Shown: positions 1 through 46,376 of the stretch, piece after piece
How positions within the stretch are numbered: the first letter of the stretch is position 1
Layout: each line of letters starts with the position of its first letter
Assembly: GCA_019309115.1 (NCBI GenBank)
Contig: JAFDGW010000020.1
Location: forward strand, 1 to 46,376
From: Deltaproteobacteria bacterium
Lineage (GTDB): Bacteria > Desulfobacterota > Syntrophobacteria > Syntrophobacterales > Thermodesulforhabdaceae
Direction of reading: 5' to 3'
DNA length: 46,376 bases
Notes under the pieces: generated by a model
What the model was told of the DNA's origin: nothing
What the model saw: the letters and a program-made list of their open reading frames with translations, nothing else
Databases searched by the model: none
Position numbers and translations under genes: made by a program

Positions 1-84
1 CCGTACGCACGACGAAAAGTTTCGTAGAAGTTCCAATACTTCTTTTGCCGTTTTAAACTCCAGTTTGCATGAAAGAGTTATCAT
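1..84 (-). CDS. tnpB: TnpB RNA-guided nuclease, N-terminal fragment (cut by window edge)
   Basis: An ATG at 84 on the minus strand opens 28 codons to the edge. The product starts MITLSCKLEFKTAKEVLELL, a typical TnpB amino terminus. It begins inside the tnpA 3' end and overlaps it by 32 nt, the usual translational coupling in IS607 elements. TnpB proteins are RuvC-type, RNA-guided DNA nucleases related to Cas12 that favour retention of the element. The catalytic part lies outside the window, so activity cannot be judged. Confidence 0.75.
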   Translation of the reverse strand, partial: MITLSCKLEFKTAKEVLELLRNFSSCVR

Positions 85-661
85 TTCTCTTTTTCCCTTC
101 ACGAGAACCATAAACTCTTGCTGCAAAGAAAGTCACTATAGCTATTAAATCCTCAGCAAGTTCTCTGTGTCTATCTTCTTCATTTTCTTTTCCATTAACT
201 ATTACAAGTTCCACTCCAAAACTTTCTAAGAAAAACTTCAAATACTCATAACCAAATCTCGCTAATCTATCAGGATATTCAATCACTACCTTTTTAACTT
301 CTCCTCTTTTAACTTTGTTTAAAAACTTCTTTAAACCTCTCCTCTTTTCATTAACTCCGCTTGCTATTTCTGAGATTACTTCGTAATTCCAATCTTTCTC
401 CCTTGCAAAGCATTCAAGTCTTTCAATCTGATTCCTTAAATACTCTTCCTGCTTTTTTGTTGATACACGTGCATACAAAATTACGTCAGCTTTCTCTATC
501 TCTTCTTCACAAATCCCAAGTAGCTTCTCTATATCTTTTTTCCTATATCTTCTCCTACCACCCGGCGTCCTTACAGGTTGTAAAAGACCCTCCTTCTCCC
601 ATTTCAGCAGAGTATTCCTGTGAATACCAAAAAGCTCTTTTATTTGCTGTGCACTTAACAA
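53..661 (-). CDS. tnpA: IS607-type serine recombinase TnpA
   Basis: 202 aa. Residues 1-50 form a MerR-like winged helix (HRNTLLKWEKEGLL, then TPGGRRRYRKKDIEKLL) that binds the element ends. Residues 60-185 are a resolvase/invertase catalytic domain. The nucleophile is the serine in ILYARVSTKKQEEYL, and IEYPDRLARFGYEYL carries the conserved arginine-rich segment. Length matches complete IS607 TnpA. The start codon is TTG (659-661); no in-frame ATG lies just upstream. This enzyme catalyses insertion and excision of the element through a serine-DNA intermediate. It overlaps tnpB downstream. It looks intact, so the element may still be mobile. Confidence 0.93.
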   Translation of the reverse strand: MLSAQQIKELFGIHRNTLLKWEKEGLLQPVRTPGGRRRYRKKDIEKLLGICEEEIEKADVILYARVSTKKQEEYLRNQIERLECFAREKDWNYEVISEIASGVNEKRRGLKKFLNKVKRGEVKKVVIEYPDRLARFGYEYLKFFLESFGVELVIVNGKENEEDRHRELAEDLIAIVTFFAARVYGSREGKKRNDNSFMQTGV

Positions 662-690
662 CCATATTAATGTATGCTAATGCGCACTAT

Positions 691-939
691 TTAGCAACTG
701 TTGTCAACCTCCTTTTCCGCGACTATTTCCTTCATTCCAAGTTCTTTCCCCTCCCTTGCAACGATTTCGTCAATTATATTTTCCTGCCCCGGCGAAATCT
801 CCAGCCGAACTATTCCCGCTTTTCTGTCTTCGGTAGTAACTACCGCGACCCCTTCGTAGGCTTCTATAATGAAGGTGAGAAAGTGTATTTTAGGCGGGTC
901 GATTAAGTATCGACGAACCGTTGAAAACGTCGGAATCAT
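691..939 (-). CDS. DUF4911 domain protein
   Basis: 82 aa from an ATG at 939, preceded by a good ribosome site (GGTGGAG about 8 nt upstream). A longer reading from 1071 lacks such a site and adds unlike sequence. The body (RRYLIDPPKIHFLTFIIEAY, then EGVAVVTT, DRKAGIVRLEISPGQE) matches my memory of DUF4911, a short family of unknown function found largely in Desulfobacterota. No catalytic motif is visible. The IS607 element ends immediately downstream of the stop codon, so the last few residues could have been altered by the insertion. Function unknown. Confidence 0.7.
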   Translation of the reverse strand: MIPTFSTVRRYLIDPPKIHFLTFIIEAYEGVAVVTTEDRKAGIVRLEISPGQENIIDEIVAREGKELGMKEIVAEKEVDNSC

Positions 940-1181
940 TAGATCTTTCTCCACCTCTAGGGATATAGCTCCGTTGCACACCCAATTGTTGCATAGAAAG
1001 TGGAATTGGGGCAAGGTCATGCTTTGAGGCAGAGTCAAAGATTTTGTTACGAGCGGCATCGGATTGGCCATCAGGGCGATATTTTGATCAACATCATGAA
1101 TTCACTTGAGAAATCGCCGTCTTTCTGTTATTGCTTTCTTGCTTTCTGCTTCTGGATGCTTTCATTCACGGGAGGGGTGTA

Positions 1182-1472
1182 ATGACCGTTACAAAGGCTC
1201 ACATTGTTGAGAGGCTTTTCAGGTGTGCTCGAGGAAAGCTGACAAAAAGCGAATGTGCTCGTATTGTAGAGACCATGTTTGAGATCATAAAGCAAACTCT
1301 CGAAAACGGGGAAGACGTGCTCATAAGCGGTTTCGGTAAGTTTTCGGTTCGCTCAAAGAGCCAGAGAAGGGGGAGGAACCCCCAGACAGGAGATCCCATG
1401 ATCCTGCCTGCAAGAAGGGTGGTTACGTTCAAGTGTTCGGGAGTTTTGAGAAGCAAAATGAATCAAAACTGA
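1182..1472 (+). CDS. ihfA: Integration host factor alpha-type DNA-bending protein
   Basis: 96 aa, normal length for the HU/IHF family. The start ATG has a strong GGAGGGG site about 5 nt upstream; a longer reading from 1131 is not supported. The amino-terminal helices are followed by GFGKFSVRSKSQRRGRNPQT, the beta-arm signature that intercalates into the minor groove, then RRVVTF. The arm sequence is closer to IhfA than to HU. IHF works as a dimer with IhfB, which is not in this window. It bends DNA at promoters, origins and recombination sites. It lies 48 nt ahead of the Mla operon and may share its transcript. Confidence 0.85.
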   Translation: MTVTKAHIVERLFRCARGKLTKSECARIVETMFEIIKQTLENGEDVLISGFGKFSVRSKSQRRGRNPQTGDPMILPARRVVTFKCSGVLRSKMNQN

Positions 1473-1520
1473 CGGGAAGCCTTATGGCGTTCCGTCCTAA
1501 CGGTTCAAAGCAGCGTGTGA

Positions 1521-2630
1521 ATGTCAGAAGGTGTTTTTTATCTTGAAAGGCTTTCCTCTCATGATGAGCTCCGCCGTTTCTGGTTAGCCATTAAGAACTT
1601 CATAGAAACAAGAAAAACTGGTTCCATTGAACTCGTGATCGGACCAGCAGTTGCGCCCGGTGCAGCCATCTTTGTTTTTATCCGCCGCGTGGAGTCTCTA
1701 TGTGCCGAGAGAGGTGTAGAGTTACACCTGAGGTGGGAGGATCCGGCTAAGGGTTCGCAGTTTTCTGCAACTTTCGATGTTTTTAGGGCAAAATTTGCTT
1801 TTCATGAACAACCTTCCACAAAGGTGTCCTGGCTGACACGCTTGCTGGAAGGAGCGGGACATTGGGTCTTTCGACTTTGCCGAGAAAGTGTGACTATAGC
1901 CTCCTTTGTAGGTCGTTTGACGGAGGGGGTCGTCGGGCTAGTTTTTCGCCCTCGACGTTTCAGAGTGGAGGAGTGGCTTTTCAACATTGAACATGTTGGC
2001 GCAAGAGCAATGCCAATTGTGGGGGTGATGAGCTTCCTTATCGGACTTGTTACCGCATTCCAGGCATCCGTTCAGCTTCGACAGTTTGGTGCCAACATTT
2101 TCGTTGCCGATCTTGTTGCTCTCGCAATGGTTCGAGAACTGAGTCCCCTTATTACGGCCATACTCATGGCCGGACGCACCACATCGGCTTTTACCGCTGA
2201 AATAGGAACAATGAAAATAAACGAAGAGCTCGACGCCCTTAAAACTCTGAATGTAGATATTTTTGATTTCCTTGTAATTCCCAAAACAGGAAGTAGTCTG
2301 ATTGCGGGTCCATTGCTGACGGCTTGGTCCTTTTTTACGGGCTTACTTGGGGGCATGACGGTTGGCTATCTGAGCCTTGAAGTGTCGCCGAGATCGTTCA
2401 TGCGAGAGGTTTATGGGATTCTTACCGTTGCTGATGTGTGGGTGGGGTTTTTAAAAAGCATTTTTTTTGCTTTCATTGTTGGTGTAACGGGTTGTTATAT
2501 GGGGCTGGCGACCGAGCATGGTGCCGACAGCGTGGGGCGTCAAACCACCGAAGCTGTCATCAAGGCGCTTTTTTTTATAATTCTTGCAGATGCTTTCGTT
2601 ACGGTGCTTGCTCATGTCTTTAACTGGTAA
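1521..2630 (+). CDS. mlaE: MlaE-family lipid ABC transporter permease with N-terminal STAS-like domain
   Basis: 369 aa. Residues 1-100 resemble a STAS domain (the MlaB role) fused to the permease, an arrangement common in Desulfobacterota. Residues about 130-369 are the MlaE permease: an amphipathic entry segment, several membrane helices, and the conserved stretch LSPLITAILMAGRTTSAFTAEIGTMKINEELDAL. With MlaF and MlaD it forms the inner-membrane complex that moves phospholipids between the membranes. The stop overlaps the mlaF start by 17 nt. No clear ribosome site precedes the ATG at 1521, so the exact start is less certain. Confidence 0.9.
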   Translation: MSEGVFYLERLSSHDELRRFWLAIKNFIETRKTGSIELVIGPAVAPGAAIFVFIRRVESLCAERGVELHLRWEDPAKGSQFSATFDVFRAKFAFHEQPSTKVSWLTRLLEGAGHWVFRLCRESVTIASFVGRLTEGVVGLVFRPRRFRVEEWLFNIEHVGARAMPIVGVMSFLIGLVTAFQASVQLRQFGANIFVADLVALAMVRELSPLITAILMAGRTTSAFTAEIGTMKINEELDALKTLNVDIFDFLVIPKTGSSLIAGPLLTAWSFFTGLLGGMTVGYLSLEVSPRSFMREVYGILTVADVWVGFLKSIFFAFIVGVTGCYMGLATEHGADSVGRQTTEAVIKALFFIILADAFVTVLAHVFNW

Positions 2631-3372
2631 AAGCTCTTTAGATGGAGAAGAAATAGTACGGGTTAGCAACCTATCGGTGGGGTATTCAGGCCATCCGATT
2701 CTTGAAAGAGTTTCATTTGCGGTAAAAAGAGGACAGATTGTTACAATACTTGGAACCAGCGGATGCGGAAAAAGCACGCTTCTCAGGTGTTTAACAGGTT
2801 TGCTGGAGCCCATGGACGGTAAGGTGTTTATTTTCGATGTTGACGTATGGGATATGAATTTTCCGAAGGAAATTCGTACCAGAATGGGGGTGCTCTTTCA
2901 AGCCGGCGGACTCCTTGGCTCTTTCTCCGTTTTCGACAATGTGGCCTTTCCGTTGAGAGAATCGACCAATTGGCCTGAAAGCTGGATCAGGGACATGGTT
3001 TATTTAAAATTAGAAATGGTGGGACTTGCGGATTTTGCCCATTATATGCCGTCGGAACTGAGTGGTGGAATGAAGAAACGGGCTGGACTGGCCCGCGCCC
3101 TGGTGTTGGACCCTCCACTGGTTTTTTGCGATGAACCCTTAGCTGGACTTGATCCCCTCACGGCACGTGAGATTGACAGCTTGTTAATGGAGCTGAACGA
3201 AATGCTGAATATAACCTTGGTTGTCGTAACACACGAACTGGTAAGCATAGAAAGAATATCTGACCACTGCATCATGCTTGATAGAAGTGTAAAGGGAGTC
3301 ATAGCTTCCGGTACAGTTGGAGAATTGAAAGAACATTCGCACCCTGCGGTCAGAGATTTTTTTAGGCATTAA
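2614..3372 (+). CDS. mlaF: MlaF-type ABC transporter ATP-binding protein
   Basis: 252 aa from the ATG at 2614, inside the mlaE 3' end; a reading from 2584 is possible but less likely. It has Walker A (LGTSGCGKSTLL), Q-loop region (GVLFQAGGLLGSFSVFDNVA), signature (LSGGMKKRAGLARAL), Walker B with catalytic Glu (LVFCDEPLAGLDP) and an H-loop (VVVTHEL). All residues needed for ATP hydrolysis are present. It powers the MlaE permease in phospholipid transport that keeps the outer membrane asymmetric. It is followed 14 nt later by the MCE gene. Confidence 0.92.
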   Translation: MSLTGKSSLDGEEIVRVSNLSVGYSGHPILERVSFAVKRGQIVTILGTSGCGKSTLLRCLTGLLEPMDGKVFIFDVDVWDMNFPKEIRTRMGVLFQAGGLLGSFSVFDNVAFPLRESTNWPESWIRDMVYLKLEMVGLADFAHYMPSELSGGMKKRAGLARALVLDPPLVFCDEPLAGLDPLTAREIDSLLMELNEMLNITLVVVTHELVSIERISDHCIMLDRSVKGVIASGTVGELKEHSHPAVRDFFRH

Positions 3373-3386
3373 GGGAGCTTCAGCAA

Positions 3387-4316
3387 ATGCCCAGGAAAAT
3401 ACAGCCTCTATACGTTGGGTTCTTTGTTATAGCGGGGTTAACAATATCCGTGGCTCTTGTCCTGTGGGTAGGTTTTTTTCGTTTTTTCGAAAAACACAAA
3501 ACCTACGTGACCTATTTTGATGAATCCGTAAAGGGGCTTCAAGAGGATGCTATTGTCAACTATCGAGGTGTCCCAATTGGCAGGGTTGGACGGGTAAGCA
3601 TAGCCCCGGACGGACGACTGGTGGAAGTATTGCTCTTTCTAAAACCCGACTTTCCCGTTGACGATACCCTTGTTGTGCGCCTACGCGAGCAAGGAATAAC
3701 GGGGCTGAGGTTTTTAGAAATAGATAAGGCACCGGAGGATGTGAATTTGCTCACTCCGAAAATCAGCTTTAAACCTCCTTATCCGCTGATAAGGAGTTAC
3801 CCATCAGAAATTACTGCAATAAAACTCGCTGCGGAAAGGCTCTATAGCAAGTTGATTGACCTCGATTTAAAGTCATTTCTGAGTGAATTACAGAAGACAA
3901 CGATCGATCTAAGAGAATTTGCCACCAACAAACATCTTATGGGGTCGCTGGTTTTGTTTGAAGAAAATTTGAGGAACCTGAAGAAAGTTACAGGTGAATT
4001 CAGCCAAATAGCTTCTGACCACAAGTTACGGGAAATAGTTGCGGGAATTGAAGATACTACCGAAGCTTTTAGGGAGGTTGCAAGGTCCCTGGACGTTTCC
4101 GCCTGGAACACTACAATGGCGGAATTGAGGCAAAACCTCGTTGCGTTAAATCAGACTGTTAATGATCTTAATGTGGAGATGCTGGTTACCTTTCGGAAAA
4201 TGCGGGAAGTGCTGGATGAGTTCAGATTGACTCTTGGAGAAATAGGGAAATCTCCAGGTCGAATATTTATCAGACACAAACCTTACGAACCCTTTGACGA
4301 AGAGGTGGGAAGATAG
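3387..4316 (+). CDS. mlaD: MlaD/MCE-domain lipid-binding protein
   Basis: 309 aa. A single membrane anchor (residues about 10-30, LYVGFFVIAGLTISVALVLW) is followed by one MCE domain (about 40-115, with VKGLQEDAIVNYRGVPIGRV and the GITGLRFLEID end). A long helical, coiled-coil-like region fills 145-290. MCE proteins form hexameric rings in the periplasm that hold lipids in a central pore, and the helical extension may form a tunnel reaching toward the outer membrane. The stop codon overlaps the start of the next gene by one base, so the four genes form one operon. Confidence 0.9.
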   Translation: MPRKIQPLYVGFFVIAGLTISVALVLWVGFFRFFEKHKTYVTYFDESVKGLQEDAIVNYRGVPIGRVGRVSIAPDGRLVEVLLFLKPDFPVDDTLVVRLREQGITGLRFLEIDKAPEDVNLLTPKISFKPPYPLIRSYPSEITAIKLAAERLYSKLIDLDLKSFLSELQKTTIDLREFATNKHLMGSLVLFEENLRNLKKVTGEFSQIASDHKLREIVAGIEDTTEAFREVARSLDVSAWNTTMAELRQNLVALNQTVNDLNVEMLVTFRKMREVLDEFRLTLGEIGKSPGRIFIRHKPYEPFDEEVGR

Positions 4317-4975
4317 TGTCGCGTCCATTCAGCGTGGTGATCTTAGGGCTATTTTGTATTTTTTGCTTTGCAGGGTGTGGTGGGGGCCTGTTTTTAAACG
4401 AAGAAGCGCCCGTTTTCTATACCATTTCCTATGATGTTACAAGCGCTTGTGATGCACTCTGTTCGCACATGGAGCAGCCGATAACAATTGCGGTGTGGGA
4501 TTTCGATGCGGATTCTCCTTACAATAAAGATGGGATGGTCGTAAAAGCGGGAGAGTTTGGCATAAGCCAATCTGCCAGGAATTACTGGGTTGCCAGACCA
4601 GGTAAAATCCTTGCCGATTGTCTTGTAAGAGATCTCAATGAAGAAAGCTGTTTTTATGCGGCGGTGGTGCAGAGCCTTAACATGCCTGCTGTGTTGAATG
4701 TATCGGGGCGAATTGAAAAATGGGTTTGGAACCGTGTTGCCCGAGGGCGATATCGTGCGGAACTTACGGTTTTTATGCAGGTGTGGCGAACGAAGACCGA
4801 CAAGCCGACTTCAAGGCTTTTGTTCAAGAAAAAGTACATTTTTTATCACGACGCTACGAATGAAAATTCAGCAGAATTATTTGCTTCTCAAATGAGCCTT
4901 CTTGTTAACAAGTTGTCCAAACAGTTCCGGAGGGACTTTTGTAGTTACCTTAAAAAGGGCCCAGGGCACATCTAG
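4316..4975 (+). CDS. ABC-type transport auxiliary lipoprotein (PqiC-like)
   Basis: 219 aa with a GTG start overlapping the mlaD stop. The amino terminus is a lipoprotein signal peptide ending in a lipobox (CFAGC, Cys at about residue 21). The rest has the mixed alpha/beta pattern of the ABC transport auxiliary (DUF330/PqiC-type) lipoproteins that sit at the outer membrane and work with MCE transporters. Here the opening YTISYD and the central region fit weakly, so the family call leans on operon position as the fourth gene. Its 3' end overlaps the convergent dnaA-like gene by 26 nt (4950..4975). Confidence 0.75.
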   Translation: MSRPFSVVILGLFCIFCFAGCGGGLFLNEEAPVFYTISYDVTSACDALCSHMEQPITIAVWDFDADSPYNKDGMVVKAGEFGISQSARNYWVARPGKILADCLVRDLNEESCFYAAVVQSLNMPAVLNVSGRIEKWVWNRVARGRYRAELTVFMQVWRTKTDKPTSRLLFKKKYIFYHDATNENSAELFASQMSLLVNKLSKQFRRDFCSYLKKGPGHI

Positions 4976-6380
4976 TTTTTAGCTTCCTGGAAAGAAAATC
5001 CACATGTTTCTGGATTGTTCCGTGTTTTCCAGAATCCAGCGCCTGTTGAACACTCTTTACACCGTAAATTACCGTACTGTGATTTCGACAGAAAGCCTCA
5101 CCAATAGACTGATAGGTTTCTTTCGTATATTCCCTGCACAAGTAAAAAGCTATCTTCCTGGCCAAAGCCACGTTCTTTTTCCTGCTGGGGGATACAAGGT
5201 CTTCCTTGCTTATCCTGAAGGCTTCGCATACCAGATCCTGAATCAGGGATATGTTGACCTTTGGAAGCCTGTCCAGAACGGTCATTGCCACATCCCTTGC
5301 CAGAGATAAATCTATAGGTGTATTCAGGATGTTACTCTTTGCGACGAGCCCGACCAGGCAGCTTTCAAGTTTTCGCACATCTCCTTCAATTGTTCCTGCT
5401 AGGTATTCAAGAACCCTAGGTGGTATATTCACCCGCTCTAGCGCGGCTTTTTTCTGAAGTATTTTAAGACGGGTTTCAAAATCTGGGTGGTCAATAGGGG
5501 CAAGGAGAACCCCTGACAATCTTGATCTAAGTTCTTCGTGCAACCCGGGTATGTCACGAGGAAGTTTGGTGCCTGTGCAAACGATTTTTTTGCCTCTGTC
5601 CAGCAGTTCATCTATTGTGTAGATAAGCTCCGACTGGATTTTCTGTTTGCCGCCTAAGAATTCAACTCGCTCAAGAAGTAATATGTCGCAGTCTTCACGA
5701 TACTTTCGCTTAAAGATATCCATTTTGTCCTTTTTAATGGCTGCTATCATTTCGTTTGCAAATTGCTCGGCCGTAACGTAGCGGACCCTGAGGCGCGGAT
5801 TCCTGCGAATTACATAATTTCCAACGGCATGAGAGAGGTGACTTTTCCCCAGGCCCGAATCAGAAAGCAGGTAAACAGAAGAAACATGGAATGAATGTCC
5901 TGTGGCAATGGCCATAGAAGAAGCGTAAGCCAGGTGGTTACATTCGCCCACGACGAAGTGGTCGAAGGTAAACCGTGGATTAAACGGTGACGGCCTGAGC
6001 TGCAGTAAATCCTGAAAGGAAATCTGACGGGGAATGTTGCTTCTGTTTTGTTCTTCCGATTCGCCGCGAGCGTCTTCTTCCACGTCATCTTCTGGGTCGT
6101 CCAGATCTTCGGAGATTATTTCATATTGAATTGAATGTGCTTCCGGCAAAACCGTTTTCATGACTTTTTTGATTTTTTCTTCCAACCGCTCTCTTAGCCA
6201 CTGTATGTGGAAATTGTTGCGACATCCCAGAAGGAGCGTACCATCTTGAAGACCAAGGAAGTGAAGAGGCGCAATCCACAGGTCGTACTGCCCCTTGGTT
6301 AAAACCTTTTTCAATGCCCCTCTTAGTTGGGACCACTTGTCGTTGCGATCGGATGTGATGGAAACCTTTCTACGCCCCAT
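4950..6380 (-). CDS. DnaA-like replication initiator paralogue with altered ATPase motifs
   Basis: 476 aa. It has all four DnaA regions: domain I (about 13-80), an acidic linker (90-120), an AAA+ domain (130-355) and domain IV with a DnaA-box-binding signature (NHSTVIYGVKSVQQAL). The ATPase motifs deviate from DnaA. Walker A reads SDSGLGKS (173-180), lacking the first glycine. Walker B reads DILLLERV (232-239), where the usual Asp-Asp is Glu-Arg. Sensor 1 reads CTGTK instead of TSD. The arginine-finger region (ELRSRL) and sensor 2 (VRKLESC) remain. No dnaN, recF or gyrB and no DnaA-box cluster lies nearby, so it is unlikely to be the main dnaA. Probably a lineage-specific regulator or accessory initiator. 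A GAGGGAAG site precedes the ATG. Confidence 0.85.
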   Translation of the reverse strand: MGRRKVSITSDRNDKWSQLRGALKKVLTKGQYDLWIAPLHFLGLQDGTLLLGCRNNFHIQWLRERLEEKIKKVMKTVLPEAHSIQYEIISEDLDDPEDDVEEDARGESEEQNRSNIPRQISFQDLLQLRPSPFNPRFTFDHFVVGECNHLAYASSMAIATGHSFHVSSVYLLSDSGLGKSHLSHAVGNYVIRRNPRLRVRYVTAEQFANEMIAAIKKDKMDIFKRKYREDCDILLLERVEFLGGKQKIQSELIYTIDELLDRGKKIVCTGTKLPRDIPGLHEELRSRLSGVLLAPIDHPDFETRLKILQKKAALERVNIPPRVLEYLAGTIEGDVRKLESCLVGLVAKSNILNTPIDLSLARDVAMTVLDRLPKVNISLIQDLVCEAFRISKEDLVSPSRKKNVALARKIAFYLCREYTKETYQSIGEAFCRNHSTVIYGVKSVQQALDSGKHGTIQKHVDFLSRKLKTRCALGPF

Positions 6381-6706
6381 CTTCCCTCTATTGTAGTAAT
6401 TTACAAAAGATTTAAGAAAAAATCCGATTCAAAGATTGCTACCATTTCCTACAGGAAGGGTCTCCGGAAATCAAAGTCGGTTATCTCCTTTTCCAGGCGG
6501 TTTGATTTCCCAATGGCGGTTTTGGGTATAATGCCTGACAATGAGAGGTTAAGGAAAATCGTTACGTAACTATTTGACACTCCAGTTTTTTCCTGGAGAC
6601 ACGAATTACTATTTATACTGAGGAATTAGATGGTCGGAACGATCTGTCCACGATTTCCCCCATGTTTGAATTGCATCAAAACTTTTCTTTTCGCAAAAAA
6701 ATGCAT
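6381..6706. other. Intergenic region between dnaA-like and glgC
   Basis: 326 nt without a convincing gene. It contains a perfect 10-bp palindrome GTTACGTAAC (6561-6570), then a short hairpin CTCCAG/CTGGAG (6580-6598) around a T-rich loop. The hairpin lacks a clear U tract on either strand, so I do not call it a terminator. The palindrome sits upstream of the dnaA-like gene and could be an operator. No DnaA boxes of the TTATCCACA type were seen. Confidence 0.4.
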
Positions 6707-7984
6707 CTATTGAAAATATCCTTTAGGCACGACCACAATGCCCCTGGGAGTTACCCTGAAATATTTGTTGTCTTCCTTCGGGTTAATCCCGATGCACGTT
6801 CCAGGCGGTATTTTGTTGTCTTTATCTATGATTGCTTTTTTTATACGGCAGTTTCTACCTATTTCCACATTGTCCAGCACTACCGATTCATCCACCTCAG
6901 CGCAGCTATGAACAAACACATTGTAAGACAACACCGAATGGCGCACTATCCCTCCGCTTATGATACATCCAGGGGAGACGAGAGAATCGAAGGCCGTTCC
7001 AATTCTGGGTGTTGAACCATGTGCTTCGCTGAAAACAAATTTTGCCGGTGGATATGGCCTGCAATACGTTCGAATCGGCCACAATTCACCGTAGAGATTG
7101 AAAAAAGGGTCTACACCTGTAAGATCCATGTTGGCGTTCCAATAGGCATCCAGCGTGCCGACATCCCGCCAGTAAGATGAATCACGAGTTCTTTCTGTTT
7201 TTATCTTTTTTCTTATCCCACCGCTCTCAGGATCGTGCCAGGCGAAGTCAGTAATAGCGTTAAAGCGACGGTAGGGGTAGCCGAATACCCGACACGATTT
7301 TATTAGTTGAGGTATGATGTCTTTTCCAAAATCGCTCATGCCCGGATCGGAAAGAGCTTCTTTCAGCACCTCCTTTCGAAATATGTAAATGCCCATAGAT
7401 GCCAGCGTCCTGTAGGAATCGCCTGGTATAGGAGCAGGATGTTGCGGCTTTTCTTCAAACTCAACAATGCGCAAATCTTCATCAACCCTGGCTATCCCGA
7501 ATTCGCTGCCGATTTCTATGTCCACTTCAAGAAGGCTTATGGTTACGTCGGCATTCTTTTCCTCGTGAAAGCGCTTGAACAGGTCGTAATTCATCTTATA
7601 GACATGATCTCCGGAAAGGATAAGAATATGAGAACAAATATCACGCTCAATGAGATAGAGGTTCTGACGAACAGAGTCGGCCGTGCCCTTGTACCAGTAT
7701 TCCCCATATCTCTGCTGAGGAGCCACGATTTTCATATAGTGCCCGAGGGGCCTTGAAAAGAGATGCAGCCAACCGTCTTCTAAGTGATCAACTAGAGACT
7801 GAGATTTATACTGCGGAAAGACGAGGATCTTATAAATTCCGGAATTTATGCAGTTGCTTAAAGGAATATCGATTAGTCGATAAATTCCTCCAAAAGGCAC
7901 CGCCGGCTTGCAACGGTCCTGTGTGAGGGGTCTTAATCTTTCTCCTTTGCCACCGGCCATTATTACAGCAAGAACATTTTTCAT
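6707..7984 (-). CDS. glgC: Glucose-1-phosphate adenylyltransferase (ADP-glucose pyrophosphorylase)
   Basis: 425 aa, normal full length. It makes ADP-glucose from ATP and glucose-1-phosphate, the committed step of glycogen synthesis. The nucleotidyltransferase domain starts with AVIMAGGKGERLRPLT and continues with CKPAVPFGG, QQRYGEYWYKGTADSV and the substrate-binding region VEFEEKP. SSYWRDVGTLDAYWNANMDL is characteristic of GlgC. The C-terminal third has left-handed beta-helix hexapeptides. No glycogen synthase or branching enzyme gene lies beside it. It is last in a minus-strand run with the TlpA-like gene, whose stop is 3 nt upstream. Confidence 0.95.
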   Translation of the reverse strand: MKNVLAVIMAGGKGERLRPLTQDRCKPAVPFGGIYRLIDIPLSNCINSGIYKILVFPQYKSQSLVDHLEDGWLHLFSRPLGHYMKIVAPQQRYGEYWYKGTADSVRQNLYLIERDICSHILILSGDHVYKMNYDLFKRFHEEKNADVTISLLEVDIEIGSEFGIARVDEDLRIVEFEEKPQHPAPIPGDSYRTLASMGIYIFRKEVLKEALSDPGMSDFGKDIIPQLIKSCRVFGYPYRRFNAITDFAWHDPESGGIRKKIKTERTRDSSYWRDVGTLDAYWNANMDLTGVDPFFNLYGELWPIRTYCRPYPPAKFVFSEAHGSTPRIGTAFDSLVSPGCIISGGIVRHSVLSYNVFVHSCAEVDESVVLDNVEIGRNCRIKKAIIDKDNKIPPGTCIGINPKEDNKYFRVTPRGIVVVPKGYFQ

Positions 7985-7987
7985 GGT

Positions 7988-8545
7988 CTAGCCTCTTTGA
8001 GTTGTGTTCAACCATTTTTTTACGTCGGGCAGTTGATGCCCCCAATAAACGATCTTTCCTTCACGGTTTATAAGCACGAAAAGCGGAACACCGAATGCAC
8101 CGTAGGTAGTGCTGATTTCACTCTTTCGGTCATACAAAACTGGTACAGCAAATGGATTATGTTTTACATAATCGACTACACGCTCCAAAGGGTCATTCGA
8201 ACCAATATTTATAGCAAGAATTGCTAAGCGTCCCCTATCTATTTCCTCTCTCAGCTTATCAACCTTGAGTTTTACCTCCCGACAAGAAGGACACCAGGTA
8301 GCCCAAAAATAGAGAAGCACCGGGGTCTGTCCCCTGAATTCTTTTAGTTCCACATAGCCGCCGAACAATCTAGGAAGCCTAAAGTTCAGAGCTTTCTCGT
8401 TTCCCGTAGGCGTCATGGGCATGGATAAGTCAACCTCTTCATATTCAGGGGAATTTTTCCAGATTGCGACTACAATCCCAATCCCCAACATGAAAAGAGC
8501 CATCAGCACAAACACCTTACGCAAGACTACCCTCCTTTTGCGCAT
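7988..8545 (-). CDS. TlpA/ResA-type membrane-anchored thiol-disulfide oxidoreductase
   Basis: 185 aa. The amino terminus has a signal anchor (VLMALFMLGIGIVVAIW). The thioredoxin-like domain starts at about residue 50 (FRLPRLFGGYVELKEFRGQT) with the redox motif WCPSC in FWATWCPSCREVKLKVDKL and a cis-proline region (YGAFGVPLFVLINREG). These proteins act outside the cytoplasmic membrane, commonly reducing apocytochrome c or other exported thiols. The next gene upstream is a CcdA/DsbD-type electron conduit, so the two probably form a reductive relay from cytoplasmic thioredoxin. Confidence 0.9.
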   Translation of the reverse strand: MRKRRVVLRKVFVLMALFMLGIGIVVAIWKNSPEYEEVDLSMPMTPTGNEKALNFRLPRLFGGYVELKEFRGQTPVLLYFWATWCPSCREVKLKVDKLREEIDRGRLAILAINIGSNDPLERVVDYVKHNPFAVPVLYDRKSEISTTYGAFGVPLFVLINREGKIVYWGHQLPDVKKWLNTTQRG

Positions 8546-8581
8546 TTATCAAAAATGGTTGGGCTGCTACACCGGGGTCAC

Positions 8582-9301
8582 CTAATGTCCTACCATCCTC
8601 CCGGCCTTAATTAGAAAATATTCGGCTACAACAATCATGATAAGAGCAAAAAACCGTTGGATCTTCAAAAGCCATTGACCTGATTTCGGCAGTTTTGCGA
8701 GTACTCCACCGAACAGGCCGGCGAGAATGACAAGAAATGAGAGGCCGTACGAGAAGGCAAGAAAAAACAATGTGGCTCGCATGATATTTTTGCCACTTGC
8801 AGCCAAAGCCAACAATGCCCCAAGAACGGGCGTAGTGCAGGGACCAATAATCAGGGCAGAGGTTGCCCCCATGGTGAAAGCTCCCAGTATGTTGCTCGCT
8901 TTGACAGAACTCTTTGATGTGAGTGAAGTCATGAAAGAAGGAATCGGAAGTTGAATTACGTCAAGCATGACGAGAGCTGCAAGCAAACATACATTGCCAA
9001 CAGCAATGTAGAGGACATAATTCCCTGCCCAGGAACCAAAAATAATGCCCGTTGTTGCGGCCATTACTCCAAGGGCTGTGTAAACCGTAGCAAGCCCCGT
9101 GGCATAAGCAAATGAAACTAAGATCGATGAGCCTTTGCTGCCGGAAATATGGTGGCCCAAAAATGCAACGGTCAAAGGGATAACCGGGTATGTGCAAGGG
9201 GTAAAACTAGCAAGCACCCCAGCCCAAAAAGATAGAAGCAGGGCAATGAGCGGATTTTCTGCTACAAGCTTTTCAAAATGCATGGCCCAGTAAGGGATCA
9301 T
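8582..9301 (-). CDS. CcdA/DsbD-beta-type transmembrane thiol electron carrier
   Basis: 239 aa from an ATG at 9301, which has an AAGGGAG site 11 nt upstream; an ATG at 9331 would overlap the upstream gene and lacks a ribosome site. Six or so membrane helices are visible. The two reactive cysteines sit in the expected internal repeat positions: FTPCTYPVIPLT near residue 35 and IGPCTTPVLG near 155. CcdA passes electrons from cytoplasmic thioredoxin to exported thioredoxin-like partners. The adjoining TlpA-like protein is the obvious partner. Confidence 0.88.
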   Translation of the reverse strand: MIPYWAMHFEKLVAENPLIALLLSFWAGVLASFTPCTYPVIPLTVAFLGHHISGSKGSSILVSFAYATGLATVYTALGVMAATTGIIFGSWAGNYVLYIAVGNVCLLAALVMLDVIQLPIPSFMTSLTSKSSVKASNILGAFTMGATSALIIGPCTTPVLGALLALAASGKNIMRATLFFLAFSYGLSFLVILAGLFGGVLAKLPKSGQWLLKIQRFFALIMIVVAEYFLIKAGRMVGH

Positions 9302-9317
9302 TCTGGTATTTGCTCCC

Positions 9318-10487
9318 TTAAAGTTCGTCATGTGAGAGAAGGAGCTCGGTTCCCAGCCTCACCCCTATCTCAAGTGCACGCTCATCAAAATCAAAGAGCG
9401 GTGAGTGAAGAAGCCTTTTGATAGGTTCATCGAGAAAGGCACAACCCAGATAGATGAACACACCGGGCCATTTTTGAGCAAAGTAGGCAAAATCTTCCGA
9501 ACCCATACGCGGCGCTTCTGTCTGAACCTTGTTTCTTCCCAAAACACTGCCGGCGATTTTTTTCACCCTTTTTACCAGCTTTCCGTCGTTTACGACAGGT
9601 GGGTATCCGGGCGTAAAAGACACTTTTATGTCGCACCGAGAATAAGCTGCAATCCCGCTGCATATTTCTTTCATTGTGTCCTGTATGTGTTTACGAACTT
9701 CCTCCCGGAAAGTTCTGATCGTCCCGGCAATCACGGCCTCAGATGGTAACACATTAGGAGCAGAACCGGCATGGACTGAACCAACCGATACAACCGCCGA
9801 ATCCAGGGCATTTATTGACCTGGAAACGATGTGATGTGTTTTTGTTATCACATCGGCTGTGGTCAGTATAACATCCGTTGCAACGTGAGGGTGAGCGCCA
9901 TGCCCTCCCGTTCCGACGACTTTTATCTCAAACATATCAGATGCGGCATTGCTTACGTCCTTTGCAACTCCAACTTTTCCCAGATCAAGCCCTGGATTCA
10001 GGTGAAAGGCATAGATTGCTTCCACGTTCTCATCTTCCAAAGCGCCACTTTCCAACATCCTAGCAGCTCCGGCTCCACCTTCTTCAGCAGGCTGAAAGAT
10101 GAAAAGAATTTTTCCTCTGCCCTTTTCGGTCCACTTTAGCTCAACGAGTTTCCTCACAATCCCAAGAGCGATTGCCATGTGTCCGTCGTGGCCACAAGCG
10201 TGCATTATGCCCTGATGTCTGGATCGGTATGATACATTATTTTGCTCTTCAATGGGCAGGGCGTCCATGTCCGTTCTAAAAGCCCTGACCGGCCCGTCTG
10301 ATCGGGCTTTTAGAAAAGCGACTACCCCGGTTTCAGCCACAGGGTAGATAAAGGGAACGCCCAATTCTGTAAGTATCTCTCTTATCTTCTGGGAAGTCTT
10401 TATCTCCTGATAGCCGAGCTCTGGATATTTATGAAAATGACGTCGTAGCTCTGTCAACCACTTGCCGAACGCAACTTCCTCTGACAT
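9318..10487 (-). CDS. M20-family amidohydrolase (N-acyl-amino acid or hippurate hydrolase type)
   Basis: 389 aa, full length for the family. Metal-binding and catalytic motifs are present: MHACGHDGHMAIALG near residue 100, QPAEEGGAGAARML near 135 and GGHGAHPH near 195 in the dimerisation domain, with MGSEDFAYFAQK near 340. This pattern is that of the IAA-amino acid/N-acyl-amino acid hydrolase subgroup. It releases amino acids from N-acyl conjugates in the cytoplasm, but the real substrate cannot be read from sequence. It is the first gene of the run M20-ccdA-tlpA-glgC and follows a clear terminator. Confidence 0.9.
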   Translation of the reverse strand: MSEEVAFGKWLTELRRHFHKYPELGYQEIKTSQKIREILTELGVPFIYPVAETGVVAFLKARSDGPVRAFRTDMDALPIEEQNNVSYRSRHQGIMHACGHDGHMAIALGIVRKLVELKWTEKGRGKILFIFQPAEEGGAGAARMLESGALEDENVEAIYAFHLNPGLDLGKVGVAKDVSNAASDMFEIKVVGTGGHGAHPHVATDVILTTADVITKTHHIVSRSINALDSAVVSVGSVHAGSAPNVLPSEAVIAGTIRTFREEVRKHIQDTMKEICSGIAAYSRCDIKVSFTPGYPPVVNDGKLVKRVKKIAGSVLGRNKVQTEAPRMGSEDFAYFAQKWPGVFIYLGCAFLDEPIKRLLHSPLFDFDERALEIGVRLGTELLLSHDEL

Positions 10488-10506
10488 CTTTATGTTCCTT
10501 TCATAT

Positions 10507-10540
10507 CAAAAAAGGAGCGTCCATAATGTGACGCTCCTGA
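10507..10540 (-). terminator. Rho-independent terminator of the carboxyltransferase gene
   Basis: On the minus strand a 9-bp stem AGGAGCGTC/GACGCTCCT with a short loop is followed directly by a T run. It lies 30 nt past the carboxyltransferase stop and just upstream of the M20 gene, so it separates the two units. Confidence 0.85.
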
Positions 10541-10569
10541 AATTAATCACAAACTCAACTGAATAACAA

Positions 10570-12123
10570 CTACACAGGAATATTTCCGTGTTTTTTCGGC
10601 GGCAGGGCTTGCTTTTTAGTTCTAAGTACTTCAAAGGCTTCAATAATGCGCAATCGGGTTTCACTAGGCACAATTACCCCGTCTATGTAACCACGAGAAG
10701 CGGCAATGTATGGATTATATAAAAGTTTCCTGTATTCTTCGATTTTTTCTTTTCTCTTTGCTTCTGGGTCTGGCGCTTCCTTAATTTCCTTGCGGAATAT
10801 GATGTTCGCAGCACCTTCCGCACCCATAACGGCAATTTCCGCAGTGGGCCATGCAAGCACTATATCCGCTCCGAGGTCACGCGAACACATAGCCAGGTAG
10901 GAACCTCCGTAATCTTTACGAACGATAAGGGTTACCTTTGGTACCGTGGCCTCGGAATAGCACCACAATAACTTTGCGCCGTGTCTTATGATTCCGCCCC
11001 ATTCCTGATCCTTGCCGGGCAGATACCCCGGGACGTCGGCTATGGTCAGAAGTGGGATATTGAAAGCATCGCAAAAGCGAATGAATCGGGTAGCCTTGTC
11101 AGAAGAGTTTATATCAAGACACCCCGCAAGAACCTTTGGTTGATTTGCAATAATTCCCACAGGATGGCCGTCGAGTCTTACAAATCCAACCACTATGTTT
11201 GGTGCGTAATGCTCGTGAATTTCGAAAAATTCGCCATCATCGGCAATTTCCCTGATGATGTCTTTCATATCATAAGCGCCCATAGGGTTGTCGGGGATTA
11301 TAGAATCGAGGGCAGGGCAGGGGCGATCGGGATTATCGGTCGGAGGAACGTAGGGTGGATCTTCGAGGTTGTTATCTGGCAAGTAACTCAGCAGCTTTTT
11401 GATCATGTCTATGGCGTGCTTGTCGTTTTCGCAGGCGAAGTGAGCTACTCCGCTCTTTGCGCAGTGAGCCATTGCACCACCTAGCTCTTCATGGGTGATG
11501 ACCTCTCCCAACACCGATTTGACCACGTCTGGGCCCGTTATGAACATGTAACTGGTGTTTTTGACCATGAAAACAAAATCGGTCATAGCCGGTGAGTAAA
11601 CGGCTCCACCTGCACAAGGGCCCATAATTGCCGAAATCTGAGGTATAACCCCCGACGCAATGGCGTTCCTGTAGAAAATTTGGCCGTACCCTGAAAGGGC
11701 ATCAACTCCCTCCTGGATGCGCGCTCCACCCGAGTCGTTAAACCCAACCAGAGGCTTTCCCGTCTTCAGGGCAAGGTCCATAACTTTGCATATTTTCTTT
11801 GCGTGCATTTCACCAAGGGTTCCAGCACGGGCAGTGAAATCCTGCGAAAAAACAAATACTTCCCGTCCGTTCACCTTACCGTAGCCGGTGATAACACCGT
11901 CGGCCGGTATTTCCATTTTGTCCAATCCAAAGAGGGTACCTCGGTGTTTTACAAACATATCCAGTTCGCGAAATGTACCGGGATCGAAGAAGTGATCAAT
12001 GCGCTCCCGAGCGGTTAATTTTCCCCTTTCGTGCTGTTTTTCTACCGCTTTAGGGCCGCCCATTTGCTTGATCTTTTCTTCGCGCTCTCTCAATTCTCTG
12101 ATTTTCTCAGCAACCGTTGACAT
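10570..12123 (-). CDS. Acyl-CoA carboxyltransferase subunit (propionyl-CoA carboxylase beta / methylmalonyl-CoA decarboxylase alpha type)
   Basis: 517 aa from the ATG at 12123, which has AAGGAGAG nearby; an in-frame extension to 12330 is not coding-like. It has the two crotonase-fold carboxyltransferase halves: GGARIQEGVDALSGYGQIF and MGPCAGGAVYSPAM in the first, then ADVPGYLPGKDQEWGGIIRHGAKL and MGAEGAANIIFRKEI in the second. The family moves a carboxyl group between biotin and propionyl-CoA/methylmalonyl-CoA. In propionate-metabolising anaerobes it serves in the methylmalonyl-CoA pathway. No biotin carrier, biotin carboxylase or membrane subunit gene is adjacent, so the exact complex is open. 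Confidence 0.9.
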   Translation of the reverse strand: MSTVAEKIRELREREEKIKQMGGPKAVEKQHERGKLTARERIDHFFDPGTFRELDMFVKHRGTLFGLDKMEIPADGVITGYGKVNGREVFVFSQDFTARAGTLGEMHAKKICKVMDLALKTGKPLVGFNDSGGARIQEGVDALSGYGQIFYRNAIASGVIPQISAIMGPCAGGAVYSPAMTDFVFMVKNTSYMFITGPDVVKSVLGEVITHEELGGAMAHCAKSGVAHFACENDKHAIDMIKKLLSYLPDNNLEDPPYVPPTDNPDRPCPALDSIIPDNPMGAYDMKDIIREIADDGEFFEIHEHYAPNIVVGFVRLDGHPVGIIANQPKVLAGCLDINSSDKATRFIRFCDAFNIPLLTIADVPGYLPGKDQEWGGIIRHGAKLLWCYSEATVPKVTLIVRKDYGGSYLAMCSRDLGADIVLAWPTAEIAVMGAEGAANIIFRKEIKEAPDPEAKRKEKIEEYRKLLYNPYIAASRGYIDGVIVPSETRLRIIEAFEVLRTKKQALPPKKHGNIPV

Positions 12124-12425
12124 ACCATTCTCTCCTTGCTCTCTATTTTGCATTACGCATTTATAACCACGAGTACTAACACGTTTGTGATCCTGCCAGT
12201 ACCAGATTTTATCATCATCAACCACAACTAAAAATTGTTTGAGCATTCTATAGCTAGCCCGAAATGTGTCAAGCTTGCCACGCAACAGCAAGAAGAAAAA
12301 TGGCTTTCGGCATTGTTTTGTCAAAACCATTGTTGGTGGGCCGTTTTTTCATTATAGGTAAGGAGTCGACATGAATAAATATCAGCGTGAAGTGAAAATA
12401 GACTAAAGCAGTAAGGGGTTTAAAA
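12124..12425. other. Divergent intergenic region between carboxyltransferase and BtuF-like gene
   Basis: 302 nt holding the divergent control sequences. On the minus strand there is a TTGACA-like -35 box near 12327-12332, but no good -10 follows, so I do not call a promoter. On the plus strand a short ORF with a strong ribosome site lies at 12371..12406 (listed separately). No RNA gene or riboswitch was recognised. Confidence 0.4.
12371..12406 (+). CDS. Possible 11-residue leader peptide
   Basis: ATG at 12371 encodes MNKYQREVKID and is preceded by TAAGGAG at ideal spacing (5 nt). It ends 19 nt before the GTG of the BtuF-like gene. The ribosome site is better than that of the downstream gene, so this could be a translated leader. 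Its composition suggests no amino-acid attenuation. It may also be chance. Confidence 0.25.
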   Translation: MNKYQREVKID

Positions 12426-13352
12426 GTGAAGAAGTCTTTGCCGGTTTTGTTTTTGATATGGTTATTATTCTGGTTATTCTGGTACCGAACTGCGTGTTCG
12501 GTTGCAGAAGAAATCAGATTTGTGGACGACACCGGGAAAGTCGTGCAGCTTTCTAAACCTGCTCAGCGCGTTGTTCCCCTCTACGGCGCTTTTCTGGAAA
12601 TGCTTTTTGCCATTGGTGCAGGGCATCACGTTGTGGCTCGTACGAAGGCAGACGCCTATTTTGAACCGGCCCTTAGCTTGCCTTCCGTCGGCACCCACAT
12701 GAAACCCAATGTGGAACTAATAATTTCGCTTCAGCCGGATCTTGTCATTGCGACGGTAGCTCAGGAACGCCGGTGTCCTGAGCTTGCTCGTATAGCCGAT
12801 GCGGGCATACCCGTTGCGGCTTTTGCTCCCAAAAACTTTGAGATGATATTCAACACAATGAAGCGCCTGGGAATAGCAGTGGGTATGCTGGAAGAAGCGG
12901 AAACCACTGTTAACAATCTGCGCAAAAAGCTGAAAAATGTCCGTTCACATGCTGCCCGATTGGGAAGGAAGTACACCGTATTTTACGAAGTCAGAAAATC
13001 GCCTCTTACTGCTGCCGGCAGGGCTTCGATTGTAAATGAAATATTATCCGTTGCGGGTCTCGTAAACATTGTTGATGTCAACAAGAAGCTGGTTCAATAC
13101 AGCGTGGAAGCCCTGTTGGCCAAAGATCCCGATTTCTACATTGTACAGCGTGGTCCAATGAACCCCCATCCGGGATCGCTTGATAAGAGACCTCATTTTA
13201 GATTGCTAAGAGCGGTCAGGGAAGGAAGAATTATCGTGGTGGATGAGTTTCTATTTTCTCGTCCGGGTCCGCGCTGCGTGAAGGCTGCTGAGCTGCTGGT
13301 TAGCGAGATTTACAAGAGACTTCCTGACATGAAAGCAGCTGCTTCAAGGTAA
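12426..13352 (+). CDS. Periplasmic ABC substrate-binding protein, BtuF/FepB-like
   Basis: 308 aa with a GTG start and an AAGGGG site. A signal peptide or anchor covers residues 1-27. The two-lobed helical-backbone substrate-binding fold (periplasmic binding protein class III) is indicated by RFVDDTGKVVQLSKPAQRVV, LQPDLVIATVAQ, LSVAGLVNIV and LLAKDPDFYIVQ. Such proteins bind vitamin B12 or ferric siderophores for an ABC importer. No permease or ATPase is adjacent. Given the corrinoid cluster at 27-37 kb, a corrinoid ligand is possible but unproven. The 3' end overlaps the convergent DUF72 gene by 53 nt. Confidence 0.85.
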   Translation: MKKSLPVLFLIWLLFWLFWYRTACSVAEEIRFVDDTGKVVQLSKPAQRVVPLYGAFLEMLFAIGAGHHVVARTKADAYFEPALSLPSVGTHMKPNVELIISLQPDLVIATVAQERRCPELARIADAGIPVAAFAPKNFEMIFNTMKRLGIAVGMLEEAETTVNNLRKKLKNVRSHAARLGRKYTVFYEVRKSPLTAAGRASIVNEILSVAGLVNIVDVNKKLVQYSVEALLAKDPDFYIVQRGPMNPHPGSLDKRPHFRLLRAVREGRIIVVDEFLFSRPGPRCVKAAELLVSEIYKRLPDMKAAASR

Positions 13353-14061
13353 AGGCATCTTCTAACGCATAGCCTTCAAAATCGTTGTTGAAATAAACAA
13401 AAGTGGGTAAGTTCCAGGCTTTAATCTTCTCTGCCCATTCTTCTAGTCTTTTGTCTCCATATCTGGAAGCATAAAGTTTGTCTGGACCGTGAAAACGAAT
13501 ATACACAAAATTTGCAGTAAGCACTTCGTCGAAGCATGGAAAACGTCCCGAGGAATGGGATATACATAATGCAATGTTACAGGATTTCAGTGTTTCAATA
13601 CAGTCATCAATGAGCCATGATTTGTTGCGCACCTCTAGCACGGGATACCTTAATTTTTTAACGAGATGACCAAAATCTTCCAGTACCTTATGGTCATATT
13701 TCAGACTGGGTGGAAGCTGAAAGAGAACAGGACCGAGCTTTTCTTCAAGAAGCTCCATTCTTTTCAGGAATTCTTCCAGATATTCATGAACACCCCTCAG
13801 CCTTGCTATATGGGTTATCTTTCGCGGTGCTTTTACTGACCACAGAAAGTCGGCGGGTGTTCGAGTCTTCCAGCCTTTGACCGTTTTTTCGGAAGGAAGC
13901 CTATAAAAGGAAGCGTTTAACTCTACAGTGTCAAAGTGTTCGGCGTAAAATTCCAGCCATCTGCGCATGGGCAGATTCTCCGGGTAAAACTTTCCTTTCC
14001 AGTGTCGATAATTCCATCCGGAGGTTCCAATCCTGACTGTTGAATTGCCTACAGCTACCAT
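13300..14061 (-). CDS. DUF72 family protein
   Basis: 253 aa from the ATG at 14061, which has AAAAGG about 6 nt upstream; a start at 14097 would overlap the previous gene. The amino terminus VRIGTSGWNYRHWKGKFYP and the internal motifs FDTVELNASFYRLP, FLWSVKAPRKITH and VYIRFHGPDKLY are diagnostic of DUF72, a TIM-barrel-like family of unknown biochemical role. Length is normal. It lies in a minus-strand run with the hypothetical, SPOR and argS genes. Its 3' end overlaps the BtuF-like gene on the other strand. Confidence 0.9.
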   Translation of the reverse strand: MVAVGNSTVRIGTSGWNYRHWKGKFYPENLPMRRWLEFYAEHFDTVELNASFYRLPSEKTVKGWKTRTPADFLWSVKAPRKITHIARLRGVHEYLEEFLKRMELLEEKLGPVLFQLPPSLKYDHKVLEDFGHLVKKLRYPVLEVRNKSWLIDDCIETLKSCNIALCISHSSGRFPCFDEVLTANFVYIRFHGPDKLYASRYGDKRLEEWAEKIKAWNLPTFVYFNNDFEGYALEDAFTLKQLLSCQEVSCKSR

Positions 14062-14071
14062 CTGCGACCTT

Positions 14072-14461
14072 TTATAACTGACAAAAAGGATTATCACCTA
14101 CCTCGCAGTAAAGCTGAAGCAAAGCAAAGGCTATCATTCTCTTTTGATGTCGGCGACTGCCCCACAAGGGCCAACACCTCATCTCTTTGAGTATTCGCAC
14201 AAGATCGTTGTGAAAGTACTGTGCCCGCTCGAACTCCTGAAAAGACCTGCCGGTTAAAGGGTCTCTCACCGGGTACCAGACGAAGACCCAGCCGTGAACA
14301 TTTTCGTCGTATCCGTTCCATACCGTGTAAGGATCAACATAGTGGGGTACCGTTTCCCAGCAAATTTCCGGAAGGGGTACCGACGGATCGAAAAATACTT
14401 CCAGCAAGGGATCCGGCTGTCTGCCCTTTCTTTCAGTTTCACCATCCTGATTTTGACTCAT
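14072..14461 (-). CDS. Conserved-looking hypothetical protein, Trp/Tyr-rich
   Basis: 129 aa, not recognised. The product is soluble, with no signal peptide or membrane segment. The centre is rich in aromatic residues (EICWETVPHYVDPYTVWNGY, HGWVFVWYPVRDPLTG) and the end is helical (RRHQKRMIAFALLQLYCEVG). It lies 10 nt before DUF72 and 9 nt after the SPOR gene, so it is probably co-transcribed with both. Coding is supported by this tight packing. No function can be assigned. Confidence 0.65.
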   Translation of the reverse strand: MSQNQDGETERKGRQPDPLLEVFFDPSVPLPEICWETVPHYVDPYTVWNGYDENVHGWVFVWYPVRDPLTGRSFQEFERAQYFHNDLVRILKEMRCWPLWGSRRHQKRMIAFALLQLYCEVGDNPFCQL

Positions 14462-14470
14462 CTTTTCCTC

Positions 14471-15109
14471 TTACCTTTGGATCACTATGCCTTCCATTTT
14501 TTCCTTTTTGTTAAATAACTCTACAAACCTAAGCGCATCTTCCCTGGTCTCGAAATTGCCAACCAGGACACGATGCCATGTTACATCTTTTATTTTAACA
14601 GTCTGTTTTGTAACAGGGTATCCTTTTGATTTAAGGATTCTTTCGAGATTGGATGCATTTTTCGGCTCTTTGAAAGACGCCACCAGCACAGTAAATCCAG
14701 CCGTCCCGGTATTTTCCTCATCGGATATTTCTTTGGGTTCCTCTTCAGGCTCAGGCTCAGGCTCAGGTTTAGGTTTTAGTGTTTTACGTGAAGGAGGTGC
14801 AGGTGTAGTGAGGGCTTTGTGGTACGTCAGAGAAAGCTCCATCTTTTCTGCTTCCTCTATGGCCTTAGAATATGAAGGAGGCAAGAGTGGAGCAGCCGGT
14901 TTGTAACCCAGCTTTATAGCCGCTTTTTGAAGAAGGTTTTTTGTTTTTTCCCCGGTGTCAGGAGAAATACCTCTTCCGACCGTAAGCCCAAGACCAAACA
15001 TCCAGAGCATCAACCCGCAGATAACTGCCCCGAGAAGTAAAGCCTGAGGGATGGTGAGCTCAAAGCGAATCCCTTTCTTCTTATTTCCTTTCTGGAACCC
15101 CGTTTTCAC
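14471..15109 (-). CDS. SPOR-domain membrane protein
   Basis: 212 aa. A short basic cytoplasmic tail precedes one membrane helix (residues about 22-46, QALLLGAVICGLMLWMFGLG). A periplasmic linker follows with a Pro-Glu repeat (KPEPEPEPEEEPKE, near 115-130). The C-terminal SPOR domain (about 140-212, GFTVLVASFKEPKNASNLER to VELFNKKEK) binds denuded peptidoglycan at division sites. SPOR genes often sit just downstream of argS in proteobacteria, as here, with a 4-nt overlap. Confidence 0.88.
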   Translation of the reverse strand: MKTGFQKGNKKKGIRFELTIPQALLLGAVICGLMLWMFGLGLTVGRGISPDTGEKTKNLLQKAAIKLGYKPAAPLLPPSYSKAIEEAEKMELSLTYHKALTTPAPPSRKTLKPKPEPEPEPEEEPKEISDEENTGTAGFTVLVASFKEPKNASNLERILKSKGYPVTKQTVKIKDVTWHRVLVGNFETREDALRFVELFNKKEKMEGIVIQR

Positions 15110-16767
15110 ATCTTCTCCGGTGCTGATACTCCCAAAAGGTCCAGCGCATTTTTAATGACTATCTGAAGTGCCCGTGCGAGGTAAAGCCTTGCATGAGTAA
15201 GCAATGGGTTTTCGCCGATTATTCTATGATGGTTGTAGTAAGAATGGAAAGACGATACCAGGTCGTGAAGGTAATAAGATATGCGATGGGGTTCAAGGAA
15301 CTTTGCACTCGATTGCACTACGTACGGAAATTCTCCCAAAAGTTGTATCAAGGTGGTTTCCTGTGGCTGGTCCAGTAGGCCTAATTCAGGAATATTCCTT
15401 TCGTCAAAGTTAATTCCCCGTTCTCTTGCCACTTCGAAAATGCTGCAAAGGCGAGCGTGGGCGTACTGCACATAGTAAACTGGATTCTCGTTACTCTGCT
15501 GTTTTGCCACTTCCAGGTCAAAGTCGAGGTGACTGTCCGATCGGCGGGTCAGGAAGATGTACCTGGCGGCGTCAACACCGACTTCGTCCATAACCTCCCT
15601 AAGTGTTACAAACTTGCCGGCTCTGGTTGACATGGCTATCTGCTCTCCGGCGCGGAGCAGATTTACCAGTTGCACGAGGATTACCTGAAGCTGTTCCGGA
15701 TTGTAACCGAGGGCCTTGACGGCTGCCTTCATTCGAGGCACGTATCCGTGATGATCCGCGCCCCAGATGTCGATTATCGTATCAAAACCACGTTTGAGCT
15801 TGTTCCAATGATAAGCAATGTCCGCAGCGAAGTAAGTCGTTGCACCGTTGCTGCGCACCACAACACGGTCTTTTTCATCTGAGAATGCGGTGCTCTTGAA
15901 CCATGTGGCACCCTCTTTTTCGTAAAGGAAACCCCTTTGTTTCAGGAATTCTATCGTTTCTTTTACTTCACCACTGTCGTGAATAGATTTTTCGCTGAAC
16001 CATCGATCGAAGAAAACTCGAAACTCTGCCAGGTCATTCTTTATATCCTGTAGTATTTTGTTGCCGGCATATTCTGCACAAATGTTGATGGCTTTTTCTT
16101 CTGGTAATTCTTCCAGGCTTCGGCCTTTCTCGTCAAGGAGTTGCCTGGCTAGATCAATCATGTAGGAACCCTTATAGTGATCGTCGGGAAAGTTCACATC
16201 TTTCCCAAGTAGCTCGAGGTATCGGAGATAAAGGCTTCGGCCCAGTATCTCCATCTGTTTTCCGGTATCGTTTATGTAGTATTCTCTTTCAACTTCATAT
16301 CCACAGGCTTGGAGGATACGGGCCAGTGAGTCTCCCACGGCAGCCCCCCGGCCGTGTCCTATATGCAGAGGTCCGGTTGGATTTGCACTTACAAACTCCA
16401 CCTGAATCCTGGTTCCCTTTCCCATATCAGACCTTCCATAATCGAAACCGGCTTCAATTATTTCCGGAAGAGTTTCTGCAAATGCCTGTGGTTTAACAAA
16501 GAAGTTTATAAAACCCGGTCCTGCTATTTCCACCTTTTCAAGAAAATCCGGCTCACTTGTGTTTATATGTGCTGTAATTTCTTCAGCTATGGCTCGAGGA
16601 TTTTTGCGAAGATGTCTTGCCAGCATCATGGCAACATTGGTTGCGTAATGACCGTGTTCTTTTTGAGCGGGGATTTCTATTTCTGGCTCAAGCTGAATTC
16701 CAGGCGGAAGCAGCTCCATTACAGATTTTGTCAACAATTCCGTTAAACGATCGCGAATCAGTGCCAT
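15106..16767 (-). CDS. argS: Arginyl-tRNA synthetase
   Basis: 553 aa, normal length. It charges tRNA-Arg. The N-terminal additional domain (1-105) is followed by the class I catalytic core with the HIGH motif in SANPTGPLHIGHGRGAAVGD. The KMSK-equivalent region reads QIAMSTRAGKFVTLREVMDE, a pattern usual for bacterial ArgS. The DALR anticodon-binding domain closes the protein (YVQYAHARLCSIFEVA, then SYYLHDLVSSFHSYYNHHRI). It is preceded 15 nt upstream by alr and overlaps the SPOR gene, forming one minus-strand operon. Confidence 0.97.
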   Translation of the reverse strand: MALIRDRLTELLTKSVMELLPPGIQLEPEIEIPAQKEHGHYATNVAMMLARHLRKNPRAIAEEITAHINTSEPDFLEKVEIAGPGFINFFVKPQAFAETLPEIIEAGFDYGRSDMGKGTRIQVEFVSANPTGPLHIGHGRGAAVGDSLARILQACGYEVEREYYINDTGKQMEILGRSLYLRYLELLGKDVNFPDDHYKGSYMIDLARQLLDEKGRSLEELPEEKAINICAEYAGNKILQDIKNDLAEFRVFFDRWFSEKSIHDSGEVKETIEFLKQRGFLYEKEGATWFKSTAFSDEKDRVVVRSNGATTYFAADIAYHWNKLKRGFDTIIDIWGADHHGYVPRMKAAVKALGYNPEQLQVILVQLVNLLRAGEQIAMSTRAGKFVTLREVMDEVGVDAARYIFLTRRSDSHLDFDLEVAKQQSNENPVYYVQYAHARLCSIFEVARERGINFDERNIPELGLLDQPQETTLIQLLGEFPYVVQSSAKFLEPHRISYYLHDLVSSFHSYYNHHRIIGENPLLTHARLYLARALQIVIKNALDLLGVSAPEKM

Positions 16768-16782
16768 CTAAATTCCTCCTTT

Positions 16783-17889
16783 CTACGACTGGCTGGACTC
16801 AGACAGGAAGCGCTTTACTGGATTTGTCCCGATACGGCAATAGATTTCGTAGCTGATGGTACCGGCCAGATCTGCCACATCATCACCAAAAATAGAGGCA
16901 CCTGATTGGCATCCCATGAGGACGACTTCATCTCCTTCCCGGACTTCTTTCAGATGGGAAACATTGACCGTTATCAGATTCATGGATACGCGTCCTACAA
17001 GCGGGCATCTCTGTCCCCTGATGAGAACGATTCCTTTGTTTGACAGTGCTCGAGGATACCCGTCCGAGTATCCAACCGACACGGTGGCAATTTTCATCCT
17101 CTCAGGAGTTGTAAAAGTTCGCCCATATCCTATAGGACTTCCCGGTGGAACGTCTTTTACCTGAATCACCCGTGCCTTAAGTGACATAACTGGCAACAGT
17201 TGGGGAGCAAAAAATGTTGGCCCATACAGGGCAAGACCAGGACGTACCAGGTTAAATCTTGCTTCGGGGAACAAAAAGGTTGCGGCGCTGTTGGATGCAT
17301 GTACCCATCTTGGCCTGATATTCATTTCTTGGAAGCGTTGTACTGCCCGGCGGAAAAGATCACATTGAAGCCTGGTATAGGATAGGTCGTCGCTGTCGGC
17401 GTCTGCAAAGTGCGTCATTATCCCTTCAATCACCACGTTTTTACAGGTGGAAACCATAGAAAGAACGGTGTTTATCCTGTCTATTCGAAAACCGAGGCGC
17501 CCCATTCCGGTGTCCAGCTTTATGTGAATTGGGAAGTTTTTGCGGTAGCGCTCGGCTGTCTCCTGACACTTTTTCAGGTGCTCGGATGTGAACACCACCG
17601 GTCTTATCCCGCGATTTAGAGCTTCTTCATATTCGCCATCGATCACACCCGAAAGAAGTAGTATGGGAACTTTGATGCCCGCTTCCCGAAGCCGTACAGC
17701 TTCTCCTAGCTTGCTGACGGCAAACATTTCTGCTCCAGCATCGCGAAGCGCCTTTGCCGTTTCGACCATACCGTGACCATAGGCATCACTTTTAACCACG
17801 GGCATGACGGCCGAAGGATGAACCATTTTGCGGATAAATTCAAAATTATGACGTAGATTGTCCAGGTTTATTTCCACCCAGTTGTGCAC
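16783..17889 (-). CDS. alr: Alanine racemase
   Basis: 368 aa. This PLP enzyme interconverts L- and D-alanine for peptidoglycan. The PLP lysine lies in MPVVKSDAYGHGMVETA near residue 35. HIKLDTGMGRLGF and VRPGLALYGP are family signatures. The catalytic tyrosine region is PIGYGRTFTTPERMKIATVS, and the C-terminal beta domain holds VSMNLITVNV. The start ATG lies inside the 3' end of the upstream kinase-like gene (22-nt overlap). Confidence 0.96.
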   Translation of the reverse strand: MHNWVEINLDNLRHNFEFIRKMVHPSAVMPVVKSDAYGHGMVETAKALRDAGAEMFAVSKLGEAVRLREAGIKVPILLLSGVIDGEYEEALNRGIRPVVFTSEHLKKCQETAERYRKNFPIHIKLDTGMGRLGFRIDRINTVLSMVSTCKNVVIEGIMTHFADADSDDLSYTRLQCDLFRRAVQRFQEMNIRPRWVHASNSAATFLFPEARFNLVRPGLALYGPTFFAPQLLPVMSLKARVIQVKDVPPGSPIGYGRTFTTPERMKIATVSVGYSDGYPRALSNKGIVLIRGQRCPLVGRVSMNLITVNVSHLKEVREGDEVVLMGCQSGASIFGDDVADLAGTISYEIYCRIGTNPVKRFLSESSQS

Positions 17890-18389
17890 GGTCTTTCCGG
17901 CTCCTCTTCGTCAAATTTTATGTGTACCAGTTCGTAAATTTCAGGTTTCGGAACAGGCGGATCTCGTTTAAGCTGCCGATACATCCTGATCATGACCGAT
18001 TCCGGGAAGTTATCGAGTTTAGCTCGCTCCATGCATACAGAAAGGGGTGTATCGATCCAGACGATTTTGATGCTGTACCCGTAACTCTTTGCAATTTCTA
18101 TCCATTTTGTTCGGACCTGCTCTATTGTGTTTGTTGCATCCAACACAACCGGCCGTTCTCTTTCCATGAGTGCTCTTATCTGTGCTTCCACGACGGCCCA
18201 GACGAAGGGTTCAAGCCGCCTGTCGTGACGTACGCCGAGCCCTTTTCTAATATCATCGGGGCATACAAGCTGATGAGATGGTAGATACTGATTAACGTAA
18301 GTTGATTTCCCGGACCGAGGAAGACCGACCATCAACACAAATTCTTTCCGCCTCTCTAGCTTCATGGGATTTCCAACCATGACATCCAC
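17868..18389 (-). CDS. P-loop kinase-like ATPase (polynucleotide kinase/zeta-toxin type fold)
   Basis: 173 aa from a GTG; ATGs at 18380 and 18365 are equally plausible starts because no clear ribosome site marks any. Walker A is VGLPRSGKSTYVNQYL. VVLDATNT resembles the second conserved segment of the AAA_33/polynucleotide kinase group, and SIKIVWIDTPLSVCMERAKL holds the lid-type region with arginine. Such proteins phosphorylate nucleic acid ends or small molecules. The substrate is unknown and no antitoxin-like partner is present, so a toxin role is unlikely. It begins the kinase-alr-argS-SPOR run. Confidence 0.75.
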   Translation of the reverse strand: MDVMVGNPMKLERRKEFVLMVGLPRSGKSTYVNQYLPSHQLVCPDDIRKGLGVRHDRRLEPFVWAVVEAQIRALMERERPVVLDATNTIEQVRTKWIEIAKSYGYSIKIVWIDTPLSVCMERAKLDNFPESVMIRMYRQLKRDPPVPKPEIYELVHIKFDEEEPERPCTTGWK

Positions 18390-18458
18390 TGAAAATTATG
18401 GACTCAGATTCAGACCGCCTTTGAATATTTGCAGATATTGAGGTAGCATGTAAACACA

Positions 18459-18616
18459 GTACTGCAAAGAAATATTAAGAAGCTTGCTCTCAAACCTACC
18501 GAAGAGCAAAAGCAGATACTTCTTGAAACCGTTGAGCGGTACATAGTAAAATTCATTTTGGTTGGGGGTGTGATGATTATTAAGGAGTTCGAAGCGTTGT
18601 CAACCGTCCCAATGTA
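18459..18616 (+). pseudogene. Relic of an IS200/IS605-type tnpB 5' end
   Basis: Reading from 18459 gives VLQRNIKKLALKPTEEQKQI then LLETVERYIVKF, which looks like the amino terminus of a TnpB protein (a basic strand, then a KPTEEQ helix). The similarity stops after about 32 residues and a stop follows near 18614. No catalytic part is present. A short palindrome GTAGCAGTGCTAC near its end may be the relic of an IS end. I infer an old, deleted insertion at the left border of the pilus island. Confidence 0.5.
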
Positions 18617-18650
18617 GCAGTGCTACTTAGGAGGAGCTAGAAGTTCTTTC

Positions 18651-18957
18651 GTAAGCGATCACGGGGTGTTATACATTGCCAACTTCGGCTAACCATTCAA
18701 GAGCAGGTTTTTGTCCCTTGAAATAAGCATATAACGCATCTACAAGGACACTGAAGGTGGACTCCATTGGAGCTTACAAGTATGGCGCAGGGACAAAATT
18801 CGCTCGTATCACTTCTGGTACCTTGACTTCTCTTCCGTCACAAAACTTCAAAGCGAATGGTTCGTCCGGCCAGATTGTTGGTAGGATTAATACTCTCTTC
18901 AACCTCAATGTGTACAGGAATCTGCAACTCCACTATGATTACCCTGTGATCGCTTAC
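18651..18957. mobile_element. Small element with terminal inverted repeats, copy 1 (307 bp, internally deleted)
   Basis: It starts GTAAGCGATCACGGGGT and ends with ACCCTGTGATCGCTTAC, an inverted repeat of 17 bp with one mismatch. It aligns along its length with the copy at 25731..26226 in the same orientation but lacks about 190 bp. On its minus strand it carries the conserved coding remnant FALKFCDGREVKVPE and the 32-codon ORF below. It carries no transposase, so it resembles a MITE or a decayed element mobilised in trans. Confidence 0.75.
18669..18767 (-). CDS. Tiny ORF inside element copy 1
   Basis: 32 aa: MESTFSVLVDALYAYFKGQK, then PALEWLAEVGNV. The matching segment in element copy 2 is broken by a frameshift and stop (STFNVLVDAFST then stop). 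It is either the end of a formerly larger gene or a small passenger gene. Not recognised. Confidence 0.3.
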   Translation of the reverse strand: MESTFSVLVDALYAYFKGQKPALEWLAEVGNV

Positions 18958-18967
18958 AAAATTTTTG

Positions 18968-18973
18968 TATAAT
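18968..18973 (+). promoter_or_regulatory. Possible -10 box for the pilus cassette
   Basis: A consensus TATAAT lies 11 bp beyond the inverted repeat of element copy 1 and about 42 nt ahead of the first cassette gene. The matching -35 (TGTGAT, 17-bp spacing) would lie inside the inverted repeat and is weak. If real, the element supplies part of the promoter. Confidence 0.3.
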
Positions 18974-19014
18974 GTTTTTCGAGAGTTAAATTCCAGAAAG
19001 TGGAGGATGAAACG

Positions 19015-19335
19015 ATGCAAATGAATAAAAAGATATTCATTGTTTTGTTGTTAGTGTTTGTCATTAGCTTAAACCTTCTTACTAAGGAGGTATTTTGCAT
19101 GAAACCTATCATGGTCGAGGAGAGGACAAATCTTTCATATTCCAGAGAGAACAAGAATAAGTTTATTGTAAAGAATATATTGGTGGCTAAAATCGATAGT
19201 TATGAAATAACGGATCAATCAGGAAATTCATACGATATAAGCGAAGCTAAAATTATTAAAAATAGCATTGGGGCACCCAAGTTAGCGGAACTTTGGATTA
19301 AAGGTGGAGAGATAGTTTTGGTAATACTGAAATGA
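19015..19335 (+). CDS. Small exported protein heading the pilus cassette
   Basis: 106 aa from the ATG at 19015, which has GGAGG about 10 nt upstream. Residues 1-30 look like a signal peptide (KKIFIVLLLVFVISLNLL, then VFCMK). The mature part has a predicted beta-rich stretch (ILVAKIDSYEITDQSGNSYD, then AELWIKGGEIVLVIL). I do not recognise the family. It sits 13 nt before pilY1 on the same strand, so it probably belongs to the pilus tip operon; small secreted proteins beside pilY1 are known in other bacteria, but homology was not tested. Confidence 0.6.
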   Translation: MQMNKKIFIVLLLVFVISLNLLTKEVFCMKPIMVEERTNLSYSRENKNKFIVKNILVAKIDSYEITDQSGNSYDISEAKIIKNSIGAPKLAELWIKGGEIVLVILK

Positions 19336-19348
19336 GGGGGTGTGTAAT

Positions 19349-22300
19349 ATGCAAAATGGAAAAGTATGGATGATTATAATACTTTTAGGATCTTTGATTA
19401 CTGCACCAAAACAAGGTATTTCTTCTATGGAAAGATATTGCAGTACGCCCCCTTTCATAACTTCTGTGGTTACTCCCAATGTTTTGATAATACTGGATAA
19501 TTCTAATAGTATGGATGAGGATTTCTTTGGAAATGCTGTTGGTTCGTACTCTTCTGGTAGCAAAAGCGTTGTAGCCAAAAAGGCTTTAAGGGATTTGGTG
19601 GATAGCTTGAGAGATAGGTTGCGCATAGGTTTAATGACCTATAAACTGCCAAATGATGTTGTGTCGCGTTATCTGCATAATTCTCAGTATTTTACTTCTT
19701 ATAATCCAAAATCATATTGTCCAGCAAGCGCAACATCAAAGGTGTGTAGTAACGATACCTCCATTTCATGTAGTGACGATAGTGATTGTAATGGAGGGCA
19801 GTGCGTTGAGCCTTGTGAGGCTTATTGTAAAACTTTGCGAAGCGAGTTTAGAAATATATGCTCTGAGCAGTGTAGAAATCAAAATCCTGATTTCGAAGTT
19901 GATTATTTTGATGAGATAGTATCTGGCTATCCTTTGGGTTCTGAAGAGCGTAATAGATACTGCCATTTGGTTTATCCTAAAACACAGACCAATTTATTGA
20001 ATGGCACCCATAACCAAGTGCAGGTATATTATAAGCAAGCGCTACCGTATTATTCTCCTAACAATGATGGTACAATGTTTTGTTATTCGGGTAGTTATGA
20101 CTTCCATGAAGGTCCTCCTTATGATACTTATGATTGCTATGAAAATAAACAAGGCACTTCCGATGATTCCAGTGGTTATAGTGATTATGCGTTTGGACGC
20201 ACATTTGTTCCCACTGATACCGATTTTGCTCTTGGGTATTATGATTTTGGGAGAAGATTAAGCTGGTATTATGTCGGTTTAACTTGGTTTAGTAATGAAT
20301 CTCCTGGTGATGGATTTTTACACGTTCCTATAGGAGATTTGCAGGATGAAAATGGCAATACAACAGCCACATATAGTAATCTCATGGAGAAGCTGGATCC
20401 TAAAGAAAATGACGAAAGTGGATACATGTCATGTTCCCTGAGGGACAAAAACGGTTGTAGTTATATTGTAAATGCTGGCTTAACTCCTACCGCAGGGACA
20501 TTACAAACCGCGATAGATTACTTTTCTGGGCCAGACACTCCTATTCAATATCGTTGTCAGAGAAATTTTATAGTTTATGTAACAGATGGATTGCCGAGTG
20601 TGGATGAGGATGGAAACACAAACACGGCTGATAACCTGATGCCCTCAGTTTTGCAAAAAATTGATCAACTTAGAGCACTTACTACGGCTAAATATGGAGG
20701 GGATGTGGTTTTTGATATAAGAACTTATGTTTTGGGCGTGGGTTTAACTGAGGATGCCAAAGCAAAGTTAAATGATATGGCCGTGCATGGTGGTACTGAT
20801 GTCGATGGCAAGGCGTATTTTGCCGATAATCCAGAAGAGTTAAGAGAAGGATTGCGGAAGATTTTTAAAGATATATTGAAAAGGGTGGCTTCTGGAACGG
20901 CAGCAAGTATACTTTCTCAGAGGCCTGAATCTGCAACTGCGGTATTTCAGGCTGTGTTTTACCCAAAAAAGCGTTTTGGTTTGGCAGATGATGCCAAAGA
21001 TGTAGATTGGATAGGGTATTTATTTGATTGGTGGCTTTTCGTTTCTGAAACTTCCTCAGGGTCGATCACCAATATAAGAGAAGACAATTATGGGGTAGAA
21101 GACGAAGACGAAGAAGGTAATAAAATATTAGACGTATTTAACCCCGATTCTACCCCTGGGGGAGATTACATCCTTGAATTTGGATTTGATAATGGGCTGA
21201 TAATAAATGTATTTCGAAGCAATTTGAATGGAGAAAAATTTGGTAGTAGAGTAGACTCCTACAAAGGCTTTGATGAAACTATTCCTGTGTGGGAAGCAGG
21301 AGATTACCTATATGACTGTAGTACGCCCAAAGATGACAGGAATATATTTGCATTAGTTGGTCCTTTGGTTCCTTCATCTCCTCAGGAATTTGGAAGTAAC
21401 AATGTTGCGGAGTTGAAAAATTTAAATCTGACAATGGATGATATTAGTTTCTTGCGATTATTTGGTGACGAGGACTTGGATGGAGATATTGACGAACCCG
21501 ATGAAGCCTATCCTTTAGCTCAGAGTATATCTTTTTCTGATCTTCAGGACTTTATATATGGTATAGATGTTTCTGGACATAGAAATAGAACAACGAATGA
21601 AGATAAGGTATGGAAACTAGGCGATATCATTTATTCAACCCCTCAAGCTATACATTATGACAATTATACGGTTGTGTATGTTGGCGCTAATGATGGCATG
21701 TTGCACGCATTCAAGATGGGTTCCCTTCGTTTTGATGGTTTGCAAGCTCATCAGCAGGTAAAGCTGCGTAATTGCAAAGCCGGTGCTAATTGTGATTTTA
21801 TCGGTGAGTTAGGCAAAGAAATGTGGTCGTTCATACCTAAGGATGTATTACCGTATTTGAGGTTTCTGGCTGATGAAAATTATTGTCATATTTATAGTGT
21901 AGATTTGACTCCTTATATTGTTCCCATCGATGAGAACGGAGATAAAAAGCCGGATCGTTATATTTTGATTGGTGGTATGAGGCTTGGTGGGGCTGTTGGG
22001 TGTTTAGGAGATCACTGTATTAATCCTCCGGAAGATACCTGTGGTAAAGTATGTACGGGTAGTAATGAGCCTTGTAGTTCGGATAGTGACTGTCGTGGTA
22101 ACGAAAAGTGTGTGATAAGTTCCGAGTGTGTTGGACTTTCTTCTTATTTTGCTTTAGACGTTACAAATCCAGAAAACCCAAAATTTCTGTGGGAATTTAA
22201 TCATCCAGACTTGGGTTTTGCTTACTCTGGACCAGCATTTATAACTTTAAGAGATCCCAATGGAGAACCGCGTCATTATGTGATGTTTGTTTCCGGTCCA

Positions 22301-23281
22301 ACGGATTACGAAGGATATTCTGGTCAGGAGTTAAAAATATTCGTCCTTGAATTAAAGGATAATTACACGATAGATGAGCTTACCATTATAGATTCTACCA
22401 CTTCTTCTGCTCTTTCCTCATTTAATAATAGTTTTGGTGGCCGATTGTTTACGAGGGGTATTGACTCTGATAAGGATGGTTTTACTGATATGGTGTTTTT
22501 TGGTGTGACTAGTAGAACTGGATCTTCATGGCAAGGCAATGTAATAGGAATAAAAACTAATAGTTTGAGTCCGGAGGAATGGAAAATAATGAAGGTATTC
22601 AATAGTGCACGGGAACCAGTTACAGCAAAGATTGAATACATGGAATGTTTTGATATGAATTACATATTTTTTGGAACAGGACGTTATTTCTTCAATGGTG
22701 ATGAACCTGGAAAAAATAGTAATGATACCGAAAAGTTATATGGAGTTAGAATAGACAAATGTTTGACGGAAGAAAATTGTAACATTAACTTAGCTCATTC
22801 TGGAAATGACGCTTGTGAGGAATTACAGAGAGGGAACAAAGCTTTTTCTTGGTACCAAGAATTAAATCCTAAAGAAGATGGATATTTTAAAGAGCGGCTC
22901 ATGTCAGACCCTACTACTACGGATATGAATGCCATATTTTTTACAACCACAGAACCAACTTCAGACTTGTGTAGTTTTGGGGGAAGATCACGTATTTGGG
23001 CTTTAAATTGTGCTACTGCAGAATCTTTGACAGAACAACAGTGTGCACCTTACATAACAGAGCGTATTGTAGGAACGTTGTTTTTACAAACATCCGTTGC
23101 TAAAATTAGTGAATATGATATTGACATAAATTCTCAGGGTACTTCACCGCATAATCCATTTACAGAAAATAATAATAGAGCAACTCCATGGACTCCTGGG
23201 GTAGCTCCTGAAACACGTACTCCCCTTTTCCAATTAAGTTCATCATTGAAAGGGAAGATTTTGCAATGGATAGAGCACTAA
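19349..23281 (+). CDS. pilY1: PilY1-type pilus tip adhesin
   Basis: 1310 aa from the ATG at 19349 (AGGGGG about 8 nt upstream). A signal peptide covers residues 1-27. An N-terminal von Willebrand A-like domain has a MIDAS motif (VLIILDNSNSMDED, near 45-55). The C-terminal beta-propeller of the PilC/PilY1 family runs from about 760 (VVYVGANDGMLHAF) to about 1250. A calcium-loop sequence DEDLDGDIDEPDEA lies near 705. Two Cys-rich inserts share the pattern CSxDSDCxGxxCV (near 140 and 905). PilY1 sits at the tip of type IV pili, binds surfaces and primes assembly with minor pilins. The gene is visibly AT-richer than its surroundings, suggesting transfer. It overlaps the next gene by 16 nt. Confidence 0.93.
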   Translation: MQNGKVWMIIILLGSLITAPKQGISSMERYCSTPPFITSVVTPNVLIILDNSNSMDEDFFGNAVGSYSSGSKSVVAKKALRDLVDSLRDRLRIGLMTYKLPNDVVSRYLHNSQYFTSYNPKSYCPASATSKVCSNDTSISCSDDSDCNGGQCVEPCEAYCKTLRSEFRNICSEQCRNQNPDFEVDYFDEIVSGYPLGSEERNRYCHLVYPKTQTNLLNGTHNQVQVYYKQALPYYSPNNDGTMFCYSGSYDFHEGPPYDTYDCYENKQGTSDDSSGYSDYAFGRTFVPTDTDFALGYYDFGRRLSWYYVGLTWFSNESPGDGFLHVPIGDLQDENGNTTATYSNLMEKLDPKENDESGYMSCSLRDKNGCSYIVNAGLTPTAGTLQTAIDYFSGPDTPIQYRCQRNFIVYVTDGLPSVDEDGNTNTADNLMPSVLQKIDQLRALTTAKYGGDVVFDIRTYVLGVGLTEDAKAKLNDMAVHGGTDVDGKAYFADNPEELREGLRKIFKDILKRVASGTAASILSQRPESATAVFQAVFYPKKRFGLADDAKDVDWIGYLFDWWLFVSETSSGSITNIREDNYGVEDEDEEGNKILDVFNPDSTPGGDYILEFGFDNGLIINVFRSNLNGEKFGSRVDSYKGFDETIPVWEAGDYLYDCSTPKDDRNIFALVGPLVPSSPQEFGSNNVAELKNLNLTMDDISFLRLFGDEDLDGDIDEPDEAYPLAQSISFSDLQDFIYGIDVSGHRNRTTNEDKVWKLGDIIYSTPQAIHYDNYTVVYVGANDGMLHAFKMGSLRFDGLQAHQQVKLRNCKAGANCDFIGELGKEMWSFIPKDVLPYLRFLADENYCHIYSVDLTPYIVPIDENGDKKPDRYILIGGMRLGGAVGCLGDHCINPPEDTCGKVCTGSNEPCSSDSDCRGNEKCVISSECVGLSSYFALDVTNPENPKFLWEFNHPDLGFAYSGPAFITLRDPNGEPRHYVMFVSGPTDYEGYSGQELKIFVLELKDNYTIDELTIIDSTTSSALSSFNNSFGGRLFTRGIDSDKDGFTDMVFFGVTSRTGSSWQGNVIGIKTNSLSPEEWKIMKVFNSAREPVTAKIEYMECFDMNYIFFGTGRYFFNGDEPGKNSNDTEKLYGVRIDKCLTEENCNINLAHSGNDACEELQRGNKAFSWYQELNPKEDGYFKERLMSDPTTTDMNAIFFTTTEPTSDLCSFGGRSRIWALNCATAESLTEQQCAPYITERIVGTLFLQTSVAKISEYDIDINSQGTSPHNPFTENNNRATPWTPGVAPETRTPLFQLSSSLKGKILQWIEH

Positions 23282-23760
23282 AATATTTAGGTTTTAGTCT
23301 TATTGAATTGATTGTAGTTATGGTTATATTCGTATTACTTTTGAGTATTTCTTACTCGTGGTATCGTAGTTGGTTGAGAAAAGTTCAAATTGAGCAGGAT
23401 ACTCGGGCCATCTATTCTGCAATAAATACAGCACGTACCAAAGCCTTTTCAGAAAAGATTGTGTGTGGGTTAAAATGGGCGGGGGCTAACTTTAAAACTA
23501 TGGAGTTATGTTGCGATTCAAATTTCGATGATAGTATTTTGGACGAATCACCGATTAGAGTTTTAAACTTGAGATTTCCTTTCGGTGCCACAACACCTTC
23601 AAATTTCATTTACTATTCTCGCAACGGGCTGGCTAAGATTCTTGGTACCATATACAGTATAGAAAATAGCGAGGCCTTTTATGATTGTGTAGTAGTTAAC
23701 AAGACAAGAGTTAGGATGGGGAAATGGAATGCAAGCAACAGCTCATGTGAACTTAGATAA
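23266..23760 (+). CDS. Minor pilin, FimT/FimU (GspH) type
   Basis: 164 aa. The class III signal is LGFSLIELIVVMVIFVLLL: cleavage after the glycine leaves an N-methyl-Phe and the conserved Glu at +5. The hydrophobic helix is followed by an amphipathic stretch (YRSWLRKVQIEQDTRAIYSA) typical of GspH/FimT proteins, then a beta-rich globular end with paired cysteines. It overlaps pilY1 upstream by 16 nt and the next pilin gene by 32 nt. It probably forms part of the tip complex that initiates the pilus. Confidence 0.88.
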   Translation: MDRALKYLGFSLIELIVVMVIFVLLLSISYSWYRSWLRKVQIEQDTRAIYSAINTARTKAFSEKIVCGLKWAGANFKTMELCCDSNFDDSILDESPIRVLNLRFPFGATTPSNFIYYSRNGLAKILGTIYSIENSEAFYDCVVVNKTRVRMGKWNASNSSCELR

Positions 23761-24103
23761 AGGTTTTACTCTAATTGAATTGATGGTGAGTATTGTTATA
23801 TTATTAATTGTTATTCTTTCTGTTATGTACTCTCTGAGTTTGTATGCGAGGCACAATATGAGGAATGCTCTGAGGCGAGAGGCTGTTAGAATTGCTCAGG
23901 AATGTGTTGAACGATTGCGTGTGGGAGAATCGTGTGATTCCACGGTAACAAAAAAAGTTAGATCGGCTTTTTATCAGTTTCAAGTGAATGCTCCTAATCC
24001 TTCTACCCTATCAGCAGGTACTAATTCGGTTAATGTTGCAGTAAGTTACAATTTTAGAAATAAGCAATACAATTATACGATAAATACGGTGATTTATAAA
24101 TGA
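23729..24103 (+). CDS. Minor pilin, PilV-like
   Basis: 124 aa. The prepilin signal KGFTLIELMVSIVILLIVIL begins at residue 11. A cysteine pair (AQECVERLRVGESCDS) follows the helix, and the globular end is short. Position after a FimT-type gene and before a PilW-type gene fits PilV. It overlaps both neighbours (32 nt and 4 nt), so translation is coupled. Confidence 0.85.
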   Translation: MQATAHVNLDKGFTLIELMVSIVILLIVILSVMYSLSLYARHNMRNALRREAVRIAQECVERLRVGESCDSTVTKKVRSAFYQFQVNAPNPSTLSAGTNSVNVAVSYNFRNKQYNYTINTVIYK

Positions 24104-25188
24104 TAGTTAAGAGATCGAAAGGAGTTACCCTGGTAGAATTATTGGTATCTATTGCCGTCGCTGTTATTGTGTTAGGAGCTGTTTTCCAGAGCTATTTGGC
24201 TATATTAAAACCACAAATTCAAGAGAGTAAAATCTCGGAAAGCTTTATAGGGAGTGGTATGGCTTTTGAGATATTGCGCAAGGACATTGAGTTGGCGGGA
24301 TTTGGCCTTCCCTGGGATATGAATGGCAAGACATATAGTGAAGCTGCTTCCAGTGGTTCATTTACACCCAATCCCACAGTTTTTAACGATGCAACTTCTC
24401 AGGTACCGCGTGCTATTGTGTTTTCTGATAATGGTAATACGAATGCTTCCAATTCGGACGTGCTGGTAATAAAGTCAACGATTGCTTCATGGAATGCCGA
24501 AGCAATGCAATGGGGATATTTATATAACGATGGAGGCAGTGTTTCTTACCAGCCTTTAAGCCCGGAAGCTGGATCATCTGGATATTTTTCTGTGCTGGAC
24601 GTTAATAAAAAATTAGTGGACTATAAGTATCAAAGTACGAATTTCCCTCTTCCTAGTTCCGGCGGAATATATCTCGCCTATGGATTAGCTTCTGTTTCAC
24701 CTCGCATGCCGTTTAACAGAGTTGATTATTATCTTAAGCGTCCTACCAATAACTTTCCCGAAAAGTGTTCTAATTCGAGTTATTTGCTTTATAGATCGAC
24801 AATTAACCATGGAGATGGCCGGAGAAATGAACAGCCAATAATGAATTGCGTGCTGGATTTTCAAGTTGCCTTTGCTCTCGATACAAATGGGGATGGAGAT
24901 ATAGATTCATGGGTTTCACAGGAAGCTAATTATCCAAATAATGCTAAAGATATTAGAGAAGAGGTGCTGGAAGTAAGAGTGTTCATTTTGCATCAGTCTG
25001 GTCAAAAAGATATGGGTTATACACAATCTTTAGATACCTGTGCTGACGATACAAAAGGTATAGTAATAGGGGATACGGCTACAGGTGAGTTAAAATGTGT
25101 GCATCTATCCAACGAGGATAGACATTACAGATGGATTGTATCTACCCTTACTATAAATACTCTCAATCTGAAGAGTAGGGAAAGATGA
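24100..25188 (+). CDS. Minor pilin, PilW-like
   Basis: 362 aa, the longest pilin here, as usual for PilW. The prepilin signal is KGVTLVELLVSIAVAVIVLG, with the conserved Glu. The region FEILRKDIELAGFGLPWDMN matches the PilW family pattern after the helix. A possible calcium-like loop DTNGDGDIDSW lies near residue 265. It shares an ATGA overlap with both neighbours. PilW bridges the tip adhesin and the other minor pilins. Confidence 0.87.
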   Translation: MIVKRSKGVTLVELLVSIAVAVIVLGAVFQSYLAILKPQIQESKISESFIGSGMAFEILRKDIELAGFGLPWDMNGKTYSEAASSGSFTPNPTVFNDATSQVPRAIVFSDNGNTNASNSDVLVIKSTIASWNAEAMQWGYLYNDGGSVSYQPLSPEAGSSGYFSVLDVNKKLVDYKYQSTNFPLPSSGGIYLAYGLASVSPRMPFNRVDYYLKRPTNNFPEKCSNSSYLLYRSTINHGDGRRNEQPIMNCVLDFQVAFALDTNGDGDIDSWVSQEANYPNNAKDIREEVLEVRVFILHQSGQKDMGYTQSLDTCADDTKGIVIGDTATGELKCVHLSNEDRHYRWIVSTLTINTLNLKSRER

Positions 25189-25718
25189 AACGCATGGTGT
25201 GCAATAATAAAGGTGTTGTTCTTATTACTACTTTAATATTGTCAATTATATCATTACTCCTCGTGGCGGTTTTAATGGAACTGGTCTTAACAGGTGCCAA
25301 ACTGTCTGGAGTTATAAAAAGATATACTTCTGCCTTGGAAGCTGCCAAAGGGGGGGTAGAAGACTTTATTGCTGATACGTCTTTTGAGCATAAAGGTAAT
25401 CCGTTGGATTCGGATTTTTCCTGTAAGGTTCAGAATGATACTACTCAATGGCCTGTCTCATGTGCTAATTACGATAAATGTTCAGGCTGTTCAAGTGATG
25501 ATATCTCCAGTTGTCCATGTGTTGTACATTCGAACCCTAAAGACGTGCTGGATAATTACGACTGGTCACGATCCTACGGTTCTTATACTGTATATTGCAA
25601 GATAGTTGATACACGTGGTACTCCTGAAAGCTGGTTATATACTATTGATATAGTTGCCAAAGGGCAATCCACATCTGAGCTTGCATGGATCACCATTTTG
25701 TATTTACGAGAATATTAA
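25185..25718 (+). CDS. Minor pilin, PilX-like
   Basis: 177 aa. The amino terminus NNKGVVLITTLILSIISLLL has the PilX-type start: a Gly cleavage site without the usual Glu at +5, as expected for PilX/GspK-like tip pilins. EAAKGGVEDFIADTSF is a PilX-like segment after the helix. A Cys-rich section (CANYDKCSGCSSDDISSCPC) may be disulfide-stabilised. It is the last gene of the cassette; the stop lies 12 nt before the inverted repeat of element copy 2. Confidence 0.82.
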   Translation: MKRMVCNNKGVVLITTLILSIISLLLVAVLMELVLTGAKLSGVIKRYTSALEAAKGGVEDFIADTSFEHKGNPLDSDFSCKVQNDTTQWPVSCANYDKCSGCSSDDISSCPCVVHSNPKDVLDNYDWSRSYGSYTVYCKIVDTRGTPESWLYTIDIVAKGQSTSELAWITILYLREY

Positions 25719-25730
25719 GTAAAATTTTTC

Positions 25731-26226
25731 GTAAGCGATCACAGGGTGTTATATATTGCCAGCTTCGGTTAATCGTTCAAGATCAGGTTTTTGTCCCTTG
25801 AAATTAAGTAGAGAATGCATCTACGAGGACATTGAAGGTGGACTTGCATTGAAGCTTACAGATATGGCGTAAGGACAAAATTTGCTCGTATCATTTCTGG
25901 TGTCTTGACTTTTCTTCCGTCACAAAACTCCAAAGCGAATGATTCGTTCAGCCAGATTTTCGAAAGCTCGGCTATCGTCTTCTTATCTTCAATGCCCGCC
26001 TTTTCACGCTCAATGATAAAATGCCGAACCGCTGTGGGTGTTGTCTCCCAGCTCCCCTCTGACAGAAATCCCAAAGCTTCTGCGCCTAATGAAATATCAA
26101 CGGTGGGTGCTTTCTTCCGCTTCAACAAGCTGCTCCCCTTAGAAGACCGTTTCTACATATCACAAAAACCGCTCAGTGTGCATAAAAATCTGCATCCTCA
26201 CTTATGATTACCCTGTGATCGCTTAC
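25731..26226. mobile_element. Small element with terminal inverted repeats, copy 2 (496 bp)
   Basis: It is bounded by a perfect 17-bp inverted repeat, GTAAGCGATCACAGGGT at 25731 and its complement at 26210-26226. It is the fuller version of the element at 18651..18957, in the same orientation. The minus strand holds one 90-codon ORF and a broken second one. No transposase is present. The two copies bracket the pilus cassette as direct repeats. Confidence 0.8.
25856..26128 (-). CDS. Unrecognised ORF carried by element copy 2
   Basis: 90 aa, not recognised. It contains AVRHFIIEREKAGIEDKKTI, then LNESFALEFCDGRKVKTPE and ends RANFVLTPYL. The last third is conserved in element copy 1 (FALKFCDGREVKVPE, ending FVPAPYL), and many of the base differences leave the protein unchanged or conservatively changed, which suggests it was once under selection. 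No export signal or membrane helix. It may be a passenger gene or the relic of a larger one. Confidence 0.45.
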   Translation of the reverse strand: MLKRKKAPTVDISLGAEALGFLSEGSWETTPTAVRHFIIEREKAGIEDKKTIAELSKIWLNESFALEFCDGRKVKTPEMIRANFVLTPYL

Positions 26227-26267
26227 ATAGAGGCCCAAGACGAAGGGCGAATAACCGATGCGCCAAA

Positions 26268-27014
26268 TTAGACCAACGCTTCACCAGCATCTTCAGCGTA
26301 GCTGTAAATTTCGATTCCCAGTTTTTCAGCGACTTCCCTTGCTTTGTTATCAACCATGGGTGAGATTACAATGAGCTTGTGGGCCTTACGATTATGACGC
26401 TTTTCATAGAAGCGAGCCTTTCTTTCAAAAAGATACATGTCTGCCTTACTCATGGATGATTTAATTTCACAGATAATGAGCACATCGTTCTTTATTATAA
26501 GGTCTAGTTCTATTTGCTCAGGCCTACCGAAGAAGACCTCGCCATCATGGTCATATTCGGTAACGCTTATAACCTTAACATCAAAGAACTCTTCCAAAAT
26601 GCCTTTCAGAGCGCTTCGGAAGGACTCTTCGGTGTAAAGACCCCACCGTGCTCCCAACGCTCCTAGGGTGGACTCAAACTTGCGATCCAGAGTTTCAAGT
26701 TTCTTAAGCATCTGGCGAATAACCTGCTGGTTTTCCTCCCATTTCTTATTTTGCTCTTCCCACTTCCTGCTCTGTTCTGCCCACCTTCGGTTCTGCTCTT
26801 CCCATTTTCGACTTTGCTCTTCCCGCCAGGCCTTTTGTTCTTCTCGATCCCGACGTAGTTCCTCAAGCAATCGATCAAACCGACTTTCCATTTCGACTTT
26901 GTCAGCAAAGTGTTCCCGAGAAAGGCGTAAAATGAGATCCTGCACTTCAGGATCCTCCTTCAAAATGCGGGGTAACTCCTCTAGGATGATTTTCTTTATT
27001 TGCTGGTTTTGCAT
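26268..27014 (-). CDS. Coiled-coil PD-(D/E)XK nuclease-like protein (DUF3782 type)
   Basis: 248 aa from the ATG at 27014, which has GGAGG 6 nt upstream; an ATG at 27035 is weaker. Residues 50-110 form a coiled coil of tandem seven-residue units, each with a Trp (WEEQNRR, WAEQSRK, WEEQNKK). The C-terminal domain has a PD-(D/E)XK core: QIELDLIIKNDVLIICEIKS, with the Asp and Glu-x-Lys. Such DUF3782-like proteins are common in thermophiles and cyanobacteria and have no settled role. It lies just beyond the pilus island and may be part of the same accessory region. Confidence 0.75.
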   Translation of the reverse strand: MQNQQIKKIILEELPRILKEDPEVQDLILRLSREHFADKVEMESRFDRLLEELRRDREEQKAWREEQSRKWEEQNRRWAEQSRKWEEQNKKWEENQQVIRQMLKKLETLDRKFESTLGALGARWGLYTEESFRSALKGILEEFFDVKVISVTEYDHDGEVFFGRPEQIELDLIIKNDVLIICEIKSSMSKADMYLFERKARFYEKRHNRKAHKLIVISPMVDNKAREVAEKLGIEIYSYAEDAGEALV

Positions 27015-27274
27015 TTGGGCCTCCATATCTTGCATTTATTTTGCTTATACCACAGAAAACTTCCAAAAGGAATTATGCCCAGGATCACAGACCAAGGTTC
27101 CAGCCTTGCTGTGTTAACCCAGCGTGCTCGTGCGTGTGGTGCTAAATTCGGATTCTTTACTGAAAAAGCAAGTTGCCCGGCAAATTGCTTAATTTGCACA
27201 ATCTGCGAGCCAGGATTGGGAGGAAGGTAAACTTTCCTTGTGCTCCAGTAAACGAAAAAGAACAGCCATAACTA

Positions 27275-30200
27275 TCAGTTCGTATTTTTTGTGCTCTTGC
27301 GAAAACCTTCGATTACCAACAGTCCAATAAGGACGACTATTCCGATGGTAATCCAGCGAATACTCGAAGATGATAGCTGTTTCGTTTCCTCAGGTTTTTG
27401 TTTTATTTCCTCCATTTTGTAGCCTTCCACCATCTTTTCCAAAGCTTCTGGACCATTTTCGACAGATTTGCGTAGCTTCTTCTGAAGACGCCTTCTCTGG
27501 GATGCTTGCTCTCTCAAAGATTTCCCAATGGCTTTTTCCACAGTTGCTTCAAATTTTTTTACCATCTCTGGATTCATCAAACCTGGGATGGATATTATGC
27601 TTGCTACCATCTGGTTCAGGAAAGGATTGTTGCAAGTGTGATCACAGCAGGCTATACCTCGCTCGACGACACTCTGGGCGTATTCCACAGCAAGTCGCCG
27701 CTTAACGCTGTCGTTCGCCTTCCAGTAACCCTTGCGTATCGCTTCCAACATCCTGGCTGTTACAGACTGATATGCCCAGGGATTGCTTTTGCGGAAAAAC
27801 CTTTTTAAATCCAAGTCGTATTTATCTTCGATATAAACTTGGAAGATCTGTTCCCACTGCTTCTCGTTTACAGAATCAGGCGTCGTCACCTGAAAACCCC
27901 AGAAGTATTCAACAAACTTTGCCATCTCCCTTGCACCGGCGTATCCTTCCTTCTTCATGCCTCTGATCCACTTGGGATTCAGGTATCTGGAACGCATCTC
28001 GGATCCTAACACTTCCGCAAGGTCCTCTACGTGAACCTTCCCGGGCTGCCTTTGCATGGTGATTATTGCTTTCGGTGCCGTGCCTCGAAACTTTTTTGTC
28101 GCGAGTGAAAGGCCTCCCACATATTGAAACACATCGTCATTATCCATGGCGCCATAGATGTTAGATGAAAAGGAATGAACCACCGTGTCCACTCCGGCAA
28201 GCTGAGCTTTAAAAAGATCTTTTGCCTCCTTGCCCCAGACCTTTTCTCCGAAAATGTAGCCAACCCTGTTCAGGTAAACTTCGGCAATCTCATCGTCTCT
28301 TTTCCATACTCCGGACATGCCTGCAAGTTCTGCCACTCCTGTGCCGTAGGTTCCCGGTGGTTCCGAAAAGATTCTCGCACGGCTCAAAAGCTTTGCACTA
28401 GCTTCTCCATAACCCTGCTCTCGTAACCTCTTTTCCAGCTGCTTTGTGTGCTTCCTTATCAGATTTTCCACATCTTTCTGAACCAGTGCCAGTTTTACTG
28501 CCCGGTCCAGAAATTTCAGCTTATCGGGAAAGAGATCTCTGTAAAGGCCTGACGGATTTATGAGGACATCAATCCTGGGACGCTTGAGTTTACTTCCGGG
28601 AATGGGTTGCAGACCTGAGACCCTGCCCAGGCTATCCCAGATCGGTTTTATTCCCAAAAGGGCCAAAACGGTGGATTCATTCACTCCGCCGTTCCTTATC
28701 GTTTCCACTGCCCACAACACCACGGCAACCTTTTCAGGGTATGAATTTGACTTCTTAAGCCGCTCCTGAATAATTTGTTCGGCTGCCTTTTTGCCAAGCT
28801 CATATGCTTCCGGCGTTGGAATCTTTTCGGGATTGAACCCGTAAAAGTTCTTTCCTGTCGGGATTGCATTTGGATTTCTCAGGGGGTCATTGCCTTCCGC
28901 AGACGGGATGTATTTCCCTTGAAGTGCTGCCATGAGTGAGTCCAATTCAGCCGATCCCGATTTTTCCAAAGCATTCCGTATTTTTTGGTCCGAAACCGTT
29001 TTGCCGTTTTGCCGATGAACATTACTTATTGCCTTGATCATTTCTTTAAGGCCGTCTCCTGAAGGTGATTTGCCAAAGGTGTGAAGGCCGTGAGGTATGA
29101 AGGATTCACGGATTTTTAGGAGGTAGTGTTCCAGCTTTTCCAGCGCTTCTTCAGTGTTTTGTTTTGATGATGTTTCGGCAAGGGAAATCCCAAGTTCTTT
29201 TTCGATACCAAGGGCTTCGGCCATTTCAACAATTTCCCTAAATTGCTCCTGTACCGTTGGGCTACCCTGTACAATCGCTTGGTGGTAGTTTTGAATCCTC
29301 TCGTAGAGTTCGGCATATTCACCGTAAAGGCCGCTTTTTTTCACGGGTGGAACCAAATGATCTATTATGACACCTCGACCTCGACGTTTTGCCTGTATGC
29401 CTTCGCCCACGTCGTCAACAATGTAAGGGTAGATATTGGGAATATCGGTAATCAACACTTCGGGAGGGCAGGACGTGCTAAGACCCGCCTGTTTTCCGGG
29501 AAGCCACTCATGAGTTGCATGCGTCCCGAGGTGAATCATGGCATCGGCTTTGAAGTCGTGCTTCAGCCAGAGATATGCCGCAATATACTGATGGTGGGGA
29601 TAAAGAGTAGGGGAATGATAAAGCTTCATCGGGTCGTCTCCCCAGCCTCTAGCCGGCTCAGGCATTATCACCACGTTGCCCAAAAAGAGCGCTGGCAGGA
29701 TTATCCGGCCATTGAGGGTCATTATGGTCGATGATTCTGGTGGTCCCCATTGGTTTTCAACGTTTTGACGGAAATCCTGAGGAAGATTTTTGTACCGCTT
29801 CAGATAGGTTTCCATGGGTATCTTTACAACATCCTTTGCCGATGCCAGTGCCTTAAGCTCTCCCGGAGCCCAGCTACCCACGTTTCTTGCCGACGAAAGG
29901 ATAAGATTTTTCAACGTTTCGGCATCAGGTATTCTTTCGAGATCCACCGTGTAGCCGTCGGCTTTCATCCTGAAAAGTATTGTTCTTATGCTTTCGAAGA
30001 CGTTAAGGTAGCTTGCACCAATATTTTGCTTTCCCTGACTGTGGTTGTAAATCAGTATCGCCACCCTTTTCTCGGCGTTAGGCTTTTTCTGAAGGTTAAG
30101 CCATTTCTTAATGCGAGCCACAAGGTGATTCAGATTGTCTTCCACGATTTTTTTGGAAAACAACGTTTTGCCAGTTGCGGCGTCGTAGTGCTTGACCTTC

Positions 30201-31327
30201 CCCATAAGAACCGAAGGCTCTATGAGGCCTGATATTTCCGGGTTGGCCAATGTCCAGGCTACTCCGATTGGTCTGATGCCCTGAGGGGATTTTTTCCAAT
30301 CGTCAATGGTACTTAGGACCAGATCGATGGCGTTGATAATTGGAACATCAAGTGATTTTATAATTTTTTTGGTTTCAGGCCTGAGTGCTGAAGAAAATTT
30401 CAGCGTAAATGACAGGATAAGCGAAACCCTCGATTGGGTTTTTCCATTCCGTTTTTCCAGAAAAAACCTTTTTATTAGTTCCCGATCTGGATAACCAAAA
30501 GCGGTGATGACGTTTATGCCTGCCGCTTCCAGTTTCTTTATAATCTTGTCCACCGGTCCCGTCTGGCCGTTTGCCACTGTCGGTCTAAAAACGGTCAGAC
30601 CAACCCAGGGTTTTTCCAGAGCGTTCGGCTTTTGCCTTAAATACCAGCGCAGATAATCTTCTACGCAGGTAAATATGGAAGGTGCTTCGGGGTGGTATAT
30701 GCCGAAGGTTGGGAAGGTCTCGGGCGGCTCGAAAGAAACGGACGGATCAATTCTGTCGTGAACCGCTTTCAGGATCATGTTAACCACGTTGTGAGCTGAA
30801 AGATAGCGATGATATTTGCGAATTGTGGTGTCGTAGATAAATCCACGCCGTGCGAGCTTGGTATCGTTTCGGGAGGCGCCAACAGCATACACGAAAGGGC
30901 TTTTTTCGGGCTTTATGTCAAGGTGACGAAGTACGAAATCGGCAAGGCGGTTATCCATGACATGGACAAATATGATATCTGACTCATGAAGCCGTAACGC
31001 AATGGCTTTCAGGTTTTGATTTTCGGCAGACTCGATTTCAGATGGTGTGAAAAATTCGACGTCGAAAAATTTAAGCTTGCTCGATTTCTGGAGAATATCA
31101 TGGATGCGAGTTCCCTCCACATCCATTACGACAAACGTAATTTTGTAATGGCGCCTGTTTTTCAGCGTGGCTGCAGGTAATAATGCCACGGTAAGGAGCA
31201 TTGAAACTAAAATTGTCAGCAGAATTGCAGTAATTGTGTTCCTGCCCGCCGTGCTATCAGGATGTGGAGGCAGCACATGAATTGCCCGTACGACGTCCGT
31301 GAAAAATCTTTGCACCTGGGATTTCAT
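27275..31327 (-). CDS. cobN: CobN-like chelatase large subunit with membrane segments at both ends
   Basis: 1350 aa from the ATG at 31327, 5 nt after the previous stop. The body is the CobN/magnesium-chelatase H family: HLGTHATHEWLPGKQAGLS, PEPARGWGDDP, PHGLHTFGKSPSGDG and GTYGTGVAELAGMSGVWK. Unlike standard cytoplasmic CobN, it has a hydrophobic segment near residues 29-54 (ITAILLTILVSMLLTVALLP) and another at the end (WITIGIVVLIGLLVIEGF), followed by a basic tail. This predicts N-in, body outside, C-in. No CobS/CobT or ChlI/ChlD ATPase partner is in the window. CobN inserts cobalt into corrin rings in aerobic B12 synthesis; here the cluster suggests corrinoid handling in the envelope. Last gene of the riboswitch operon. 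Confidence 0.88.
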   Translation of the reverse strand: MKSQVQRFFTDVVRAIHVLPPHPDSTAGRNTITAILLTILVSMLLTVALLPAATLKNRRHYKITFVVMDVEGTRIHDILQKSSKLKFFDVEFFTPSEIESAENQNLKAIALRLHESDIIFVHVMDNRLADFVLRHLDIKPEKSPFVYAVGASRNDTKLARRGFIYDTTIRKYHRYLSAHNVVNMILKAVHDRIDPSVSFEPPETFPTFGIYHPEAPSIFTCVEDYLRWYLRQKPNALEKPWVGLTVFRPTVANGQTGPVDKIIKKLEAAGINVITAFGYPDRELIKRFFLEKRNGKTQSRVSLILSFTLKFSSALRPETKKIIKSLDVPIINAIDLVLSTIDDWKKSPQGIRPIGVAWTLANPEISGLIEPSVLMGKVKHYDAATGKTLFSKKIVEDNLNHLVARIKKWLNLQKKPNAEKRVAILIYNHSQGKQNIGASYLNVFESIRTILFRMKADGYTVDLERIPDAETLKNLILSSARNVGSWAPGELKALASAKDVVKIPMETYLKRYKNLPQDFRQNVENQWGPPESSTIMTLNGRIILPALFLGNVVIMPEPARGWGDDPMKLYHSPTLYPHHQYIAAYLWLKHDFKADAMIHLGTHATHEWLPGKQAGLSTSCPPEVLITDIPNIYPYIVDDVGEGIQAKRRGRGVIIDHLVPPVKKSGLYGEYAELYERIQNYHQAIVQGSPTVQEQFREIVEMAEALGIEKELGISLAETSSKQNTEEALEKLEHYLLKIRESFIPHGLHTFGKSPSGDGLKEMIKAISNVHRQNGKTVSDQKIRNALEKSGSAELDSLMAALQGKYIPSAEGNDPLRNPNAIPTGKNFYGFNPEKIPTPEAYELGKKAAEQIIQERLKKSNSYPEKVAVVLWAVETIRNGGVNESTVLALLGIKPIWDSLGRVSGLQPIPGSKLKRPRIDVLINPSGLYRDLFPDKLKFLDRAVKLALVQKDVENLIRKHTKQLEKRLREQGYGEASAKLLSRARIFSEPPGTYGTGVAELAGMSGVWKRDDEIAEVYLNRVGYIFGEKVWGKEAKDLFKAQLAGVDTVVHSFSSNIYGAMDNDDVFQYVGGLSLATKKFRGTAPKAIITMQRQPGKVHVEDLAEVLGSEMRSRYLNPKWIRGMKKEGYAGAREMAKFVEYFWGFQVTTPDSVNEKQWEQIFQVYIEDKYDLDLKRFFRKSNPWAYQSVTARMLEAIRKGYWKANDSVKRRLAVEYAQSVVERGIACCDHTCNNPFLNQMVASIISIPGLMNPEMVKKFEATVEKAIGKSLREQASQRRRLQKKLRKSVENGPEALEKMVEGYKMEEIKQKPEETKQLSSSSIRWITIGIVVLIGLLVIEGFRKSTKNTN

Positions 31328-31332
31328 TTTCA

Positions 31333-33378
31333 CTACTCGGAATTGATTATTGCATCCAGAGCCATGCCAAGAGGAACAGGTAAATCTGCGAATGATGGTA
31401 CTTTTTGAGCTTTCGGAATCTGGAGTTGGTTTTTCCCAGAAAGCTCCCACTTTACACTGTCGCATAGGCTTTCAAAGAGCGAAAGGTCATGCAGGAGGCC
31501 TCGATCATAGGCGTCACTGATAGCAAATGCTATTTCTATGAGAGCGGCGTAACGGGGTTTCAAGAGGGTTGCCTGAACTTTCGATAAAAGCTTTCGTCTG
31601 TCATACGCTTGGCCACATCTACGAGGTTTAATCAGTCCGAACAGCTCCAGCTTTCGCTCATTGAGCCTTTCAAAGACCGTTCGGTTCTTCGTTATGCCAT
31701 TCTGTTTCCTCACCGCATCAAGGACTCCGGCATAAACGGCTCGTGCTATGAGTTCTCCCAGCTTGGAATGACCCCCGGTGAGATTCGCCTCGGGTCCCCG
31801 ACCTGATACCACAATAATTTCATCCGTTCCGGTGCCCGTCGCCTGCCAGGCCAGCGGGTTCTGAGTACTACGGATGTCCAAATCCTGAAGAGCCGCCGTC
31901 TTTGCTTCCGTTGCCGTGATAATGGCCCGCGTCATTGCTCTTGGTGTAAGGTATCTATTTGTAAGCAGAATGATGTTTATCGTGCCTGGTTCTTTGAAAT
32001 TGCCCCTGTCTTTCGACATCCGTTGAGCATTGCCTCTAACTCCGGCCGTAACCAGTGCATACACCACAAACCCATCTTCTTCGACCTTTTGAACAGACAG
32101 GTTGTCCATGTTCGCTCCGGTAAAGAGCATGGAAGTCTTTTCCGGACTCAATTTCAGAACATCATACATATGTTTCCGTGTGGTTTCAAAGCTAAGGCGG
32201 TGATACATGTTCCAGCAGGGAGGTGGCGAGTAGCTGTTTCCAACAACAGTCACGGCCTTTCTCGGGCCTTCCAGTGTGGATATGATATCCATTGGTTCGG
32301 TGAAAGAGATGACCAGGGTCTTGTGCAAAAAGTCCCAGACTATTGCGTCTAAAATTTCGGCCGAAGCAATATAAGGAAGATTCAGGGGTGTATCCAACCG
32401 ACGTCTGGCAACTATTCTTTCTCTTTCAACGAGGTTTTCCCTTTTGAGAAATTCGTCTTCGTAAATGGTTGCCGATAGCCACTGCACAAAGAGACCTGTG
32501 TTGACTGATATTCGGCAGGTGAGATCGCAGGGGAAAAAGTAAATGTTGCCGTTTTTTACAGCATCTACATTCTTCCAACCTGGCTTCAACAAAAAGGCCT
32601 TAACCAATTCGGCATCACCACCGCAACCGTATATAACCTGAGGATTGAAAGATTGCCACTGCTTGAGCGTGACTGGAACAATTGGCTCATTTTTTCCGAA
32701 AGCAGGAGGTATTCCCCCGGCAAGCTTTATCAGAAGATTTTGAAAAGATCCGGCACTTGGAGTGTAAATGGTATCAGAAGTGGCCCGGCCCATAATGCGC
32801 ATGACTCGTTTTCTGTGGCTTTTCGGGATTCGGGCCAGTTTACGTGATATGATTTTTATCTGATCATGTATATTGCTTACGATTTTGTTGGCTTCTGCTT
32901 CCCTTCTGACCAGCCTGCCAATGGCACAAATGTTCGTATAGAGGTCGTTTAGGTCGTTAAAATTAAGCTTTTCTACCCGGGCGAAACGGGATAATTGTTC
33001 CCGTAGCGGTTCGTGCATTTCGTGAATGAACACAATGCCACTGCTTTCTCCCAATGCGCGTTTTATCTCTTCCACACTGGGCGCAAAAAAGCTGCCCACA
33101 ATGCGAATGTTTTCAGCAACCGGTGCAGCCTGGTATTTTCGCAGGGTGTCCAAGTCATGAACGGTTATGCCCCTTAAAAAGTTGCCCACTCCGAGCATAA
33201 GAAAAATCTCCGTTACCGAGCTGTCCAAACTAACAACCCCTTTCTTGATTTCGGCGGTTTTCAGGGCCACAGGTAGTTCGGAGACATTGGAGCAATCAAA
33301 GCTCCAAACAGCTGTAGTGGTGAAAATGGTAAACAAAACCGACAGAACCAATATCAGAAATTTCCGCATACGTTGCAT
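31333..33378 (-). CDS. Exported BtuF-CbiZ fusion: corrinoid-binding protein plus adenosylcobinamide amidohydrolase domain
   Basis: 681 aa; GGAGGAG lies 9 nt before the ATG. A signal peptide covers residues 1-26. Residues about 45-310 are a BtuF-type substrate-binding domain (GVVSLDSSVTEIFLMLGVGN, FNPQVIYGCGGDAELV). Residues about 345-560 are a CbiZ domain: TSMLFTGANMDNLSVQ, YALVTAGVRGNAQRMSKDRG, GTINIILLTNRYLTPRAM, EAKTAALQDLDI and SRGPEA-like SGRGPEANLTGGHSKLGEL. A helical tail of about 120 residues follows. CbiZ cleaves the side-chain amide of cobinamides so that foreign corrinoids can be remodelled, normally in the cytoplasm. The signal peptide and BtuF fusion place it in the periplasm here. 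Confidence 0.85.
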   Translation of the reverse strand: MQRMRKFLILVLSVLFTIFTTTAVWSFDCSNVSELPVALKTAEIKKGVVSLDSSVTEIFLMLGVGNFLRGITVHDLDTLRKYQAAPVAENIRIVGSFFAPSVEEIKRALGESSGIVFIHEMHEPLREQLSRFARVEKLNFNDLNDLYTNICAIGRLVRREAEANKIVSNIHDQIKIISRKLARIPKSHRKRVMRIMGRATSDTIYTPSAGSFQNLLIKLAGGIPPAFGKNEPIVPVTLKQWQSFNPQVIYGCGGDAELVKAFLLKPGWKNVDAVKNGNIYFFPCDLTCRISVNTGLFVQWLSATIYEDEFLKRENLVERERIVARRRLDTPLNLPYIASAEILDAIVWDFLHKTLVISFTEPMDIISTLEGPRKAVTVVGNSYSPPPCWNMYHRLSFETTRKHMYDVLKLSPEKTSMLFTGANMDNLSVQKVEEDGFVVYALVTAGVRGNAQRMSKDRGNFKEPGTINIILLTNRYLTPRAMTRAIITATEAKTAALQDLDIRSTQNPLAWQATGTGTDEIIVVSGRGPEANLTGGHSKLGELIARAVYAGVLDAVRKQNGITKNRTVFERLNERKLELFGLIKPRRCGQAYDRRKLLSKVQATLLKPRYAALIEIAFAISDAYDRGLLHDLSLFESLCDSVKWELSGKNQLQIPKAQKVPSFADLPVPLGMALDAIINSE

Positions 33379-33384
33379 TCTCGA

Positions 33385-33741
33385 TTACTCCTCCGGAACA
33401 TAAACCATTGTGCCGTCCTGGAGCCTGTAGGCGGTGCCGAGTCGTTCCCCAAAACCTTTCGCCTTTTTACCTGTCACCTTCATTGCCTTGATTTTTTTGC
33501 CCTTTTTGACAATCAATTCCAAATTGCCTTTTCTGTCTTTTTTCAGGATTGTCATTTCTGATTGTTGGCTGAATAGGTCTGTTAACCGGTAAGCAGCGAA
33601 CAGGGTAAGCAGAAGTCCCACAATAAACACCAGGCCGAGGTCGAACAGGTTGGCAACACCTGATAAGGGGTCATCCGGTTCAAAATCAAATCCCCGCCGA
33701 TGCGCGCCTATCAGATTTGATCGCTTCTGCAGAAACGTCAT
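33385..33741 (-). CDS. DUF2149 protein, ExbD/MotB-like single-pass membrane protein
   Basis: 118 aa from the ATG at 33741 (AAGGGGG upstream), overlapping the MotA/ExbB-like gene by 56 nt. DPLSGVANLFDLGLVFIVGL starts the only membrane helix, and an Asp sits at its beginning. The layout (short basic cytoplasmic part, Asp, helix, small exported domain ending RLQDGTMVYVPEE) resembles ExbD, TolR and MotB, where the Asp carries protons. DUF2149 genes are typically found beside MotA/ExbB-like and CobN-like genes. I infer it is the ExbD-like partner of the next gene upstream. Confidence 0.8.
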   Translation of the reverse strand: MTFLQKRSNLIGAHRRGFDFEPDDPLSGVANLFDLGLVFIVGLLLTLFAAYRLTDLFSQQSEMTILKKDRKGNLELIVKKGKKIKAMKVTGKKAKGFGERLGTAYRLQDGTMVYVPEE

Positions 33742-34351
33742 TGTTTTTATCCCCTTTTTCTGTTTGTGGTGCTTTAGCAAGTTCAGCAATATATTCCATT
33801 TGCAGACAGTCTCTTTCGACCCATCGTTTTCGTATGGAATGAATGACATAAGTTAGCCCTGCCTGACCGAGCCCGACAACAGTCGTGGTGAATGCAATAA
33901 CCAGGTCTGAAGACAGCCTGCCAATGTCTCCCTGGGATAGGGCAGCAAGCCCGGTTCCCATAGGAATCAGAGTACCCATAAGGCCTAGAGTCGGGCCAAT
34001 GCGCACCACGGTTCTGAGCCAGTCGAGAGATTTTTCTAGCTCCTGCTCTTTGGAATATAGGAGGTAGGCGATCTGAGCTTCCTGGTCTTGGCCGTGTGAT
34101 GAGATGATATTTTCAAGGCTGTTGTAGAAGCTGACGACGTAATGAGACGATGTGGTTATGTTAGTGGAATAATTGTCCCTCCTTATGATTAAAGTTTTTT
34201 CGTATTTCTTTCGAGTGAGCCAATCTCCAAAGAATCTTCCGATTTCCAGGATGCACCAGAGTGTGAGTACACTCAGCAAAAACAACACCGGGTAAAGCAA
34301 GGAACTGGAAACGAGGTAAATAAAAGCACTGAGCAATGCCCCAATCTTCAT
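33686..34351 (-). CDS. MotA/TolQ/ExbB-family proton channel protein
   Basis: 221 aa. An N-terminal membrane helix (about 18-38) is followed by a cytoplasmic loop and two further helices. The family signature is RIGPTLGLMGTLIPMGTGLA, then the last helix DLVIAFTTTVVGLGQAGLTY. ExbB/TolQ/MotA pentamers surround a dimer of ExbD/TolR/MotB and convert proton flow into movement. The start overlaps the DUF2162 stop (ATGA) and the end overlaps DUF2149, so the three are translationally coupled. Separate ExbB proteins occur in the neighbouring operon, so this channel probably has its own job. Confidence 0.88.
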   Translation of the reverse strand: MKIGALLSAFIYLVSSSLLYPVLFLLSVLTLWCILEIGRFFGDWLTRKKYEKTLIIRRDNYSTNITTSSHYVVSFYNSLENIISSHGQDQEAQIAYLLYSKEQELEKSLDWLRTVVRIGPTLGLMGTLIPMGTGLAALSQGDIGRLSSDLVIAFTTTVVGLGQAGLTYVIHSIRKRWVERDCLQMEYIAELAKAPQTEKGDKNNDVSAEAIKSDRRASAGI

Positions 34352-35175
34352 TTTTCCTGTCTCCTGTGTAAGCCGCTACCATATACGATTTCGATGACAC
34401 CTGGGGCCCGATAGTATGCGTTGGCTGGTTTGTCTTTTCTGGCTTTTGATAGGGAACTTACAAGCCCGACAATGAACGCAACTAAGGTCGAGGCCCATAA
34501 TATTACTTGCAACCGGGGGTATGAAGAATGCGGTGCTTCCTTTTGGGATACTATACGATATACTCGGATTGCGTCCTCCAAGGATGGACTCAAGAACATG
34601 GTAAGAAGTGTGTAGATTGAAGTAGCTATCATCACCGCACCGAGTGTGGTTTCCAGATCTTTTTTCAATTTTGCCGAAATTAGGTGATACAGACATGCGG
34701 TGAACAGGCCGATTGTTGTGAAGGTTATCCACACAATTCCCACGGTTGACCATATAGAACGAGAAGTTGCGGCGATGACAACAGCCACGGTGCAACCTAT
34801 TGCCGTAAGACACACCGGACAGGGCAGCACCAGGGCCAGCCATGCTGCATTTCCGGGCTTACCATCATGGGGTTTTCTGGATATAATGAGGATTCCCCAC
34901 ACTATTAGACCGGTCGAAATCAAGATATGCAGGTCGGTGCCGTGTTGTAGGAGCCACTTGAGTGTGGAAGGTGAGCGAATGATGTCGTTGTGCGAGAAAA
35001 GTGCCCCAAGGGCTGTCATGACTGCCAGGTATGACAGCCCGTAAATCAATGGCAGGCCCATCTTTGCCAAAGTCTTTTTCTGAACGCACACACCGTAGTA
35101 AAGGCCTGCTCCACTTTTTACAGCAAACACACCCAGGGCAACGCATAGGCCGATAATGAGCGTTTTGAGTTCCAT
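34348..35175 (-). CDS. DUF2162 multi-pass membrane protein, putative transporter
   Basis: 275 aa with about seven hydrophobic segments. The helix AAWLALVLPCPVCLTAIGCT contains a CPVC motif reminiscent of the LysE/NicO/CcdA group of small transporters, to which DUF2162 is, as I recall, related. It begins 15 nt after btuB and overlaps the proton-channel gene by 4 nt. Placement suggests it moves a corrinoid product or cobalt ion across the inner membrane, or conducts electrons through the Cys pair; the sequence does not decide. Confidence 0.75.
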   Translation of the reverse strand: MELKTLIIGLCVALGVFAVKSGAGLYYGVCVQKKTLAKMGLPLIYGLSYLAVMTALGALFSHNDIIRSPSTLKWLLQHGTDLHILISTGLIVWGILIISRKPHDGKPGNAAWLALVLPCPVCLTAIGCTVAVVIAATSRSIWSTVGIVWITFTTIGLFTACLYHLISAKLKKDLETTLGAVMIATSIYTLLTMFLSPSLEDAIRVYRIVSQKEAPHSSYPRLQVILWASTLVAFIVGLVSSLSKARKDKPANAYYRAPGVIEIVYGSGLHRRQEK

Positions 35176-35190
35176 CGATTGTCTTCCTTT

Positions 35191-37224
35191 CTAAAACTTC
35201 ATCTTAAAGCCGCCGGTCACCGTTATTCCAGGCATGGGGTAACCATCGACGTAAGAGTAATCTTTATCGGTCAGGTTATCTATGTACAGGTACGGGCTGA
35301 AATGTTTAACTGGATACAAGTCAAGTCTTAGCGAATAAGTGGTAAAACCGCCTTTATCCATTATGCTTCCGTAGTTCGGAGAGAAGAAATTCCAGTTCTG
35401 CACCTTTTGAGGGCCGTGATAATTTGCCCAGATGTTCAGGTCGGCCAGTTCGTCAAAGCTGAATTTAATTCCTGCAATGAGGTTTCCCTTTGAAACATAA
35501 GGAATCGTGTCAGTGCCCAGTTGTTCAGCAGATTCGTCGTCGTCTAGCTCACGCTTAAAATAGTAAATCCAGTCCAGGTAAGGTGAAAGCCCTATGTGAT
35601 GGTTCCGGACGGAGAGTGAATAATCATAGGATATCGAGCCGTCTATGCCGATGTAGGTTGCTCCTTCAACATTTTCATACGTTGTCCATGAGCAGTCTCC
35701 GTCAACGCACTTCTGAAATCCACCGACGATACGATCAGAATAGTCAGTATAGAATACCGAAAAAGTGAAGGATGCACCTTTTAGAGAACCGTCGAATCCT
35801 GCTTCGTAGGTCACGCTTTTTTCGGGATCCAAGTCGGGGTTACCGATGATTTTAGTCCACATCCCTGACTCATACCTTCCGGCTAATTCATCTGCTGTAG
35901 GTGCCCTGAAACCGGTGCCAATGTGTACCCTGGCCGTGAGCCAGTCCAGAATATCGTATGTGGCGCCGATGCGCCAGCTGACATGATCAAAAGTCTCGTC
36001 ATCTTCAGTTACGATTAATCCTGGTGTTTCTTTGAGTGTCTCATCGAATCTGTCGTAGCGTAGGCCTGCTGATATGTTGAGCTTGTCAAATGGGCTGATT
36101 CTTTCTTCGGCGTAAAAGGCGTAATTGTCGTATTCGGTGTCGGGGCTCCAAGGTGCCATGGTTGATGGCACATTCCACGATTCAACTTCAATGTGGTCCC
36201 AATCACTGCCGGCTACAAGTTTGCCGAGCCCGAAGGTAGGAATCTGCAGATAGGCTCTGAGCCCGCTCGTTTCGGTTTCAGTAACGGAGCTGAAGTAACC
36301 CCACGCTTGGGCTGGATCGTTCCAGGAACTTCTGTCATAAACGGAATAACCGCTAAGGTGCCATGATATCCCTTTGTCGCTTAGTTTACCATCGTAGCTC
36401 ATGGACCCATAACGTCTAAGAATGCTTTTATAGTCATCCAGATCGAGGTTGTATGTGGCTCCTGGATTGCCCACGTCCCAGGCTCTGAAGTACTGGCCAA
36501 CCACCATAATCCGTTGATTATCTGCTGGGTAAGCCGCGAGGCTTATTGAATAGGCTTCGTCGGAATATTCAGTATTATCTATGGTGTCTCCGTCTCCGTC
36601 AGAATAGTCGCTTTGTTGTTCTATTCTTCTCCCCGATGCGGATATGCCAACACGGTCGTTGAGAAAACTGCCATGAGCAGTCATAACTCCCTTGACTCTA
36701 TTCCACCTTCCATACTCAAACTGAGCCTCAGCTGTTGGTTTGCCTTTTCCCTCGCGAGTTATGAGGTTTATAACACCTCCCATAGCTGCAGAACCATACA
36801 TGACCGATGCAGGACCTCTCAGTATTTCCACTCGCTCAACGTTTTCAAGAGGGATCGTCGCTATGTTTCCCGTCCCTGCTCTGTGACCGTCGATTAGAAT
36901 GAGAACTCTTCCCTTTATGTCTGATCCATGAGTGTCAGTGCGGAAGCCTCGGATGTCAACGGACGTGAGTGACCCAGGATAGCGATGAAAATGGGTTGGG
37001 AACTTCTGTATCAATAGCTCTGATAGATCCGATGCGTGTGATTTTTCTATTTCATCTCGAGTTATGACGTCAACCCTTACAGGAAGCTGTCGAACCGGTG
37101 TGGGTGTTTTTGTCGCTGTGACCACCACAGGTTCTAGTTCTATGGCTGACGCTTTAGTGGGATTGCTAAGAATCATGAATGAGATCAGGGATAAAAAGGC
37201 CACGAAGGCCCGCCAGAACTCCAT
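35191..37224 (-). CDS. btuB: TonB-dependent outer-membrane receptor, BtuB-like
   Basis: 677 aa. GGGAGG precedes the ATG. A signal peptide (1-27) is followed by a TonB-box-like ELEPVVVTATKT. The plug domain (35-150) contains LPVRVDVITRDEIEKS and VERVEILRGPASVMYGSAAM. The 22-strand barrel ends in an aromatic residue (GGFKMKF). Size and the upstream cobalamin riboswitch mark it as a corrinoid receptor. A 26-nt stretch of its early coding region (37186..37211, codons 5-13) recurs exactly in the leader of the divergent TonB operon. First gene of the corrinoid operon. Confidence 0.93.
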   Translation of the reverse strand: MEFWRAFVAFLSLISFMILSNPTKASAIELEPVVVTATKTPTPVRQLPVRVDVITRDEIEKSHASDLSELLIQKFPTHFHRYPGSLTSVDIRGFRTDTHGSDIKGRVLILIDGHRAGTGNIATIPLENVERVEILRGPASVMYGSAAMGGVINLITREGKGKPTAEAQFEYGRWNRVKGVMTAHGSFLNDRVGISASGRRIEQQSDYSDGDGDTIDNTEYSDEAYSISLAAYPADNQRIMVVGQYFRAWDVGNPGATYNLDLDDYKSILRRYGSMSYDGKLSDKGISWHLSGYSVYDRSSWNDPAQAWGYFSSVTETETSGLRAYLQIPTFGLGKLVAGSDWDHIEVESWNVPSTMAPWSPDTEYDNYAFYAEERISPFDKLNISAGLRYDRFDETLKETPGLIVTEDDETFDHVSWRIGATYDILDWLTARVHIGTGFRAPTADELAGRYESGMWTKIIGNPDLDPEKSVTYEAGFDGSLKGASFTFSVFYTDYSDRIVGGFQKCVDGDCSWTTYENVEGATYIGIDGSISYDYSLSVRNHHIGLSPYLDWIYYFKRELDDDESAEQLGTDTIPYVSKGNLIAGIKFSFDELADLNIWANYHGPQKVQNWNFFSPNYGSIMDKGGFTTYSLRLDLYPVKHFSPYLYIDNLTDKDYSYVDGYPMPGITVTGGFKMKF
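37186..37211. repeat. 26-bp direct repeat, copy A (in btuB codons 5-13)
   Basis: The plus-strand sequence begins CAGGGATAAAAAGGCCACG and is identical over 26 bases to 37685..37710. The flanks are unrelated. Because btuB is read from the minus strand, its mRNA is complementary to the leader RNA of the plus-strand operon over the full length. Confidence 0.95.
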
Positions 37225-37252
37225 TTTTTAACCTCCCTTTTTGTGGTTCAAA

Positions 37253-37286
37253 CAAAAAAATCCCTGGAGCCCATGCCCCAGGGATT
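37253..37286 (-). terminator. Terminator of the cobalamin riboswitch
   Basis: On the minus strand ATCCCTGG and CCAGGGAT form a stem around a G/C-rich loop, followed by seven T. It lies between the riboswitch and the btuB ribosome site, as in transcription-terminating riboswitches. Transcripts stopped here lack the btuB start and the 26-nt repeat. Confidence 0.88.
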
Positions 37287-37349
37287 GCACCCTTTTTTGC
37301 TTCATCCCGTTACGCCCGCTAAGAGCCGCCCTCGACTCCTCAGCCGGCC

Positions 37350-37512
37350 GGTATCAGGCAGGTCTTCTGACTCACGGATCATCCTACTCCCCGCACCTTC
37401 CCATCCCTTACGGGACAGTGGCCTTTAGCGGGTTTCGTCCCCGTTCACAGCGGCGGGACCGTCCCCGACTTTCACGGGGTTCCCTTTTAAGCCCCAAAGG
37501 GCACCTGATACC
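37350..37512 (-). ncRNA. Cobalamin riboswitch
   Basis: On the minus strand P1 pairs GGTATCAGG (37512 end) with CCTGATACC (37350 end). Between them are the conserved parts of the B12 element: GGTGCC, AAGGGAA, then GGGACGGTCCCGCCGCTG, a GCCACTG segment, GGGAAGG, and GAGTCAGAAGACCTGCC close to P1. B12 binding should favour the terminator at 37253..37286 and shut off btuB and the genes behind it. Very clear match. Confidence 0.97.
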
Positions 37513-37546
37513 AATTATTGATGATTACCTTGCGGTTCGTCCAACC

Positions 37547-37574
37547 ATTATCAAAGGTATTGAGATGATGTCAA
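37547..37574 (-). promoter_or_regulatory. Promoter of the corrinoid operon
   Basis: Minus strand: -35 TTGACA (37574-37569), 16-bp spacer, -10 GATAAT (37552-37547). The expected start near 37540 is about 28 nt ahead of the riboswitch P1 stem. Confidence 0.7.
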
Positions 37575-37632
37575 TAGTCTATGAGAGTTGTGTTCGAAAA
37601 ATGGTTTGAACAGCCATCCGAGGAGATGCTTG

Positions 37633-37661
37633 TTGACTTTTGCTCTTTCAAAACATACTAT
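37633..37661 (+). promoter_or_regulatory. Promoter of the TonB energiser operon
   Basis: -35 TTGACT (37633-37638), 17-bp spacer, -10 TACTAT (37656-37661). The predicted start near 37668 gives a leader of about 90 nt containing the repeat and hairpin described next. Confidence 0.7.
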
Positions 37662-37684
37662 TAGCACGCACTTTGGAATTTTTG

Positions 37685-37710
37685 CAGGGATAAAAAGGCC
37701 ACGAAGGCCC
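37685..37710. repeat. 26-bp direct repeat, copy B (in the leader of the TonB operon)
   Basis: Identical to 37186..37211. It lies in untranslated leader and supplies the 5' arm of the hairpin at 37694..37746. Confidence 0.95.
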
Positions 37711-37746
37711 TTCTAAGCAAGGAGGGTTTTTGTGGCCTTTCTTTTT
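37694..37746 (+). terminator. Strong leader hairpin with U tract (attenuator or sRNA terminator)
   Basis: AAAGGCCAC (37694-37702) pairs with GTGGCCTTT (37732-37740). The helix can continue through five A-U/G-U pairs into an inner stem CCCTTCT/AGGAGGG with loop AAGCA, giving about 21 pairs. It is followed by CTTTTT. It stands between the promoter and the first gene with no upstream plus-strand gene to terminate, so it should either attenuate the operon or end a short RNA. Confidence 0.8.
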
Positions 37747-37757
37747 GGGGGACGAGT

Positions 37758-38570
37758 ATGGGGCGAATGTTTGTATTTATCCTGACGAGCGTGGCGTTTA
37801 TCTCATTTTTGAATCTGAGTTTTGCCGAAAAACCGTCGCTTTTATTTTTGTCCCTGTCTCAGGCTTTGAAACAGGAAAAACAAGCCTGTGATAATCACCG
37901 AAGGTGGGAAAAAGAAAGAGCAGCGATCGAGCAAAAGATTTTAGCCGCAAAGTTAAAGCTTGGGTACCTCAAAAGGCAAAAGGAACTTTACGAAAGATAT
38001 AATGCTCTTGCGAAGAAAAGGCTGGATCTTTTGAAAGATCAGGAAAGAGAAACCGAATTTTTTGCAGAATATCTTGAGCCTTTCTTGTTGGAAATAGTGG
38101 AACGCCTCGAGAAAGCTGTCCGAAATGATTTGCCGTTTTTGCAAAAGGAAAGAATAGAGCGCATTGAGAAATTAAAAAGACTTTTGGGCGATTATAAGGT
38201 TCCGGCCGTTGAGAAAGCAAAACAGGTACTGGAGACGCTTGTCGCAGAAGCAAAATACGGAAGAACATCCGACGTTTATGATGGCACGATTAAGCTTGAG
38301 GACAAAACTTGTTACGTTCGGTTTCTAAGGGTTGGAAGGCTGGCCTTGTTTAGCTCCACTCCGGATGGGAGCTACGTTGCCGTTTATGACCGGGCGACCG
38401 GCACCTGGAAACCGGTTTCTGAGGAACAAAAAAACAATGTGTTACGTGCTTTCGATATTATTGACGGATCGGTTCCTGTGAATGTGGCAGAAGGAAATAA
38501 CTGGCTTGTCGCGCCGATAGAATCTGAATTGGTTATGTCCAGAAGAAACTTGGAAAGCCAGGGAGAATAG
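37758..38570 (+). CDS. DUF3450 periplasmic coiled-coil protein of a TonB system
   Basis: 270 aa. A signal peptide (1-23) is followed by a long helical coiled-coil region (about 35-170) and a small beta-rich end (CYVRFLRVGRLALFSSTPDG to RATGTWKPV), the layout of DUF3450. Such genes stand ahead of ttpC-exbB-exbD-tonB operons in several proteobacteria. The role is not settled; it probably contacts the TtpC-like protein, which has a similar exported region. First gene after the attenuator-like hairpin; GGGGGA serves as ribosome site. Confidence 0.85.
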   Translation: MGRMFVFILTSVAFISFLNLSFAEKPSLLFLSLSQALKQEKQACDNHRRWEKERAAIEQKILAAKLKLGYLKRQKELYERYNALAKKRLDLLKDQERETEFFAEYLEPFLLEIVERLEKAVRNDLPFLQKERIERIEKLKRLLGDYKVPAVEKAKQVLETLVAEAKYGRTSDVYDGTIKLEDKTCYVRFLRVGRLALFSSTPDGSYVAVYDRATGTWKPVSEEQKNNVLRAFDIIDGSVPVNVAEGNNWLVAPIESELVMSRRNLESQGE

Positions 38571-38577
38571 CAGATCC

Positions 38578-40008
38578 ATGAAAAGCCGGAAGGTACTAGT
38601 TTTCATGCTGGTCAGTATGTGGGTGAACGCGGGAGTTGTTAGGGCAGTGACCGGATGGTCGGATGTAGAAAAGGGGTTGAAACGAGAAATTGCAGAGTCT
38701 CAAAAAGTGACGGAGCAAATCAATCAAAGGATAGAGTCTGAAAAAGAGAGTCTGCAGAAAGAGCTGAAAGATCTTCAAAAACAGGCGGAAAAACTGGAAG
38801 CGGAGGTTAACTCCCTGAAGAAGAGTTTTGATGGAGTGCACGAACAGGAAAAGGCACTGGGACAGAAGGTTTCGGCTGCAAGAAAAACAGCTATGGATAT
38901 CCAGAAAGATCTACTATCCATGGATGATGAACTGGAAGAGCTTTTCAAAAGAAACCCTACCGTTCTCAGCCATGGGGACTTGAGCGATTTACGCGCTAAA
39001 CTTCGCGATCCCGATTACGTCTGCACATTTGGTGACTTCCGATCCGTCATCGAGGTGCTACTGCAAGAAATAGAAGAGGGGGGAAGGGTACGTAAACAGA
39101 TGATGCCGGTTTATGTGGAAGATGGCTCACGTAAGAAGCTGGAGATCCTTCGGGTTGGAACTTCCGCACTGTTTGCTATTCATGACAACGATGTTCATCT
39201 TGTGAAATTGGCTCCGGACCTTTCGCTCGTTATTTCCAGAGTTCCACTTCCACACGAAGTGAAGCAACTGGTGAAAAAATACAGTACCGGTACAGGAAAT
39301 CTTGTACCAATAGATCTGTCATGGCAGGCTGCTTACGAAAACGTGGAAAGTTTCTCAATTACATCGAAGGTTATTAGATGGTTTTTAAACGGTGGGACGG
39401 TGATGTGGCCGCTTCTTGTTGTTGCCATTGCATCAGTTGCGATTATTGCAGAACGCTTATGGTTCTTTAGAAAACAAAAGATGCTGGATGACAAAACGTG
39501 GCAGGATTTCCTGGGCAACCTCGAAAGGCGACGGCTTGATACATGCAAGAAGATTTGCAGTCTGAATCTTATGAATCCGGCCTTAAGGGTCATTTCAATG
39601 GCTATGGAAAAGCTGGATCATATTTCGTCGAATTTTCAGGACAGAACAGCTGTCGAAGACGCTGTGTATGAAGCCTTTTTTGAGGAGTCAAACCGACTGG
39701 AGAGATTTTTATCCACTATTGCGATGTTTGCAGCAGTTTCTCCTTTGCTTGGGCTTTTGGGCACGGTGAGCGGGATAATACAGACTTTCCAAACAATTAC
39801 CGTTGTGGGGACGGGTAATCCAAAATATCTGTCGGCTGGAATCTCTGAAGCCCTTATAACAACTCAGTTTGGTTTAATGATAGCCGTACCGTTGGTGGTG
39901 GCACACCACTTTTTTGAACGTTACGCGGAAAGGTTTACCGAGGAGGCGGAAGAAAAAGCTATGAGGGTTTGTGAAGTGCTTGTGGGGAAGAAGGAGGCTG
40001 AAAGGTGA
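38578..40008 (+). CDS. TtpC-type TonB energiser: exported coiled coil fused to MotA/TolQ/ExbB domain
   Basis: 476 aa. A signal peptide (1-23) is followed by a coiled coil (about 35-115), a beta-rich section that resembles the end of the DUF3450 protein (RVGTSALFAIHDNDVHLV), a membrane helix (about 270-290, GTVMWPLLVVAIASVAIIAE) and the ExbB-like channel domain (SPLLGLLGTVSGIIQTFQ, then EALITTQFGLMIAVPLVVAH). TtpC is required with ExbB/ExbD/TonB in the Vibrio TonB2 system. It starts 7 nt after DUF3450 and its stop overlaps the next start (GTGA). Confidence 0.9.
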   Translation: MKSRKVLVFMLVSMWVNAGVVRAVTGWSDVEKGLKREIAESQKVTEQINQRIESEKESLQKELKDLQKQAEKLEAEVNSLKKSFDGVHEQEKALGQKVSAARKTAMDIQKDLLSMDDELEELFKRNPTVLSHGDLSDLRAKLRDPDYVCTFGDFRSVIEVLLQEIEEGGRVRKQMMPVYVEDGSRKKLEILRVGTSALFAIHDNDVHLVKLAPDLSLVISRVPLPHEVKQLVKKYSTGTGNLVPIDLSWQAAYENVESFSITSKVIRWFLNGGTVMWPLLVVAIASVAIIAERLWFFRKQKMLDDKTWQDFLGNLERRRLDTCKKICSLNLMNPALRVISMAMEKLDHISSNFQDRTAVEDAVYEAFFEESNRLERFLSTIAMFAAVSPLLGLLGTVSGIIQTFQTITVVGTGNPKYLSAGISEALITTQFGLMIAVPLVVAHHFFERYAERFTEEAEEKAMRVCEVLVGKKEAER

Positions 40009-40418
40009 AGGGTTTGCTCTATGTGTTATGGGTTTATCTAAGGCAAGGAGGGCCCTGGATGGTTTTTCTGGGGCTGTGCTCACTGTGCACGTGGGTTTTG
40101 CTAACCGCCTATGTGTTCCCGTTGTTTTGGCCCCGCGCAAAGAGGAAAAATTTTGTGATCGAGAATCGGCGAGTCATTTCCACAATGGCAGTGCTCGCCA
40201 TGGTGTCTCCTTTGCTTGGATTGCTTGGCACAGTGTCTGGTATGATTTCTGCCTTTGATACGCTGGCTCACTCGAGTGTAGTAAGTCCTAAAACTCTGGC
40301 CTCTTCTATATCCGAGGCGCTCATAACCACTCAGGTAGGCCTAACAATTGCGGTTCCGGCAATGCTTGGTGCACACGTTCTTAGCCAGAATAGGAACAGA
40401 CGGGGGAAGAATTCATGA
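40005..40418 (+). CDS. exbB: ExbB-like proton channel protein
   Basis: 137 aa with a GTG start behind GGAGG. It is shorter than typical ExbB but contains the diagnostic third-helix motifs SPLLGLLGTVSGMISAFDTL and EALITTQVGLTIAVPAMLGA. The membrane segments are at about 20-40, 58-85 and 105-125. It pairs with ExbD to harvest the proton gradient for TonB. Overlaps of 4 nt on both sides tie it to its neighbours. Confidence 0.9.
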   Translation: MKGLLYVLWVYLRQGGPWMVFLGLCSLCTWVLLTAYVFPLFWPRAKRKNFVIENRRVISTMAVLAMVSPLLGLLGTVSGMISAFDTLAHSSVVSPKTLASSISEALITTQVGLTIAVPAMLGAHVLSQNRNRRGKNS

Positions 40419-40843
40419 GGCGTTTGCTCTACTCCAGGCGACTCAAGCGACGTAGTGGAGTTGAAATTAACCTAGCCCCTCTTATGGACATGGTTTTCAT
40501 CTTGCTAATATTTTTCTTGGTTACGACCTCTTTCTCGCGAGAAAGTGGAATCACGGTTAAGAGACCTAAAGCAAAGACCGCCCAGTCTTTGGATAGTTCC
40601 AGCTTCATGGTTGGTATATCCAAAAGTGGTGACGTTTTTATTGAAGGTAAGCGAGTTGACATACGCATGGTTAGATCCATGGTAGCAAAGGCTTTGCGCG
40701 AAAACCCGAAAACGGGCGTTGTGATCGTCTGTGACAGAGATGCCAAAACCGACATGCTTATAAGGGTTCTTGATGAATGTCGAAGAGCTGGCACCAGGAA
40801 CATAAGTATTGCGGCCAGGAGGGTGCATGGAAGGGGGGATTAA
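40415..40843 (+). CDS. exbD: ExbD-like proton channel protein
   Basis: 142 aa. The membrane helix with the proton-carrying Asp is INLAPLMDMVFILLIFFLVT. The exported domain (about 50-142) has the ExbD/TolR fold pattern (VFIEGKRVDIRMVRSMVAKA, VIVCDRDAKTDMLIRVLDEC). It overlaps the tonB start by 17 nt. Confidence 0.94.
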   Translation: MRRLLYSRRLKRRSGVEINLAPLMDMVFILLIFFLVTTSFSRESGITVKRPKAKTAQSLDSSSFMVGISKSGDVFIEGKRVDIRMVRSMVAKALRENPKTGVVIVCDRDAKTDMLIRVLDECRRAGTRNISIAARRVHGRGD

Positions 40844-41582
40844 GCCAAAACACATCATTGCGGGAATCATCTGGAATTTTCTTATGTTTCTTGTTCTTGC
40901 CAAGATGAGTTATTACAAACCCGCTCCAGTGTTTTCCATGGCCGGACCGGTTGGAGTAACTTATCTATCACGTGGTGTTGATTTTTCTCCGCCACCTGAT
41001 AAACAAGCTGTGGAGGAAATGCCAGAGCCATTAGAGGATGTTCCTGAAGCTATTACAATTCCGGAAAGCATTTTAATGACAGATGTAGCTCCTGAAGAGA
41101 ACAGCCCCGAACTGCCGGTTTTGGAACCCCCGAAGTTACAGCATAAGGTGCAGGTTAAAAGGCAAATAGTTCACGCTAAGGTGGCGGTTAGAAAACAGAG
41201 AAGCAGGGCTATCAGCAGTGCTATGGGCAACGGATCTAATCGTGGGGCAAGTACTTTAGGGTTTGGTGGTGGTGGCAGCGGTGGAAGTGCATTGGGCTTG
41301 GCCGAAGTAGATGAACCTCCCAGAATACTGCATAAGGTGGAACCTCCCTATCCCCTCAGGGCGAGAAGGCTTCAAATAGAAGGGCAGGTTGTGGTGCAAT
41401 TTGTTGTGAATAAGCAGGGTAGTGTTCAAAATTTGAAAGTGCTTTCCGCTAATCCGAAAGGTTTTTTTGAAAAGTCTGTGTTGAATTCCCTGAAAAAATG
41501 GACTTTTCGACCGGGAAAATACAGGGGTCGTCCGGTAGATACGGTGGTCATCTTACCGGTAAAATTCCGTCTGAAAGATTAA
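40827..41582 (+). CDS. tonB: TonB energy transducer
   Basis: 251 aa from the ATG at 40827, which has AGGAGG 5 nt upstream. The N-terminal anchor is AGIIWNFLMFLVLA. A Pro/Glu-rich spacer (residues about 50-110) and a Gly/Ser-rich linker (GFGGGGSGGSALG) follow. The C-terminal domain (about 170-251) has EPPYPLRARRLQIEGQVVVQFV and WTFRPGKYRGRPV, the TonB signature. It should contact the TonB box of receptors such as the BtuB-like protein encoded divergently. Confidence 0.93.
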   Translation: MEGGIKPKHIIAGIIWNFLMFLVLAKMSYYKPAPVFSMAGPVGVTYLSRGVDFSPPPDKQAVEEMPEPLEDVPEAITIPESILMTDVAPEENSPELPVLEPPKLQHKVQVKRQIVHAKVAVRKQRSRAISSAMGNGSNRGASTLGFGGGGSGGSALGLAEVDEPPRILHKVEPPYPLRARRLQIEGQVVVQFVVNKQGSVQNLKVLSANPKGFFEKSVLNSLKKWTFRPGKYRGRPVDTVVILPVKFRLKD

Positions 41583-41611
41583 TGTAATTGAATTTTCTTG
41601 AAAGGATGCTC

Positions 41612-42841
41612 GTGCATAACCTGTTGAAGGTTTTCTTCCATACTGGGTTCATTATAGCGGGGATAGTGCTCGGTTTTTCATCGCCAGGAATGCCTTCTCA
41701 AGATGCAGCGGTTATCGCAAAAGCCCAACGGTACATGAAAGCAGGCAAATGTTCCAAGGCTGTGTCTATTCTTAAAGAGCATCTAGCTTCCTCTGGTAAA
41801 GACTCACCTGAAGTTTTTCTGGAGCTTGGTAATGCTTATGCACTTTGTGGGAAACCTGGGCTTGCTTATAGGGCTTACAAAAGTGGATTTGAGCGTGATC
41901 CAGGCAATTTTTCGCTCTGCAAGAGTGCAGCTCAGATGGCCTGGGAAATTAGAAGTTTTGTTGATGCGGGAAAGTATTTTGAACAGTGCGCGCGAATAAC
42001 CAAAAGAAGAAGCGAAAGATCTCAAATGTTTTTTCTTGCTGCATCTGCCTTTAGAAAAGCAGGACTTCCAAAAAAAGCATTCAACATAGCATCTGTATGG
42101 GTGAGAAACACAAGATCGCCGTCCGTAAATTGGTTGAAGCTTCACATGGATCTTGCGCTGCAGTTAAAATTTTTCAACGATGCTCGAAAATCTGCTCTGA
42201 CTCTGGTGGACATTAATCCCCTTGAAGAAACACCCTGGGTTGTTCTGGCTTATATAGCCAGAGAAAAGGGCGATGTTCCTGAAATGGCTGCCGCATTTGA
42301 GGTGCTGACACGACTCAAAAGTGCTGAAGATTACCAACAGGATTTGTTCAAGATTTACCGTTCACTAGGCATCTGTCGTCATTGCACGGAACTTTACGGG
42401 TCAATTAATGAATCTGGGAATTCGCCGGATTTTTTTAAAAAACTTATTTCTTGTAAACTTTGTGCAGGTGGTCCGGAATCTGCTCTGAAGTTCATCGAAG
42501 ATACCGTGAAAGAGACTAATATTTCAGGATTTTTACTGGAAAAAGCCAGAATTCTTATCCGGTTGAGACGTTTTAACGATACCACAAGGGTGTTGAGGGA
42601 AGTAATCGAGAAAGACTCAATGAATTTACGTGCTTATTTGTTGATGAGTATTGTTTCTGTACATCTGGGGGATTGGAAATCAGCAGAACACGCCTTAGAA
42701 AGAGCACATGTACTTTGTAACCACAGCTCATCTGCCGACCGAAAATTGTGTGTTCAGGTACACACACTGTACCGCGTGAGATCTCGTTATTTTACTGAAG
42801 CCGGCACCGGATTTGAACCGGTAGCCGGAGCGTTGGATTAA
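41612..42841 (+). CDS. TPR protein closing the TonB operon
   Basis: 409 aa from a GTG at 41612 (AAAGGA 5 nt upstream); a TTG at 41588 is an alternative without a ribosome site. A signal peptide is predicted at the start (LLKVFFHTGFIIAGIVLGF). Tetratricopeptide-like repeats follow from about residue 35 to 390 (VFLELGNAYALCGKPGLAYRAY, then AYLLMSIVSVHLGDWKSAEH). TPR proteins commonly end TtpC-type TonB operons and are thought to assist the system in the periplasm. It starts 29 nt after tonB. Confidence 0.85.
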   Translation: MHNLLKVFFHTGFIIAGIVLGFSSPGMPSQDAAVIAKAQRYMKAGKCSKAVSILKEHLASSGKDSPEVFLELGNAYALCGKPGLAYRAYKSGFERDPGNFSLCKSAAQMAWEIRSFVDAGKYFEQCARITKRRSERSQMFFLAASAFRKAGLPKKAFNIASVWVRNTRSPSVNWLKLHMDLALQLKFFNDARKSALTLVDINPLEETPWVVLAYIAREKGDVPEMAAAFEVLTRLKSAEDYQQDLFKIYRSLGICRHCTELYGSINESGNSPDFFKKLISCKLCAGGPESALKFIEDTVKETNISGFLLEKARILIRLRRFNDTTRVLREVIEKDSMNLRAYLLMSIVSVHLGDWKSAEHALERAHVLCNHSSSADRKLCVQVHTLYRVRSRYFTEAGTGFEPVAGALD

Positions 42842-42887
42842 AATTACTTGCACCTCACCGCGGAAGCGTAACGGCTATTAAACGAAG

Positions 42888-43415
42888 TTAAAAAGTCCCA
42901 TGTAGCTGATTAAGCTCGCTCTCACTCAGAATACGATCAATATCCAGAATGATCTTAACAGAATCTTCCGTCTTCGCCATACCCAATATGTAATTGGTAT
43001 CAAGAGATGTTCCAAATGAAGGGGTGTCTTCTATCTCATCTTCTTTAATCTGTGCAACTTCCGATACGGCATCAACCACTAAACCCATCACCAGAGGTTC
43101 ACCTTCGAAATCTACCTCCACTACTATGATGCATGTTCTATCGGTATATTCTGCTTCCTCCATACCGAAGCGCAGTCTGAGATCTATCACCGGAATAACC
43201 TTACCGCGAAGGTTTATAACGCCCTTCACATATTCGGGAGTCTGGGGTATTGCCGTTATGGGCATCATTCCAATGATCTCTTTTACTTTCAAAATGCCAA
43301 TGGCGTACTCCTCGTCACCGAGCTGAAAAGTAAGATACTTACCAGGCTGGGCTCTTCGCATCGGCTTCTGGGCTTCGGAAACCTCTTGAGGTGCAACCGT
43401 ATTCTCATTTAACAT
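42888..43415 (-). CDS. cheW: CheW-type chemotaxis coupling protein
   Basis: 175 aa. CheW domain from about residue 25 (KYLTFQLGDEEYAIGILKVK EI region) through PEYVKGVINLRGKVIPVIDL and MGLVVDAVSEVAQI. It links chemoreceptors to the CheA kinase. No other chemotaxis gene lies in the window. The 20-residue amino-terminal extension is unusual but unremarkable. It is transcribed alone, convergent with the TPR gene and divergent from panE. Confidence 0.93.
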   Translation of the reverse strand: MLNENTVAPQEVSEAQKPMRRAQPGKYLTFQLGDEEYAIGILKVKEIIGMMPITAIPQTPEYVKGVINLRGKVIPVIDLRLRFGMEEAEYTDRTCIIVVEVDFEGEPLVMGLVVDAVSEVAQIKEDEIEDTPSFGTSLDTNYILGMAKTEDSVKIILDIDRILSESELNQLHGTF

Positions 43416-43509
43416 GGCGTCCCTCCTGTATTTTTTTGTTGCATCAATTCACATTTAGGTATTAATCGGACATATTTGAATGTGTCAACAGATTTTGGGG
43501 AGAATAATC

Positions 43510-44448
43510 ATGAGAATCATCGTGGTGGGAGCTGGAGCCTTGGGAGGTTTGATGGGTGGCCGTTTTGCCCTAGCAGGAAGGGACGTCACCTTTCTGGAAA
43601 TTGACGACGAAATTGTTAAAACCATAAATGCAAAGGGACTAACAATCATCGAAAGAGACGGTAAAGAAAATATTGTTTCTTCTGTTCGGGCAGTCAGAAA
43701 CCCTGAAGAAATCGGCCATTCCCCTGATCTAGTGCTTATTGCCGTCAAAAGCTATGCCACCGAAGGAGCTGTAAATTCAGCCCTGGGAATTCCAAGTATT
43801 GAAAAAGCGTGCTTCCTTTCCGTACAAAATGGCCTGGGCAATCTGGATGTAATTTCCAGATACGTTGACAAATCTAGGATACTTATTGGCACCACAGCGC
43901 AGGGAGCAACCTTGGAGGCTCCTGGCAGGGTGCGACACGGTGGAAGTGGGCCAACTTATATTGGCACTCCGACCAGTGGGGAGGCGGAAATGGTCAAACG
44001 TGTCCTTGATGTCTTCAACGATGCCGGTATGGAAGCCCACTATCGCGAGGACATAGAACATTTGATATGGGAAAAGCTTCTGGTAAATGTGGGCATAAAT
44101 GCTATCACGGCACTTACGGGAATCCTGAATGCTGGAATAGCTACCATTCCCCACGCCGAAGCTGTGTCTAGGAAAGCCGTAAAAGAAGCGATTAAAGTAG
44201 CTAATGCACTGGGGATTACCATTTCTCAAAATTTCGACGACCGTGTATTGGAAGTTGCTCGGGCCACGGGAGCAAATAGGTCGTCTATGGGGCAGGATAT
44301 TGATGTGGGGCGTCCTACCGAGATAGGTGCGATCAACGGTGCTATTGTCCGTCTCGGGAAACAGTTGAACATTCCGACACCGGTGAACTGGACACTCACA
44401 GAGTTGGTCAAAACAATTGAAAGAACGAGGAGTATGAACAATGAATAA
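43510..44448 (+). CDS. panE: 2-dehydropantoate 2-reductase
   Basis: 312 aa from the ATG at 43510 (GGGGAGA upstream); the longer reading from 43480 is not supported. The NADPH-binding motif is MRIIVVGAGALGGLMGGRFA. VLIAVKSYAT, LSVQNGLGN and the catalytic Lys segment IEHLIWEKLLVNVGINAITAL are family signatures, and SSMGQDIDVGRPTEIGAING lies near the end. It reduces ketopantoate to pantoate in pantothenate synthesis. It overlaps panB by 8 nt, which joins consecutive pathway steps. Confidence 0.94.
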   Translation: MRIIVVGAGALGGLMGGRFALAGRDVTFLEIDDEIVKTINAKGLTIIERDGKENIVSSVRAVRNPEEIGHSPDLVLIAVKSYATEGAVNSALGIPSIEKACFLSVQNGLGNLDVISRYVDKSRILIGTTAQGATLEAPGRVRHGGSGPTYIGTPTSGEAEMVKRVLDVFNDAGMEAHYREDIEHLIWEKLLVNVGINAITALTGILNAGIATIPHAEAVSRKAVKEAIKVANALGITISQNFDDRVLEVARATGANRSSMGQDIDVGRPTEIGAINGAIVRLGKQLNIPTPVNWTLTELVKTIERTRSMNNE

Positions 44449-45289
44449 CCGGGTGACTGTTCCGGCTATTATGGAACTCAAGGGCAAAAGGAAAATTACG
44501 ATGGTAACCGCTTATGATTACGTCACCGCTCGATGGGTGGACAAAAGCAATGTGGACATGATTCTAGTTGGTGACTCCCTGGCCATGGTAATGCTTGGTC
44601 ATGATGATACGCTGTCTGTGACAATGGAAGAGATGCTACACCATACGAGGGCCGTGGCGCGAGGTGCAAAACGGGCGTTGATCGTGGGAGATATGCCTTT
44701 CATGTCCTATCAGGTCAGTGTGGAGCAGGCTGTTACGAATGCTGGACGGTTTCTCAAAGAAGCCGGTGCTCAGGCGGTGAAACTGGAAGGTGGGGCAGCG
44801 GTCGTGCGGCAAATTAGGGCCATAGTTGACGCTGGAATCCCCGTGCAAGGACACATTGGCCTTACGCCGCAGAGTATTGCACAGCTTGGCGGATTCAGGG
44901 TTCAGGGAAAAACCGCCGATGCAGCAAAAAGACTGCTCGATGATGCAATGGCCCTAGCCGACGCTGGTTGTTTTTCCATAGTTCTGGAAGCAATTCCTGC
45001 TCCTATTGCCGAAATTATAACCGAACGTGTGCACGTCCCCACCATAGGTATTGGAGCTGGTGCTGGCTGTGATGGACAAGTGCTAGTAATTCACGACATG
45101 GTTGGCCTTTACGATCGAATAACACCCAGATTCGTCAAGAAATACGAAGATCTGGGGTCACGAATGCTGGACGCCCTAAATAAATTCCACGATGAAGTGC
45201 AAAGAGGAATTTTTCCAGCAGATGAACACTCTTTCAAGATGAAACCTGAAGAGGAAGAGAGGCTCAGGAGTTTCCTCAGAAATGAGTAA
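44441..45289 (+). CDS. panB: 3-methyl-2-oxobutanoate hydroxymethyltransferase (ketopantoate hydroxymethyltransferase)
   Basis: 282 aa. It adds a hydroxymethyl group from methylene-tetrahydrofolate to 2-oxoisovalerate, giving ketopantoate. Signatures: MVTAYDYVTARWVDKSNVDM, VGDSLAMVMLGHDDTLSVTM (Asp ligands of the metal), VKLEGG, GHIGLTPQS, FSIVLEAIPAPIAEII and GIGAGAGCDGQVLVIHDMVG. Normal length. It directly precedes panE's step in the pathway and is translationally coupled to it. Confidence 0.97.
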   Translation: MNNRVTVPAIMELKGKRKITMVTAYDYVTARWVDKSNVDMILVGDSLAMVMLGHDDTLSVTMEEMLHHTRAVARGAKRALIVGDMPFMSYQVSVEQAVTNAGRFLKEAGAQAVKLEGGAAVVRQIRAIVDAGIPVQGHIGLTPQSIAQLGGFRVQGKTADAAKRLLDDAMALADAGCFSIVLEAIPAPIAEIITERVHVPTIGIGAGAGCDGQVLVIHDMVGLYDRITPRFVKKYEDLGSRMLDALNKFHDEVQRGIFPADEHSFKMKPEEEERLRSFLRNE

Positions 45290-45442
45290 CAAACGCCTAA
45301 AAATATAAAAATTGCCTTCGTAGGTGAAGAAAAAGCACATTTCAGATTTCGTGCATTTGCCCAAAAGGCAGGAAGAGGTTATTCGCAGAAAAGGTGCCCC
45401 AGCTGTCAGAAAAACTCGAGATACTTTAAAAAAGCCCGATAA
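45282..45442 (+). pseudogene. Small Cys-containing ORF with a -1 frameshift near its start
   Basis: An ATG at 45282 overlapping the panB stop reads MSNKRLK, then hits a stop. A -1 shift at the A run 45299-45303 continues as NIKIAFVGEEKAHFRFRAFA, then KAGRGYSQKRCPSCQKNSRY, ending FKKAR. The shifted frame looks coding and has a CPSC motif like a half zinc ribbon. The break may be an indel, an assembly error or programmed frameshifting; an ATT start in the long frame is also possible. Not recognised. Confidence 0.4.
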
Positions 45443-45451
45443 AAAAAGTTG

Positions 45452-46258
45452 ATGGGAACATTCATTCTAGTACTAATTGTTTCATGTTTGCTTACCTTTG
45501 GCTTTTATACAGCTTCTTACATGCGCATACCGGTGGTTCCTCTTTATGCTCGTTCACTCGGGGCCGCCACTTCTCTTGTTGGGATTATAAATGCTATATT
45601 TTTCATGACGGCTGGCTGTCTTTCAGTACCTATGGGAATCGTAAGTGATCGGTTGGGGAGGAAACCCACTGCCACTCTTGGTATCTTTGTAGCTGCGGTA
45701 ACGTCATTTTTGTTGGTTTTTACCAGAACCCCATATCAGATAATCCCTGTTTACTTTCTGTTCGGTGTGGGACTATCGGCCTACGGACCAACCATGATGA
45801 GCTATGTGGCTGATGTCTCGCCCGTTACACATCTCGGGAGAGCTTACGGGTGGTACACGACTTCGCTTTACACTGGTATGAGCATAGGGCCGGCAGTTGG
45901 TGGCTTTGTAGCAGACCGCTTCGGCTACACAGCTGTTTTTGTGTTTTCGGGAGTTGTAATGATAATTTTGTGCATTTTCCTGTTGCTGTTTTTACCTTCC
46001 TTGTCCACGTTGAAAAAACCTGAATTACCCTTGAAAGATTGCAAAAGTAGGTTCGCTTCTTTACGCAACCGTTCATTGTGGGCATGCTGGTTAGCAACAC
46101 TTGGGCTGTGTTCTGGTTTGGGCATGTTCATAACCTTTGTGCCTTTGCACGCACGAGACCGAGCTATCCAGCTTTCCTCTATAGGCCTTATTTTTATCTT
46201 TTGCGGGTGGGAAGACCCCTTCCGTAAGGGAGAGGATGAAAGCCCGGAGGTGCGTTAG
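45452..46258 (+). pseudogene. MFS transporter truncated by an insertion sequence
   Basis: 268 codons remain from ATG 45452. The first six helices and the MFS loop motif GIVSDRLGRKPTATLGIF are normal, and the second half starts (LWACWLATLGLCSGLGMFIT). The MFS-like sequence stops at about residue 251 (SSIGLIFIF); the last roughly 17 residues (GWEDPFRKGEDESPEVR) are read from insertion-sequence DNA. A complete member would be near 400 aa. The substrate is unknown. It probably no longer works unless the other half is restored. Confidence 0.8.
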
Positions 46259-46376
46259 CACCTTGAAACTAAACAACCGTGAATGTAAACTACAACTGCA
46301 GAGATGAAAACAAAAAGAGCAATAGTCCTAGAATTAAACAACTTGACAGAAGAACAGCAGATAATACTTGGACACC
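46207..46376 (+). mobile_element. Left end of an IS200/IS605-like TnpB element (cut by window edge)
   Basis: Just after the MFS reading breaks off come two compact hairpins: CCCTT/AAGGG (46217-46230) and AGGTGC/GCACCT with loop GTTA (46248-46263). Subterminal hairpins are recognition features of IS200/IS605 ends. A TnpB-like reading frame starts at 46304. The exact junction with the MFS gene is near 46205 but cannot be fixed without an uninterrupted relative. Confidence 0.55.
46304..46376 (+). CDS. tnpB: Probable TnpB, N-terminal fragment (cut by window edge)
   Basis: 24 codons, MKTKRAIVLELNNLTEEQQI then ILGH. A short basic strand followed by LTEEQ is typical of TnpB amino termini of IS200/IS605 elements. 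It differs from the tnpB at the left edge, so it belongs to another element. The catalytic region lies outside the window. Confidence 0.5.
   Translation, partial: MKTKRAIVLELNNLTEEQQIILGH

Follow-up and report, generated by a model that had tools for sequence, protein, structure and literature searches.

A putative trans RNA pairing between a riboswitch-controlled btuB message and the terminator-like leader of a divergent TonB operon

The mRNA of btuB, a TonB-dependent receptor gene preceded by a cobalamin riboswitch, likely pairs in trans with the leader RNA of the TonB operon transcribed in the opposite direction, judging from sequence comparison with two genomes of other genera in the same family (denoted G003 and G002). 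The most far-reaching interpretation of this arrangement, to which we assign a probability of roughly 0.4, is a natural counterpart of the synthetic STARs: the coding region of a riboswitch-controlled mRNA would antiterminate the divergent operon, acting on a leader that comes from an uncatalogued attenuator family of metal and TonB genes, and would thereby extend B12 control to the energiser.

Layout of the divergent btuB and TonB operons

The longest exact direct repeat within the window (the whole 46,376-nt stretch of DNA analysed) is the 26-nt sequence CAGGGATAAAAAGGCCACGAAGGCCC, the copies of which, at 37186-37211 and 37685-37710, lie 499 bp apart and have unrelated flanks, as described in the sequence-only reading of this DNA. 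The first copy spans nt +14 to +39 of the btuB coding sequence (codons 5-13), and the second is in the TonB-operon leader; because the two genes diverge, the btuB mRNA is fully complementary to the leader, which that reading had also stated correctly. Only two copies are present in the 2.51-Mb genome even with up to three mismatches allowed, so the repeat is not a REP-like element, a multi-copy origin that had been named as a reason to abandon the proposal. An exact search of genome contigs for the repeat core gave no matches. In another part of the window, several exact repeats of 16-25 bp link 18647-18958 with 25727-26227, some 7.1-7.3 kb away, which suggests a second, imperfect duplicated segment. 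The features of the locus are as follows.

31333-33378, minus strand: BtuF-CbiZ gene of the btuB run (ORFs, Pfam)
33385-33849, minus strand: ORF in the btuB run (ORFs)
33686-34351, minus strand: ExbB-like gene of the btuB run (ORFs, Pfam)
34348-35175, minus strand: DUF2162 gene of the btuB run (ORFs, Pfam)
35191-37224, minus strand: btuB, TonB-dependent receptor of 677 aa, first gene of the minus-strand run (ORF, Pfam)
37186-37211, minus strand: putative pairing site of the btuB mRNA, nt +14 to +39, codons 5-13 (exact repeat; pairing kept in G003 and G002)
37259-37286, minus strand: riboswitch terminator-like hairpin, preceding both the btuB start and the pairing site (scan)
37340-37523, minus strand: cobalamin riboswitch aptamer, RF00174 (cmscan, 132.5 bits, E 2.9e-33)
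37547-37574, minus strand: btuB promoter-like site, TTGACA-16-GATAAT (scan)
37633-37661, plus strand: TonB-operon promoter-like site, TTGACT-17-TACTAT (scan; predicted start near 37668)
37685-37710, plus strand: putative leader pairing site, consisting of a single-stranded flank (37685-37693) and the 5' arm of the terminator hairpin (exact repeat; the flank covaries with btuB across species)
37694-37746, plus strand: terminator-like hairpin of the TonB-operon leader with U tract (fold, scan, family model)
37758-38570, plus strand: DUF3450 protein, first gene of the TonB operon (Pfam PF11932, E 2.4e-49)
38578-42841, plus strand: remainder of the TonB operon (ORFs, Pfam), namely
38578-40008, plus strand: DUF3450-ExbB
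40005-40418, plus strand: ExbB
40415-40843, plus strand: ExbD
40809-41582, plus strand: TonB
41588-42841, plus strand: TPR protein

The aptamer match exceeds the gathering score of RF00174 (132.5 vs 31.5 bits) and thus belongs to this covariance-model family. The terminator-like hairpin at 37286-37259 lies between the aptamer and the repeat, where the earlier reading had placed it, so that, by this prediction, the btuB pairing segment is downstream of the hairpin and would be made only when the riboswitch permits read-through. In the TonB-operon leader, the fold and the terminator scan agree on a stem of 20-21 bp at 37694-37740 followed by CUUUUU, located between the promoter-like site and the first gene, close to the hairpin of about 21 pairs with a U tract that had been anticipated. 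The -35 boxes of the two promoter-like sites are approximately 59 bp apart, and TTGAC-type sites were found by reading at the equivalent position in G003 and G002. The terminator scan additionally lists 37211-37197 on the minus strand as terminator-like, and the btuB segment could accordingly be a small intrinsic terminator or pause within the coding region (GGCC-UUCGU-GGCC-UUUUU); this explanation is very improbable, given that G003 has an interrupted U tract and G002 none, and that the match of the flanks would be left unexplained.

Conservation of the complementarity in relatives

Relatives were sought by a DUF3450 search in 56 genomes of the same class. Among these, the divergent btuB and DUF3450 layout is confined to the genome analysed here (hereafter, own), G003 and G002 (JALXAE010000085.1, a Syntrophobacterales MAG), and the evidence for conservation of the pairing comes from these three genomes. 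A cobalamin riboswitch and the leader hairpin are present in both relatives, and in both, btuB codons 5-15 are complementary to the leader through sequences unlike those in the own genome. A hairpin retained without complementarity, the outcome that the sequence-only reading had regarded as damaging, is therefore not what the relatives have: both keep the hairpin and the complementarity, with changed letters. The own pairing consists of 26 Watson-Crick pairs, that of G003 of 24 Watson-Crick and two G-U pairs (26 bp) with a 3-nt bulge in the leader, and that of G002 of 23 Watson-Crick and six G-U pairs (29 bp) with a 1-nt bulge, all with zero mismatches. Every arm-to-arm difference in the relatives is G-U compatible; in G002, the copies differ in six of the 29 columns, all six G-U compatible, although two of these are terminal and hence partly a matter of alignment choice. 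Such differences would be anticipated if the two RNAs pair, but not if the DNA copies are simply kept identical.

The own pairing scores 81, compared with a mean of 25.7 and a maximum of 38 for double dinucleotide shuffles, and the Gumbel p values derived from such shuffles are 3e-9 (own), 5e-5 (G003) and 5e-5 (G002). Each leader scores highest with its own btuB (matched sum 196, next-best permutation 170). The flanks differ in sequence, being CAGGGAUAAAAA in the own genome, CCGGGGACAGGAAAAA in G003 and GAUCCAAGGAACAAUC in G002. When only flank pairing was considered, with the family core (see below) discounted and the A run fixed, the p values were 0.004, 0.0009 and 0.0001, or about 1e-7 when combined by hand with the Fisher method; own-species flank pairs score 28, 25 and 30 vs 23 or less for all others, and are at the top of every row and column. 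At the level of sequence, these species-specific flanks point to trans pairing. The pairing site is absent from the btuB orthologues of G001 and G004, which belong to the same family but have no divergent operon, and this absence, along with the changed letters of the relatives, makes trans RNA pairing well supported. A BtuB-profile search of genome contigs identified four loci, of which only those in G002 and G001 are close. In all three genomes with the layout, the duplex starts at +14/15 of the btuB coding sequence, the edge of the region comprising the ribosome-binding site and the first five or so codons. A pairing between btuB codons and the riboswitch core AAAGGCCAC was considered and rejected: it extends over 9 bp here and, by reading, is lost in G003 and G002.

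The copies might instead be sites at which a DNA-binding regulator loops the two promoters together, an arrangement that a direct repeat flanking these divergent promoters and the recurrence of the sequence ahead of metal-uptake genes would suit. However, the distance between the copies (499, 524 and 526 bp across the three genomes) does not preserve a constant helical phase, both sides change together between species rather than holding to one consensus, and, in the leader family, the sequence sits in the 5' arm of terminator hairpins, all of which leaves looping with only a slight chance of being correct.

A wider family of terminator-like leaders

The TonB-leader hairpin belongs to what is apparently an uncatalogued terminator-leader family with the 5' arm GGCCAYGAAGGC: it has the conserved 5' arm, a complementary 3' arm and a U tract, it leads a gene of the metal or TonB type, and it was itself among the sequences used to build the family model R1. 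A pattern with a fixed 5' arm (GGCCAYGAAGGC ... GTGGCCTTTT) yielded 12 matches in 11 of the 56 class genomes and matches in 13 of 395 phylum genomes, with zero for the reversed-pattern control; a pattern with a fixed 3' arm yielded five, two of them the own and G003 hairpins read backwards. With a covariance model built from 22 hairpins, the family was detected at E <1e-5 in approximately 30 of the 56 class genomes (a hand count that includes several hairpins from which the model itself was derived). At gathering scores, no Rfam family matches these leaders. The downstream genes examined with Pfam encode TonB-receptor plug domains, TonB, ExbB, an ExbD-like protein, FecCD permeases, DUF4198, CbiM-DUF4198, CooT, DUF3450, Peripla_BP_2, porins, FmdE, and a CbiA-type ATPase resembling CooC; a flavin reductase and a methyltransferase appear not to fit this pattern. 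By these predictions, the TonB-operon leader belongs to a widespread attenuator family that serves metal and TonB genes. The family offers a regulon of metal and cofactor uptake that can be put to the test in these bacteria, and it may merit as much attention as the btuB:leader pairing.

The family 5' arm RGCCAYGAAGGY is found in leaders L058-L081, L094 and L161-L210, within the class and sparsely across the phylum. An alternative small hairpin can be drawn within the 5' arm (GGYC-AYGAA-GRCC and AAGCC-AYGAA-GGCUU; A4 alignment, with L194, L195, L199 and L208 as examples), with matching changes in several family members although not in all; it is a possible antiterminator element or protein site. 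No cis antiterminator was found upstream of the family leaders, where scores equalled those of shuffles. A search for antisense partners near other family leaders, by a pattern that missed some leaders, gave a sole high score (L072), which is a second family leader. A search for trans targets of the G027 leader revealed no ungapped partner: its one match was that leader's own sequence, and a reversed-pattern control likewise produced a match.

The consensus arms of the family account for some 20 of the 26 matched bases, so that the btuB:leader match is only in part particular to these two genes. The btuB segment GCCUUCGUGGCCUUUUUA corresponds to the family 3' arm consensus together with the U tract. 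In another TonB receptor gene of G003 (L089, G003:C3, start codon near reverse-strand 1453), the 5'UTR contains GGCCATGAAGGC, and codons 5-8 contain GGCCUUCGUG with a U-rich stretch after it; given these two elements, the terminator of the family may extend in cis across the ribosome-binding site. This receptor, with a leader 5' arm and GGCCUUCGUG codons, hints at a possible origin of the btuB segment. It is also conceivable that there is no selected trans pairing, the btuB segment being a remnant or by-product of the leader family with flanks kept alike by occasional gene conversion. The consensus character of GCCUUCGUGGCCUUUUUA, the arrangement in the G003 receptor, and the identity of the own-genome copies, as in a recent copy, would all fit such a history, which we nevertheless consider unlikely: the complementarity of the flanks is species-specific and stays significant once the core is left out, the G-U-compatible differences between the G002 copies (again with the two terminal columns depending partly on the alignment) have to be accommodated, and each of three lineages would need to have undergone copying between short sites separated by about 500 bp.

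Possible regulatory consequences of the pairing

Among single mechanisms, the best is one in which the btuB mRNA acts as a trans antiterminator of the TonB-operon leader, a proposal that we place somewhat below even odds. Selection would then act on the pairing of the btuB mRNA with the divergent leader RNA, over 26-29 bp in trans. At low B12, the riboswitch would let RNA polymerase into the btuB coding region, and the new message would bind the unpaired flank that immediately precedes the leader hairpin, together with the 5' arm of the terminator; with the terminator blocked by this duplex, the TonB/ExbBD energiser genes would be transcribed. At high B12, btuB transcription would stop at the riboswitch terminator, the pairing site would not be produced, and the TonB leader would terminate unless relieved by a factor governing the wider leader family. 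We infer that the two RNAs meet in the cell, that antitermination is the outcome, and that the effect runs in this direction.

The comparison of hybridisation with hairpin energy, proposed as a check in the sequence-only reading, came out favourable: at 37 C, pairing with the completed hairpin has a predicted net energy of -13 to -15 kcal/mol, and pairing with a leader transcribed just past the 5' arm one of -23 to -31 kcal/mol; at 55 C, pairing is still predicted to be favourable. As in STARs, the trans RNA is complementary to the upstream linear region and the 5' half of the terminator, in all three genomes, and the promoter-like site, the hairpin and its U tract predict that the target is an intrinsic terminator situated after the promoter and ahead of the first gene. 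The main objection to trans antitermination is kinetic: published estimates put the time for a decision of the antitermination type at about 1 s and the requirement at approximately 3 uM trigger RNA, above usual mRNA levels (PMC9071393). Synthesis of both RNAs at one spot, as implied by the short distance between the -35 boxes, could ease this. Further points speak against antitermination: ribosomes on btuB would compete for codons 5-15, the match owes its core to a wide leader family whose other members function without btuB, the conservation comes from three genomes, and the G027 leader yielded no trans partner.

The main rival explanation reverses the roles, as the sequence-only reading had itself suggested as an alternative: the leader RNA, whether as a terminated product of about 79 nt or as the beginning of the TonB mRNA, would pair with btuB codons 5-15 and block initiation or promote decay, such that TonB-operon transcription would damp btuB. 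Antisense pairing near the start region hinders translation initiation. The same pairing evidence underlies this explanation, including the common start of the duplex at the edge of the initiation-sensitive region, and the kinetics would be easier because a short RNA can accumulate. On the other hand, repression by the leader gives no reason for pairing across the entire 5' arm of its own terminator or for the riboswitch link, it would turn energiser and receptor into antagonists, and the duplex lies mostly beyond the start-codon region. We judge this explanation doubtful.

Parallels to trans antitermination by the btuB mRNA are found among known systems, each with differences. In T-box leaders, a trans RNA (tRNA) prevents formation of an intrinsic leader terminator through base pairing. 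Relief of a leader terminator in this manner is what is proposed for the btuB mRNA; however, the T-box partner is a tRNA and the leader is large and structured, whereas the TonB leader has no such structure (no Rfam match). In synthetic STARs, the linear region provides specificity and the terminator scaffold is constant (PMC5648800). Both STAR and btuB:leader duplexes span the linear flank and the terminator 5' arm, and here the linear part varies across species; STARs are engineered short RNAs, whereas here the putative activator is natural, namely the coding sequence of an mRNA under riboswitch control. The SAM riboswitches SreA and SreB of Listeria act on prfA, with the terminated short RNA inhibiting translation (PMC8079631). 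There, too, a riboswitch-controlled RNA pairs in trans with another mRNA, but the effector is the terminated short RNA acting on translation, whereas here a read-through mRNA would act on termination. Also in Listeria, two RNAs are controlled by B12 riboswitches: AspocR, an antisense repressor of pocR, and Rli55, which sequesters the EutV protein (PMC8079631). In these cases, as proposed here, the riboswitch decides whether a longer trans-acting RNA is made; neither RNA, however, disrupts a terminator by pairing.

If trans antitermination is correct, one riboswitch co-induces the receptor and its energy supply without a protein regulator, and an ordinary message signals its own presence to a second operon. 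So far, this mechanism has been engineered in the form of STARs; a natural example was not found in our incomplete coverage of the literature, nor was a coding mRNA serving as a natural antiterminator in the open-licence literature. Should only the pairing hold, it would still mean that a coding region is under selection to pair with another RNA in trans.

The orthologous TonB operon of G019 is directly preceded by its own cobalamin riboswitch, which lends support to the B12 logic, and trans antitermination by the btuB mRNA would yield the same logic. In G041 and G042, the orthologous operon follows a CbiZ-type gene. The low-B12 antitermination originally proposed for this locus is thus upheld in part: the conserved pairing, the G019 riboswitch and the CbiZ-type gene favour it, whereas the leader hairpin, as a member of a wide metal/TonB family, is not dedicated to btuB. 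In G019 (L122, 5253-5771), a TonB-receptor gene and the DUF3450/TonB operon are separated by two divergent cobalamin riboswitches that face apart, so that the energiser operon there has its own. The btuB orthologues in six genomes of family f3 (L037-L042) have two cobalamin riboswitches each, upstream. Upstream of btuB in G004 (L035, 3090-3430), segments repeated around TGTAGGGGCA..GTCGTCCC.ACAAT were recognised by eye and are apparently a dispersed repeat.
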